A DNA stretch of 55,657 bases, from contig CALUPI010000003.1 in NCBI GenBank assembly GCA_944322645.1, positions 1-55,657 on the forward strand, given 5' to 3'. Both the position numbers and the translations under genes were made by a program. This document shows positions 1 through 55,657 of this stretch, in pieces; the stretch's first letter is position 1; each line of letters begins with the position of its first letter. This DNA is from an uncultured Ureaplasma sp. (GTDB lineage: Bacteria; Bacillota_I; Bacilli_A; Mycoplasmatales; Mycoplasmoidaceae). The notes under the pieces were generated by a model, which was not told where the DNA came from, did no database searches, and saw nothing but the letters and a program-made list of their open reading frames with translations.

Positions 1-237
1 GGTATTGTAGGTTGTTCATACCATAATCGTTGGATTGAGGATTTTTGAAAACGCATTAAATATGAATGATTTACAATATACCCTACGAATAAAGTAACAT
101 TATTTGAGTTACATTTAAAAATTAAAGAATATATCAATTTTTTTAACAATTATAGGTTATCAAAATTTAGTGGAAGTTGAAATATTCCATTAAAAATTGA
201 TAATGAATATAGAATAAATAGTGGGCAATTTATTTAA
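1..237 (+). pseudogene. IS3-type transposase, C-terminal fragment
   Basis: The frame is open from the first base of the window to a TAA at 235-237, with TGA read as Trp. The peptide matches the end of an IS3/IS150-type integrase domain: the segment IEDFWKRIKYEW has the last catalytic Glu of the DDE triad in the usual E-x-F-x-x-x-K-x-E setting, followed by an EYINFFNNYR stretch like the family's YNxxR element. The N-terminal part and the first two acidic residues lie outside the window, so whether the gene is whole cannot be judged. An IS30-type remnant begins right after it. Confidence 0.7.
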
Positions 238-261
238 AACGTTCTATTGTCAGAAGAAATT

Positions 262-1204
262 ATGTATTATCAACTAAATAAAGAAGAAAGATATTTAATT
301 GACAAAACATTTAATATTGAACAAAAATCAATGAGATATATTGCTTTTTAAACATATCTCCATCAACTATTTCTCGTGAAATCTATTGTAATACAAATTA
401 CTATGGTAAATACGATTATGAGTATGCTAATAAGAAAAGCAAAGAAAGTTCGTGACATAATCATAGTATGTATTTATTAAAATATTTAAAATTTACTGAT
501 ACATTTATCCATATTTATAATAAAAATGTTTGCGGAGTTAAACAAACCTACTACAAATTGAAACAAAAAAAGATAGTTGCAGTTAGTTGGCAACAAATTT
601 ATAACTGAATTAAATCATATAGATGAGTATTAACTAAAAAAGATATATTAAGAAAATATTATGTGAAAGGAAGAAAAAGAAAACTGGGAATTTATTCTAA
701 GTTCAAGGATAAGCGAGTTTTACCTATTTGAGTTAGACCTAAAATATTGATTTAAGAGAAGAATTTGGTCATTGAAAATTAGATTTAATTATCACAAAGA
801 AAGCAAGTGGCCTTGATAATTTGTTAACATTTTGTGAAAGAAAAACAAGAATGTTGATTATTTGTAGAATTTAAATCAAAAAATCCAATGAAAATTAATT
901 CATGCCTATATAAATTAATTAAAGCAAATAGTTTAAATGTAAAAACTATTACTACAGATAATGGTATTGAATTTGAAAAAATTGGAATATTATCCAATTG
1001 AATTGATTCTCAAGTTTATTATGTTAAACATATACTTCTTATCAAAAGGGAGAGAAATGAACATTTAATGGAATTATTAGAATGTTTTATAAAAAAGGGA
1101 TTTGATTTTTCAACACTCTCATATTCCAGTATTAATCATATGTGTTGAGAAATTTTTAATTGAAAAAGTAGTCAAGATTTATATGAATATGAAAATAAAA
1201 TATA
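262..1204 (+). pseudogene. IS30-type transposase, frameshifted remnant
   Basis: Pieces of one IS30-family transposase appear in order but in different frames. They include an N-terminal helix-turn-helix piece SPSTISREI with a DYEYANKK stretch (about 355-470), the first catalytic region EEFGHWKLDLI with TFCERKTRM (about 754-855), the second region TTDNGIEFE (about 950-980), and a C-terminal region containing NGIIRMFYKKG in another frame (about 1070-1100). At least four frame changes and internal TAA stops separate them, so no active transposase can be made. The family assignment rests on the HTH motif and the spacing of the DDE blocks; the exact ends are approximate. Confidence 0.75.
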
Positions 1205-1305
1205 AAAAAACAACTAATTAATAAATTGATAGCTTTATTTTGTCAAATGTGATATTAGACAAATATTTTAATATGATTAAAATTCTTATTATAATTTTTA
1301 TACCA

Positions 1306-1332
1306 CAATTAAAGTGTTGCACTTGTTAATTG
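1306..1332. repeat. inverted repeat at presumed IS30 right end
   Basis: CAATTAA-AGTG and CACT-TG-TTAATTG flank a TTG centre, giving an interrupted palindrome just downstream of the transposase remnant. The position suits an IS terminal repeat. A matching left copy was not found by eye. Confidence 0.4.
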
Positions 1333-1339
1333 AATAAAG

Positions 1340-1361
1340 AAAAATCCTTTTTAGGATTTTT
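1340..1361 (-). terminator. terminator after scpB
   Basis: Stem AAAAATCCT (1340-1348), loop TTTT, stem AGGATTTTT (1353-1361), symmetric enough to act on either strand. It sits at the stop codon of scpB, so it most likely ends the plsC-scpA-scpB transcript. Confidence 0.7.
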
Positions 1362-2308
1362 TATTCATATTCAGTATATTGAGAGTCTTTATCTTCATTT
1401 AAATTATTGTCATCATAGTTTTTGAATTCGCGATTAATGGGAGGAAGTTCATTCAAAGATTTAATTCCATATAAATCAAAGAATTTTTGAGTTACAGAAT
1501 ATAATCACGGTTTACCAATTGCATCAGATTTTCCATCAGATTCAATCAAACCAAATTCAATTAATTTATGTATTGTATTTGTGCAATCTTTACTTCTGAT
1601 TTTTTCAATTGTTGATTTTGTACATGGTTGATTATAAGCAATTATGGATAATGTTTCTATAACACCTTCTGACATTGGTTTTCTAGTTTTTTTGTTTACA
1701 ATCAAACCAATTTTTTCATTATGTTCAGATTTTGTAACAAACTTAAATTTATTTCCATATTGAGCTATTAATAACCCAGAATTTTTATTTTTTTTATAAT
1801 AATCAATCATTTCATCAATAATTGTATTAATAATTGCAATTGGAATGTTGACAATTTTTTTAATATCATTAATTGTAATACCTTCTGAACCAACAACAAA
1901 TAAGCTAGCTTCAATCAATGATCTAATTTCAGAAATATTATATGAACCATCTAAATAACTAAAATTATTAGTTAAATTTAATCTTTCCTTTTCAAATTTA
2001 TTTAATTTTTGTATTAATTCATTATCTTCGATATGTTTTGTTTCATCAATTTTTGAATCTTCAATCAATTTATTATATTTATCTGATATTTTTTCATTAG
2101 AGTTATATATAACTTCAAAACGACCAAATGTCATTTCTTCAATTTCTGCTTGTTTTGGAGTTGTACCAACCATTTCTTTTACTGAATTCAATAATTCATT
2201 ATCTACAGTTTGTATTTCGTCTAAATTAGCAGATAGTGTTTCTAAATCAGTTTTGTTTTCAGAATTTAACAATTGATCAATTTTTATATCTTTATAGTTA
2301 TTGCTCAT
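1361..2308 (-). CDS. scpB: Segregation and condensation protein B with N-terminal extension
   Basis: ScpB is the winged-helix partner of ScpA in the SMC condensin complex, which compacts and segregates the chromosome. The product is 315 aa with one TGA read as Trp near the C terminus. The ScpB domain begins around residue 125 (EIRSLIEASLFVVGSEGITI) and shows family motifs such as MSEGVIETLSIIAYNQP and the following GLIE block. ScpB is usually about 180-200 aa; here a roughly 120-residue acidic, low-complexity leader precedes it. The start is well placed: the ATG lies two bases after the scpA stop, with GGAGA about a dozen bases upstream. A short charged tail follows the domain. Confidence 0.88.
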
Positions 2309-2310
2309 AA

Positions 2311-3150
2311 TTAATAATCTCCTTCAATTTCTTTTTTAATGGATTCAATAAATTCAGTAGATAATGATCCACCTTCAAATTTTTTATTATTAATTTTGAT
2401 AAATATTTGATTATCCTTTTCAATAAATTCTACATTGTCTTGATGTATAAGTGATAACATTACAAAGAACAACATACAAAAATAGTCAATATTTTGTTTT
2501 TGTTTATCAACAGATTTAAAAAAGTCAAATAAAAAAACACCATTTTTATGTTTTGATAAATAAATAATTAAATCATAAATTACTTCTTCTAAGGAATATT
2601 CATTATTACTTAAATGAAGATCAACAGGTTTTTGAAGTTGTTGTTTAATATATTTCTTATCCAATATATTTTCAAAAGCCTCTTGTAACTTTACAATATC
2701 AATTCTTTTTGGTAATTTTTCATATGGAATTGAATTTGGTAAATATTCATCTCAATCTTCCGGTTCTTTATCAAAGTACAATTCTCTATTAATTTTAAAA
2801 TTTTCTAGTAATGGAATTGCATTTTTATACATTTGATGTTCTAATAACCTTTTAATAAATTGTTCTCGTTCTTCTTCAATAGATTTTTTAGTATTATTGG
2901 TATTATCATCAAAATTAGGTAATAAACTTCTAGTTTTTAATTCAATTAAGTAAGCTGACATTTTTGCATAGTCACTATAAATATCTAATGAAACCAAATT
3001 TTTATTTTCTTCAACATATTCTAAAAATTGAGTTGTAATTTCTAGAATGTTAATTTCTGTAATATTCTTTTTCTTTTTTTGAATTAGTTCAAGGAGAACA
3101 TCTAATGAACTTTTTTCATTTTCATAATCATAAAATGAATTATTTTGCAT
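2311..3150 (-). CDS. scpA: Segregation and condensation protein A
   Basis: This 279 aa kleisin subunit bridges the SMC heads together with ScpB. The N-terminal part has the ScpA pattern SLDVLLELIQKKKKNITEI, followed by the conserved YLIELKTRSLLP segment around residues 65-85. The C-terminal winged helix (residues about 165-260) contains a cluster of Phe and Leu. One TGA (2752-2754) encodes Trp. The 5 prime end overlaps plsC by 11 bases and the 3 prime end is two bases from scpB, so the three genes are translationally coupled. The scpA-scpB order is the standard one. Confidence 0.88.
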
Positions 3151-3919
3151 TTTCTTTATTTACCTTTTCTTTTATATTGTTGTATTCATCAAACATTGTT
3201 TTTTGTAATTTTTTAGAAAAATTTACTTTATCAACATTAATAAAATTTTGTGCTTGATATGGATTTAAAAAACTTACATATACAGTTCTATTTTTTGGTG
3301 ATTTAACATTTTTATCAAGTAAACCTGATGAATTAAAAATTACAACTGGTTGTATTGAAACATATGTTTGATAAGCGGCTTCTAATGCTCCAGGTTTAAA
3401 TTCACCAAATTTATTGTTATTAAAAATTCTTGTACCTTCTGGAAAAATACATACTGAGCGTTTTTCTTTAATAAGCATGTCTACTTCTTCATTAATAGTT
3501 TTGACAACTTGACGAAGATTATTTCTATCAATGTATATTACATCTAAAAGAGATGCAATATTACCTAATTTTGTTCCTTCTAATTCTTTTTTTGCAACAA
3601 ATGTTAAATATGGAATATTTTGGTCTAGAGAAATTTTTAATAGAACTAATGGATCTACATTAGATTTATGATTTGCAACAAAAAGCATTGTTTTATTATC
3701 AATTTTGTCTTTTCCAATTATTTCTATTTTTATATTTTTTCAATATAAAAAATATTTTAGAAATTTTTTAATTTTTTCATAACGTTCTTCAATGGTTGCA
3801 CAAGATGGATCATTAATATATCTTTTTCCAGATGTATTGCAACTTATAAAATGTATATAACAAATTATTGCAACAAAGGGTCATGCAATGATTCATCCAA
3901 TTTTTTTTAGAATATTCAT
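3140..3919 (-). CDS. plsC: 1-acyl-sn-glycerol-3-phosphate acyltransferase
   Basis: PlsC acylates lysophosphatidate to phosphatidate in membrane phospholipid synthesis. The 259 aa product begins with a hydrophobic anchor (residues 1-25), then shows the catalytic HX4D box NHKSNVD near residue 85 and the substrate-binding FPEGTR near residue 140. The start at 3919 is chosen because the reading frame continues upstream of the HX4D box through several TGA-Trp codons to an ATG preceded by AAAGGTG. It is the first gene of the plsC-scpA-scpB unit. The other committed acyltransferase, plsY, lies at 22057. Confidence 0.9.
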
Positions 3920-3971
3920 ATAAATACACCTTTTTTAAATATATTTATATTTTATTAAAAAATAGTGAAAT

Positions 3972-4145
3972 TTATATAATTTCTTCTAATTTAAATACGG
4001 TTATACAATTATTTTTTTTACAAAAAATTACTATACTTCCAATTTCAAAAATTTTATTATATTCAATTGTTAATAATTCATTATCTATAATTAGTTCTAA
4101 ATTATTTTTTGAACTATTTGTTACCATTCCAATTTTTACTATCAT
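3972..4145 (-). CDS. small protein, possibly NfeD-type OB fold
   Basis: A 57 aa open frame (MIVKIGMVTN to KLEEII) that ends in TAA just before plsC on the same strand. It has no signal peptide or membrane segment. The pattern of short beta strands with a FEIGSIVIF step resembles the soluble C-terminal domain of NfeD-like proteins, where a Gly-x-x-Val strand is typical. This is a weak, by-eye resemblance; it may simply be an unassigned small protein. A TATAAT-like -10 on the minus strand lies about 15-20 bases upstream. Confidence 0.5.
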   Translation of the reverse strand: MIVKIGMVTNSSKNNLELIIDNELLTIEYNKIFEIGSIVIFCKKNNCITVFKLEEII

Positions 4146-4216
4146 AATATTTAAAAATATATTATTATAAAATTGATATTGTATATTCCATTTTTTTTAT
4201 TTAAGGATTATTAATT

Positions 4217-5107
4217 ATGATTGAAAAAAAACTATTAATTGGTTCACATGTAAGTTTAAGTGCTCCTGATTATTTTTTAGGTAGTGTAAATGAGGCTTTG
4301 TCATATGGTGCAAATACTTTTATGATATATACAGGTGCTCCACAAAACACAATTAGAAAACCTATTGATATATTTAAAATCAATGATGCTATTATACAAA
4401 TGAATAACAACAATATAGATATTAATAATGTTGTCATTCATGCACCATATATTATCAATTTATGTTCAGATAAAGAACAAACTAGATTATTAGCAATAGA
4501 TTTTTTAATTCAAGAAATTAAGAGATGTGAAAAGTTAGGAGTAAAATTATTAGTTTTACACCCGGGGTGTGCATTGTCAAATCCTATTGATTATGCTTTA
4601 AAGCTAGTATATGATTCATTAAATTATATTTTTAACACACACCCTACAAATATTGTGATTTGTATTGAAACAATGGCAGGAAAAGGGAGTGAAATAGGAA
4701 AAAACTTAGAAGAAATAAAAACTATTATCGATAATGTTCATTCAAAGAAAAATATTGGAATCTGTTTAGATACTTGCCATCTAAGTGATGGAGGATATAA
4801 TCTATCTAATTTTGATGCTTTTCTAGACAATGTTGATAATCTTATTGGGATGGAATATATAAAAGTTATTCATGTTAATGATTCAAAAAATCCTATTAAT
4901 TCACATAAGGATCGTCATGAAAATATTGGTCATGGATATATTGGCTTTGATACATTAAACAAAATTGTTCATAACAAAAGAGTTTCTAATATTCCTAAAA
5001 TTTTAGAAACTCCATATATTGTTTTGACAAATAAAAAATCAATCCCTCCGTATAAAGAAGAAATTGAAATGTTTATTAATCAACAATGATTTGATATAAA
5101 GAAATAA
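4217..5107 (+). CDS. nfo: Endonuclease IV
   Basis: This 296 aa AP endonuclease cuts 5 prime to abasic sites in base excision repair. It is a TIM-barrel enzyme binding three zinc ions. Visible family blocks are IGSHVSLS at the N terminus, VIHAPYIINL near residue 75, LVLHPG near 115, ETMAGKGSEIG near 152, CLDTCHLSDGGY near 185 and HVNDSKNPINSHKDRHENIGHG near 220-240, which supply the metal-binding His, Glu and Asp residues. A single TGA near the end encodes Trp, so the true stop is the TAA at 5105-5107. AAGGA lies ten bases before the ATG. It converges on the helicase gene, with one base between the two stop codons. Confidence 0.93.
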
Positions 5108-5108
5108 T

Positions 5109-8100
5109 TTATATCTCATTGATGATATTTTGTAATTCATTTATAATTAATTCATTTTTAAGCTTTCATTCTATTAATGTAATCCGAAAAATTGGATAAC
5201 CTCTATCTTCAAGGAGTTTTTGTGAGTCAAGGTTTTCTACCATTCTTTTTAGTGAGTTAGTATATGAAATAGAATCACATAAAATTCCTAAAACCACATC
5301 ATCAGTTTTTTTGTTAATAATACATATATCTAATTTGTAGGTACCAATGTTTAGTTTAGTGACAATTTTAAATTTGTCATGATTTATTAATGAAAATAAT
5401 AATTGTGAAATTTCGATTTCAAAATCATTTTGTAAATATTTATAATCACTATTTTTTTGATTTTTTATAAAATCTATAATAGTTTGTTCAGAATTAACTT
5501 TATCACATCATTCAATAAATTTAATAAAAACATTTAAATCTGTATTAGAAGTTGAAATTGTATCATTAGCAAAAAAGCTTTTGACAATTATCATTTCATT
5601 TTTTGCTCTTGTGATAGCAACATTTAACCTATTAATACCACCCTCTTCGCTAAAAGGTCTAAAATCTGTTATCAAATTTCCATTTTTGTTTTTAGCAAAC
5701 GTAGTAGATATTATGACATCATCTGCTTCAAGTCCTTGAATATTTTCAATAGATCCAAATATTAAATTTTTATTTCTATATGCATCAACTGCATTGGAAT
5801 TTATTGAAGATAGTTTTTGATTAAATTGATTTTCAATTTGTTCCATTTGTTTATTGGTAAATGCGATTATTAATAAAGATGATGTTGAACTGTGAGATTG
5901 TTTATATTTATTATTTATTAATTCAATAACCTTATCAACTTCTGCATTATTTACATCATTTTCTAAAATACCATCAACATTGAATGTAGAAACGCTTTTA
6001 TTAAAAAATGAATTTTTAGTGACAACTTTCATTTCATTATTATAAATATATTTGTTTGCAAAGCTAATAAGTTCATAACTTGATGAACGATAATGATTTC
6101 TTAGTTGGTAATTTGGTCATGAAAGGGTGCTTGCTTTTTCAAAAAGAGAAATAATATTTGAATCAGCATCTAATTCACTAGATATGTAAGAATCATCAAA
6201 TGATTTTGTTGCAAAATTACCTATTGGAGATAATTGTTTATCATCACCACATACAATACTTTTTTTAACCCTATAAACTAAAGGATATGAATTTTCATAA
6301 AACATTTGTGATGCTTCATCAAAAACACCATAATCAAATATTCCTTGTTCACATGGAGTTACTTGAGATGTTTGAACTGGATTTAAAATTCAAATTGGAA
6401 ACATTTTTCTTAATAAATGATAATATTTTTTTATAGTTACATTTATAGGTTGAGGAATTCTAAGTGCAGCTATTCTAAACAATTCCCTTAAATCATTTTT
6501 AGTCTTTTCATCATTTGAAGATTCTATATTATTAATTCATTTTTTTAATGAGTAAATGTAATTATTACAAATAATTTCATCAATTGATTTAACTGTTCTT
6601 TTTTGTGTGTTAATGTAGTTATTGTAAATTGTATTTAGTAATGGTTTTTTATGATACTTATTTAATATGGGATCAATATGTATCATAAAAGAATCATATT
6701 CATCTTGTAATTGTCTTAAATCTGAATATGAAATTTTATTAAATTCTATAATTTCATTTTTTTCAATTGTTGAAATTTTTAAATTAATTAATGAATTAAC
6801 TATAGTAACTAGCTCATCTAATTTTTCATTAGAAAAATTATTTGAAAGTTTATTAATATTGAATTTAATGCCATGTTTTTTTATTTTGTGATTCTCAAAA
6901 TAGTATTTGTAAATATATTTTGAATTACGTGATGAGTCAGCACATTTTTTTAAATTAATTAGTTCATTTTGCATAATAGGAAATTGAAAAAATTCCTTAT
7001 TCTTTTCAATATTTTTAAATAAATTTTGATATTGTTGGTAAATTATAGATAAATCATATTCTTTATTACAAGTTGATAATTTTTTAAATAATTTTAAAAC
7101 AATATTTGGAAATTCACGTTTTTCCTCACTAATATAATTAATTTCATCAATATGTTTATCATTAATTAGTAAGTCACTAATCTTATTTAAATCAATATAG
7201 ATATCTTTTACTTTTTTATATGAACTATATGAACTTGGAATTTCTTCATATTTAACATTATCGTTTAGTAAATTATGAAGGTTTTTAATTTTGTTATAAA
7301 AGTATTTTTCATCATGTGTATTATAAGCAAATAGACAAATATTGCCAATCATTTGTAATCTTTCTTCTAATACATCTAATGCTGCTTTTTTCTCTGACAC
7401 CATTAAAACACTTTTGTTATTATTAATTATGTTTGCAATAATGGTAGCAATAACCTCGGATTTACCAGTTCCAGGTGGACCCATAATTAAGGAACTTTCA
7501 TTTAATGCCGATTTTACAGCATATTTTTGGTAAATATTAAGTGGTCTATTAAACATTATTAAATTATCATTTTCAATAATTTCATTTTCATATTGACTAG
7601 CATGAGAAATGACACTTATTTCATCAAATGGGTCAACATGTGAACTAAGTATTTTTTCATAATCTGCTAAAACAATTCCACCATAAGGATCAAAAAGACC
7701 ATATACTATAGAATTATCTATAACAAATTTATCATTTGGTATTTTATTTACTCCAAATTCATCAATTTCATTTATTTTTAGAAAATTAAAATTAGTCTCA
7801 TTAGTGATTGACTTTAAGTAATCAATAATTTTATTTGCATCGCAAATATTTTCATGATCATTTATTAAAATATCAATATCATAATTTTGTTTTAAAAATA
7901 ATTTTAGTTTTTGATTGATGTTTATATCTTTTTCTTTTTTAATAATATATAATTCACCATTAATATTAGAGATAGAAACTTTATACAATAAAAGTGGTGC
8001 TCTTATGATATCACCATCTATAGTTTTTCCAGTTAGAAAAAATGCTCCAACATATAAATATCAAACAGATTCATCATTAAAGCGACGATCTGCTTCTCTT

Positions 8101-8483
8101 TTAATTTTTAAAAATCTTTTATTTCCTAAGATTAAATCATCATGAATACGTTGAAAAACTTGTTTTTTGTTTTTTGTAAAATCACTATTTAATTTTTGTA
8201 TTTCTAAATTTGATAGATAAATATCAGCTGATTCACAAATTTTTATAAATTCATTTGAATTTTTAGATTCATTAATTTTTTTAGCAATTTCATTAGGATT
8301 GTATTTTAAATCTATAAGTAATTTATTGCATGATTCATTAGTTAGAAAATCAATGATTTGATTATCAAAACACCATTTTTTTAAATCAATGCAATTTTCA
8401 CTAAGTTTAGTATTTATACATGGATCATTTTTTAATAATGATGAAGAAATAAGTTTTTCTTTAATGCTTTGACTATTAGACAT
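5109..8483 (-). CDS. Large SF1 DNA/RNA helicase with C-terminal REase_MTES-like domain
   Basis: The frame gives 1124 aa, continuous once TGA is read as Trp. An N-terminal region of about 320 residues is not recognised. The helicase core follows: Walker A GPPGTGKSE (about residue 333), Walker B FDEAS (about 720), motif III GDDKQLSP, motif IV LRNHYRS (about 790) and motif VI INRLNVAITRAK (about 950). This is the Upf1/DNA2-like branch of superfamily 1. The last ~110 residues resemble the REase_MTES nuclease domain: a TYKLDICII strand, a VLGILCDS strand and a LEDRGYPIFRI helix-strand. The canonical E-x-K is not obvious, so nuclease activity is uncertain. The gene stands in front of pepA on the minus strand. 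Related proteins occur in accessory and defence-like settings. Confidence 0.82.
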
Positions 8484-8509
8484 ATAATTTACCTAAAATT
8501 TAGAAATAT

Positions 8510-9862
8510 TTATTTTTTAGATTCAGCGATATTATAGAAAGTATTTAGCATTACTCCTGTTCCTGAATTTGATGCATCACCAGTTCCGGCTATATCAAAA
8601 TGCGAAAATTTTACACCATTTTCAATAAATTCTTTTAAAAACATAGCAGCACGACTAGATCCTCCTCTTGGATCGCTTACTGAATTTGCAATATCTGCAT
8701 ACTTAGAATTTAATAAATCTCTAAAATCATGATGAAAAGGCAATCTTCAAACTAATTCTCCAGATTTATTAGCTTGTTTTCAAATGTTTTTTCAAATTTC
8801 TTCATCAGTACTTCAAACTCCAGTATATGTTTCTCCTAATGCATATATCATTGCACCAGTTAATGTTGCAATATTATAAATTTCTGTTACTTTTAAATCT
8901 TTACATGCATATGAAATTGCATCTGCTAATATTAATCTTCCTTCAGCATCAGTGTTATCTATTTCAACACTTTTGCCTGAATATGAAACAACAACATCAT
9001 CTGGTCTTAACCCTTTTGAACCTACTAAATTTGTAACAAGTGGCATTATAGCTACAGCATTAACTGGTATTTGATTTTCTATTATTGCTAATAGAGTAGA
9101 AGCGACAATAGCAGCACCAGACATATCATATTTCATTCAACGCATATGATTTCCAGTTTTAATATTTAATCCACCTGAATCAAAACACACACCTTTTCCT
9201 ATATATCCAATTTTTTCGTTGGAATTTTTATTCCCAAAATATTCAATAACCATTAATTTTGGTTCATCTACTTCATTAGTTGCAGCTTGACCTACAGATA
9301 AAATTAAATTCATTTTCTTTTGGACTAAATCATTTTTATTAAAAATTTTAATATTAACATTTTTATTATTAAATTTTTCAGAAATTAACCTTACAAAATC
9401 ACTTGGATTCATCATATTTGATGGTGTATCTTGTAGTTTTCTTGCAAATGTTCTTGCAATTGCTACCTTTTCTATTTTTGATACTAAAACTTCTATGTCT
9501 TTTCCTATATTTATTAATTTATGATTAAGTTCCTTTTCTAAATTATTTTTATTTAAAGTTCATGCATAAAAATTATTTGAATACTCAATTGAATTAATTA
9601 ATGAAAACAATAATTTTTCAACATTATTTTTATTAATTAGATTTATAAAAGAATCTAAGCATATTTCAAATGAATTTGTTTGATTTGACAAAAATTTCTT
9701 GATATGTCTAAAAAGTTCATCACCATCAAAATCATTATCAATAATAATAAAATATTCATTTAAATTTATATTGAAAATATCATAGATTTTTTTGCTTTTA
9801 TTAAATTCATTATAGTTATGATCTTTATTAATAGCTTTTAAAATGTATTTTTCTTTATTCAT
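8510..9862 (-). CDS. pepA: Cytosol (leucyl) aminopeptidase, M17 family
   Basis: PepA removes N-terminal residues from peptides using two metal ions, recycling imported peptides. The product is 450 aa. The C-terminal catalytic half shows GKGVCFDSGGLNIK, the signature NTDAEGRLILADA and the downstream TGAMIYALG block; the first ~150 residues form the variable N-terminal domain. Several TGA codons encode Trp. The ATG at 9862 is supported by AGGAG nine bases upstream; longer in-frame starts lack a ribosome site. The promoter is divergent from dut, with TATAAT on the minus strand at 9896-9891. Confidence 0.92.
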
Positions 9863-9881
9863 ATTAATATCTCCTAATTGA

Positions 9882-9896
9882 TATAATTTAATTATA
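9882..9896. promoter_or_regulatory. divergent -10 elements, pepA and dut
   Basis: A TATAAT on the plus strand at 9882-9887 (towards dut) and a TATAAT on the minus strand at 9896-9891 (towards pepA) sit back to back in the 60-base gap. Both fit the Mollicute -10 consensus. No convincing -35 boxes are visible, which is usual in these genomes. Confidence 0.45.
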
Positions 9897-9922
9897 CAAT
9901 TAAAAAAAGTAGGAAAAAATTT

Positions 9923-10441
9923 ATGAAATATAATTTGACAAAAATGTTTGAAATTCAAGTTGATTTAAATAAAAAGATAAAAACCACACAAAATTTAACC
10001 TCTGATGATACTAGAATTAAATCACATTTGTGTATTCTTGTAGAACTTATGGAATTATGTAATGAAACTAGATGTTTCAATTATTGGTCAAAAAAAACTA
10101 GAGGTAGTGATGATGCTGTTTTAGAAGAGTTTGCAGATGTACTTTGTTTTTTGTTAACTGATATTATAGATGAACCAATTAATGAAATTGAATTAGATGA
10201 TTCAATTAAGGCTGAGGATAATTTAAAACTAACAAGAAGATTTTTAGAATTATCATTTTTGTATACTAAGTTAAATATATATGACTATATGACATATTAT
10301 GAATTTTTAAGAAAATTTTTAGAATTAGGATTTGCATTAGGATATAATTGATCACAAATCTATAATTCGTATATTAAGAAAGTTGAAAAAAATCATAAAA
10401 TTCAAGAATCTTTTAAAAATAAAGTTAAAATATATAGATAA
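9923..10441 (+). CDS. dut: Dimeric dUTP diphosphatase
   Basis: The 172 aa product resembles all-alpha dimeric dUTPases (MazG/Dut_2 superfamily), which hydrolyse dUTP to dUMP and pyrophosphate and keep uracil out of DNA. Metal-binding acidic motifs are visible: ELMELCNETR with FNYW near residues 43-57, and LEEFADVLCF near residues 71-80. A second helix pair carries the YYEFLRKFLELGFALGYNW segment. One TGA is Trp. AGGA precedes the ATG. The companion gene at 10455 starts 13 bases after the stop, implying one transcript. Confidence 0.85.
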
Positions 10442-10454
10442 AGGAGAATTAATA

Positions 10455-10814
10455 ATGGGTCGTAAATTTATTATTGAACTTGATGATAAATCTTTTGAGG
10501 AATTGAAACAAGGTTTTATTGAAGCAAAAAAAATTACTCCTGGTGCAGATGAAATTACATTTGAACAATTCCTATCTGATTTATTAAAATCATATGCAGA
10601 TGTAAAACAACAAATGGGTGCTATGGGTGATAATTTTAAAAACTTATTTTCAAATTTTGATGGTTCTTCATTAGAACAGATGTTATCAAAATTGTCTAAT
10701 ATTACTAATCCTAGTAATAATAATGAACCTTCTAAAAAAGAAGAAGACAAATCATCAAAATCTGATGAAAATTCTAATCCAGATGAAGATTTATTAAATA
10801 AATTTAAATCATAA
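10455..10814 (+). CDS. hypothetical cytosolic protein
   Basis: A 119 aa frame beginning MGRKFIIELDD, with AAGGAG nine bases before the ATG. Residues 1-70 look folded, with a helix-rich ELKQGFIEAKK and FEQFLSDLLKSYADV pattern. Residues 80-119 are a Ser/Asn/Lys/Asp-rich, probably disordered tail. There is no membrane segment or signal peptide. I do not recognise a family. It is co-transcribed with dut. A longer upstream in-frame start overlaps dut and lacks a ribosome site, so it was not used. Confidence 0.75.
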   Translation: MGRKFIIELDDKSFEELKQGFIEAKKITPGADEITFEQFLSDLLKSYADVKQQMGAMGDNFKNLFSNFDGSSLEQMLSKLSNITNPSNNNEPSKKEEDKSSKSDENSNPDEDLLNKFKS

Positions 10815-10829
10815 TTTATTTTTTTATGT

Positions 10830-10835
10830 TATAAT
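10830..10835 (+). promoter_or_regulatory. extended -10 promoter of candidate small RNA
   Basis: TGTTATAAT places an extended -10 (TG-N-TATAAT) right after the 10455 gene. Transcription would begin near 10842, seven bases after the hexamer. It sits too far from tpx to be a simple tpx promoter without reading through the downstream hairpin terminator. Confidence 0.6.
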
Positions 10836-10841
10836 AAAAAT

Positions 10842-10913
10842 GTAAGCAGGCTGGAAGCTCCATTAATATGTCTTCTAGCAGTTCATAATTCTAACTTATG
10901 TTAGAATTTTTTT
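10842..10913 (+). ncRNA. candidate small RNA or tpx leader
   Basis: About 70 bases between an extended -10 promoter and a strong terminator. An internal hairpin pairs GCTGGAAG with CTTCTAGC, allowing one G-U pair. The stretch is markedly richer in G and C than its surroundings, which in this genome is typical of structured RNA. It has no plausible open frame. It could be a free small RNA or an attenuated leader of tpx. It lacks the SRP 4.5S core motif and does not resemble tmRNA or 6S RNA as far as I can see. Confidence 0.5.
10887..10913 (+). terminator. intrinsic terminator between small RNA and tpx
   Basis: Stem AATTCTAAC (10887-10895), loop TTAT, stem GTTAGAATT (10900-10908), followed by a T tract to 10913. 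A perfect 9-bp stem makes this one of the better terminators in the window. Confidence 0.75.
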
Positions 10914-10955
10914 ATATAATATATTTAAATATTTCATTTATAAGGAGAAATTATA

Positions 10956-11453
10956 ATGGCAAATTTTAATGCAGTAAATTTTAAATTAATTGGTAATAAA
11001 TTAGAAGCTGGTCAACATGCTCCTGATTTTGAATTAATTGATATTGATGGAAATACAAGAACTCTTAAAGATTTTGATGGGAAAATTAAAGTAATATCAT
11101 GCATTCCATCAATTGATACAGGAGTTTGTGATGCACAAACAAGAAGATTTGCACAAAAATATCAAAATAATAATGATGTAATTGTTTTAAATGTTAGTGT
11201 AGATTTACCTTTTGCTTTTAGTAGATGATGTAGTGCAAACCAAATGAATATAGTTGCTTTAAGTGATTATAGAACTCGTGAATTTGGAAAAAATTATGGT
11301 ATTTTAATGGATCCATATATGACACTTTATCGTTCTGTATTTGTATTAGACAAAAATAATAATATTGCTTTAGCATGATACAATAAAGAAGTTGGCGAAC
11401 CAGTTAATTTTGATATTGTTGAAGAAACTGTTGAAAAATTATTAAAAAAATAG
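10956..11453 (+). CDS. tpx: Thiol peroxidase
   Basis: This 165 aa atypical two-cysteine peroxiredoxin reduces hydrogen peroxide and alkyl hydroperoxides, drawing electrons from thioredoxin (trxA is at 18901). The N-terminal APDFELID and the peroxidatic site SIDTGVCDAQTRRF put the reactive Cys at position 58. The resolving Cys is at 92 in the WCSANQ segment, as in Tpx. A TGA (11226-11228) supplies the Trp before Cys92, so reading TGA as stop would remove the resolving Cys. AAGGAG sits eight bases before the ATG. The MATE gene starts one base after the TAG. Confidence 0.92.
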
Positions 11454-11454
11454 T

Positions 11455-12969
11455 ATGTATAGCTTTTGATTTAAATTTAAGTCTTATTTTCCCTCTAATT
11501 TAAATCAATGAAAAAAATATTTATTAAATTCATTGCCGATAATATTTTCAGCAATGATTTTTTCATTAAATTCATTTGTAGATAATTTCATGTCTACAAA
11601 CATTGAAGGAGGAAATCAAGCACTAGCATATGCAAATACATGAACAGAAATATTAATTGGTATTATTTCATTAACAACAATTGTTGGATCAGCTATTTTT
11701 GCTCAATATTTTGGTAAAAAAGACTATAAAAAAGTATCAGAAATAATAAATTTAAGAATGTTATTTTCCTTATTTATTGCATTATGTTTTGCAATCCCAT
11801 CATGAATTGCTAGTAAACAAATGATACAATTAATTTCTGGATTTGATGACAATATTAATCCATTAATAATTAATAATTCTCAAAGTTATTTGTTATTAAT
11901 AACTGCATCGTGAATAATTAATTCATTATGATATACATCATCAATGATATTAAGAGAAACTCATCATGGTTTCATTTCATTTTTAAGTTCTTTAATATCA
12001 TTAATAATTAATGTCGTTTTAAATTCCATATTTATTTTTTTATTAGATAAAGGAATTGTATTTTTGGCATATTCTACAATTATTTCTAATATAGTTTCAT
12101 ATTTATTTGTAATAATATTTAAATTAATTAAAGATAAAAATGTAATTTGAAATTCATTTTATTTTTATAAAGTTTCTAAGGATGTAATTTTTCATTTTTT
12201 TTCTAGATGATTATCATTTGTATTATTAGCAATTGGCTCAATTGCAGTTAGCATAAGATTTGTTATATGAAATATTGGTTATCCAACAGGTTCAATTGGA
12301 TTGCCAATTTATTCAATTGCATCAGCTAATATTTTGGGAATAACTGGCATGTTTTTTAATATATTTTGAACAACATTTGATTCAATAAATTCCAATGTTG
12401 CAATCTTTGTTGGTAAGGAATTGGGTAATAATAATATAAAGATTGCAAAAAACAATGCAAAGGAACTGCTGGGTTTCCATTTTATATTAGCAATTGTAAT
12501 GGGTTTGATAATGTTCGCATTGAGTTTTGGAGTTGAAAAAATGACATTTTTAGCAAAAGGTTATCAAATAGCTTTATCTTCTTCCAATTTAAGCCCTACT
12601 CAATTATCGCAGGCTGTTGATATATTTATGAAAAATATAAAATGAACATTATGAACATTATCATTATTTATGCCTATGTTTATTTGATTTATTACAAAGA
12701 ATAGAATTATATGTAGTGGTGGACATACTTTATGAGTGGCAGTTATAGAAGCAATTTCTGGACTAATGCAATTATTGTGATTATGATTAATCGGATGTGT
12801 TTTTAATGGTAGCAATCATGATAAATTGCCATTTGCATGAGCATATTTTATTTTTTTCTTAAGTGATATTTTTAAATTTATTATTTATGAGATTATGGAA
12901 AGAAATATAAATTGAGCTAAAAATATTACTAATAATAAAAAATTAGTAATTAAGAGAATTACTAATTAG
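11455..12969 (+). CDS. MATE family multidrug exporter
   Basis: A 504 aa integral membrane protein with about twelve hydrophobic segments in two similar halves. Near the N terminus it has MIFSLNSFVDNFM and later TTIVGSAIFAQYFGKK, the pattern of MATE/NorM proteins, which export drugs and cationic compounds in exchange for Na+ or H+. Many TGA codons encode Trp within the membrane spans. It starts one base after the tpx stop, so the two are probably co-transcribed. The last 8 bases overlap the convergent potassium channel gene. Polysaccharide exporters share the fold, but length and order favour MATE. Confidence 0.83.
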
Positions 12970-14551
12970 CATGCAAATACTTATAATTTCCATTATGAAA
13001 ATTTTCAATAGTTAGCAGAGTTTTTTCTAAATACATTGAAGTATAACAAACATTATATTTAATGTATTTTTTATTTTTAATTTTTATTAGATTAGGATTA
13101 TTAATTGTAAATTCACAAATAGCAAATTTATATTCGTAATCATATATAACGATTTTATTAATATTACTAATTAAAAATAATGGATTAAAACTAATGATGA
13201 AATATTTGTGACAATTATTAAATTGTTGAATTTGTTTTTTATTCATACTTACTAATAAAGTTTGAGAATTTTTATTATTAATTTGATCAATAATTTTATA
13301 ATTATAATATTTATTAACATTAGATAGTTTATTAACGTTTTTATTTAACAAGTTTATAAAATTATTATGTTTTTTATTTTCATAAATTTTAAGCTTATTT
13401 TTTTCTGACTCAAAATTATTATATATTTTTTCATCTATAACCTTAAATTTAACAAGTTCGCTTATAAGTTCGTTTTTTAATTTTTGAACATCTAAATTTT
13501 TGTTATCTTTTTTTGCAGAAATAAATTTTGTATATATAGTAACAAAAAAAACTGAATAAAAAGAATAATAACTAACCCCAATTAAAATCAAGAACACTGC
13601 AACTATTCTACTAGATGGTGCTTGAGGAATTATTTGACCATAACCAACCGTAGTAATTGTTATTAAACAATATCAAATTGATTCTCAATAGTTTTTTGGA
13701 CTATATGAATAGTTTGGAGCATTTTGAATAGATTGTCCTGGGTTTTGAGATAATCAGTCTGAATAATAAGAAGTTTCTGTTTTTAGTATTATGAATGAAA
13801 ATATAAATATAATTAATATTAAAAATAATGTTGCAAAAAATGGAGTTTTTCAATTTTTTTTCAATTCTCCAACCACACTAAATTTATTAGAAATGTATTT
13901 TTTATCTTTAAAAGCAAAAATAAAATTAGGAATTATACTAACTATGTTAAAAATAAATAAGGAAACAAATACTAATTGTCCTGGATTTCATGATTCATAT
14001 TGAGTAATTGCAATATTATCATTTGATATAAAATTAGAACCTAACACATTAAAATTTATATATCAATTTGTAGAAACAAATTTTCCAAAAACATGAAATA
14101 ATACAATTAATGTTATGCAACTTGTAAATTTATAAAAGTTAGTAAATCTAAAACAATATTTTAAAAATGAACTTCATCGATTGTATACAAATGAAATTTT
14201 ATAGTCAGCTACTATTAAACCAATAAAAAAATTGAATATCAACAAAAAACAACATATATATTCTATGTACATAAATTTTGCCATCATATTATTAAATTCT
14301 ATATATTCATTAATATTGTTTTGTGTAGGTATAAAGGCATAGTTAACAATAATGGGAAAAATAATAATTAGTGGAATTATTGAAAATAACAAATTATAAA
14401 AAAATGACATAAAGAAATAAAAATTAAAACAATTTTTATTAGAATTTATGTCGGTCAATCTATAAATATAGCATCTAATTCGATTAAATAGAGTTCCATA
14501 AAAAACTTCAGATTTAATTTTAGTTTTAAAAGCAGTAGTTAATTGTGTCAT
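12962..14551 (-). CDS. Potassium channel, six-TM type
   Basis: A 529 aa membrane protein with the K+ selectivity filter TTVGYGQ near residue 300, preceded by a pore helix (WYCLITI) and followed by the inner helix IVAVFLILIG. Four hydrophobic segments (about 45-70, 88-110, 135-155, 180-205) plus one around 240-262 precede the pore, giving an S1-S6 layout as in voltage-gated-type channels. A clear S4 with regularly spaced Arg is not seen, so gating is unknown. The C-terminal ~190 residues are soluble, with a Lys-rich coiled-coil stretch. The whole frame was checked codon by codon and holds only TGA-Trp codons. It converges on the MATE gene. Confidence 0.85.
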
Positions 14552-14591
14552 ATATTAATTATATTGAAAAAAAGTAATTAAGTTAATTTAT

Positions 14592-15449
14592 CTATAATTT
14601 ATAAATTTTATTAATATTTTTTGAAAATTTTTGATTATGCTTTGAAATTTGTTTATGTTGTTTTCAAAATTTTCTAATTCCTATTAATAATGCTAGAACA
14701 AATATGAAAATAACCACAATTGCACCAAAAGTTACAGCTCATGTTTTTATTCCTTTTGCCATTGTATACATTTCAGTGGAAATTGTACTTACCTTACCTC
14801 CAACTAATTTTGTAATTATAAAATCATCAAAACTAATACTAAATACAATTGCAGATGCAGAAATTATTGCAGGCATTAAAAAAGGAACAATTACCTTAAA
14901 AAAAGTATAAATTTTAGAATAACCCAAATCCATAGATGCAAGGATTAAATTTTTTTTCATTTTCATCATTCTAGGATAAATTATTAATATTGCATATGGT
15001 GTACAAAATGAAATATGCGCCAATATTATAGTTGCAAATCCAAGATTCACTCCCATTGGAATAATAGTTATCGAAAATAATAATGCTAAACTAATTCCTG
15101 TAATAATATCTGGGACAACCATATTTAATTTTGAACTTCCTAATGTTACATTTTTATAAAATGATTTTGCATTTCAGATCCCAAAACATGCAATTGTAGC
15201 AATAATTGTAGAAATAGGAACAGTAAATACAATAATTATTACTGTATTTAATAAAGCATTAATAAATTCATCATTTTGAAATAAATTAATTCAATTTTCA
15301 CCATTATTAAATGAAAAATTTAAATTTATGTTGCCTTTACTTGATGGATCAGTAAAACTTAAAAATATAACAATTATTAAAGGTATATATATAATTAATA
15401 AAATTATAAAAATGTAACTTCTTCTTGTTCAATTTCAAAATTTGCTCAT
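14592..15449 (-). CDS. potC: Spermidine/putrescine ABC transporter permease PotC
   Basis: A 285 aa inner-membrane permease with about six spans. The cytoplasmic EAA-type loop that docks on PotA is seen as SMDLGYSKIYTFFKVIVP around residues 185-200, followed by a SISFDDFIITKLVGG block typical of PotC. The start ATG overlaps the stop of potB (TAATG). In several Mollicutes potC is followed by, or fused to, a substrate-binding PotD domain. Here the frame ends after a basic tail, and the next gene on the strand is the potassium channel. Confidence 0.9.
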
Positions 15450-16366
15450 TACTTTTTACCTCTATTACTTATTTTTTGTTTTATTAAAGAATATATTTTT
15501 GGAGTTAACACTATTGATCCGTATATTATTAATGTAAAAGTGCTAACTACAAGTACAAGTACAGAAGTTCTAGATAATGCAATTGGAGAACTCAACCCAT
15601 TTTCACCTTGATTTATAATTACATCTCCAATTAATCCACTATCATTATTATTATTTAAAAAACTAGGAACTGCAACTGATGTAAAACATGGAAGTAAAAC
15701 TAAAACTACACCAGAAATCAATGCGCTTTTACATCATGGTAATACTACAAGAAAAAATGTATGAAAATTGTTTCTTCCCAAATCTTTAGATGCATTGATT
15801 AAATTTTTAGGAATAGTATCTAAACTATTATATAAAGGTATTATCATAAAAGGAGTATACAAATAAGTTAATCCTAAAATTGTATATATATCACCATATG
15901 TACTATTCATACTGCCATTAATAACATCAAAAATAGTTTTTATACCTATTAATTTTACTAACATATTGACTCAAACTGGAGCAGTTATTACTACCATAAT
16001 TATAGTTTTTCAAGTTTTACTCTTTGAAAGAGACAATATATATGCAAATGGAAATGATATTAATAAAATAAATATAGTAGAAATTATTGATACATAAATG
16101 GATTTACCAATTTTGGTTCAAATAGTGCCAGTCATAATTCCAAAATTATCTTCAATATTACCAGTGGATGGCATAAATGCATTTACAATAATCACTATAA
16201 GTGGTACTATAACTAATAATATTGTTAGCGCAAAATATGGAAATGTTAAAAATAAAGCGTGAGAAAAAGAAAATTTATTAGTAAATTTTTTAGTATTCTG
16301 AATTTTATAAAATTCTTTTTTTGTTTTTTCATATTTAAAATTATTAGAAATATTATTCATTGTCAT
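15449..16366 (-). CDS. potB: Spermidine/putrescine ABC transporter permease PotB
   Basis: A 305 aa permease of the polyamine importer, with a cytosolic basic N terminus (residues 1-35) and about six membrane spans. The EAA loop is visible as SKDLGRNNFHTFFLVVLP near residue 210. Upstream of it, YTILGLTYLYTPFMIIPLY matches the PotB/PotC family. The start overlaps the end of potA by 14 bases (a second ATG lies two codons inside). TGA-Trp codons occur at several places, including the EAA-loop junction. Confidence 0.9.
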
Positions 16367-17939
16367 TTTCCTTTATTAAATGAATATCTGATAAATCAAA
16401 TTTTAATCCAACAATTGAACCTATTTCAACATTATCTGTACTCTCAACATTTATAATATTTTCTTTGTATTTACATTTGATATCGTATAACAAACCTTTA
16501 TAAATTACATCAAGTATTTCTACATCATTAAGAACACCCTTTTTATTTTTAACAATATCAATATCCTCTGGTCTAATAACAATTTTTACTTTATCATCTT
16601 TATGAATATTTTCATTAATATTAACATTACAAACAACATCATAAAATTCGACTGTATCATTAGAAATCATAGTTCCATTTAAAATATTAGCTCTACCTAT
16701 GAATTTTGCAACTCATAAATTTTCTGGTGAATCATAAATTTCATTTGGGGAACCAATTTGTTCAATTTTTCCTTCTGACATAACAACAATCTTATCTGAA
16801 AGCATTAATGCTTCTTCTTGATCATGAGTAACTAAAATAAATGTAAGACCTAACTCTCTATGCAATCTTTTTATCTCATCTTGTAATTGTTTACGAACTT
16901 TTGCATCTAATGCACCTAATGGTTCATCTAATAATAAAATTTCAGGTTCAATAACAATAGATCTAGCTAATGCCACCCTTTGTTGCATTCCTCCAGATAA
17001 ATCAGATGGATATTTATCTTCTTTTCCTTCTAAACCTACTAACTTAATAACATATTTTGTTTTTTGTTCAATTTCTTCTTTAGTTAATTTTCTTGTTATA
17101 TTTCTTTTTTCAAATGATTCTTTTTGTGATTGTGGATAATTTTGTCAATATGAAAAATCATAATCTAAATCATTATATTTTTCTTGTAATTTATCATATT
17201 TATTATCAATATTTTTTTTGTAATAATAGTATTTTTTTAATTCAAAAATTTCTTTTTCAATATTATTCATATTTTTTGGGGATACTTTTAAATTAAATGG
17301 AATTCTGAAAAAGTTAAAAATCAAATTTAAATTGATTAAAAAATTTTGTTTTAAAGTTGATTTTGATACTTTTTGATCATATTTTTCTAATTCATCATAT
17401 AAAAAATCTAATGCAGCTAAAAATTCTGGACGACGCATATCCTTAATCTTAAATAATTTGGGATTTTTATTATATTTTTTATCTAGTTTATTAATATCTT
17501 TTTTAATGCTTATACGTTTCTTTTTGATATCATTAATTTTTTTATCAGCAAATTTTAGCGCATCATTGTACACTTTATTAGCCTTAATAAACATATTTTT
17601 AGGAATATTATTAGAGTTTGTACGGATTAATTTAAGACCATATTGAATATTTTGAGTTACAGTCATATTTGGAAATAATGCATAATCTTGAAATACAGTT
17701 GAAGTAGGACGTTTTACAATAGGCATATCCTTAATATCTAAACCATTATAAAGAAGTTTGCCTTTTGTAGGATCTTCAAAACCACCAATGATTTTTAACA
17801 TCGTTGTTTTTCCACATCCAGACGGACCTAATAAAGTTACAAATTCTCCCTTATTAATTGTAAGATTAAAGTTTTTAATTGCGACAAAACCATCATCATA
17901 TGTTTTATTAACATTTACAAGTTGTAAAATAGGCTTCAT
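16353..17939 (-). CDS. potA: Polyamine ABC transporter ATP-binding protein with large insertion
   Basis: PotA is the ATPase of the spermidine/putrescine importer. The 528 aa product has Walker [10 protein letters not shown] (about residue 38), the Q-loop VFQDYALFP, the signature [14 protein letters not shown] (about 314), Walker [15 protein letters not shown] and the switch His in THDQEEAL. The C-terminal ~110 residues form the regulatory TOBE-type domain. PotA is normally ~350-380 aa with LSGG near residue 143. Here about 170 extra residues, Lys-rich and probably coiled-coil, lie between Q-loop and signature. Enlarged PotA is known from other mycoplasmas. AAAGGAA precedes the ATG. It is the first gene of potABC. 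Confidence 0.92.
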
Positions 17940-18022
17940 TTTAAGTTCCTTTATAAATGTAATTGAAATTAAAATATTAAAATTTTTTTAATTATATTAT
18001 AAAAAAAATAAAATTTATAAAT

Positions 18023-18850
18023 TTATTTATAAAATTTACTTTCTAATCAATTTCCAATTGAATTTTTTTGTTTAAATTTTTTATTAAAATTATATCTACT
18101 CGGATCTAAGTGCTTATTTCTAGTTATATATGAATGAGGAATTAATTTTAACATGGGAATATCATTCGGAGAATCACCAAAAGCTATAAATTGATCAAGA
18201 GGAACATTCATAAGTGATGAAATTTTGTTTACAGCGTAACCCTTATCAATGTTTTTTGGAGTGATTTCAATTAAGTAATTAGATGTTAATGAATAACTAA
18301 TTTCGTCAATACCTGAATATGTAAGTATTTTTTTCATATTAGCAAAATTAATTGCACTAAGTTTCTTTACAATGTTAATTTTATAAATATTCTCAATTTT
18401 TAAATCATTTTTTTTAATAGTTCTATAGTCAGTGTTTTTATTAAATAATTTTGTAGTATTTACAAGAAAATTAAAACCATGGACATTTATTAAAATTTTA
18501 TTTTTATCCTTATAATATTCAGTAAACCCTAATGAAAATTTTCTTGCAGTATTAAATAAATATGATATTTTTGATGAGTCAATATTTGTTTCCTCAATTA
18601 TTTTTTTATTTATATTATCATAAATAATTACACCATTAAATGCAGCGATATATTTTATGGAATACCCTGTTTTATTTTTGAATTTATTTGCAATATTTTT
18701 TGCAGATTCTAATGAACGTCCTGTAACAAAACATACCGTACCACCATCTTTTATAAATTGAGATAAATTAATTAAATTTGTTTTTGATATTCATTTTTTT
18801 TTGGTTAATAACGTACCATCTAAATCAGTAACAATTACTTTTAATTTCAT
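18023..18850 (-). CDS. Cof-type HAD-IIB hydrolase
   Basis: A 275 aa haloacid dehalogenase phosphatase, Cof subfamily, probably acting on sugar phosphates or similar metabolites. Motif I is TDLDGTLL at residues 8-15 with the nucleophile Asp, motif II is FVTGRS near residue 43, and the C-terminal motif IV is AFGDSPNDIPML near residue 229, preceded by KGYAV carrying the motif III Lys. The middle ~100 residues form the substrate cap. A TGA seven codons from the end is Trp; the stop is TAA at 18023-18025. GGGAG lies five bases before the ATG. Confidence 0.87.
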
Positions 18851-18870
18851 AAAACTCCCAATGTAATAAA

Positions 18871-18894
18871 AAAAGATATAAAAATATATCTTTT
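18871..18894 (-). terminator. terminator after trxA
   Basis: AAAAGATATA (18871-18880) and TATATCTTTT (18885-18894) form a perfect 10-bp stem with an AAAA loop. On the minus strand it is followed by a T tract, placing it just downstream of the trxA stop. It would separate trxA from the HAD gene. Confidence 0.65.
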
Positions 18895-18900
18895 ATTATA

Positions 18901-19206
18901 TTATAATGATTTAATTTTTTCAATTAATGCATCTTCATCTAAATATCCAACTGATTTTGCAACAATTTCTTTATTTTTAATAAATATTAATGTTGGCACG
19001 GATTGAATTCTATATTCTGATGCTAAATCATTAAATTGATCAATATCAACTTTTATAAATTTTACATTAGGTAACACTTTTTCTACATTTTCAATAACTG
19101 GTGTTAACATTTTGCATGGTCCACATCATGTAGCAAAAAAATCTACGACAACCATATCATTTTTATTTATAATTTGTGAAAATTCATCTTTATTTTTTAA
19201 AATCAT
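18901..19206 (-). CDS. trxA: Thioredoxin
   Basis: A 101 aa thioredoxin with the redox site WCGPCK around residues 27-32 and the cis-Pro loop SVPTLIF near residue 73. It keeps cytosolic disulfides reduced and is the expected electron donor of the Tpx at 10956. The Trp of the active site is encoded by TGA. AAGGAG precedes the ATG by seven bases. It follows topA on the same strand after a 48-base gap. Confidence 0.94.
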
Positions 19207-19254
19207 AATTTTCTCCTTTTTGTATTTTTTGTAACTTTGATTATATATGATTTT

Positions 19255-21249
19255 TTAGTAACTTCTAACATATTTACATTTTGGAAAATTGGAACAAGCA
19301 ATAAATTTTTGTTTTTTCTTGTTTATTTTAACAACAAGATTATTATTACAATTTGGACATTTTTCCTTTATTGGTGACTCTTCTTCAATTGATTCAGTGT
19401 ATTTGCAACTAGGAAAACCAGAACATGCTATAAATTTTGATCCAAATTTACTAGTTCTAATTAATAATTCATTTTTATTACATTTTGGACAAATTTTGTT
19501 TGTGTGCTCAACTTCTAATTTAGGTAAATTTTTATAAGATTCTCTTACTCTTTCTAAAAATGATGGTGTAAAATCTTTTAAATAAGTTTGTCAATCCAAA
19601 TTTCCATTTGCAATTTTATCTAATTCATCCTCCATATTTGCAGTAAATTTAGGTGTAATTATATTATCAAAATCTTTTTTAAGTAATTTAATTACATCAA
19701 CACCTAAGTCGGTTGGAATTAATTTATTTTGTTCTTTATATGTATAACCTCTTTCATCACCAATTGAAGCCATTTTAGAATAAGTGGAAGGACGACCTAC
19801 TCCACTATCTTTTAAGGTAGCAATTAATGTAGCTTCTGTGTAAAACGGTGGAGGAGATTTTTCTTTTTCTTCTAATACTGGTTCTCCTAAATACACTTCA
19901 TTTTCTTTAAGATTAGGGAATTGTTTCTTATAATCTTCTAATGCCTTTGAATAATAGTCTAAAACATAATATCCCTTAAAGTATATTTCTTTATATGAAC
20001 AATAAAAATCGTAACCATTATTATCAAAATTTAGTTCATGTTTTAAAAATGTAGGCGTAACCATAAGTGCAGAAATTGTACGATATCAAATTAATGAATA
20101 TAGTTTAAAAATTGAATCATCAACATGCTCTTTAATTTGTGAAGGTAATAAATTTATATTTGTAGGTCTAATAGCTTCATGTGCATCTTGAATATTATTC
20201 TTTTTATTGATATTTTTATTATAATTTTCATTTATATATTCAGAACCATAGTTTGTTTTGATATATTCAAATGTTTCACTACAAAAATCATCACTTAATC
20301 TTTCTGAGTCAGTTCTTGGATATGAAATCAAACCTATGTGTTGATTATTAACATCTATACCTTCAAACATTTTTTGAGCAACAAAAGTAGTTTTAGCTGC
20401 ATTTCAACCATATGTACTCGATGCCAATTGTAGTAATTTATCAGTAGTAATTGGTTTTAATTGATCTCCTTTAGTTAATTTAGGTTGATTAATTTTAACA
20501 AGTACAAAGTTATTTGAAAGTATTTTTAAAATGTTTAGTGCATCTTCTTTTTTTGCAAATTTAAAACAATGTGAAGAAGCAGAACCATCATTATATTTTT
20601 CAAGGTTACAATTTTTACCTTCAAATGAAACTTTAATTCCATTTTCAAGATTACCATAAATTTCATATCAATTTGATGGAACAAAATTTAGTCTTTCTAA
20701 CAATCTTTCGACAACAAATAATAGTGCAACTGATTGAACTCTACCCGCACTTATTGCATTTAATGATTTTTTAGTAAAATTAGATAACTTATAACCAATT
20801 ATTCTATCTAAAATTCGTCTAGCAAATTGTGAATGAACTAAATTCATATCAATTGGTCTAGGGTGTTTTAGTGATTCTAAAATTGCCTTTTTTGTAATTT
20901 CGTTAAATGTTATTCTTTCACATTTTGATTGATTTTTTTTATCTAGTATGTCATATACATGTCATGCAATTGATTCACCTTCACGATCAGGGTCAGTAGC
21001 AATATAAATTTCACTAGCATTGTCAGCTGTATGTTTGATTTCATCGATAATATTTTGTTTTGATCCTTTTCCATTTTTATCATCAATAATTTGTCAAATT
21101 GGTTCAAATGTTTCAGGATTATATCCTTTTTTCTTATTTAATTCTCTAAAGTGACCACAAGTTGCAATAATGTTATATCCATTTCCTAAGAATGATTGAA
21201 TAGTTTTAATCTTATTTGGAGATTCTACAATTATCAATTTATCACCCAT
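19255..21249 (-). CDS. topA: DNA topoisomerase I
   Basis: This 664 aa type IA topoisomerase relaxes negative supercoils. The N-terminal Toprim domain shows LIIVESPNKIKTI and TDPDREGESIAWH. The catalytic Tyr lies in IGLISYPRTDSERL near residue 305. The C terminus carries two complete four-cysteine zinc ribbons (CPKC...C...C and CPNC...C...C, residues about 590-660), so the tail is intact. Nearby family blocks are SAGRVQSVAL and GVGRPSTY. GAGG sits about eight bases before the ATG. The DprA-like gene is immediately upstream, with only 29 bases between them, so they are likely co-transcribed. Confidence 0.94.
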
Positions 21250-21278
21250 ATTACTACCTCAATTTTTCAAATATTACA

Positions 21279-21986
21279 TTAAATAAAGTCAATATCTTCA
21301 ATTTTTTTAATAAATGATACTTGATTTTTACTAAAAATTTCAATTAATTTATTATCATTTTTATTTTTTTCTAATGAATAAAAATTTTTAGGAATATTTT
21401 CATAATTAGAGTTCAGGAATGATAATCTTTCTTTAGAAGCATTTTTAATAAAAATTTTATCTGCAAAAGCATACAACAATCTTTCAATACTTTGATCGAT
21501 AGATTTATTAAAATTTAAATTATTATATTCACTTAACAATACAATGTTATTATAATTATTTTTTTCAAATTTAAAATTTTTTATTGATTTTTCACAAACA
21601 ATTATTGTTTTAATTTTTAATTTTTCAATTTTATTCATAAAATATTCAGTTAAATCTTGATTAGAAATACATATTGCTACATCATTTTTAATAATTTTAA
21701 GTAGTTGATTTATTTCAGATTGATTTAAAGTACCAATTATTGTTAATACCTTATAATTTAAGTAGTCTAAATTTCCATTATAAAATAATGCAAACGGCGG
21801 CATATATATAGTTTTTAGTTTATCAGGATAATTTTCACTTATTATAGGCATATATTGATAATCAAATTTATCATTAATATTATTTACTTCATTTCAATCC
21901 ACACTTTCTTTATTACTTATTGCTTCATATATCATATCTCAATTACCATGATATTTTTTTATTAAATATAAAATTAATTTTTTCAT
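21279..21986 (-). CDS. DprA/Smf-like protein, divergent
   Basis: A 235 aa relative of DprA, the single-stranded DNA-binding loader of RecA. The YPDKLKTIYMPPFALFYNG stretch near residue 55 matches the family's entry into the Rossmann fold, and topA is a common chromosomal neighbour. Later pieces LLSEYN and RLLYAFADKIFI also correspond. However, the hallmark GSR motif after the first strand is replaced by IIGTLNQSE, and the SGxAxGID block is not seen. DNA binding is therefore doubtful. DprA is usually 280-370 aa. GAGGTG precedes the ATG. Confidence 0.7.
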
Positions 21987-21997
21987 TTTTTTCACCT

Positions 21998-22046
21998 CAA
22001 TATATAGTAATGTTTAAAATAAAAAAATTACTTAATTTTATATAAT
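21998..22046. promoter_or_regulatory. divergent promoter region of dprA-like and plsY genes
   Basis: The 70-base gap contains TATAAT at 22041-22046 pointing to plsY, and TA-rich -10-like sequence on the minus strand towards the dprA-like gene. A spaced inverted repeat AGTAAT...ATTACT lies between them and could be an operator, though such repeats arise easily in AT-rich DNA. Confidence 0.4.
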
Positions 22047-22056
22047 ATTAATTAAT

Positions 22057-22797
22057 ATGAATATATGTTTATTATTAGTTTTATGTTTAATTGGTCCATT
22101 ATTAGGTTATTTTTCAGGATCAATTTTATATGCTATTTTATTAACAAAATGATTAAAATCTTCAGATATTCGTAAATTTGGTTCTCACAATCCAGGTTTT
22201 ACAAATACGTTAAGAACATTTGGCATAAAATTTAGTACACTAATTTTATTGTTAGATATGTGTAAAGTTATATTACCAACATTAATAATTTATTTTAGTG
22301 TTTATTATATTCCAAGTCTTAAAAATTCTCTGAATGATTTAAATTTCAATCATAACAATTTTAATTTTAGTTTTTTAATATATCTAACAGGAATATTTGC
22401 AATTTTAGGGCACATTTTTCCGATATTTTATAAATTTAAAGGCGGTAAAGGTATAGCATCATATTTTGGATTGATTTTACTAATAAGTCCATTTATATTT
22501 TTGATTTCTTGTCTTTGTCTAATTTTAATAGTATTAATAAAGAAAATAATGTCCTTAGCAAGCATAATTTCAATTTCACTTAGTGCCATTTTATTTTTAA
22601 TTCCTGGGGTTAATTATTTTTATTTAGTAAATTCTAATTTTGTGGCTACTATTGATATCACTATAAATAATTTTGTATTGATTTTACCAACATTTGGCTT
22701 ATTATTACTAATTATAATTTTAATTTTATATAAACATAAAACTAATATTATTAATCTTATTAATAAAAAAGAAAAAAAATTATCTATATTAGGTTAA
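22057..22797 (+). CDS. plsY: Glycerol-3-phosphate acyltransferase PlsY
   Basis: PlsY transfers an acyl group from acyl-phosphate to glycerol-3-phosphate, giving the lysophosphatidate used by PlsC (3140-3919). The 246 aa product has about six hydrophobic spans. The conserved loops are present: SGSILYAILL, then DIRKFGSHNPGFTNTLR near residue 38-54, and HIFPIFYKFKGGKGIASYFG near residue 119. The start has no ribosome-binding site, but a TATAAT ends ten bases upstream, suggesting a leaderless or nearly leaderless message. The ABC exporter genes follow 10 bases later. Confidence 0.9.
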
Positions 22798-22807
22798 AAT
22801 TAAAAAA

Positions 22808-24775
22808 ATGAAATCATGTATCTCATTTTTTTATAAAACAATACTAAACAAAAAAAGTGTATATTTGTTTTCAATTATACTTGTTTTTATGCTATTATTA
22901 GTTACTTATATTTTGCCATATGCGCTAAAAATAAATATTAATCAGTTGCTTCAAATGTCAATAGTTATGGTTTTAGTTGTATTATTAATTGCAATATATG
23001 GTATTATAGTTTCAACTGTCATTTTTAGACAAGGCATTGATGATGGAAGTGAAATTTTAATAATTACTAAATGTGTTACAAGAAAACAAATTGTTTTATC
23101 AAAATTAATAGTCTTACTTTCATTAATTTTTTTTATTAGCTTAATAGCATTTATAATTCCTATTTTTTTAATATTTTCAAATTATGGAACCTCATATCCG
23201 TGAGATTATTCAGTTGGTTTTTTCTTAGTTACATTAATTGTGTCAACTTTATTTTCCGGTATTTCAGTTTTATTTTCCATAATTATGAAAAAAAGTCATG
23301 CAACATTATTGGGTTTAGGAATTGCTTTCTTGTTAACATTAATTAACATTATTAATTTTATGCTTGTTAATAATCCCGGTTTTTATAATCAAAAATATGG
23401 TTATTCTATTCAAAATGTTACTTATTATGATAGTAATAACAATCCCATAAATGGTGTTATTTTAAATCAATATTATGTTCCATATAATACAAGCATTAAA
23501 GATAATGTGATACAAAAAATTCAAAATGAGGCAAATAATTATACAAAAACTAATTTATATACATATTTTGACCCATTTTTTCAATTTTCCACACTTTTTA
23601 GTTTAGGAAATTTTTACAAATCAAATAATAATTTTACAGGAAAAAATATAAATAACCCAAATAGCATTTTTAATAATTCTACTTGATCTAACATATATAT
23701 TGCATTTAATCAAATTAATAATTTTGAGTTAAATAAGAAATTTAAAATCAAAATTGATGATCAATTTATTGAATATACATATTTATTTAATAATAACTTG
23801 GAAATAATAAATGATATTAGAAATTTTAAATTTACAATTAATCAAGAGATTATAAATTCAAATAATTGTTTTGTATTACCAATTTTAAATTTTAATGATA
23901 ATGGTTGTACCGATAATTTAACATTAACCAATAATTTAACATTAAAAGTATTTAATATAGATAATGAAACATCAATGTGTTCTTTAATTAATGAATTGTT
24001 TTCAAATGACAAAAATAGCATTTATACACTTTATAATAATTATTTAAAATGAATTTCTAATACTCATAACAATAATATAATTAGATATTTTAATTTTAAT
24101 TCTTTTTTAAATACATATCTATTTTTAGGATATTCCTTATTATTTGAAAATATTATTAAAGAAGATCCAATTAAATGTATTATAGATAATTCATCTTCTT
24201 TTTTTATTCCAAAGTTATTTTTATTATATTTATTATCATCTTTAGGGTTTGATAGTAATAATTTATCGAATTATTTTAACATTAAAAATTCTAATGAATT
24301 ATTAAATGTAAAATACATTAAACCTAGTATTATTTTTTTATTTTTGGTCCGTCTAAATATTTATAATTTTCAAAAATGTCTTTTAAATATTAATTATTCA
24401 TTGCCCAAAAATATAGATAGTGAATTAATAGTAAATATACTGAACTTATTTCAATATAATAGTTCTCAATATTCTAATTTTGTAGTATTAATGAATAAAA
24501 ATATAGTAAATAAAAATTTAAATTATATATCTCAATATAATTCAAGTTATAATCCAGGTGATATTTCAAATTTGCTAAATTCATTAAATGTAAGTAAAAT
24601 TAAATATTCTTCCAATCCTTATCAATTTGTAAGAACAGACACTTTAAATACATTTTCAACTTTTGAATATAAGTATTATATAAATATATATGGTTTAATA
24701 TTTGGTTGATTTATATTTTCTAGTTTATTATTATTAATTGCAACATGAATATATGCAAAAAAGGATATTAAGTAG
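22808..24775 (+). CDS. ABC exporter permease with large loop domain (paralog 1)
   Basis: A 655 aa membrane protein. Residues 1-185 contain about five spans and the motif FRQGIDDGSEI between spans two and three. A long Asn/Ile/Phe-rich hydrophilic domain follows (about 210-625), then a single C-terminal span ending in a basic tail. The next gene encodes a paralog with the same plan and the matching motif FRSGIDDGSEL. The third gene is the ATPase, so this is one permease of a heterodimeric ABC-2-type exporter. The substrate is unknown. The TAG stop overlaps the next start region as TAGTATG. TGA-Trp codons occur throughout. Confidence 0.78.
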
Positions 24776-24776
24776 T

Positions 24777-26732
24777 ATGAAATCATATTTAACTTTTTTA
24801 TTTTTATCGATTTTTAAAAAAATAAGTGTATGAATAGTTTTTTTTGTTTATTTATTATCAATAATATCATTTGTTTATATTATTCCAGTAGTTTTAAATT
24901 ATACCTTACAAAAAACTTTTTCATATATTTCAATAATTATTTTAATTGTTATTATTATTGCAACTTGTTCTTCATATATTACTGCAACAATTTTTCGATC
25001 TGGAATAGATGATGGATCAGAATTATTAGTTTTATCCAAACAAATTAGTCGTTTAAGTATATTATTATCTAAAGTAATAGTTTTATTGACATTTGAAATA
25101 ATTACTTCTATGTTTTGTTCTATATTAGTTATTTTTACTAAATTTTTTAAATATGGAATTTCTAATCCAACCCCTTTTGTGATTGGAGTATTTTTAATGT
25201 ATTTTATAGTTAGTATGTTTTTTAGTTCTTTGACAATATTATTTTCTTTAAAACTCAAAAAATCCGGTTTGACTCTAATTTCTAGTTCAATTGCAATTGT
25301 ATTATCAATTCTTACCTTTATAAATTATATTGTTGGTAAAACCCCTGGAATTAATAATACTATTGATTCATATTCGGTATCTCAAAACTCATTGTTTAAA
25401 AAAAATAATAGCCAAGAATTTGAATTATATGATGGATATAATCTATATTATAATTATTTTCCAGTAACTTCAACAACTACGAATTATGATGGTGAGCTAA
25501 TTATTAATAATGATAATAAAAATAATATTATTAATTACATATATTGGCAAAATTTGAATAAAACTAAATTTTTAGCAACTTCAAAAATAGATATAGCTTT
25601 TCAGTGAACACAGTTATTAAATTTATCAAATTTTATTTTTGATAAAAATACAGTTGAAATAACATGTTCATCAGTTAGTTCCTTATTTAATTCGCAAGTA
25701 ATGTCCAATTATTATTTAGAATTTAAACAAATTCCTATTGATAATAATGATTATCTATTTTTTAATTGACAAAATAATTTAAATAATATAAATTTTTTAC
25801 CAATAGTTACAAGAGAAAAATTTGGTATTTATAAAGAAAATAATAATACAACTAAATTTTTTTATCTTAACCCTATTGATAATAATTTTTATAATTTAAA
25901 GTCCCAATATGTATATATTCCTATTATTGATGAATTCAAAAAGGTTAAATTTGTTAAGTTTAATAATCCATATTTGAATAAGTCTGATGAAATTATTAAT
26001 TTTTTAACTAATAAATTAAACATAATTTATGAATATAAAAAATTTAAAAATTGAATAAACAATCATTATAATGATATTAATTACTATTTTAATCAATTTT
26101 TGTTGTCATATTTTTTTAATTCTTTTATTATATTATTAGAAAACATTCAAAATGGGAATGACATTCTTATAGTAGATAAAGATGACAAATTAATTCAAAA
26201 TATAAATAATAATACTATTAAAAATATATTTATAAACAATTATCATATAGATTTAGATTTTATTAAACTGCTTCCAATTGATTATTTAAAATCATCTAAT
26301 TTTCTTACATTTAATACCATAACAATTTTTACCTTACAAATATTAGAATCTATACAATATAGCATAATTGAATATTTGACTAATATTAATTCTCAATATG
26401 GTTTCATTAATAATAATGAAAATAACTCAATAATTTCTTCCGGAATTTTTAAAGATAATTCATATACTAATAATTCAACATTATTTTTCGCAATTAATGA
26501 AAATTTAATTAATAAATTGGATTTAAATATTTTTGATTATTTACAAGAATCTTCTATTTATATAAATGAAATTCCTGTATCTTCTTCAAATATTGACAAT
26601 TTTTCAACATTTGCAATTGCAAAATACAATACTTATTTAAATTTATACGGAACAATATTTGGATGATTAGGAATATGTATAATTTTTATTAGTATTTCAA
26701 CATATTTTTATTATAGAAAGGACTTTAAATAG
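24777..26732 (+). CDS. ABC exporter permease with large loop domain (paralog 2)
   Basis: A 651 aa paralog of the preceding gene and almost the same length. It shares the N-terminal five-span block with FRSGIDDGSEL, a long Asn-rich hydrophilic domain, and a final span preceded by NLYGTIFGW (paralog 1: NIYGLIFGW). Sequence identity in the middle domain is low by eye, whereas both ends are clearly related, so the pair arose by tandem duplication followed by fast change of the loop. The reading frame was checked through the gap at 25605-26100. The ATPase start follows in the same TAGTATG arrangement. Confidence 0.78.
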
Positions 26733-26733
26733 T

Positions 26734-27750
26734 ATGAATAGATTTTGAAATAAACTTAAAAAAGATATTAAATTATATAGAGATTATTATTTTTCATCTC
26801 CTAAAAAAGATGCACTTAAATATAAACCAAATCCTGCATATATTTTAGAAGTTATTAACCTATATAAAAAATATAAACCTAAATCACCTTGAATTATTAA
26901 TAATCTTAATTTTCACATTCAAAAGGGTGAATTTCATGCTTTTATTGGTGGTAATGGTGCAGGTAAAACAACAACAATAAAATCAATAATTGGTGCATAT
27001 GCTAAATTTAATGGATGTGTTTATATTGCTGGAAAAAATAATTTTACTAAAGAATCTAAAAAATTTATGGGTTATATTCCCGAAGTGGCTAAATTTCCCG
27101 ATGGAATGTCTGCACGAGAATATTTAATTAGTATGTGTGAAATGTCTGGTCTTAGTCACCAAAAAAGTGTAATATACACTGATAAAAAATTAAAAGAATT
27201 TCATATGATAAGATTAGCAAAAAAGTCACCAAATAATTTTTCTTCTGGACAAAAAAAGAAAATATTACTTGCACAAGCATTAGTTCATAACCCTGATCTA
27301 TTGATAATGGATGAACCTGCTGCAAACCTTGATCCAATTGCAAGAATGGAATTTTTTAGTACATTAAAACAATTACAAAAACAAGGTAAAGCGATTTTTA
27401 TAAGTAGTCATATACTTTCAGAATTAGATAAATTTGCCGATTCATGTACAGTATTAGATGGTGGAAAAATTGTCTATACTGGAAAAGTAGATGTTGATTA
27501 TACATCATATTTAGTTACTATTAATCCTAATAAATTTGAAACATTAAATAAAATTTTTATAAAATTTAATATTAATGCTTCTAATATTAGTGGAAATCAA
27601 TATATGTTAGATCATTTTTCTAATTTAAAGTTATTACAAGACTGATTAAATAAAAATTATATAATTGAATTTAAGAAATATAAGAGAACTCTTGAAGATA
27701 TTTATAATAAATATGTAATTAAAGGATCAATTGAAACTATGAAGGTTTAA
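26734..27750 (+). CDS. ABC transporter ATP-binding protein
   Basis: The 338 aa ATPase drives the exporter formed with the two preceding permeases. After a ~45-residue extension, it has Walker A GGNGAGKTTT (about residue 73), a shortened signature FSSGQKKKILLAQAL, Walker B LLIMDEPAANLDP and the switch His in ISSHILSE. This is the CcmA/NatA-type drug and bacteriocin exporter class. The C-terminal ~110 residues are a family-variable tail. A terminator hairpin overlaps the stop codon. Confidence 0.87.
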
Positions 27751-27764
27751 TTCATAGTTTTTAT
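27734..27764 (+). terminator. terminator of the ABC exporter operon
   Basis: AAACTATGAA (27734-27743) pairs with TTCATAGTTT (27751-27760) around a 7-base loop that contains the TAA stop of the ATPase gene, and a T-rich run follows. The hairpin therefore overlaps the last codons. Confidence 0.7.
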
Positions 27765-27780
27765 TTATGTATAATAAAAA

Positions 27781-27801
27781 ACAATAAGATAAACTTATTG
27801 T
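27781..27801 (-). terminator. terminator of the tRNA cluster
   Basis: ACAATAAG (27781-27788), loop ATAAA, CTTATTGT (27794-27801). Read on the minus strand it is followed by TTTTTTATT, placing it about 28 bases beyond the tRNA-Phe end. Confidence 0.7.
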
Positions 27802-27828
27802 TAATTTTTAATGTTTATATTTTTAATA

Positions 27829-27904
<76 letters not shown>

Positions 27905-27905
27905 A

Positions 27906-27981
27906 TGGCGGTCCTGACGAGAATCAAACTCGCGATCTCCTCTGTGACAGAGAGGCATGTTAATCACTACACCACAAGACC
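27906..27981 (-). tRNA. trnD: tRNA-Asp (GTC)
   Basis: 76 bases. Acceptor GGTCTTG/CAGGACC, anticodon loop CTGTCAC within a CCTCT/AGAGG stem, encoded CCA. One base separates it from tRNA-Phe. Confidence 0.95.
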
Positions 27982-27985
27982 AAAG

Positions 27986-28062
27986 TGGTTGCGGGAGATG
28001 GATTTGAACCACCGACCTTCAGATTATGAGCCTGACGAGCTACCAAGCTGCTCTATCCCGCG
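27986..28062 (-). tRNA. initiator tRNA-fMet (CAT)
   Basis: 77 bases with anticodon loop CTCATAA. The first acceptor pair is a C-A mismatch (CGCGGGA against TCCCGCA), the hallmark of bacterial initiator tRNA recognised by methionyl-tRNA formyltransferase and IF2. Encoded CCA. Confidence 0.92.
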
Positions 28063-28117
28063 ACAAACACATATAAATTATACTATATAAATTATTGTGT
28101 TAATAAATTTTTTAAAA

Positions 28118-28210
28118 TGGCGGAAGATGAGGGATTCGAACCCCCGCGTGAGTTTCCCCACCTTTCGGTTTTCAAGACCGATCCCTTCAACCAGACTTGG
28201 GTAATCTTCC
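28118..28210 (-). tRNA. tRNA-Ser (TGA)
   Basis: 93 bases with the long variable arm of class II tRNAs. Anticodon loop CTTGAAA gives TGA, acceptor GGAAGAT/ATCTTCC, discriminator G, encoded CCA. A36-A37 makes it a potential MiaB substrate. Confidence 0.94.
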
Positions 28211-28216
28211 TTTTAA

Positions 28217-28293
28217 TGGTGCTTCTAGCAGGACTCGAACCTGCAACCGACCGATTATGAGTCGGGGGCTCTAACCAATTGAGCTATAGAAGC
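28217..28293 (-). tRNA. tRNA-Ile (CAT, lysidine type)
   Basis: 77 bases with a CTCATAA loop. Three CAT tRNAs sit in this array. This one is assigned to Ile2 because its neighbour at 28297 has the TTCATAC loop typical of elongator Met, and because Gram-positive arrays run Met, Ile(CAT), Ser, fMet, Asp, Phe in this order. TilS would convert C34 to lysidine to read AUA. The Met/Ile split is an inference. Confidence 0.75.
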
Positions 28294-28296
28294 TAA

Positions 28297-28373
28297 TGGT
28301 GGCTGGACAGAGACTTGAACTCTGGACCTTCCGGGTATGAACCGAACGCTCTAGCCAACTGAGCTATCCAGCC
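28297..28373 (-). tRNA. elongator tRNA-Met (CAT)
   Basis: 77 bases. Acceptor GGCTGGA/TCCAGCC is fully paired at position 1, so it is not an initiator. The anticodon loop TTCATAC matches elongator Met of related bacteria. Encoded CCA. Confidence 0.82.
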
Positions 28374-28376
28374 GAC

Positions 28377-28453
28377 TGGTCGGGAAGACAGGATTTGAAC
28401 CTGCGACCCCTTGGTCCCAAACCAAGTGCTCTACCAAGCTAAGCTACTTCCCG
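28377..28453 (-). tRNA. trnP: tRNA-Pro (TGG)
   Basis: 77 bases. Acceptor CGGGAAG/CTTCCCG, anticodon loop TTTGGGA in a CTTGG/CCAAG stem, encoded CCA. Confidence 0.95.
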
Positions 28454-28457
28454 ACAA

Positions 28458-28534
28458 TGGCGCACCCTACAGGAGTCGAACCCATAACCTTCTGGTCCGT
28501 AGCCAGACGCTCTATCCAGTTGAGCTAAGGATGC
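28458..28534 (-). tRNA. trnR: tRNA-Arg (ACG)
   Basis: 77 bases. Acceptor GCATCCT, 3 prime strand AGGGTGC with one G-U pair, anticodon loop CTACGGA. A34 is normally deaminated to inosine by TadA so that it reads CGN codons. Encoded CCA. Confidence 0.93.
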
Positions 28535-28539
28535 AATAT

Positions 28540-28614
28540 TGGAGGTGCCGGTCAGATTCGAACTGACGCATAAGAAGGTTGCAGCTTCTGACCTTACCGC
28601 TTGGCTACGGCACC
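28540..28614 (-). tRNA. trnC: tRNA-Cys (GCA)
   Basis: 75 bases. Acceptor GGTGCCG/CGGCACC, discriminator U73 as expected for Cys, anticodon loop CTGCAAC, encoded CCA. It is first in the array and lies 59 bases downstream of the mnmA stop on the same strand. Confidence 0.95.
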
Positions 28615-28673
28615 ATTATAAAAATATCAACATGTTATATTTTATAATAATTAAAGCAAAAAATACAAGTTTT

Positions 28674-29777
28674 TTATTTTTTTTGGTTTACTTTAAAGAT
28701 TTGTCCACCTCCAATACATTTATTATCTTGATATAAGACACAATATTGACCAGGTACAATATTTTTTTGAGATTCATAATTAACACTTATCAAATTATTA
28801 ATAATTTTTACATTTACATCTTGCAATTCTTGTCTATGTCTAAATCTTGCTTTTATATTTTTAAAATTGTTTGGTAAATAAAACCAATTAAAATTTTCTA
28901 AAATACAATTATTAGATTGTAAGTATTTATTTTCTAATGAATTGGGGGCAACATATATAATTTTATTTTCAATATCTTTTTTACAAACAAAATATCTTTC
29001 TTTTTGACCACCAAGATTTAACCCTTTTCTTTGACCTATTGTATAATACATTACTCCACAATGTTCACCGATAATTTGATTATTAGTTATATCGACAATT
29101 TTTCCGGGTTGATTTGGAATATAATTCTTAAGAAAGTTACGAAAATTTCTTTCACCTATAAAGCAAATTCCAGTAGAATCTTTCTTATCAAAATTAACTA
29201 AATTATTTTTTTTAGCAATTTCTCTAACTTCTTTTTTAGTTAAATCTTGAAGTGGAAAAATAATTTTAGATAAATATTCCTTTTTAATTTCACATAAAAA
29301 ATATGTTTGATCTTTATTTTTATCCTTGCATAATCCTAAATATGAATTGCCATTTTCATTGATAATTCTTGCATAATGACCAGTTGCAATATAATCACAG
29401 TTAAAATTATTAATAGCATAATTATAAAAGGAATCAAACTTAATGTATTTATTACATAAAATATCAGGGTTGGGAGTTCGCCCATTTTTATATTCATTTA
29501 TAAAATATTGAAAAACATTATCTCAATATTCTTTGATAAATTCAACTCTATAAATTGGAATATCTAATTGTATTGCGATTTTTTGAGCAATCTCAAAATC
29601 AATTTGAGCATCACATTTATCGTTATCAGATTGATAATTAAATTCATTGTTCATTAATGGGTCCCAGTTTTGCATAAATACAGCAATAACATTATAACCC
29701 TGTTGTTTGAGTAAAAAAGCAGATACAGCACTATCCACACCACCTGATAATCCTACTACCACAGTTTTATTGTTCAC
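28674..29777 (-). CDS. mnmA: tRNA-specific 2-thiouridylase
   Basis: MnmA inserts sulfur at C2 of wobble uridine U34 in Lys, Glu and Gln tRNAs. The 367 aa product has the ATP PP-loop [12 protein letters not shown] at its N terminus, a catalytic Cys in [12 protein letters not shown] near residue 105 and the second Cys in [16 protein letters not shown] near residue 200, then the C-terminal beta-barrel. Start choice: a GTG at 29777 with GGAG nine bases upstream and a ten-base overlap with miaB; no ATG fits at this position. It leads into the tRNA cluster without a clear terminator. Confidence 0.92.
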
Positions 29778-31224
29778 AAACTTCTTCTCCGTTTAAACTA
29801 AAACGAGATGCAGAAATTATTTTTACATTTACTATATCACCAGGTTTAGATTTTCCAATAAAATTAACAACTTTTTGTTGAGGACTATAACCTGTTAAAA
29901 TTTTTGAGTTTGTTTTAGATGGACCTTCGACTAGTACTTCAAGTACTTTTCCAATATATTTTTCATTATTTTCTTTTGCATATTTTTTAACTAAATCATT
30001 TAATTTTTCTAAACGTTGCTTTTTAGTTTCTAAAGTTATACAATCATTCATTTTTGCAGCAGGTGTTCCTTCTCTTGGAGAATATATAAATGTATAAGCA
30101 TTATCGTATTTAACATAGTTATATAAATCTATTGTTTTTTGAAATTGTTCATCTGTTTCATTTGGAAATCCCACAATAATATCTGTAGATATAGACACAT
30201 TAGGTATGTTTTCACGAATATAATCAATATATGATTTATAAGTGTCAATTGACATTTTTCGATTCATTTTTAATAAAATATCTTCATCTCCAGATTGAAT
30301 TGGTAAATGAATAAAAGGCATTATATTACTATATTTTTTCATAACATTTATAATTTCATTATTTCAATCAAAAGGGTTAGAAGTAGTGAATCTTAACCTT
30401 TGAACTCCAGTTTTTGCAATTTCTTCTAATAAATTTCAAAAATAAAAATTTGAATTTTCAAAATCCTTACCATATGAGTTAACATTTTGACCAAGTAATG
30501 TAATATCTTTATAACCTTCTTTAATTAAATCATTTACCTCATTTAATATATCTTCTTTTTTTCTGCTTCTTACTTTCCCTCTAGTGTATGGAACAATACA
30601 ATATGTGCAAAATTTATCACAACCATACATAATATTTACTCATGCTTTTAGTTTAGAGTCACGACTAGATGGTAAATTTTCAACTACATCACCCTCTTTT
30701 GCTCATACCTCAATTACTGTTTGTTTATTTAATAGTGTTTCTTCAATGATTTGAGGCAATCTATAAATATTGTGTGTTCCAATTATAAAATCAACATGTT
30801 CATGTGTTTCAATAATTTTTTTAACTACATTTTCTTCTTGAGACATGCAACCTGCAATTCCGAAAATAAAATTAGGATTATTTTGTTTAATTTTTTTTAA
30901 TAATCCAATTTCACCAAAAACCTTATCTTCAGCATTTTCTCTAATCGCACAGGTGTTTAATATTACAAAATCAGAATTATAAATATCATCTGATCAAATA
31001 TATCCTAAAAGTTCCATAATACCTTTCATTGTTTCAGTATCACGAAGATTGGATTGACAACCATATGTCCGAATATGATATTTTTTATTATTACCAATAT
31101 TTACAATATTTGTTGGTATTTCAAAACTATTATATAAGTGTTCAGAATTATTAATTCTTTTTCTAGCTTTATTCATATTTGGCATGAAATATTTAGAATA
31201 ATCAATATTTTTTCTTTTGTTCAT
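29767..31224 (-). CDS. miaB: tRNA-2-methylthio-N6-dimethylallyladenosine synthase
   Basis: This 485 aa radical SAM enzyme methylthiolates i6A37 in tRNAs reading UNN codons. The N-terminal UPF0004 domain has the three cluster cysteines in [16 protein letters not shown] and IAGCMSQ. The radical SAM cysteines are in CDKFCTYC near residue 205. The C-terminal TRAM domain ends the protein. A ~45-residue Lys/Asn-rich leader precedes the UPF0004 domain. Several TGA codons are Trp. It overlaps mnmA. Confidence 0.93.
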
Positions 31225-31279
31225 AATTACCTCTTACAATATTAATTATATTAATTTCTCAAAAATATGAATTTTTTTA

Positions 31280-31285
31280 TATAAT
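31280..31285 (+). promoter_or_regulatory. -10 element of the 31287 gene (apparently leaderless)
   Basis: TATAAT at 31280-31285 is followed by ATG at 31287 and again at 31293. Transcription should begin six to eight bases after the hexamer, i.e. at or next to the second ATG. No ribosome-binding sequence is present. Confidence 0.5.
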
Positions 31286-31286
31286 A

Positions 31287-32213
31287 ATGTTTATGAAAAA
31301 AGCAATTTATTTAACAATTGGTTCAGTTTTGATGACTAGTGCAATTGTAGCAACTAGTGTTTTGCTACCTACATTAACTACCTCTAGTAACGTTAATTCT
31401 TTTAAGTTATTTAATTATAATCCTAATAATTTAGCAAATTTAGATAATTCTCAACTTAGATTTAATCCTACTAATATGTCTTCTATTAATCAAAATTACA
31501 AAGACATAATTTCTGGTAAATTTTACAAGGATAATAATTATGTTTTATTAATTACTAGTCAAGGTTATAATTCAAACAATACTTTTTTATATGGTTCTCA
31601 AGATCAAATTGATTCAAAAGTATCTGAAACTAATTCCCAACCAATATTAAATGGAGATTTTGGAAAAGGTTTAAAATCAATTCCTGATCTTCAAATTCAA
31701 CCAAAAGTTTTAGTCATTCAAGATGTATTAACAAAAGCAGATTATAGCGATGAAGAAGCATATAATAATATGGTTCAAGAATATAAAAACATTGATACTT
31801 CAGCTGCAGATAATGATGAAGATTCGGATGATTATAAAAAGAAAAATTGAGCTCAATCTGCTGGTCAATTTAGTTTTGTACCCGGAAAAACATATGAAAC
31901 CTGAGATCATAAAACAGTATATTTTAGACAATCTAATAAATTTCCATTACTTTATAATGAAATAGTTAGCTTTGTAGCATCTAACTTTAATAATTTAAGT
32001 GATGTCACTACATCTAGTTCAATTGTTATTGGATATAAAGATGGTAATTTATGTTCAGATTTTACAGGTTCTTTTTCTTCATCAACTAATGATGAAGAAG
32101 GTAGTGATTCAAATGATGCTAGTCAAACAAACTTTTATTCATTATATAATAATTCAAAATCTATAAGCACTTTTGAACAATGATTAATAGATAATTATGG
32201 AACTAAAGAATAA
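31287..32213 (+). CDS. secreted or membrane-anchored protein, unknown function
   Basis: A 308 aa protein (306 aa if the second ATG at 31293 is used, which the promoter position favours). Residues 3-30 form a signal/anchor: KKAIYLTIG followed by a hydrophobic stretch without a lipobox cysteine, so it is probably anchored by its N terminus and not by lipid. The rest is Asn/Ser/Asp-rich, with acidic low-complexity stretches around residues 165-190 and 270-285. Two TGA codons in the second half are Trp. No family was recognised. Its last 17 bases overlap the TrmR-like gene. Confidence 0.78.
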
Positions 32214-32802
32214 ACTTTCTAAAATCAAAAGAGATTGTATTTTGGATAATATTCCAATAATTCGGGACCAGACATTACAATTTATTTTGAATTTTGTTTC
32301 ATCCCACAACATTAAAACAATTCTAGAAATAGGTACTGCATATGGATATAGCAGTTTTGCATTTAAAATCTTTTCAAATATAGAGAAGATTATAAGTTTA
32401 GAAAAAAATAAGTTTAATTATGAAAAAGCCAATTATTATCTTGAATATATGAATATATCTGATGTTAAATTTATAAATATTGATGCTTTTGAATATTTTC
32501 CTAATGAAAAATTTGATCTTATTTTTATGGATGGACCAAAAGGTAATCAAATAAAATTATTTGAAAAATATGTTAGTTTTTTAAATCCTAATGGTTATAT
32601 TATTATAGATAACTTATATCTAAATAAAATTAGATTAATTGATGATAATTTAAAAACTAAAAATCAAAAATCTATAATTTTTAAACTTGATAATTTTATT
32701 AATTATTTAAAAAATATTGAAAATTATAATTTTTCTATAATTGAAATAGATGATGGAATTGGAGTAGTATCTAAAAATGAAGAACCAAAAAAATCGTTAT
32801 AA
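32197..32802 (+). CDS. O-methyltransferase, TrmR-like
   Basis: A 201 aa class I SAM-dependent methyltransferase. The SAM-binding Gly motif is LEIGTAYGYSSF near residue 43, followed by SLEKN and the acidic FMDGPKG near residue 112, then IIIDNLYL. This arrangement is that of the YrrM/TrmR family, which methylates 5-hydroxyuridine 34 of tRNAs in Bacillus; catechol O-methyltransferase-like proteins share the fold. TrmR is therefore a likely but not certain role. It overlaps the previous gene by 17 bases and the next by 26. Confidence 0.8.
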   Translation: MELKNKLSKIKRDCILDNIPIIRDQTLQFILNFVSSHNIKTILEIGTAYGYSSFAFKIFSNIEKIISLEKNKFNYEKANYYLEYMNISDVKFINIDAFEYFPNEKFDLIFMDGPKGNQIKLFEKYVSFLNPNGYIIIDNLYLNKIRLIDDNLKTKNQKSIIFKLDNFINYLKNIENYNFSIIEIDDGIGVVSKNEEPKKSL

Positions 32803-32947
32803 AATTTTTGAAAAAAAATCAAAAGTTAAACTTGATCAACCAAAAACACTAAAATTAAGTAAAAATAATAAAATTTTTATATTAATTTTTATGTATGTAT
32901 TATGTTGTATTGTAATTGTTGGACTTGTTTTATCAATCATGTATTAA
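32777..32947 (+). CDS. small single-span membrane protein
   Basis: A 56 aa frame: a basic N-terminal half (about 32 residues, Lys/Asn/Gln-rich) and one hydrophobic segment IFILIFMYVLCCIVIVG. It starts inside the TrmR-like gene and ends just before the CIRCE element of dnaK. The family is unknown. The plan matches the 57 aa protein at 44045, although sequence similarity is slight. Because it is short, it could still be a chance frame. Confidence 0.6.
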   Translation: MKNQKNRYKIFEKKSKVKLDQPKTLKLSKNNKIFILIFMYVLCCIVIVGLVLSIMY

Positions 32948-32954
32948 AAAAATA

Positions 32955-32981
32955 TTAGCAATCTTTTTGTTAGAGTGCTAA
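32955..32981 (+). promoter_or_regulatory. CIRCE element (HrcA operator)
   Basis: TTAGCAATC-N9-GAGTGCTAA differs from the consensus TTAGCACTC-N9-GAGTGCTAA at one position in the left arm. It overlaps the -35 region of the dnaK promoter, so bound HrcA repressor would block RNA polymerase until heat shock. Confidence 0.92.
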
Positions 32982-32996
32982 TTTTTGTGTTATACT
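32967..32996 (+). promoter_or_regulatory. dnaK promoter
   Basis: A -35-like TTGTTA at 32967-32972, an 18-base spacer and a -10 TATACT at 32991-32996. The -35 lies inside the CIRCE spacer. The transcript would have a leader of roughly 45-50 bases with AAGGAG before the ATG. Confidence 0.7.
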
Positions 32997-33037
32997 ATAA
33001 ATGTATTAATTAAAATACATATATTTTTATACATTAA

Positions 33038-34831
<1,794 letters not shown>

Positions 34832-34836
34832 AATAG

Positions 34837-34859
34837 AAAACCAGGAAACTGGTTTTTTT
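34837..34859 (+). terminator. dnaK terminator
   Basis: AAAACCAG (34837-34844), loop GAAA, CTGGTTTT (34849-34856) and a T tail. The GNRA-type loop makes it stable. Confidence 0.85.
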
Positions 34860-34875
34860 ATTGTATATTTATTGT

Positions 34876-34881
34876 TATAAT
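34876..34881 (+). promoter_or_regulatory. -10 element of the 34891 gene (leaderless)
   Basis: TATAAT at 34876-34881 with a TG-type extension upstream (TGTTATAAT). The ATG is nine bases after the hexamer, leaving only one to three bases of leader and no ribosome-binding site. Confidence 0.55.
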
Positions 34882-34890
34882 ATTATTGAT

Positions 34891-35850
34891 ATGAATAATT
34901 TAGAAAATAAAAATATTTCAAATACACAAAATTATGATGATTTTGGTGCTACCAATCCATATCAAGTTTTGGTTGATACCATTAAAAATCCATTTGAATT
35001 CAAACAAGTTAATCAACAATATCAACAACAGGAAGAAGTTCAAAATCAAATTCTTTCTACTCAAGTAAATAAGGAAAATTCTCCAAAATTTTTTAAATTT
35101 GAAAATAATTATTTATTATTAAAATTACTGATTTCAACATTTTTTCTATTATTATCAATTGCAGGTATACTTTTAATTGTTTTAAATAATTATCATTTTC
35201 ATACAATTTCTAATTTTATTAATAATGGATATTATGTATTGGATGCATTCATTTTAATTCCTTCAATCTGTGCATTAATCTCAAATTCAATTAGTTATCA
35301 TTTTGTCAAGAAAGAATACAAAGCATCATTAGAGAATTTTGATTCTAATAATGTGTCCAATATTATACAAAAAATATATAAAAGAATTTTTATATCCAAT
35401 ATTAATTTAAATTGATTTATTATGTATGTTTTTATTACTGCTTTATTTGTAATATTACTAGTTTTTATAATCACATATTTTAAAGGTCTTTGAGAATTTG
35501 GTGGTCGTTGTGCACCATCCTTTGGTAATATTGATCCTAATCAATGATCACAAAATGGTTTTAATTCATCAGATTTTGGGATATATCCAGATTTAAATAA
35601 AATAACTATTATTGTAGTTTGTTCAACTGTAGGATTTTTGTTCTTATATCAAATTGTAATATTATTTATGAATACAATTAGAATAAAACGTATTGAATCT
35701 ACATACACAACAAATATATTGAGTGAAGATGAAATTGCTGCAATTAAACATGCAGCCAACAAACGTAACTTTATAATTTTTTGTATATTAACCATTTTAT
35801 TTGGCTTAATATTATTATTGGTTTATTTTCTATTAAAGAGAAAGAAATAA
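34891..35850 (+). CDS. multi-span membrane protein, unknown function
   Basis: A 319 aa protein. A ~75-residue Gln/Asn-rich cytosolic leader is followed by about five hydrophobic spans (near 79-100, 115-137, 178-202, 243-265 and 296-317) and a basic tail. The layout resembles the MSC_0882-type membrane proteins annotated in mycoplasmas, but that is from memory of the general plan only. The start at 34891 is preferred over one 30 bases upstream because the earlier one lies before the -10. Two TGA codons are Trp. Confidence 0.75.
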
Positions 35851-35855
35851 TTATT

Positions 35856-36515
35856 ATGACAGCATTATTTTATCGTCCATTAATTATTAATAATTATAAT
35901 GAAAGTAAATATTTAAAAAAATTAAAAATTAACCTAAATCTAAACAATATTGATAGTTTTTACTCTAAAAGTATATATGATTTATGAAATATTAATTATG
36001 AATCAATTTTTTTGTCATATAGATTTCAAATTCTTAAAGAATGAATTTTTAATAATCAAAATATTAATTCTGGATACTTAAAAAATTTATTATATATAAT
36101 TAAAATTCTTGATTTGGAAAACCATTTAAATGGATATGAAAAAAATTATATTGAACATTATGAGTCAATTAATTTTTGTAAAACGCGTAATATAAAAAAA
36201 ATGATAGTTGATTTTAATGTAAATAAGAATGAAGAAATATGATTTAAATTTAGTTGCTTAAAATTTATTCATGATAATCATTATAGTGATTTCGAAGATA
36301 AAAATGAAATTTTTTTATCTAATCAAAGATTAATAATTTCAAATGCAATTGATATAAGATCAATTAAATGAGTAGATATAAATCAATTAAAATTAATTAA
36401 TAACTATATAAAAATTTCTACTAAATTTGGCAATTTTATAATTATTTCTGATGAAATTTATGAAATATATGTCTCAGTAGAAAGAATTAGTAAAATAATT
36501 AATAGACAAATTTAA
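35856..36515 (+). CDS. hypothetical protein
   Basis: A 219 aa frame read through several TGA-Trp codons, starting six bases after the preceding stop and ending one base before uvrC. It has no signal peptide or membrane span. It is rich in Asn, Ile, Tyr and Lys. I recognise no domain. Tight packing between two genes and a sensible length argue that it is real. TGA codons cut it into short pieces under the standard code. Confidence 0.72.
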
Positions 36516-36516
36516 T

Positions 36517-38271
36517 ATGAATAGGAATCAAATATTAAATAAACTCAGTCTGGTACCTAAAAAACCAGGTTGTTATTTATGAAAAAATAATGATGGAAAT
36601 GTTATATATGTTGGAAAAGCAAAAAATTTATATAACCGGATGCATCAATATTTTGATTCACCAAAAGATTTAAAAACTACTCAGTTAGTTTCAACAATAT
36701 GTGATTTTGATTACATAATTGTTGATAATGTAAATGAGGCATTAATCCTAGAAAATAATTTAATAAAAAAATATTATCCTAAATACAATATTTTATTAAA
36801 AGATACATCTGATTATCCTTATATTGTTTTAACTGAGAGTAATAAAGATCCAAAGTTATTATACACTCATAAGTATAATTCAATAAAAGGGAAATATTAT
36901 GGACCAATAGCTGATTCAAGTTTAAAATCTTATGATGTTTATAAATTGTTGTTAGAAATTTCACCATTTAATAAAAATGGATTAAATCAATATAATGCTA
37001 ATTTATATACTAATAAAAATTCTAATGAAATTTATAAAAAATGAAAAGAATATTTAGATGATATTTTTAATGGTAAAGTTAGTGAACTACAATCAGAAAT
37101 TTTAAAATGAGAATCTCAATCCTGTCAATTATACAATTATGAGCAAGCTCAAAAATATCATGATGTATATTTAGCTTTAGAAAAAATTGCAAATTCTCAA
37201 TTAGTTCAATTAAATAGCAATAAATATGCTGATTATATTTCATATTATGAAAAAGAAAATTTTATATCAATAAATATTATTTCTTATGTTGATGGTAAAT
37301 TATTAAATAAACATGATCATATACATGAAATTTTTGATGATGATATCGAAGGGATAATAACCAATTACTTGATGCAATATTATTCTATTAATAAAACACC
37401 TAAAAAAATTGTAGTATCCTTAAATGAAAATTATATTCAAGAATTATCTAATATATTTTCAACTAATTTTATTAGCCCAATTTCAGATATAGATCGACAA
37501 CATTTAGAATTTTCTCTTAATAATGCCAAAGATAATTATGAACGAAATATAAAAACATTAAAAATTAAATCTAATTTTATTGCTAATTCATATTTAGAAC
37601 TTAAGAAAATAATCAATATTGATAATTTATATCGTATTGATGTAATTGATATTAGTAATATTAGTTATACTGATCCAATCGCTGGAGTTGTTGTATATAT
37701 AAATGGTGTTCCAAATAAGAAAATGTACCGAAAATATAATTTAAATAATGATAATGGAATAGGTGATTACAATTACATAAAACAGGCTCTTTATAAAAGA
37801 TATTCGCATGCATTAAAATATAATGAGCAATTACCAAATCTATTAATAGTTGATGGAGGAAAAATCCAAGTTTCTGCAGCAAATGAAGTGCTACAATCAT
37901 TGAATTTAACAACAATAAAGGTTATAGGCTTAAAAAAAGATGATAACCATAAAACTAATTCAATTATTATTGATAATAATGAAATTATTTTAGATAAATC
38001 TTCTCAATTATATTTATTGTTATTAAATATTCAAGAAGAAGTTCATAATTGAGCAATTTTAAATTTTAGAAATAAAAATATTAAAAACAAGTTTATATCA
38101 TTTTTCAATGATATTCCAGGCATGGGTAAAGTTAGAATCAACAAATTATTATCAAAATATCCAACTTTAAAGGATATTTATTTTGCTTCAAATTTCGAGC
38201 TTGAACAAATAATTCCTACCAATATTGTAAAAGCTATAAAGGAGAAAATAAAAAATGACTTTAATTGATAA
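36517..38271 (+). CDS. uvrC: Excinuclease ABC subunit C
   Basis: UvrC makes the 3 prime and 5 prime incisions of nucleotide excision repair. The 584 aa product has an N-terminal GIY-YIG-type domain (GCYLWKN...[14 protein letters not shown], residues 19-45), a UvrB-interacting segment near 200-240, and the RNase H-like C-terminal nuclease ([10 protein letters not shown] around 373, [19 protein letters not shown] around 445). A helix-hairpin-helix ([16 protein letters not shown]) follows near 530. The frame ends with TGA TAA, giving a terminal Trp. The Pta-like gene begins inside its last codons. Confidence 0.92.
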
Positions 38272-39115
38272 AAAAAGAATATTAATAATCGAAAATACAC
38301 CAGAAATTGAAGAAGCTATTAATAATTTAAATGAGGAAAACATAAAAATAGAACGTCATCCTAATTTAGATGAAAAATGAATAGAAGAATTTAAGTTAGA
38401 CAAAATTTCAGAACATCCACTTATTAAGAAATATAATATTCAAATTGATCAAAATAATGTATTATTAAAGTCTTTTTATGCAATTTATAAAAATATATAT
38501 GATGGAATTGTGATTGGTCATATATACACATCTAAAATTGTGTTTATATATTCTATAATTTTTTTTGGTCAAAATATCTTATCAACTTCATTTATTTGTG
38601 AAAAAAATAAAAATATTTCTATTTGAACAGATTGTGCCTTAAATATAAATCCTAATTATGAACAATTTTATAAAATAATTCTTAATGCTTGTGAATTATA
38701 TTATAACAATGTTAAGAATATAAAGACAATTAATGTTCATTTACTTAGTTTTTCTACTATGGAAGATTCTAATGATGAATCTATAAAAATATATAATAAA
38801 TTAATTAATGAAACTAATTGAGATCATTTAAAATATAAGATTAATTTAATTGGACCTATTCAATATGATGCTTCAATTAATAAGGATATTTATTTTAAAA
38901 AAACAAATTTTAAAAAATATTTTCAACCACACATTTTTGTATTTCCAAATTTAAATGCTGGAAATATAGCATACAAAGTTGAATCTCAATATTCTAAATT
39001 TTATGGTCCATTTATATGTGGAGTAGATAAAAAAATTGCTGATCTGAGTAGATCAGCAACTATTGATGAAATAATAAAAACAATTAAGTATCTTTGTAAT
39101 ATTAAGAAAGATTAA
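38255..39115 (+). CDS. phosphate acetyltransferase-like protein, shortened
   Basis: A 286 aa protein whose last third matches phosphate acetyl/butyryltransferases: FVFPNLNAGNIAYKV near residue 229 and GPFICGVDKKIADLSRSAT near residue 256 are close to the active-site blocks of Pta. The first ~130 residues fit poorly, and the total is about 30-40 residues shorter than normal Pta, so it may be a diverged paralog. If active it would interconvert acetyl-CoA and acetyl phosphate. Its ATG lies 17 bases inside uvrC after AAGGAG. It converges with the lipoprotein gene (14-base overlap). Confidence 0.72.
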
Positions 39116-41663
39116 CACCATCAATATATACTACATTTGATAATGATGATGTACCAGAAGAAGTTGTATATAAGAATTTTAAGTTATTATTAGAACTTAG
39201 AATTTTAATTTGATCTCCATTTTTTAAAAGTTGTAATGTATTAATATTTTTATTAAACTGAGTTAAATTAATAATTGAAGGAATATAACTATTATTTTTA
39301 ATTAATTCATTATAAATATTTGTTCCTAATGCATTTAAAAAAAACGGACCTTTAATTGTATCTACAAAATTAGTAATATTTAATTGTTCAATGGTAGCGA
39401 TAAACTGTTCTTTGATTAAATTTGCATCAATTTCTAATGTTGTTTGAAGTACATCTACAGTAATTATCAATTCGCCTCCACTAACTAAATTAACATTAGC
39501 AGCATTTTCATTATTTAATTCACCTAAAACATATGTTAAATTAGAATCCGGTTTGACAGTAAAGGCAAATTGGACACTAGTGTTTTCATAATCATTTGGA
39601 TCTTTTGGAATTATTTCAACTGCAACATCATTATTGTATACATTATTACCAAATAATGTTTGTAATAATTGTTCACTATAAATTGATATGTTAGTATTTT
39701 TTTGAATATTATTATCATTAATAAATCGCTTTAATATCTTAATAGTTTCATCTGTAACAATATATTCTTTATTAAATCATTCTACATTAGTTTCAAATAT
39801 CTTAGTGGGATATCCATTAACATCAAACATATAATCATAATTTTGGTTAATAGTAATTTTAAATGAATTTGGACCAACTTCTACAGTTGCCTTGTCAGAT
39901 GGTAATATATTTCCAAATACCTTTTGAAAGAAAACATCTTTATAATAATTAAAATCTTTATAACTAATAATTTCTAATTCATTGATAGTTTGTTGAATTT
40001 TATTAATAAGATTATCTGTATCAATTAAATTATATGGCATATAGAAATTTATATTTTTAATTATTAAAATTTTATTTTTATAATGTTCTTTTTCACTACT
40101 TGCATCCTTAATTTCTATTGAATTAACATTAACACCATCAAGTTTTTCAAATTCCTTGTTAATGTCTTCATTAAGTTCAAAAATAAGATTATAATATTGA
40201 ATTTTATTTGAGGAATGTGAATATTGACAACTTCAAGTAACTTCACTTGGAGTTATATAGTGTTCAATTGGATCATAAGAATCACTATTTTCTGCTCCTA
40301 ATTCATATGATTGATTAATTTTTTCAAAAATTTTAGATACTGCTGCCTTTTGATTTGCTAAATCATCAGGTCTTTCAATTTGATATGTATCCAAAATATT
40401 AGAAATTTGACTACTTAAATTTGGGTTTTGTATTTCTACTTTAAATGGTGTAACATCAACATCAATATGAATAAGTATTTTACCATTATCTAAATATTCA
40501 ATTTTTTCATCAGAAACCATATTAGTTTTTATATTTGAACCATTTAAATCAATAGTAATTGTTGCAGGAGTTTCAAAATCTTTATATGTAATACTATTTT
40601 CGTTATCAATTTGTGTATTTATTGTAACATTTTCAAGTGATAAAACCGGAACATTCTTAGTAATATCTTTGACATTCCCAAATTTATTTAATATTTGATT
40701 ATAAATGGCATTATTTATTGTAGCAATATCTTTAGTTTCAATGGGTTTATCCTTGAAAATTGCTTGAATTTTTTCAAAAATTATAGAATTATCTAAATCA
40801 CTTAATATATATGTTGGAAAATCTAAATTAGAAATAGATAAAGTCATTCTATCATCAGAAATAGACATATTTGAAGGTATAGTTCCATCTGAAATAATAA
40901 ATCTATATTTTGGAGATTTACTAATAACTTGTAATGTTCCAATTGAATAACTACCATTACTTTCTTGAGTGAAATCAACTTTATATTCAAAATATTTAAC
41001 TAAATTTTGGATTATTTCTTTTGGATCATTTCCTTGTTGTTTTCCATATAGAATTAATTTATTAAAAATTATTTTATCAATATTCATTTCATTTGGAGAA
41101 TATTGATTTATTATATAACTTGAAAAAATTTTATTGTCATTTATACATTTTTGTAGTGAATTTAAATCAATGTTTCATCAATGAAATCTTCTTAATAAAA
41201 CATCTAAATCATCATTTTGATCAACTGCTCATTCAATATTTTTTATTTTTAATGTTAAACCATCATTGATTGATTCAGTGTTTTCAGGAGTTTTTGAATT
41301 AAATCTATTGTTTAATTTATCAGAAAGATTTACCAAAATAAAATTTGATCCAGGTTTTAATGTAAAATCTAAAATATCAATACCAATAGCATTTGAAATA
41401 TAATTTTTTAATATTATACCGTTATTTGAATTAGAAGAGTCTAGAGAGTTTAGAGAGTCTGGATAAGAGATATTATTTTTATCTATAGTAGATTGACAAC
41501 GTTGTTGAATATTACTCGATACATTTAAGTAATTAAAATTACCTGAATTTACAGATTCAGTTTTTTTGGAACATGAGGTAAGTGTAATTCCTAGAGTTGT
41601 AGAGATACCAGTTAAAAATAAAGCAAATGTTGATAACCCAATTATCTTAGACTTTTTATTCAT
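39102..41663 (-). CDS. large surface lipoprotein
   Basis: An 853 aa lipoprotein. Residues 1-30 are a lipoprotein signal: MNKKSKIIGL, a hydrophobic core, then the lipobox LTSC, so Cys31 would be lipidated and the protein anchored on the outer face. The rest is Asn/Ser/Ile-rich, with repeated beta-rich stretches (LKNGDQIKILSSNN, VFGNILPSDKATV). No known domain was recognised. Four TGA-Trp codons divide it. GAGG lies about 13 bases before the ATG. It probably forms part of the exposed surface; it could be a paralog family member elsewhere in the genome. Confidence 0.82.
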
Positions 41664-41698
41664 AATAAAATATAACCTCTTCTTTTTAGTGATAATTC

Positions 41699-42865
41699 TT
41701 AAAATCAACTAGATGGTCCAAATGGCCCACTAAACATTGATCCACCACCTAAATTGCTAGTATCAATTTGACCATTTCTAATTTCAGAAGCATATTGTTC
41801 TAATAATTTCATAATACGTTTTTCATCTCTTTTTGGATTTAAAATAGCTCCAATCACTGTAAATATCACTACAAGACCAATAACAACAAATATAGCAATT
41901 TGAATATTAGCAGCATTTGTAAAAATTTGATGTGCTGAATTAGAACCAGGATTAGCAATATTAGGTTTATTAATTAATATATTTCAACTAAACATAAATG
42001 TTGACATTAGGAATAATACAATATAGAAACTCATTACACCTCATGAGAATTTATATTTAGAATTATCATTTTTAAAATTTTTAAACATAGAAAATGAAAT
42101 AAATCCTAGTATTGCTAAAACAAATATAAATTGAAATATATAACTTGCAATTGAAGAATTACTAAAGAATTGTAAATTACTATTTCCATCTACAATAACT
42201 TCAACATTTTCTCCGTATTTGGCAACTAATGCAAATGCAGCAATGGATAATACAAACATTACAAACAATAATGCAATAACAATGAACTTAATTATTGGTA
42301 TAAATTTTGGTTTTGAATTATATATATAAACTTTGCCTTTAGAAATATTCTTGCTAAGAATCATATTGGCCTGTGTCATTATTAATTGATCAGCAACATC
42401 ATGCATTGTATATCCACTACTTCTAATAATTTCTTCATCAGACTTATAATTTCCTTGAAATTCATTAGATGAAGGAATTTCACGACTAGTTTCTTCTTTT
42501 ATATTTGCCTCATTATTTGATTTATTAATACTATCTATTTGTTCAATTGATAATCTTAATGTGTTCAATAAATAAATATTCGTATATTTAATAGTGTCAA
42601 CAATATCATTAAAATTTGAAAAGTTTAACTTATCATTATTAACAAATTTTTTAGTAGTTATCATTTCATAACTTTTGATAAATCTATTAGAATTATTACT
42701 ATTAGATTCAATTTTGTCAAAATATTTAACAATTGAAATGTCATTAGTAATAATTTCTTGAAAATTTTTATCTGATCTTAATAAATCAGTTGTTTTGTTA
42801 TCTAAAAAAATAATGTCTAAATAATGAACAACAAGATCATAATTTTGTTTTTCTTTTTCAGTCAT
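41699..42865 (-). CDS. membrane protein, unknown function
   Basis: A 388 aa protein. The first ~185 residues are hydrophilic and helical, with a stretch rich in Asp, Asn and Ser. About four spans follow (near 190-215, 238-260, 277-297 and 317-340). A short Gly/Pro/Ser tail closes it (residues 375-388). It ends in Trp-Phe before TAA. It lies between holA and the lipoprotein on one strand, spaced by 2 and 35 bases. It shares a general membrane-plus-soluble-leader plan with the 34891 gene. Confidence 0.75.
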
Positions 42866-42867
42866 TT

Positions 42868-43767
42868 TTATTCCTTAAAAAAATTTAGAAGTAAAAGTTT
42901 AAAATTTAAATATTTATCTAAATTTATAGTCTTCAATGATAAATCAAATTTAAATAAATTATTTAATATATATTTTAACTTATTAATTGAAATATTTTTT
43001 AGAAAATAATATATATTATTAAATCAAAATTTATTAATTTGATATTTTTCAGTAATATTATTAATATTATTTTCTGAATTTAAAGCTTCTTTTAAGATAT
43101 AAATCTTTACAAAATATGATGACAAAATGGATAGAATTTCCTCAATTGATATGTTGTTTTGAATTGAATAGGAATAATGTTTTAAAGTTTGTTGTAAATT
43201 ATTAGATAAAATTGACTCACACATTTTAAAAATTTCAAAATTTTGATAATCTAAAATTAAATTATCAACTAAATCTTTATTTATACAATTATGTAATTTA
43301 ATTTTATTTAGTTCATTGTGAATTCAAATTTTATTATTTGGTAATTTTTCCGATATGTATTCTAGAATTTCATCATCAAAACGAATTTTGGATAAATATA
43401 AATAATTTTTAATAATTTCTTTTTGATTACTTTTTTTAAATTCATTCAATTTAATTTTTTTTAAAAAATTATTTATACTATCATCGAACATTATTTTAGT
43501 TGTTGTAATAATTATATTTTGATTTAATTTGGACAATAAGTTTAAATATTTTTCAACCTCAAAATATTTTTTCTTATTACTAAAAAAATCAACACTTTTA
43601 ATAATGTAAATTTTTGGTAATATATTTAAAGAAAATTGATTGATTTCAAAATACAATTCCTCTAATGTTGATGTTCAATACAAAATATCAAATCCATCAT
43701 ATTTTTGGATATGATTTTTCAATTCTATTTCAAGAATATTTTCATCAGAAGAATAAAATATTTGCAT
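42868..43767 (-). CDS. holA: DNA polymerase III delta subunit
   Basis: HolA is the clamp-loader subunit that opens the sliding clamp. The 299 aa product fits family length and has the AAA-like N-terminal fold: PKIYIIKSVDFF near residue 47, INQNIIITTTKIMFDD near 75-95 and a helical lid and collar region after residue 130. Sequence conservation is low, as is usual for delta, so identification depends on the pattern, the length and the helical C terminus. The ATG is at 43767, divergent from rpmF. Confidence 0.68.
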
Positions 43768-43824
43768 GTTTTTATTTTATTACTATTTATATGAATTTAT
43801 GTATTTAAATATTTATTTTTTATG

Positions 43825-43855
43825 TATAATATATTAGTATATTTTATTTTAAGGA
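43825..43855 (+). promoter_or_regulatory. rpmF promoter and ribosome site
   Basis: TATAAT at 43825-43830 and AAGGA at 43851-43855, seven bases before the rpmF ATG. This arrangement is a complete, conventional signal in contrast to the leaderless starts elsewhere. Confidence 0.6.
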
Positions 43856-43862
43856 TTTAATT

Positions 43863-44042
43863 ATGGCTGTACAACAAAGAAGAGTAAGTAAATCTCGTAA
43901 AGGTATGCGTCGTAGTCATGATCATTTAGAAGTGGCAAATTCTGTAACTTGTAAAAGTTGTGGAGTATTAACTCAACCACACCGTGTATGTCATGCATGC
44001 GGTTCATATAAAGGAAAAAAGATTTTAGACAAAAATAACTAA
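43863..44042 (+). CDS. rpmF: Ribosomal protein L32
   Basis: A 59 aa zinc-ribbon ribosomal protein of the large subunit. The N terminus MAVQQRRVSKSRKGMRRSH is typical. Four cysteines (CKSC near residue 32 and CHAC near residue 45) form the zinc site. AAGGA precedes the ATG. The downstream small membrane protein starts two bases after the stop. Confidence 0.96.
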   Translation: MAVQQRRVSKSRKGMRRSHDHLEVANSVTCKSCGVLTQPHRVCHACGSYKGKKILDKNN

Positions 44043-44044
44043 TT

Positions 44045-44218
44045 ATGAATTCTAATAAAAAGAATGATTTTGAATTAATTAAAAATATTCCCAATTTAGA
44101 AAAATACAACAATAATAAAAACATTAAAAATTCTAATTGATTTAATTCATTATTAATGTTTTTTATATTGGTTTTTTTTGTTATATTTGGAATAATGATA
44201 ACTTTTTTAGTTTCATAA
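44045..44218 (+). CDS. small single-span membrane protein
   Basis: A 57 aa frame with a Lys/Asn-rich N-terminal half and one hydrophobic C-terminal segment (MFFILVFFVIFGIMITFLV). One TGA is Trp. It follows rpmF with two bases between and precedes tRNA-Leu by four bases, so it probably shares the rpmF transcript. The family is not recognised. Confidence 0.6.
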
Positions 44219-44222
44219 TTTT

Positions 44223-44307
44223 GCCTAGATGGCGGAATGGCAGACGCAGTAGACTCAAAATCTACCGATGAATAATCATAAGGGTTCAAGTCCCTTTCTA
44301 GGCACCA
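44223..44307 (+). tRNA. tRNA-Leu (CAA)
   Basis: 85 bases including an encoded CCA. It has the long variable arm of class II tRNAs. Acceptor GCCTAGA/TCTAGGC, anticodon stem GTAGA/TCTAC with loop CTCAAAA giving CAA, reading UUG. It lies four bases after the 44045 gene. Confidence 0.93.
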
Positions 44308-44345
44308 TTTTTTAATATATAATATACTTTGTATATTATTCTAAT

Positions 44346-44394
44346 AAAAATAACAACTATCACAACATTTATAATTGTTTTAGTTGTTATTTTT
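44346..44394 (+). terminator. terminator after rpmF/tRNA-Leu
   Basis: AAAAATAACAACTA (44346-44359) is perfectly complementary to TAGTTGTTATTTTT (44381-44394), a 14-bp stem with a 21-base loop ending in a T run. Confidence 0.65.
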
Positions 44395-44965
44395 TATTAT
44401 TAATTAATAATCATAAGTAATACAATAATAGATATTTATATATTTGTACTAAATCTGATTAAAGATTGAAAATTTATATAATAACATCTGTTGTTACTAA
44501 TATATTTATGTTAAAAACATAAAATCAATAAATTATTAGTGTTTTATTGGTTATTATGTTAATTATTAATAATTGATAAAAAGCATATTTTAAAATTACA
44601 TATTACTGAACATAATTTATTTTAGTCATTATAAATATTTATATTAATACTTTTAATTTATAATAATTAATTTATTTTGAAATTTTGGTTATCGTAAATA
44701 CTAATATTATTACCTAATTATAAACATAAATTATTATTATATTAGAACATTATTAATTTAAAATAAAATGTGAAATTATTGGGTTTAGTTGGAAAGAATG
44801 TAAAAGATACATTATTTTATATTCTAAATTTAATTTTTTTTATTACTTAAAGTTTTCAAATATGCATAAAAAAAGATCAAAAAAAATGTTTAAAAATTTC
44901 GTATTTAATAATTAAATTTATCAGTTTCAAATTATTTTTTTTAAAAAAAATAAAACATTAAAAAT

Positions 44966-44998
44966 AAAAAAAGTGCCTTATATACAAGCACTTTTTTT
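44966..44998. terminator. isolated terminator-like hairpin
   Basis: AAAAAAAGTGC (44966-44976) pairs with GCACTTTTTTT (44988-44998) around CTTATATACAA. It would work on either strand, yet no gene is seen immediately upstream on either side. Confidence 0.55.
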
Positions 44999-45208
44999 AT
45001 TTTTTTATAAAATTTTTCAATTATTTATTTCGAAAATAAATGTTTAAAAATGTTTGTGGGGGTAGTATGAATTAATGATCAAGTTTTAAATTAATAATTT
45101 CAAAATAAAAATAAAATTTGTTAAAAAAATAAATTCCTTTTCTTTAAAAAAACATATAAAAATCAATAACTTAACTTAATAATAACATAAATTATTAATT
45201 TTTATAAG

Positions 45209-45240
45209 TTAATCACTAAAAAATTTTTTTTAGTGATTAA
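45209..45240. terminator. palindromic hairpin upstream of rnpB
   Basis: TTAATCACTAAAAAA (45209-45223) and TTTTTTAGTGATTAA (45226-45240) form a 15-bp perfect palindrome with almost no loop. It may be an intrinsic terminator or a cruciform site just upstream of the rnpB promoter. Confidence 0.5.
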
Positions 45241-45273
45241 TAATATAATATCATGAAATTTTCATTTTTTTAA

Positions 45274-45279
45274 TATAAA
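45274..45279 (+). promoter_or_regulatory. rnpB -10 element
   Basis: TATAAA eight bases before the inferred 5 prime end of RNase P RNA. A possible -35 (ATGAAA, 45253-45258) is poorly spaced. Confidence 0.45.
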
Positions 45280-45286
45280 ATACAAA

Positions 45287-45631
45287 TTGTAAGTGGTCAA
45301 TTGCTGCAAATTGCAGAGGAAAGTCCGCACTAGCACAACCTGAGATGGTTGTAGTGTTTGTACTCATGCTAATAACATGAGGTGATTGTAATGATCAACG
45401 GCAAATTATTTTGGACCCACGTGGTTGACAATAATTTCTAAGGTGCCACAGTGACGAAACTAATCAGTAATGGTTGGAGTGAAACGGGGTAAACCCTACA
45501 AGCTAGAAACCCAAATTTTGGTAGGGGAATTGAGTGATCAAAATGAAGAGAAACTCAAATCGATTTTTACAAAATTGATAGATAAATAATTGACACTTTT
45601 TAAAGTACAGAATGCGGCTTATAACTTACAA
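45287..45631 (+). ncRNA. rnpB: RNase P RNA, class B
   Basis: This is the catalytic RNA of RNase P, which removes 5 prime leaders of pre-tRNAs. The universal core is present: GAGGAAAGTCCGCAC near the 5 prime side, ACAGTGACGAAAC and GGAGTGAAACGGGGTAAACCC in the middle, and ACAGAATGCGGCTTAT near the 3 prime end. The termini pair (TTGTAAGT with ACTTACAA), fixing the ends. It has the shape of the class B (Bacillus/Mollicute) form. Its relatively high G+C contrasts with its surroundings. Confidence 0.95.
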
Positions 45632-45638
45632 TAAAATT

Positions 45639-45661
45639 GCACTATTTATAGTGCTTTTTTA
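45639..45661 (+). terminator. rnpB terminator
   Basis: GCACTA (45639-45644), loop TTTA, TAGTGC (45649-45654), then a T run. The hairpin follows the RNA end by eight bases. Confidence 0.8.
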
Positions 45662-45854
45662 TTTCATATTAAAAAAATAATTAAATTTTAATAAAATTAT
45701 TATGTATCAATGACTTTTTTATTTTTTAAAAAATATTTTTTAGTTATTTTTATTATTTTTTTTAAAAAAATATTAATAATAAATTATTAGAAAAATATTA
45801 TGAAAAAAAATTCTTTTTTTAATAAAATATTATTTGTTTTAGAATGGTGAGAAT

Positions 45855-48056
45855 ATGAATAAAAATTTTGAAAATTTAAATAAGAATCAATTGGAAGCTG
45901 TGACATTTCCTATGGAATCTGTAATGGTTATGGCAGGTGCTGGAACAGGTAAAACTACAGTAATTACAAGTAGAGTATTACACCTGATTTTAGATCAACA
46001 TATCAATCCTGATAGAATTTTGGCTATTACCTTTACAAATAAAGCGGCAACTGAAATGAATGACAGAATAAAGAAAAGTGTTGGATATCCACTTGATTGA
46101 ATTGGAACATTTCATTCTATATGTATAAGAATTTTAAGAAGAGAATTTTATAAATTAAATAGAAAAAATAATTTTAAAATAATTGGAGATGATGAGGAAG
46201 CATTAACTATCATTAAAGATATATATGAAAATAATCATTATGATAAAACAATAATTAGTCCCAAAAAAATGTTATATATAATTGATTATTTAAAATCTAA
46301 TATCTATGATATTAGTAGTTTAGAAAATGACTATAACATTTTAAATAAATTAGAAATAATAGGTATTAAACAAATCCAAATGGTAAAAACTACATATATA
46401 AATTATGTAAAAAAGTTTGAAATGTACAATTATGTTGATTTTAATGATATTTTAAATTTTACAAATTTTATATTATCTAATTTTTCAGATTCACTTGAAT
46501 ATTGATCTAGTCGTTTTGATATAATTTTGGTTGATGAATTTCAAGATACAAATGATATTCAATATAAACTTTTAATGTTGTTAGCATCAAAAAATCATAA
46601 TATATTTGCAGTAGGTGACGAAGATCAAAGTATATATACATTCAGAGGTGCAAATCCCAAAATTATTCATAATTTTTTAAATTATGAAAATAAGCAAATT
46701 CAAGTTGTTAAACTTGAAGAAAATTATCGTTCGACTCAAGAGATATTAAATGCTGCCAATACATTAATAAATAAAAATAAAAATCGAATTATTAAAAATT
46801 TATATTCAAAAACTAACAACTTAAAACCTTCTTTTTTTCTAGCAGATTCTGAAGAAGAAGAAGCTAATTTTGTAGTAAGAAAAATAAACTCAGTTTTAGC
46901 ATTGAATTCTGATGTAGAACTAAAAGATATTGTAATTTTATATCGTAGTAATTATTTATCCCGTCCATATGAACAAGCACTAGTATCAGAGGGGTATAAA
47001 TATAATTTATATGGTGGATTTAAATTTTATCAAAGAACAGAAATTAAAGATATTATTGCATATTTAAATGTCATTGACAATAATGATGATTTATCAATAA
47101 GAAGAATTATCAATATTCCTCGTAGAAAAATTAGTGATCAAACTGTAAAACACATTTTAGATTATTCAAATAATAATAACTTATCATTCTATGATGCAAT
47201 ATGTGAAATTGATAAAATTGAAACTCTAAGTAGTGCTCAGAAACAATCAGTTCATAATTTTATTAATTTTATTGATTATTTTAAAAATACTAAATTTAAT
47301 TCATTAGTAGATTTATTTGATGAATTGTTGAATAAAAGTCAATATTTATCATATGTTGAATCAACAGAACCAAAGCGTTTAATAACAGTTAGTAAAAACC
47401 TAGATGAATTAAGAAATGGAATTGCAAATTTTGAAAATAGGCATCCAAATGATGCAACACTTACTAATTATTTGCAAGAAGTAATGCTATATACTTTATT
47501 AGATGATAAAAAGAAGAATGAAAATGCTATTAATTTAATGACAGTCCACACTGCTAAAGGTTTAGAGTTCAAATATGTATTTTTAGTTGGTTTTTGTGAT
47601 GGAATATTTCCATCAATTCACAGTATTGAAGAAAATAATATTGAAGAGGAAAGACGTTTGGCATATGTTGCAATTACACGTGCAAAAAAAGAATTGTTTA
47701 TAACCGCTAATAGAACTTATAATTTTAATTTAAAAAAGGAAAAAGAACCATCTCGTTTTCTAAAAGATATTGATAACATCAATTTAAATATTATTAAAAA
47801 TCAATTCGTTACCAAATCAAATCAAGATTTAGATTGATTTGATTCCAAAAATAAACAAAAAATTGATTTAGATCAAAAATATGATGCTAATAGTGTCAAT
47901 GATTATAAGGTGGGTGATAAAATTATACATATTGTTTTTGGAATTGGTGTTGTAATCGGTATTAACAATGATGTATTAGAAATTTCTTTTAAACCTCCAT
48001 ATGGTGTTAAAAATATAGTGTATAATCATAAATCAATAAAAAGACAAGTAATTTAG
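45855..48056 (+). CDS. pcrA: ATP-dependent DNA helicase PcrA/UvrD
   Basis: A 733 aa superfamily 1A 3 prime to 5 prime helicase used in repair and replication restart. Motif I AGAGTGKTT (residue 32), Ia TFTNKAA, motif II VDEFQDTN, motif III VGDEDQSIYTFRGA, motif IV ENYRST, motif V VHTAKGLEFKYVF, motif VI RRLAYVAITRAK. The C-terminal tail carries the VGDKIIHIVFGIGVV Tudor-like patch that contacts RNA polymerase in PcrA. TGA-Trp codons are intact throughout. It heads a long co-directional run. The upstream ~200 bases hold AT-rich DNA and no obvious gene. Confidence 0.95.
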
Positions 48057-48057
48057 A

Positions 48058-48594
48058 ATGAATATTAAAATTTTTAATTTATTAAAGGTATCTTGTAAAA
48101 AAATATCTCAAAAAAATGATTTTGAGCTTTTTTTGATTTTTTCTCAAATTTATAATAATTTTTTTAAATATATAGATTTATCTAATTGCCATGAAATTGC
48201 TTTTTTTAGAAGAAAACATGATTGTATAGATTATTATGCAATTGTTGATGAATTAATTAAAAAAAATAAAAAGGTTTATATTATTGAAGATTGTAGTAAT
48301 AATTTATCAATTTCTTCAATCAATAAAATTACAAATTTTGTTTCAATTGATGATGGAATATATTCATATCCCAAATCTAAAAAAAATAATCTCAAAAATA
48401 TTGATGTTATTGTTTATCCATTACAATTATACAAAAATAGTTATGGATACATTTATAGTGTTAATGAATATGAGTTTTTAAGAAAATATAAAGGCCTTAA
48501 AATAGGTTTATGTTTTAAAGAATCATTAATAAATTCTTCATTGGATTTTAAGCAATTTAAATTTATTAAATTTGATAAAATTATAGTAGTTTAA
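48058..48594 (+). CDS. 5-formyltetrahydrofolate cyclo-ligase-like protein, degenerate
   Basis: A 178 aa protein that fits the length and strand order of 5-FCL, which converts 5-formyl-THF to methenyl-THF. Corresponding blocks are EIAFFRRKHDCIDYYAIVDEL near residue 45 and DVIVYPLQLYKNSYGYIYSV near 120. The ATP/folate-binding GxGGGYYDR loop of the family is missing, replaced by YGYIYSVNEYEF. Enzyme activity is therefore uncertain. It begins one base after pcrA and ends two bases before the phosphoesterase gene. It might instead be an unrelated protein. Confidence 0.55.
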   Translation: MNIKIFNLLKVSCKKISQKNDFELFLIFSQIYNNFFKYIDLSNCHEIAFFRRKHDCIDYYAIVDELIKKNKKVYIIEDCSNNLSISSINKITNFVSIDDGIYSYPKSKKNNLKNIDVIVYPLQLYKNSYGYIYSVNEYEFLRKYKGLKIGLCFKESLINSSLDFKQFKFIKFDKIIVV

Positions 48595-48596
48595 TT

Positions 48597-49391
48597 ATGA
48601 ATATACTATTTATTGGTGACATTTTTTCTGACACTGGCATTAGAGCAATTAAATCAGAATTGTTTAATGTTAAAAAAAAATATAATATAGATTTTGTTAT
48701 TGCAAATGCTGAGAATACCACAAATTGTAGTGGTTTGTCATTATTTCATTATCAAGAATTAATGAGTTATGGCATTGATTTTTTTACTATGGGCAACCAT
48801 ACTTGAAAACAAGATGATATTGAAAAAATTTTAGAAAACAAAAATATTGTTCGTCCGGCTAATATTATTTTAGATCATCAATATAATAAATTTGGTAGTG
48901 GTTCCAGAATTATATATATTAATGGTTGTAGTATAAGAATAACTAATTTATTAGGTTTATCAGTTAAATTTAAAAATATTCAAACTAATCCATTTTTATA
49001 TTTAAAGAATTTATTAACATATGAAGAAACTACTGATTTTCATATTCTTGATTTTCATGCTGAAACAACTAGCGAAAAAAATGCTTTATTCTATGCATTT
49101 AAAGGCAAACTCACAGCCATAATTGGAACTCATACCCATGTTCAAACTGCAGATGAAAGAATAAGAGAAAACACAGCTTATATTACTGATGTTGGTTCAA
49201 CAGGTTCTACTGATGGTATTATTGGGGCAAATGGTGAGGAAATTGTTAAAACATATATGAATCAATCCAATCATTATAATATTATTGATCAAGGCGGACT
49301 TTATCAATTCTGCGCAGTTGTTATTGAATTAGATGTTGTTAAAAAAGTAGTTAAAAATATCAAAAGAATTTATATTTATGAATCTGAATAA
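48597..49391 (+). CDS. YmdB-type metallophosphoesterase
   Basis: A 264 aa calcineurin-like phosphoesterase (the TIGR00282 family), which hydrolyses 2 prime,3 prime-cyclic nucleotides in Bacillus. Metal-binding motifs appear in order: FIGDIFSDTG (residues 5-14), NAENTTN, MGNHTW (about 66), DFHAETTSEK (about 160) and GTHTHVQTAD (about 185). The family is close to universal in Firmicutes and Mollicutes. A TGA supplies the Trp after GNHT. Confidence 0.88.
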
Positions 49392-49458
49392 TTGTGATAA
49401 TAAAAAAATATAATATAATATTTATTAATAATATATTTATTAAAGGAGTATTGTTTGT

Positions 49459-49689
49459 ATGTGAAGTGCAGGTGCCGTTGCAGGTTTAGCCGTGGGTATG
49501 GTTATATTAGGAATTATTATTGGTGTTGTAATTGGTTTTTTTGTTGCAAAATATATTTTTAAGCGTCAATTAAAGAAAAATCCTCCAATTACAAAAGAAA
49601 CAATTCGTATGATTTATTCTCAAGTTGGTAGAAAACCAACTGAAAAACAAATTAATGATATTTATCGTCGTGCTGTTAAAGTAAAATAA
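49459..49689 (+). CDS. UPF0154 (YneF-like) membrane protein
   Basis: A 76 aa protein with one N-terminal span (VILGIIIGVVIGFFVAKYIF) and a conserved basic tail containing KNPPITKETIRMIYSQVGRKPTEKQ. The true ATG is at 49459, 33 bases before the point where the frame re-opens after an early TGA-Trp codon; AAGGAG ten bases upstream confirms it. This UPF0154 family is widespread and of unknown function. The stop overlaps the engB start as TAATG. Confidence 0.9.
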
Positions 49690-50270
49690 TGGTTAAATTT
49701 ATAAAATCTGCTAATTTTGTTGCTCAATATTTTGAAGATAGTAGAAATCAATTTTGTTTTGTTGGAAGATCAAATGTTGGTAAATCTAGTTTGATAAATG
49801 CATTAGCAAATCAAAAAATTGCCAAAACATCATCAACTCCCGGCCATACAAAATTGGTTAATTTTTTTGATTTTGATAAATTTATATTGGTGGATTTACC
49901 TGGTTATGGTTATTCAAAAACATCAGGTAAAGATTCTGAGTTAATTCAAAATTTAATTAAGGAATATTTATCTTGGTCAAATAGATTAGTTTGTGTATTT
50001 CAGTTATGCAATATTGATGTAATTACTAATGATGATGTTGAAATGTCAAAATATTTAAATCAACTTAGTAAAAAACATAATATTGATCACATTGTATTGT
50101 TAACAAAATCAGATCGGGTAAATAATTCTCATTTTGATAATAATAAATTAAAAATTAGCAATTTTTTAAATATATCAGTAGATAATTTGCTTCCAATATC
50201 TGTGAAAAACAAGGAAAATATTAATAAATTAAGATCCATAATATATGGAATTAATCAAAAACATAAGTAG
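49689..50270 (+). CDS. engB: Ribosome biogenesis GTP-binding protein EngB/YsxC
   Basis: A 193 aa TRAFAC GTPase needed for 50S subunit assembly. G1 GRSNVGKSS (residue 24), G2 with TSSTPGHTK, G3 DLPGYGYSK, and G4 TKSD near residue 141 are intact. It is translationally coupled to yneF. Confidence 0.94.
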   Translation: MVKFIKSANFVAQYFEDSRNQFCFVGRSNVGKSSLINALANQKIAKTSSTPGHTKLVNFFDFDKFILVDLPGYGYSKTSGKDSELIQNLIKEYLSWSNRLVCVFQLCNIDVITNDDVEMSKYLNQLSKKHNIDHIVLLTKSDRVNNSHFDNNKLKISNFLNISVDNLLPISVKNKENINKLRSIIYGINQKHK

Positions 50271-50278
50271 AGGTAATT

Positions 50279-52873
50279 ATGAAAAAAATAAATGATAAAT
50301 ATAATCATATTGATGTTGAAAAAGATAAATATGAATATTGATTAGAAAAAAAATTGTTTTCGCCAAATAATCAATCAAATGAAACATTTACAGTAATTCT
50401 GCCGCCTCCTAATGTTACGGGGAAGCTACATTTAGGTCATGCATGAGATGTTAGTTTACAAGATCTTTTAGTTAGATATAATATTTTGTTAGGTAAAAAT
50501 GTATTATGAGTTCCAGGGACTGATCATGCTGGAATTGCAACACAAACAAAATTTGAAAAAATACTTAAAGAAGAAGAAAATGTAACTTCAACTGATTTGG
50601 GTAGAGATAAGTTTTTAGATAAACTTTGGATATGAGCTAAAAATCAATCTGACTTTATTCATAAACAATGAAAAAAAATGGGAATAGCTCTTTCATATGA
50701 TTATGAAAAATTTACTATGGATAATGATATGAATCAGGCAGTAAATTATGTTTTTGTTGAATTGTATAAGAATAATCTTATATATCGTAAGAAAAAACTA
50801 GTTAATTGAGATCCGATTCTAGAAACTGCCATTTCTAATATTGAAGTAATTCATAAAGATTCAAAATCCAAAATGTATTATTTCAAGTATTATACTGAAG
50901 ATAAATCTGAGTTTGTGATTGTAGCCACTACTCGTCCTGAAACTATGTTTGGTGATGTATGTTTAGTTGCTAATCCAAATGATGATAGATATAAAAAATT
51001 TGCAAATAAAAAGTTTATTAATCCTGCTAATAATAAACTTCTTCCACTTATTTTTGATGATTATATTGATATTGAATTTGGTACAGGTTTAATGAAATGT
51101 ACTCCAGCCCATGACTTTAATGATAATGAGTTAGCGAAGCGTCATAATTTAGATATTATTAATATTTTTAAACCAAACGCTACAATGATTGATAATTTAG
51201 GTGAGTTTTCTAATTTAGATAGATTTGAATGTCGACATAAATTGGTAGAAAAATTAATTGATTTAGATTTAGTTGATCATATTGAAGAAATAGAAAATAA
51301 AATTGGTTATTCAGAAAGAACTAATACAATTGTTGAACCATATTTATCATGACAATGATTTATTGATATTAAGCCATTAGCTAATAAAGTAATTGAGATG
51401 CAAAAAAATCTGGAATCTAAGGTTAATTTTATTCCTGACCACTTTAGTAATACATTAAATCAGTGACTAGAAAATATTGAAGATTGATGTATTAGTCGTC
51501 AATTGTGATGAGGACATCAAATTCCAATTTGATACAATAAAATAACTAATGAAATTTATTGTGACATAAAACCACCGAAAGATGAACAAAATTGAGTAAG
51601 AGACCCTGATGTATTAGACACCTGATTTTCATCAGGTTTATGACCATTTATAACATTAGGTTGACCATTTAAAACTGATCTATTGGATAAATATTTTCCA
51701 ACAAGTGTCTTAGTAACAGGTTATGACATTATTTTCTTTTGAGTAAGTAGAATGATGATGTTTTCAAAATATTTTACCAATTTAAAACCATTCAATAATG
51801 TTTTGATCCATGGATTAATTAGAGATTCACAAGGTAGAAAAATGTCAAAGTCTTTAGGTAATGGAATTGACCCAATGGATGTTATTGATCAATATGGTTG
51901 TGACTCATTACGTTTATTTTTAACAACTACTTCAACTCTTGGTGAAGATTTAAATTTCTCAGAAGAAAAGATAAAAGCAAATTGAAATTTTATTAATAAA
52001 CTATGGAATGGTGCTCGTTATATTTTAAACATTGAAAATTCAAATTGCTTTGATTTTAATTTAACTAATTTAGAAATTCAAAATTTATCTGGTTTAAATT
52101 TGTGAATTATAAGCAAGTTAAATTTATTGGTTTCAGAAGTAAAAAAGAATATGGATACTTTTAATTTTGTTGTTGCATTTAAAAAAATATATGAATTTGT
52201 ATGAGATGAATTTTTAAATAAATATTTAGAAATTACAAAGATTGATATTAAAAATAACAACATTCAAACTATTTCTATATTAGGATATGTGTTAAAACAA
52301 GTATTAATATTAATTCATCCTTTTGTCCCATTTGTCACAGAAGAAATTTATCAATGTTTACCTCATTCTTTAGAATCAATAATGATGGAAAGATTTCCTA
52401 ATTTAATTGACCTTAATAATTCAAATATTCAAGAATCTGAAATTTTATTTGATATTTTATCAGAAATTAGAAAATTAAGAAAAGATAGAAATTTATCTAA
52501 TAAGCAACCAATTAATATTTTAATAAATTCTAAAATTATAGAAGGTAATCGTAGTTTTTTTGATAAATATTTAAATATTAATAATATTTATATTACTGAT
52601 ATTTTAAATGATAATCATATTGATATAATTACAAACTCAATTAATATCCAAGTGAATTTAGAAAATTTAATTGATAATGGTTTAGAATTAAAGAAATTAG
52701 AAGAACAATTAGTTTTTGTTGAGTCAGAAATTAAACGTTGTCATGAATTATTGTTTAATCCTAACTTTATTCAAAAGGCACCTAAAGAAAAAGTTAATTT
52801 AGAAAAAGAAAAACTATCCAAATATCAATTACAATATAGTAATTTAAAAGAAAAAATCGCTAATTTAAAATAA
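50279..52873 (+). CDS. valS: Valyl-tRNA synthetase
   Basis: This class I synthetase charges tRNA-Val. The 864 aa product has the HIGH-type motif [13 protein letters not shown] (residue 42), the editing domain with [10 protein letters not shown] (about 215), and [10 protein letters not shown] near residue 520. Catalytic-core Trp residues are encoded by TGA throughout. The C-terminal coiled-coil ([19 protein letters not shown]) is the valyl-type tRNA-binding arm. It starts eight bases after engB with AGAGG upstream. Confidence 0.96.
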
Positions 52874-52877
52874 TATT

Positions 52878-53750
52878 ATGCAAATTTTTAAAATTTCTCC
52901 TCGCGGTTATTGTTATGGTGTTATTGATGCATGAAAAATTGTTATGCAAACATTAAAACTAAATTCAAATAAAACTATCTATATGTTAGGATTATTTGTT
53001 CATAATCCTGAAATGATAAAAGAGTTCGATTCTAAAATTAATATTTTAGATGACACTTATCTATCTCGTTATGAACTGGTTGATAATTTACCATATGCTA
53101 AAAATGGGGAAATAATTATTTTAAGTGCACATGGTACCGATTTAAAAACAATTCATTTGGCGCTTAAAAAGGGTTATAAAGTTATAAACACAACATGTAA
53201 GTATGTTTATAAAACTCATGAATTAATCAATCAATCCTTAAATAATAAACACAATGTAATTTTTATTGGTAAAAGAAATCATCCTGAAACAAATGCGATT
53301 TTATCAATTGATAAAAATATTATTTTTATTGATTATCAATGCAATAATTATAATATTCAAATCGATAATGATTACCCAATTGATGTTTATAATCAAACCA
53401 CTCTATCAATTTTTGATATTAATCATATCCATAATAAACTTAAAAATAGTTTTCCAAATATTAATATTTTTAATGACATATGTGATGCAACTACACAAAG
53501 ACAAAAAGCATTATTTGATTTTAATATACCTGTAGATTTATTTTTGGTAATAGGACATCATAAGTCAAGTAATAGTAATGAATTATTAAAAATTGCAAGA
53601 TCTAAAAATATTAATAGTTATTTAATAAACTCTATTAATGATATTAATCTAAAATGATTAGAAGGTGTAAACAAGGTTGCAATTACAAGTGGAACTTCTA
53701 CACCGACGCATCTAACAAATAGCATTATTAATTTTTTAAAGGAATATTAG
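52878..53750 (+). CDS. ispH: 4-hydroxy-3-methylbut-2-enyl diphosphate reductase
   Basis: IspH (LytB) is an iron-sulfur enzyme making IPP and DMAPP in the last step of the MEP isoprenoid pathway. The 290 aa product has the three cluster cysteines at positions 12 (GYCYGV), 107 (TTCKYV) and 202 (DICDATTQRQ), together with the substrate His segments HGTD and NHPET. No other MEP-pathway gene is in the window. DMAPP is also the donor for the i6A37 modification that MiaB extends. It lies four bases after valS. Confidence 0.93.
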
Positions 53751-53752
53751 AT

Positions 53753-54250
53753 ATGACTATAAATATAATTTTATATGAACCAAGTATAATTGAGAATGTC
53801 GGAAACATAGCACGAACATGTTTAGCATTTAAGGCTAAATTGCATCTTATAAGACCATTTGGCTTTATTTGAGATAAAAGTAAATTAAAAAGATCATCAA
53901 CAAATCATTTTGAAATGATTGATTGTTATGAATATGACGATTGAGATGATTTTTTAGGGAAAAATAATCCAAGTGAAATTTATTATTTTACAAGATATGG
54001 CAAGAAAACACCATCAGATATTCAATATAACTTTAATAATGATATTTATTTAGTTTTTGGTAATGAGCATTATGGAATAAACAAACAAATTTTAAAGAGC
54101 AATTTAAATAGATGTATAAGAATTCCTATGAGTGAGAATTTAATATGTATCAATATTGCAAATTCAGTTGCAATTGCCCTTTATGATTTATATCGTCAAA
54201 AGAATTTTGATGGTTTATGTTTAGAAGAAATATTTAATAAGGAATGATAA
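53753..54250 (+). CDS. trmL: tRNA (cytidine/uridine-2 prime-O)-methyltransferase TrmL
   Basis: A 165 aa SPOUT methyltransferase modifying nucleotide 34 of certain Leu tRNAs. The N-terminal YEPSIIENVGNIARTC and the C-terminal knot motifs LVFGNEHYGI and RIPMSENLICINIANSVAIALYD are characteristic. The frame ends TGA TAA, giving a terminal Trp. It starts two bases after ispH. Confidence 0.88.
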
Positions 54251-54253
54251 TTT

Positions 54254-54928
54254 ATGAGATTAAGAAATGATAAAAATGCAAAACAAAAATTATCAGAATG
54301 TGAAATTGTTTATTCTTTTAATGATAGGTCAGAAAAAATTGATTTAACTAGTATTTTTAATAATGATAATCCTATACATATTGAAATAGGTATGGGAAAA
54401 GGAGATTTTATTATTAATAATGCAATTAACAATCCAAATATTAATTATATTGGAATTGAAAAATATGATACTGTTTTGGTAAAAGCAATTAATAAAGTTA
54501 AAAAACATAAAATTAAAAATTTAAGAATCTTTTCTATGGATGCTCAATTATTAAATAAAATTATTCCATCTCATTCAATTGATAAAATTTATTTAAATTT
54601 TAGTGACCCATGACCTAAAAAAAGACATGCAAAAAGAAGATTAACACATCCTAATTTTTTAAATATTTATTATGAATTGTTAAACAAAAACTCACAAATT
54701 GAATTTAAAACAGATAATGATAATTTGTTTAAATGAACAATTGATGAAATATTACTATCCAATCCAGATAATTATAAAATTATTTATCAAACTACAAATT
54801 TGTATAATGATTTAAAAAATAGTTATAATATTAATAATGTTGCCTCTGAATATGAAAAAAAGTTTCATTTGTTAGGCAAAAATATTAATAAGGTTATTTT
54901 TGAAATTATAAGTTTGGAAGCTAAATAA
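54254..54928 (+). CDS. trmB: tRNA (guanine-N7-)-methyltransferase
   Basis: TrmB methylates G46 of many tRNAs. The 224 aa product has the SAM motif [10 protein letters not shown] near residue 47, the acidic GIEKYD, and the family signature [16 protein letters not shown] near residue 117, followed by [13 protein letters not shown]. Two TGA-Trp codons split it under the standard code. It starts three bases after trmL. Confidence 0.94.
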
Positions 54929-54929
54929 T

Positions 54930-55322
54930 ATGAAACCAAAAATATTAGTATGTGGAAATGCAAATTCTAAATATATACAAAGGGATTTAATTAAACGTTT
55001 AATAGATTTAAAGTTTGATGTAGAATATTTTGATCCAGAATCTGATTTTGTTCAAAATGTTTATAAATTAGCAAATACTATTAAAATGTATGAATCACAA
55101 AAAATAGGAATAGTTTTATCAAATACTGCAATTACCATTAGAGAAATTACTAATAATTTTTATGAAATAAAGAATTTAATAATTTCAAAGGACAATAAAT
55201 TTGTTAAAACTCAATATGAAAACGCCAATATGATCACAGTTGGGATTGAAGAATGATCAGCTGATGATATTATTAAAATTTGTTTATTTTATGTAAATAA
55301 TGCCTTTGTTTTTAAAATATAA
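54930..55322 (+). CDS. RpiB/LacAB-like protein, probably degenerate
   Basis: A 130 aa protein with the length and strand order of ribose-5-phosphate isomerase B. The segment NANSKYIQRDLIKRLIDLKFDVEYF near the N terminus, a short GIVLSNTAITIREI strand near residue 60 and KTQYENANMITVGIEEW near the end align with RpiB. The catalytic Cys in the family's CGTG loop and the conserved DHAG are replaced (SNTA), so isomerase activity is doubtful. It is the last gene of the long plus-strand run, one base after trmB. Confidence 0.6.
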
Positions 55323-55350
55323 AAAAATGAGGAATTCAACTTCTATAAAT

Positions 55351-55387
55351 GTATCCTCCATTAGTGTTGTCCACTAATAGGGGATAC
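55351..55387. repeat. 16-bp inverted repeat with 5-base centre (possible IS terminal repeat)
   Basis: GTATCCTCCATTAGTG and CACTAATAGGGGATAC are complementary except at two positions, around TTGTC. There is no T tract, so it is unlikely to be a terminator. It could be an IS terminal repeat or two abutting IS ends. At the other end of the window, the IS3-type fragment closes with AAATAGTGGGCAA, which loosely resembles the repeat tip. Confidence 0.5.
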
Positions 55388-55657
55388 GTTGATATCAATT
55401 ATTGTTAATAATTATTAATTAATTTATATTAATTGAACTAATATTAATATATTCAATTATTAGATTATTTCCTAATAAATATATTATTAAGTTTTTATAT
55501 TCATTCTTTTAGAGAGTTTGAGATAAATTACCCAGAAAAGAGGCAAAAATGGGAAATTGACATAGACCATATCAAACAGCAATTATTATTAAAAAAATTC
55601 AGCATGATGTAAATCCAATAGAGTTATATGAGCAGGAATTATCTCTTGGATGAACTG
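55388..55657 (+). other. AT-rich DNA with an incomplete reading frame at the edge
   Basis: An ATG at 55549 with AGAGG six bases upstream opens a frame to the window edge (about 36 codons; MGNWHRPYQTAII then an Ile/Lys/Asp-rich stretch). Another frame, carrying REFEINYPEKRQKW, runs through the same segment and swaps with the first at an A7 run (55594-55608 region). Either could be the start of a transposase, but no family was recognised and the fragment is too short to decide. Confidence 0.3.

Follow-up and report, generated by a model that had tools for sequence, protein, structure and literature searches.

The window (the whole stretch of DNA that was analysed, 55,657 nucleotides, with open reading frames called under genetic code 4) contains three adjacent genes on the forward strand, which encode two large membrane proteins, here called permease A and permease B, and an ABC ATPase. 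These genes, their main features and the acyltransferase gene directly upstream are as follows (TM, transmembrane span):

22057-22797, forward strand: PlsY (glycerol-3-phosphate acyltransferase; TIGR00023, E 2.1e-46), 10 bases upstream of A
22808-24775, forward strand: permease A, 655 aa, six TM spans, 442-residue TM5-TM6 loop, ABC2_membrane_2 in the N-terminal part
23024-23053, forward strand: FRQGIDDGSE of A (residues 73-82), in the cytoplasmic TM2-TM3 coupling-loop region
23369-24694, forward strand: probable extracellular loop domain of A (residues 188-629), 20% Asn, from span prediction, loop profiles and the model
24773-24779, forward strand: TAGTATG junction of A and B (stop, one base, start), identical in two related species
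24777-26732, forward strand: permease B, 651 aa, same plan as A, 440-residue TM5-TM6 loop, paralog of A
24993-25022, forward strand: FRSGIDDGSE of B (residues 73-82), in the TM2-TM3 coupling-loop region
25323-26642, forward strand: probable extracellular loop domain of B (residues 183-622), 18% Asn, homologous to the loop of A
26730-26736, forward strand: TAGTATG junction of B and the ATPase gene, TAATATG in both related species
26734-27750, forward strand: ABC ATPase, 338 aa, PF00005 match, with Walker A, signature, Walker B and H-loop intact

The original prediction, which had read this region as an ABC exporter with two tandemly duplicated permeases, was exact in all coordinates and motifs with respect to the two gene lengths, the ATPase gene that comes next and the TAGTATG joins. 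The PlsY gene is perhaps co-transcribed with the exporter genes, and nine tRNA genes on the opposite strand come after the ATPase gene.

Elsewhere in the window, a UvrD helicase gene is preceded by an RNase P RNA of class B (243 bits; 45289-45626, forward strand), in a stretch without large open reading frames. On the reverse strand, 39102-41708 encodes a putative lipoprotein of 868 aa (13% Asn, without a Pfam match), in which a lipobox-like LTSCSKK follows the N-terminal span, 12962-14551 a protein of 529 aa whose residues 258-340 match Ion_trans_2 (E 2.2e-12), possibly a two-span ion channel within a larger protein, and 5109-8483 an 1124-aa protein that combines DUF4011, a helicase and REase_MTES_1575, possibly a phage-defence or restriction-like make-up. 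The product of 31287-32213 (forward strand, 308 aa) has a signal-like span at its N-terminus and matches DUF6856 (E 1.5e-8).

Membrane parts of the permeases and the ATPase

As had been proposed, both permeases contain five N-terminal spans with FRxGIDDGSE and a C-terminal GxIFGW with its span; more specifically, hydrophobic span prediction gives five spans, then some 440 residues of loop and a final sixth span, ahead of which GLIFGW or GTIFGW stands. A and B are 28% identical end to end (E 3e-37). Permease A matches the Pfam family PF12679 (ABC2_membrane_2) above the cut-off (E 7.8e-12, residues 15-258) and B alone has no Pfam match, while PF12679 matches 12 of 23 members of the family to which both belong. 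The FRxGIDDGSE sequence, which had been noted as a shared motif, turns out to be a local form of FRxxIDDGxELLIxSKPIxR, conserved across the permease family; because it falls within the PF12679 match and is conserved family-wide, it is best read from sequence as the usual TM2-TM3 coupling-loop region of ABC-2 permeases and no new motif.

AlphaFold models of A and B were built from six input sequences and reached a mean pLDDT of 53. In all of the best 50 rows shown, the model of A was aligned to ABCG, NosY, ABCA, Pdr5 or a mycobacterial ABC pump, with ABCG5/G8 at Z 16.6 (250 residues, rmsd 4.5), NosY at Z 16.2 and ABCA1 at Z 16.1, values that come from a low-confidence model and that can be partly generic for helical bundles. 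The aligned residues in this comparison run from 1 to 655, so the loop would be inserted ahead of the last span. In Foldseek searches, both models found matches for the membrane part only, with weak E-values (best 0.012). The assignment to the type V (ABC-2) class, and with it the proposal of an ABC exporter, is thereby backed by the sequence signature of A (for B only via its homology to A) and by the predicted six-span fold.

The ATPase matches ABC_tran (PF00005) with E 9.8e-24 and carries extensions of about 36 aa at its N-terminus and about 83 aa at its C-terminus. Its motifs are intact (Walker A GGNGAGKT, signature FSSGQKKK, Walker B LLIMDE, H-loop SSH), and the signature FSSGQKKK is common to 48 of 51 ATPases of the family. 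Among solved structures, those closest to it are the ATPase domains of human ABCA3, ABCA1 and ABCA4, followed by NosF, and by sequence the protein is of the DrrA/NosF/ABCA type.

A rather unlikely alternative is that the three proteins form a mechanical ABC complex and not a pump, in which hydrolysis moves the outer domains in order to handle or release surface proteins or lipoproteins, as in the type VII mechanotransducers. The very large outer domains would suit such a function, and no conserved cargo, enzyme or outside-partner gene was seen near the exporter loci, which fits this explanation as far as cargo and enzymes are concerned but speaks against it as far as a partner is concerned. 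Type VII systems such as FtsX and MacB, however, have a four-span permease with the outer domain after TM1, whereas six spans, a domain after TM5 and an ABC-2 Pfam match were found here, and ABC-2 systems are mostly exporters.

The loop domains

Lysine and arginine are frequent in the N-terminus, the TM2-TM3 loop and the C-terminus of the permeases and rare in the two short outer loops, and it follows from this distribution (positive-inside rule), together with the type V topology, that the big TM5-TM6 loop probably lies outside the cell. The middle domains had been described as Asn-rich, and indeed Asn makes up 20% of the A loop and 18% of the B loop, compared with 10.5% (s.d. 1.9%) pooled over 27 other proteins of the window.

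They had also been called very different, and as to their kind this did not hold up. When profiles of three A loops and three B loops (with all spans removed) were compared, they aligned over 264 columns with a probability of 95.5 and E 1.5e-8, while the controls (a reversed profile and 20 column shuffles) gave E 0.26 or worse, which rules out unrelated loops. The low-confidence models also show the same order of strands and helices in the central loop part. By profile comparison, the middle domains of A and B are one and the same domain, diverged in sequence. A search with the permease-family profile against solved structures yielded a single weak loop match, to 8bic (E 0.026), which was taken as chance, and the Foldseek search with both models gave nothing matching the loop, a result that does not make the loop fold new.

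Across the wider family, loop homology is detectable within groups, namely between A and B, between the M. penetrans-type permeases and those of genus g8, and between the upstream and downstream permeases of genus g10, while in the branch of single-copy permeases the loops match even across families (hhalign E 2e-108, 386 columns). Between groups it is mostly undetectable, although the membrane part aligns. Therefore, the loops seem either to have been replaced between groups or to have diverged past detection.

The original prediction proposed that the exposed domains evolve fast, perhaps in order to bind molecules of a host or partner, or a substrate that varies. Faster change is borne out by dN and dS from the orthologs of three species: between the window and the related locus L062, dN is 0.42 in the loop compared with 0.20 in TM1-5 for A, and 0.40 compared with 0.23 for B, about a twofold difference. 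An arms race is not, as loop dN/dS stays below 1 (0.45-0.87, from three species with dS near saturation) and gives no sign of positive selection. In some pairs the C-terminal extension of the ATPase changes about as fast as the loops. Considering the low ratios, the saturation and this equally fast extension, the loops are less constrained than the membrane part, without demonstrated selection for change.

These results bear on the idea that the outer domains are adhesins or immune decoys under host-driven positive selection, which we regard as very improbable. Their rate of change and the frequent loss of detectable loop homology between genera whose membrane parts remain alignable are what such molecules might show, but the ratios do not indicate positive selection, the loops of A and B retain a common domain, and the strong conservation of the single-copy loops between families suits a working part of the transporter better.

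Distribution, neighbours and history of the paired permeases

The nearest named relatives, found by a pattern scan of genome contigs with a six-row alignment, are an uncultured Ureaplasma sp. (CASFKH010000086) and Candidatus Ureaplasma intestinipullorum (JAHLFM010000015), both placed in the genus of the window by kinship assignment. The name of the latter appears in a chicken gut study (PMC8035907). In Candidatus Ureaplasma intestinipullorum, a 1138-aa Cas9-like protein (recognised by eye; it begins KKKINIGLDIGITSVGYSII) is encoded just downstream of the exporter on the same strand (L032, 5351-8764, reverse strand).

Similar permeases had been expected in other mycoplasmas, and they are common. 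The profile of the permease family has matches in 8 of the 10 genomes searched in the genus, in 64 of 95 in the taxonomic family and in 182 of 320 in the order Mycoplasmatales (26 of its 50 genera). The last figure is an upper one for the large-loop kind, because a few families (f5, for example) contribute short matches that resemble ordinary ABC-2 permeases, some 200-270 positions long and within frames of some 250-280 aa. Outside the order, none of 395 genomes sampled across the class gave a match at E 1e-14.

The plan is not peculiar to one genome: three Ureaplasma species (the window and its two relatives) share the order permease, permease, ATPase, and 21 further loci, in genera g10 and g4, hold two permeases around one ATPase (permease, ATPase, permease). 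The order permease, permease, ATPase was found in those three species only, and in each of them one ATPase gene stands beside exactly one A and one B. A single permease with an ATPase occurs in many lineages, including all 20 loci read from family f7, and loci with three or five permeases were found in two genomes. In one of the latter, from another family of the order, five large-loop permeases flank one ATPase, two on one side and three on the other (L046, 5405-15663). The genome of the window itself has a second locus of the family (L060, 271-2878, on contig C9 of genome G000), with a 625-aa single permease and a 261-aa ATPase that is 41% identical to the ATPase of the window. In genome G019, which we take to be that of M. 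penetrans HF-2, permease genes are seemingly broken, an intact copy of 713 aa being accompanied by incomplete frames of 575 and 198 aa (L050, 4639-9394). A further homolog lies at 401889-403733 of genome G188 (1,003,404 bp), which we take to be that of M. bovis PG45. Table 3 of a transposon screen of M. bovis (PMC4045577), which lists disrupted ABC transporters, has none at 401889-403733; not appearing in a list of this kind is weak evidence.

The neighbouring genes are mostly housekeeping genes and differ between genera, so that a dedicated cargo gene beside the exporter was rejected. In other genera the neighbours are presumably IleRS, Lon, UvrC or LepA, names that come from our own reading of the sequences. 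PlsY stands directly upstream of A in the window and at L031/L062, and the third species has no end of a PlsY gene within 400 bases upstream of its A, which rules out PlsY as a fixed partner; with linkage in two of three species, it is probably not part of the exporter system. A lipid exporter linked to phospholipid synthesis via PlsY, a sharper version of the explanation that we prefer (see below), is arguably suggested by this linkage and by the resemblance of the ATPase to the lipid-moving ABCA proteins, but in view of the third species and of the different neighbours in other genera we consider it quite unlikely.

As to the origin of the pair, the tandem duplication put forward in the original prediction is upheld by phylogeny. 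In a tree of the N-terminal parts of 94 permeases, A and B are sister clades (support 0.992), and a tree of 39 sequences with ultrafast bootstrap unites them with UFBoot 99. On these trees, A and B come from a duplication of their own. The alternative that they are the counterparts of the first and last genes at the permease, ATPase, permease loci was rejected either way round (p-AU 2.5e-4 and 1.9e-4). From the monophyly of A and B and the rejection of the joined trees it follows that paired permeases arose independently at least twice, as judged by the sequence trees.

Gene order and co-retention suggest that A and B would work together as a heterodimer. A different arrangement, in which two homodimeric exporters (A2 and B2) share the ATPase and move different substrates, is unlikely in our view. 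It has some appeal, since the single-permease relatives must work as homodimers or alone with their ATPase, and since A and B differ at about 70% of their sequence. Sharing an ATPase would not, however, demand strict one-to-one retention, and A and B have been kept jointly in three species, each as one orthologous set; pairs around one ATPase, moreover, recur at the 21 other loci, and those placed on the tree have one member in each clade.

The explanation that we prefer, and consider on balance probable, is that the products of the three genes assemble into a single type V (ABC-2) exporter of the composition A1B1C2, with the outer domains above its exit and an amphipathic substrate, for which a lipid, a glycolipid or a hydrophobic peptide would be our guess. 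One A and one B would form the channel, and two copies of the ATPase, in contact with the FRxGIDDGSE loops, would drive transport: ATP binding would close the ATPase dimer, and the substrate would be moved outward. Together, the two outer domains would cover the exit of the channel like a canopy and could there act as a gate for the substrate, take it up or pass it on. In an ancestor of the three Ureaplasma species, a single permease, presumably working as a homodimer, would have been duplicated to give A and B.

More generally, the family may represent a mycoplasma-specific class of type V transporters in which the outer domains between TM5 and TM6 are a working part of the pump and in which at least two lineages independently turned a one-gene homodimer into an obligate heterodimer encoded by two genes, a proposal that we make tentatively and rate somewhat below an even chance. 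If such independent moves took place, they provide a natural test of how transporters turn asymmetric, and the separate duplications allow direct comparison of a symmetric transporter becoming a heterodimer. About half of the Mycoplasmatales genomes searched contain the family. These organisms have very few genes, and a pump that they retain probably has an important function. The outer domains, probably surface-exposed on mycoplasmas of animals and birds, could be studied as surface structures. That the family occurs so widely, and that it moved to paired permeases more than once, is of greater interest than this one locus.

Comparison with known systems

With the ABC-2 (type V) exporters such as NosFY, ABCG, ABCA, PmtCD and DrrAB, the mollicute family has in common the Pfam match, the six-span fold and the separate NosF/DrrA-like ATPase, and it differs from them by a TM5-TM6 domain of 300-600 residues. 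ABCG proteins have a short TM5-TM6 loop, and ABCA proteins carry their large outer domains after the first span of each half. Also related are the single-copy mollicute permeases with a 234-aa ATPase (family f7 of the order, and the L130-L142 type), which the permease profile matches over their full length and whose ATPases are 48-54% identical to that of the window; unlike the window, these loci have one permease, a short ATPase without extensions and a loop without detectable homology to the A and B loops.

A description of this permease family was not found by full-text searches of the open literature. Among described systems, the Bacillus subtilis type V/VI hybrids LnrLMN, NatAB and YhaQP have a type V membrane part with outer domains, which consist of a five-stranded sheet with flanking helices and resemble those of LptFG in size and place, and most of their ATPases have an extra regulatory domain; in LnrLMN there are, as in the window, two different permeases for one ATPase gene (PMC11466899). 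The outer domain of A and B is larger and lies before the last span, a distinction drawn from the description of the hybrids and not from their sequences. Theirs is nevertheless the nearest described plan.
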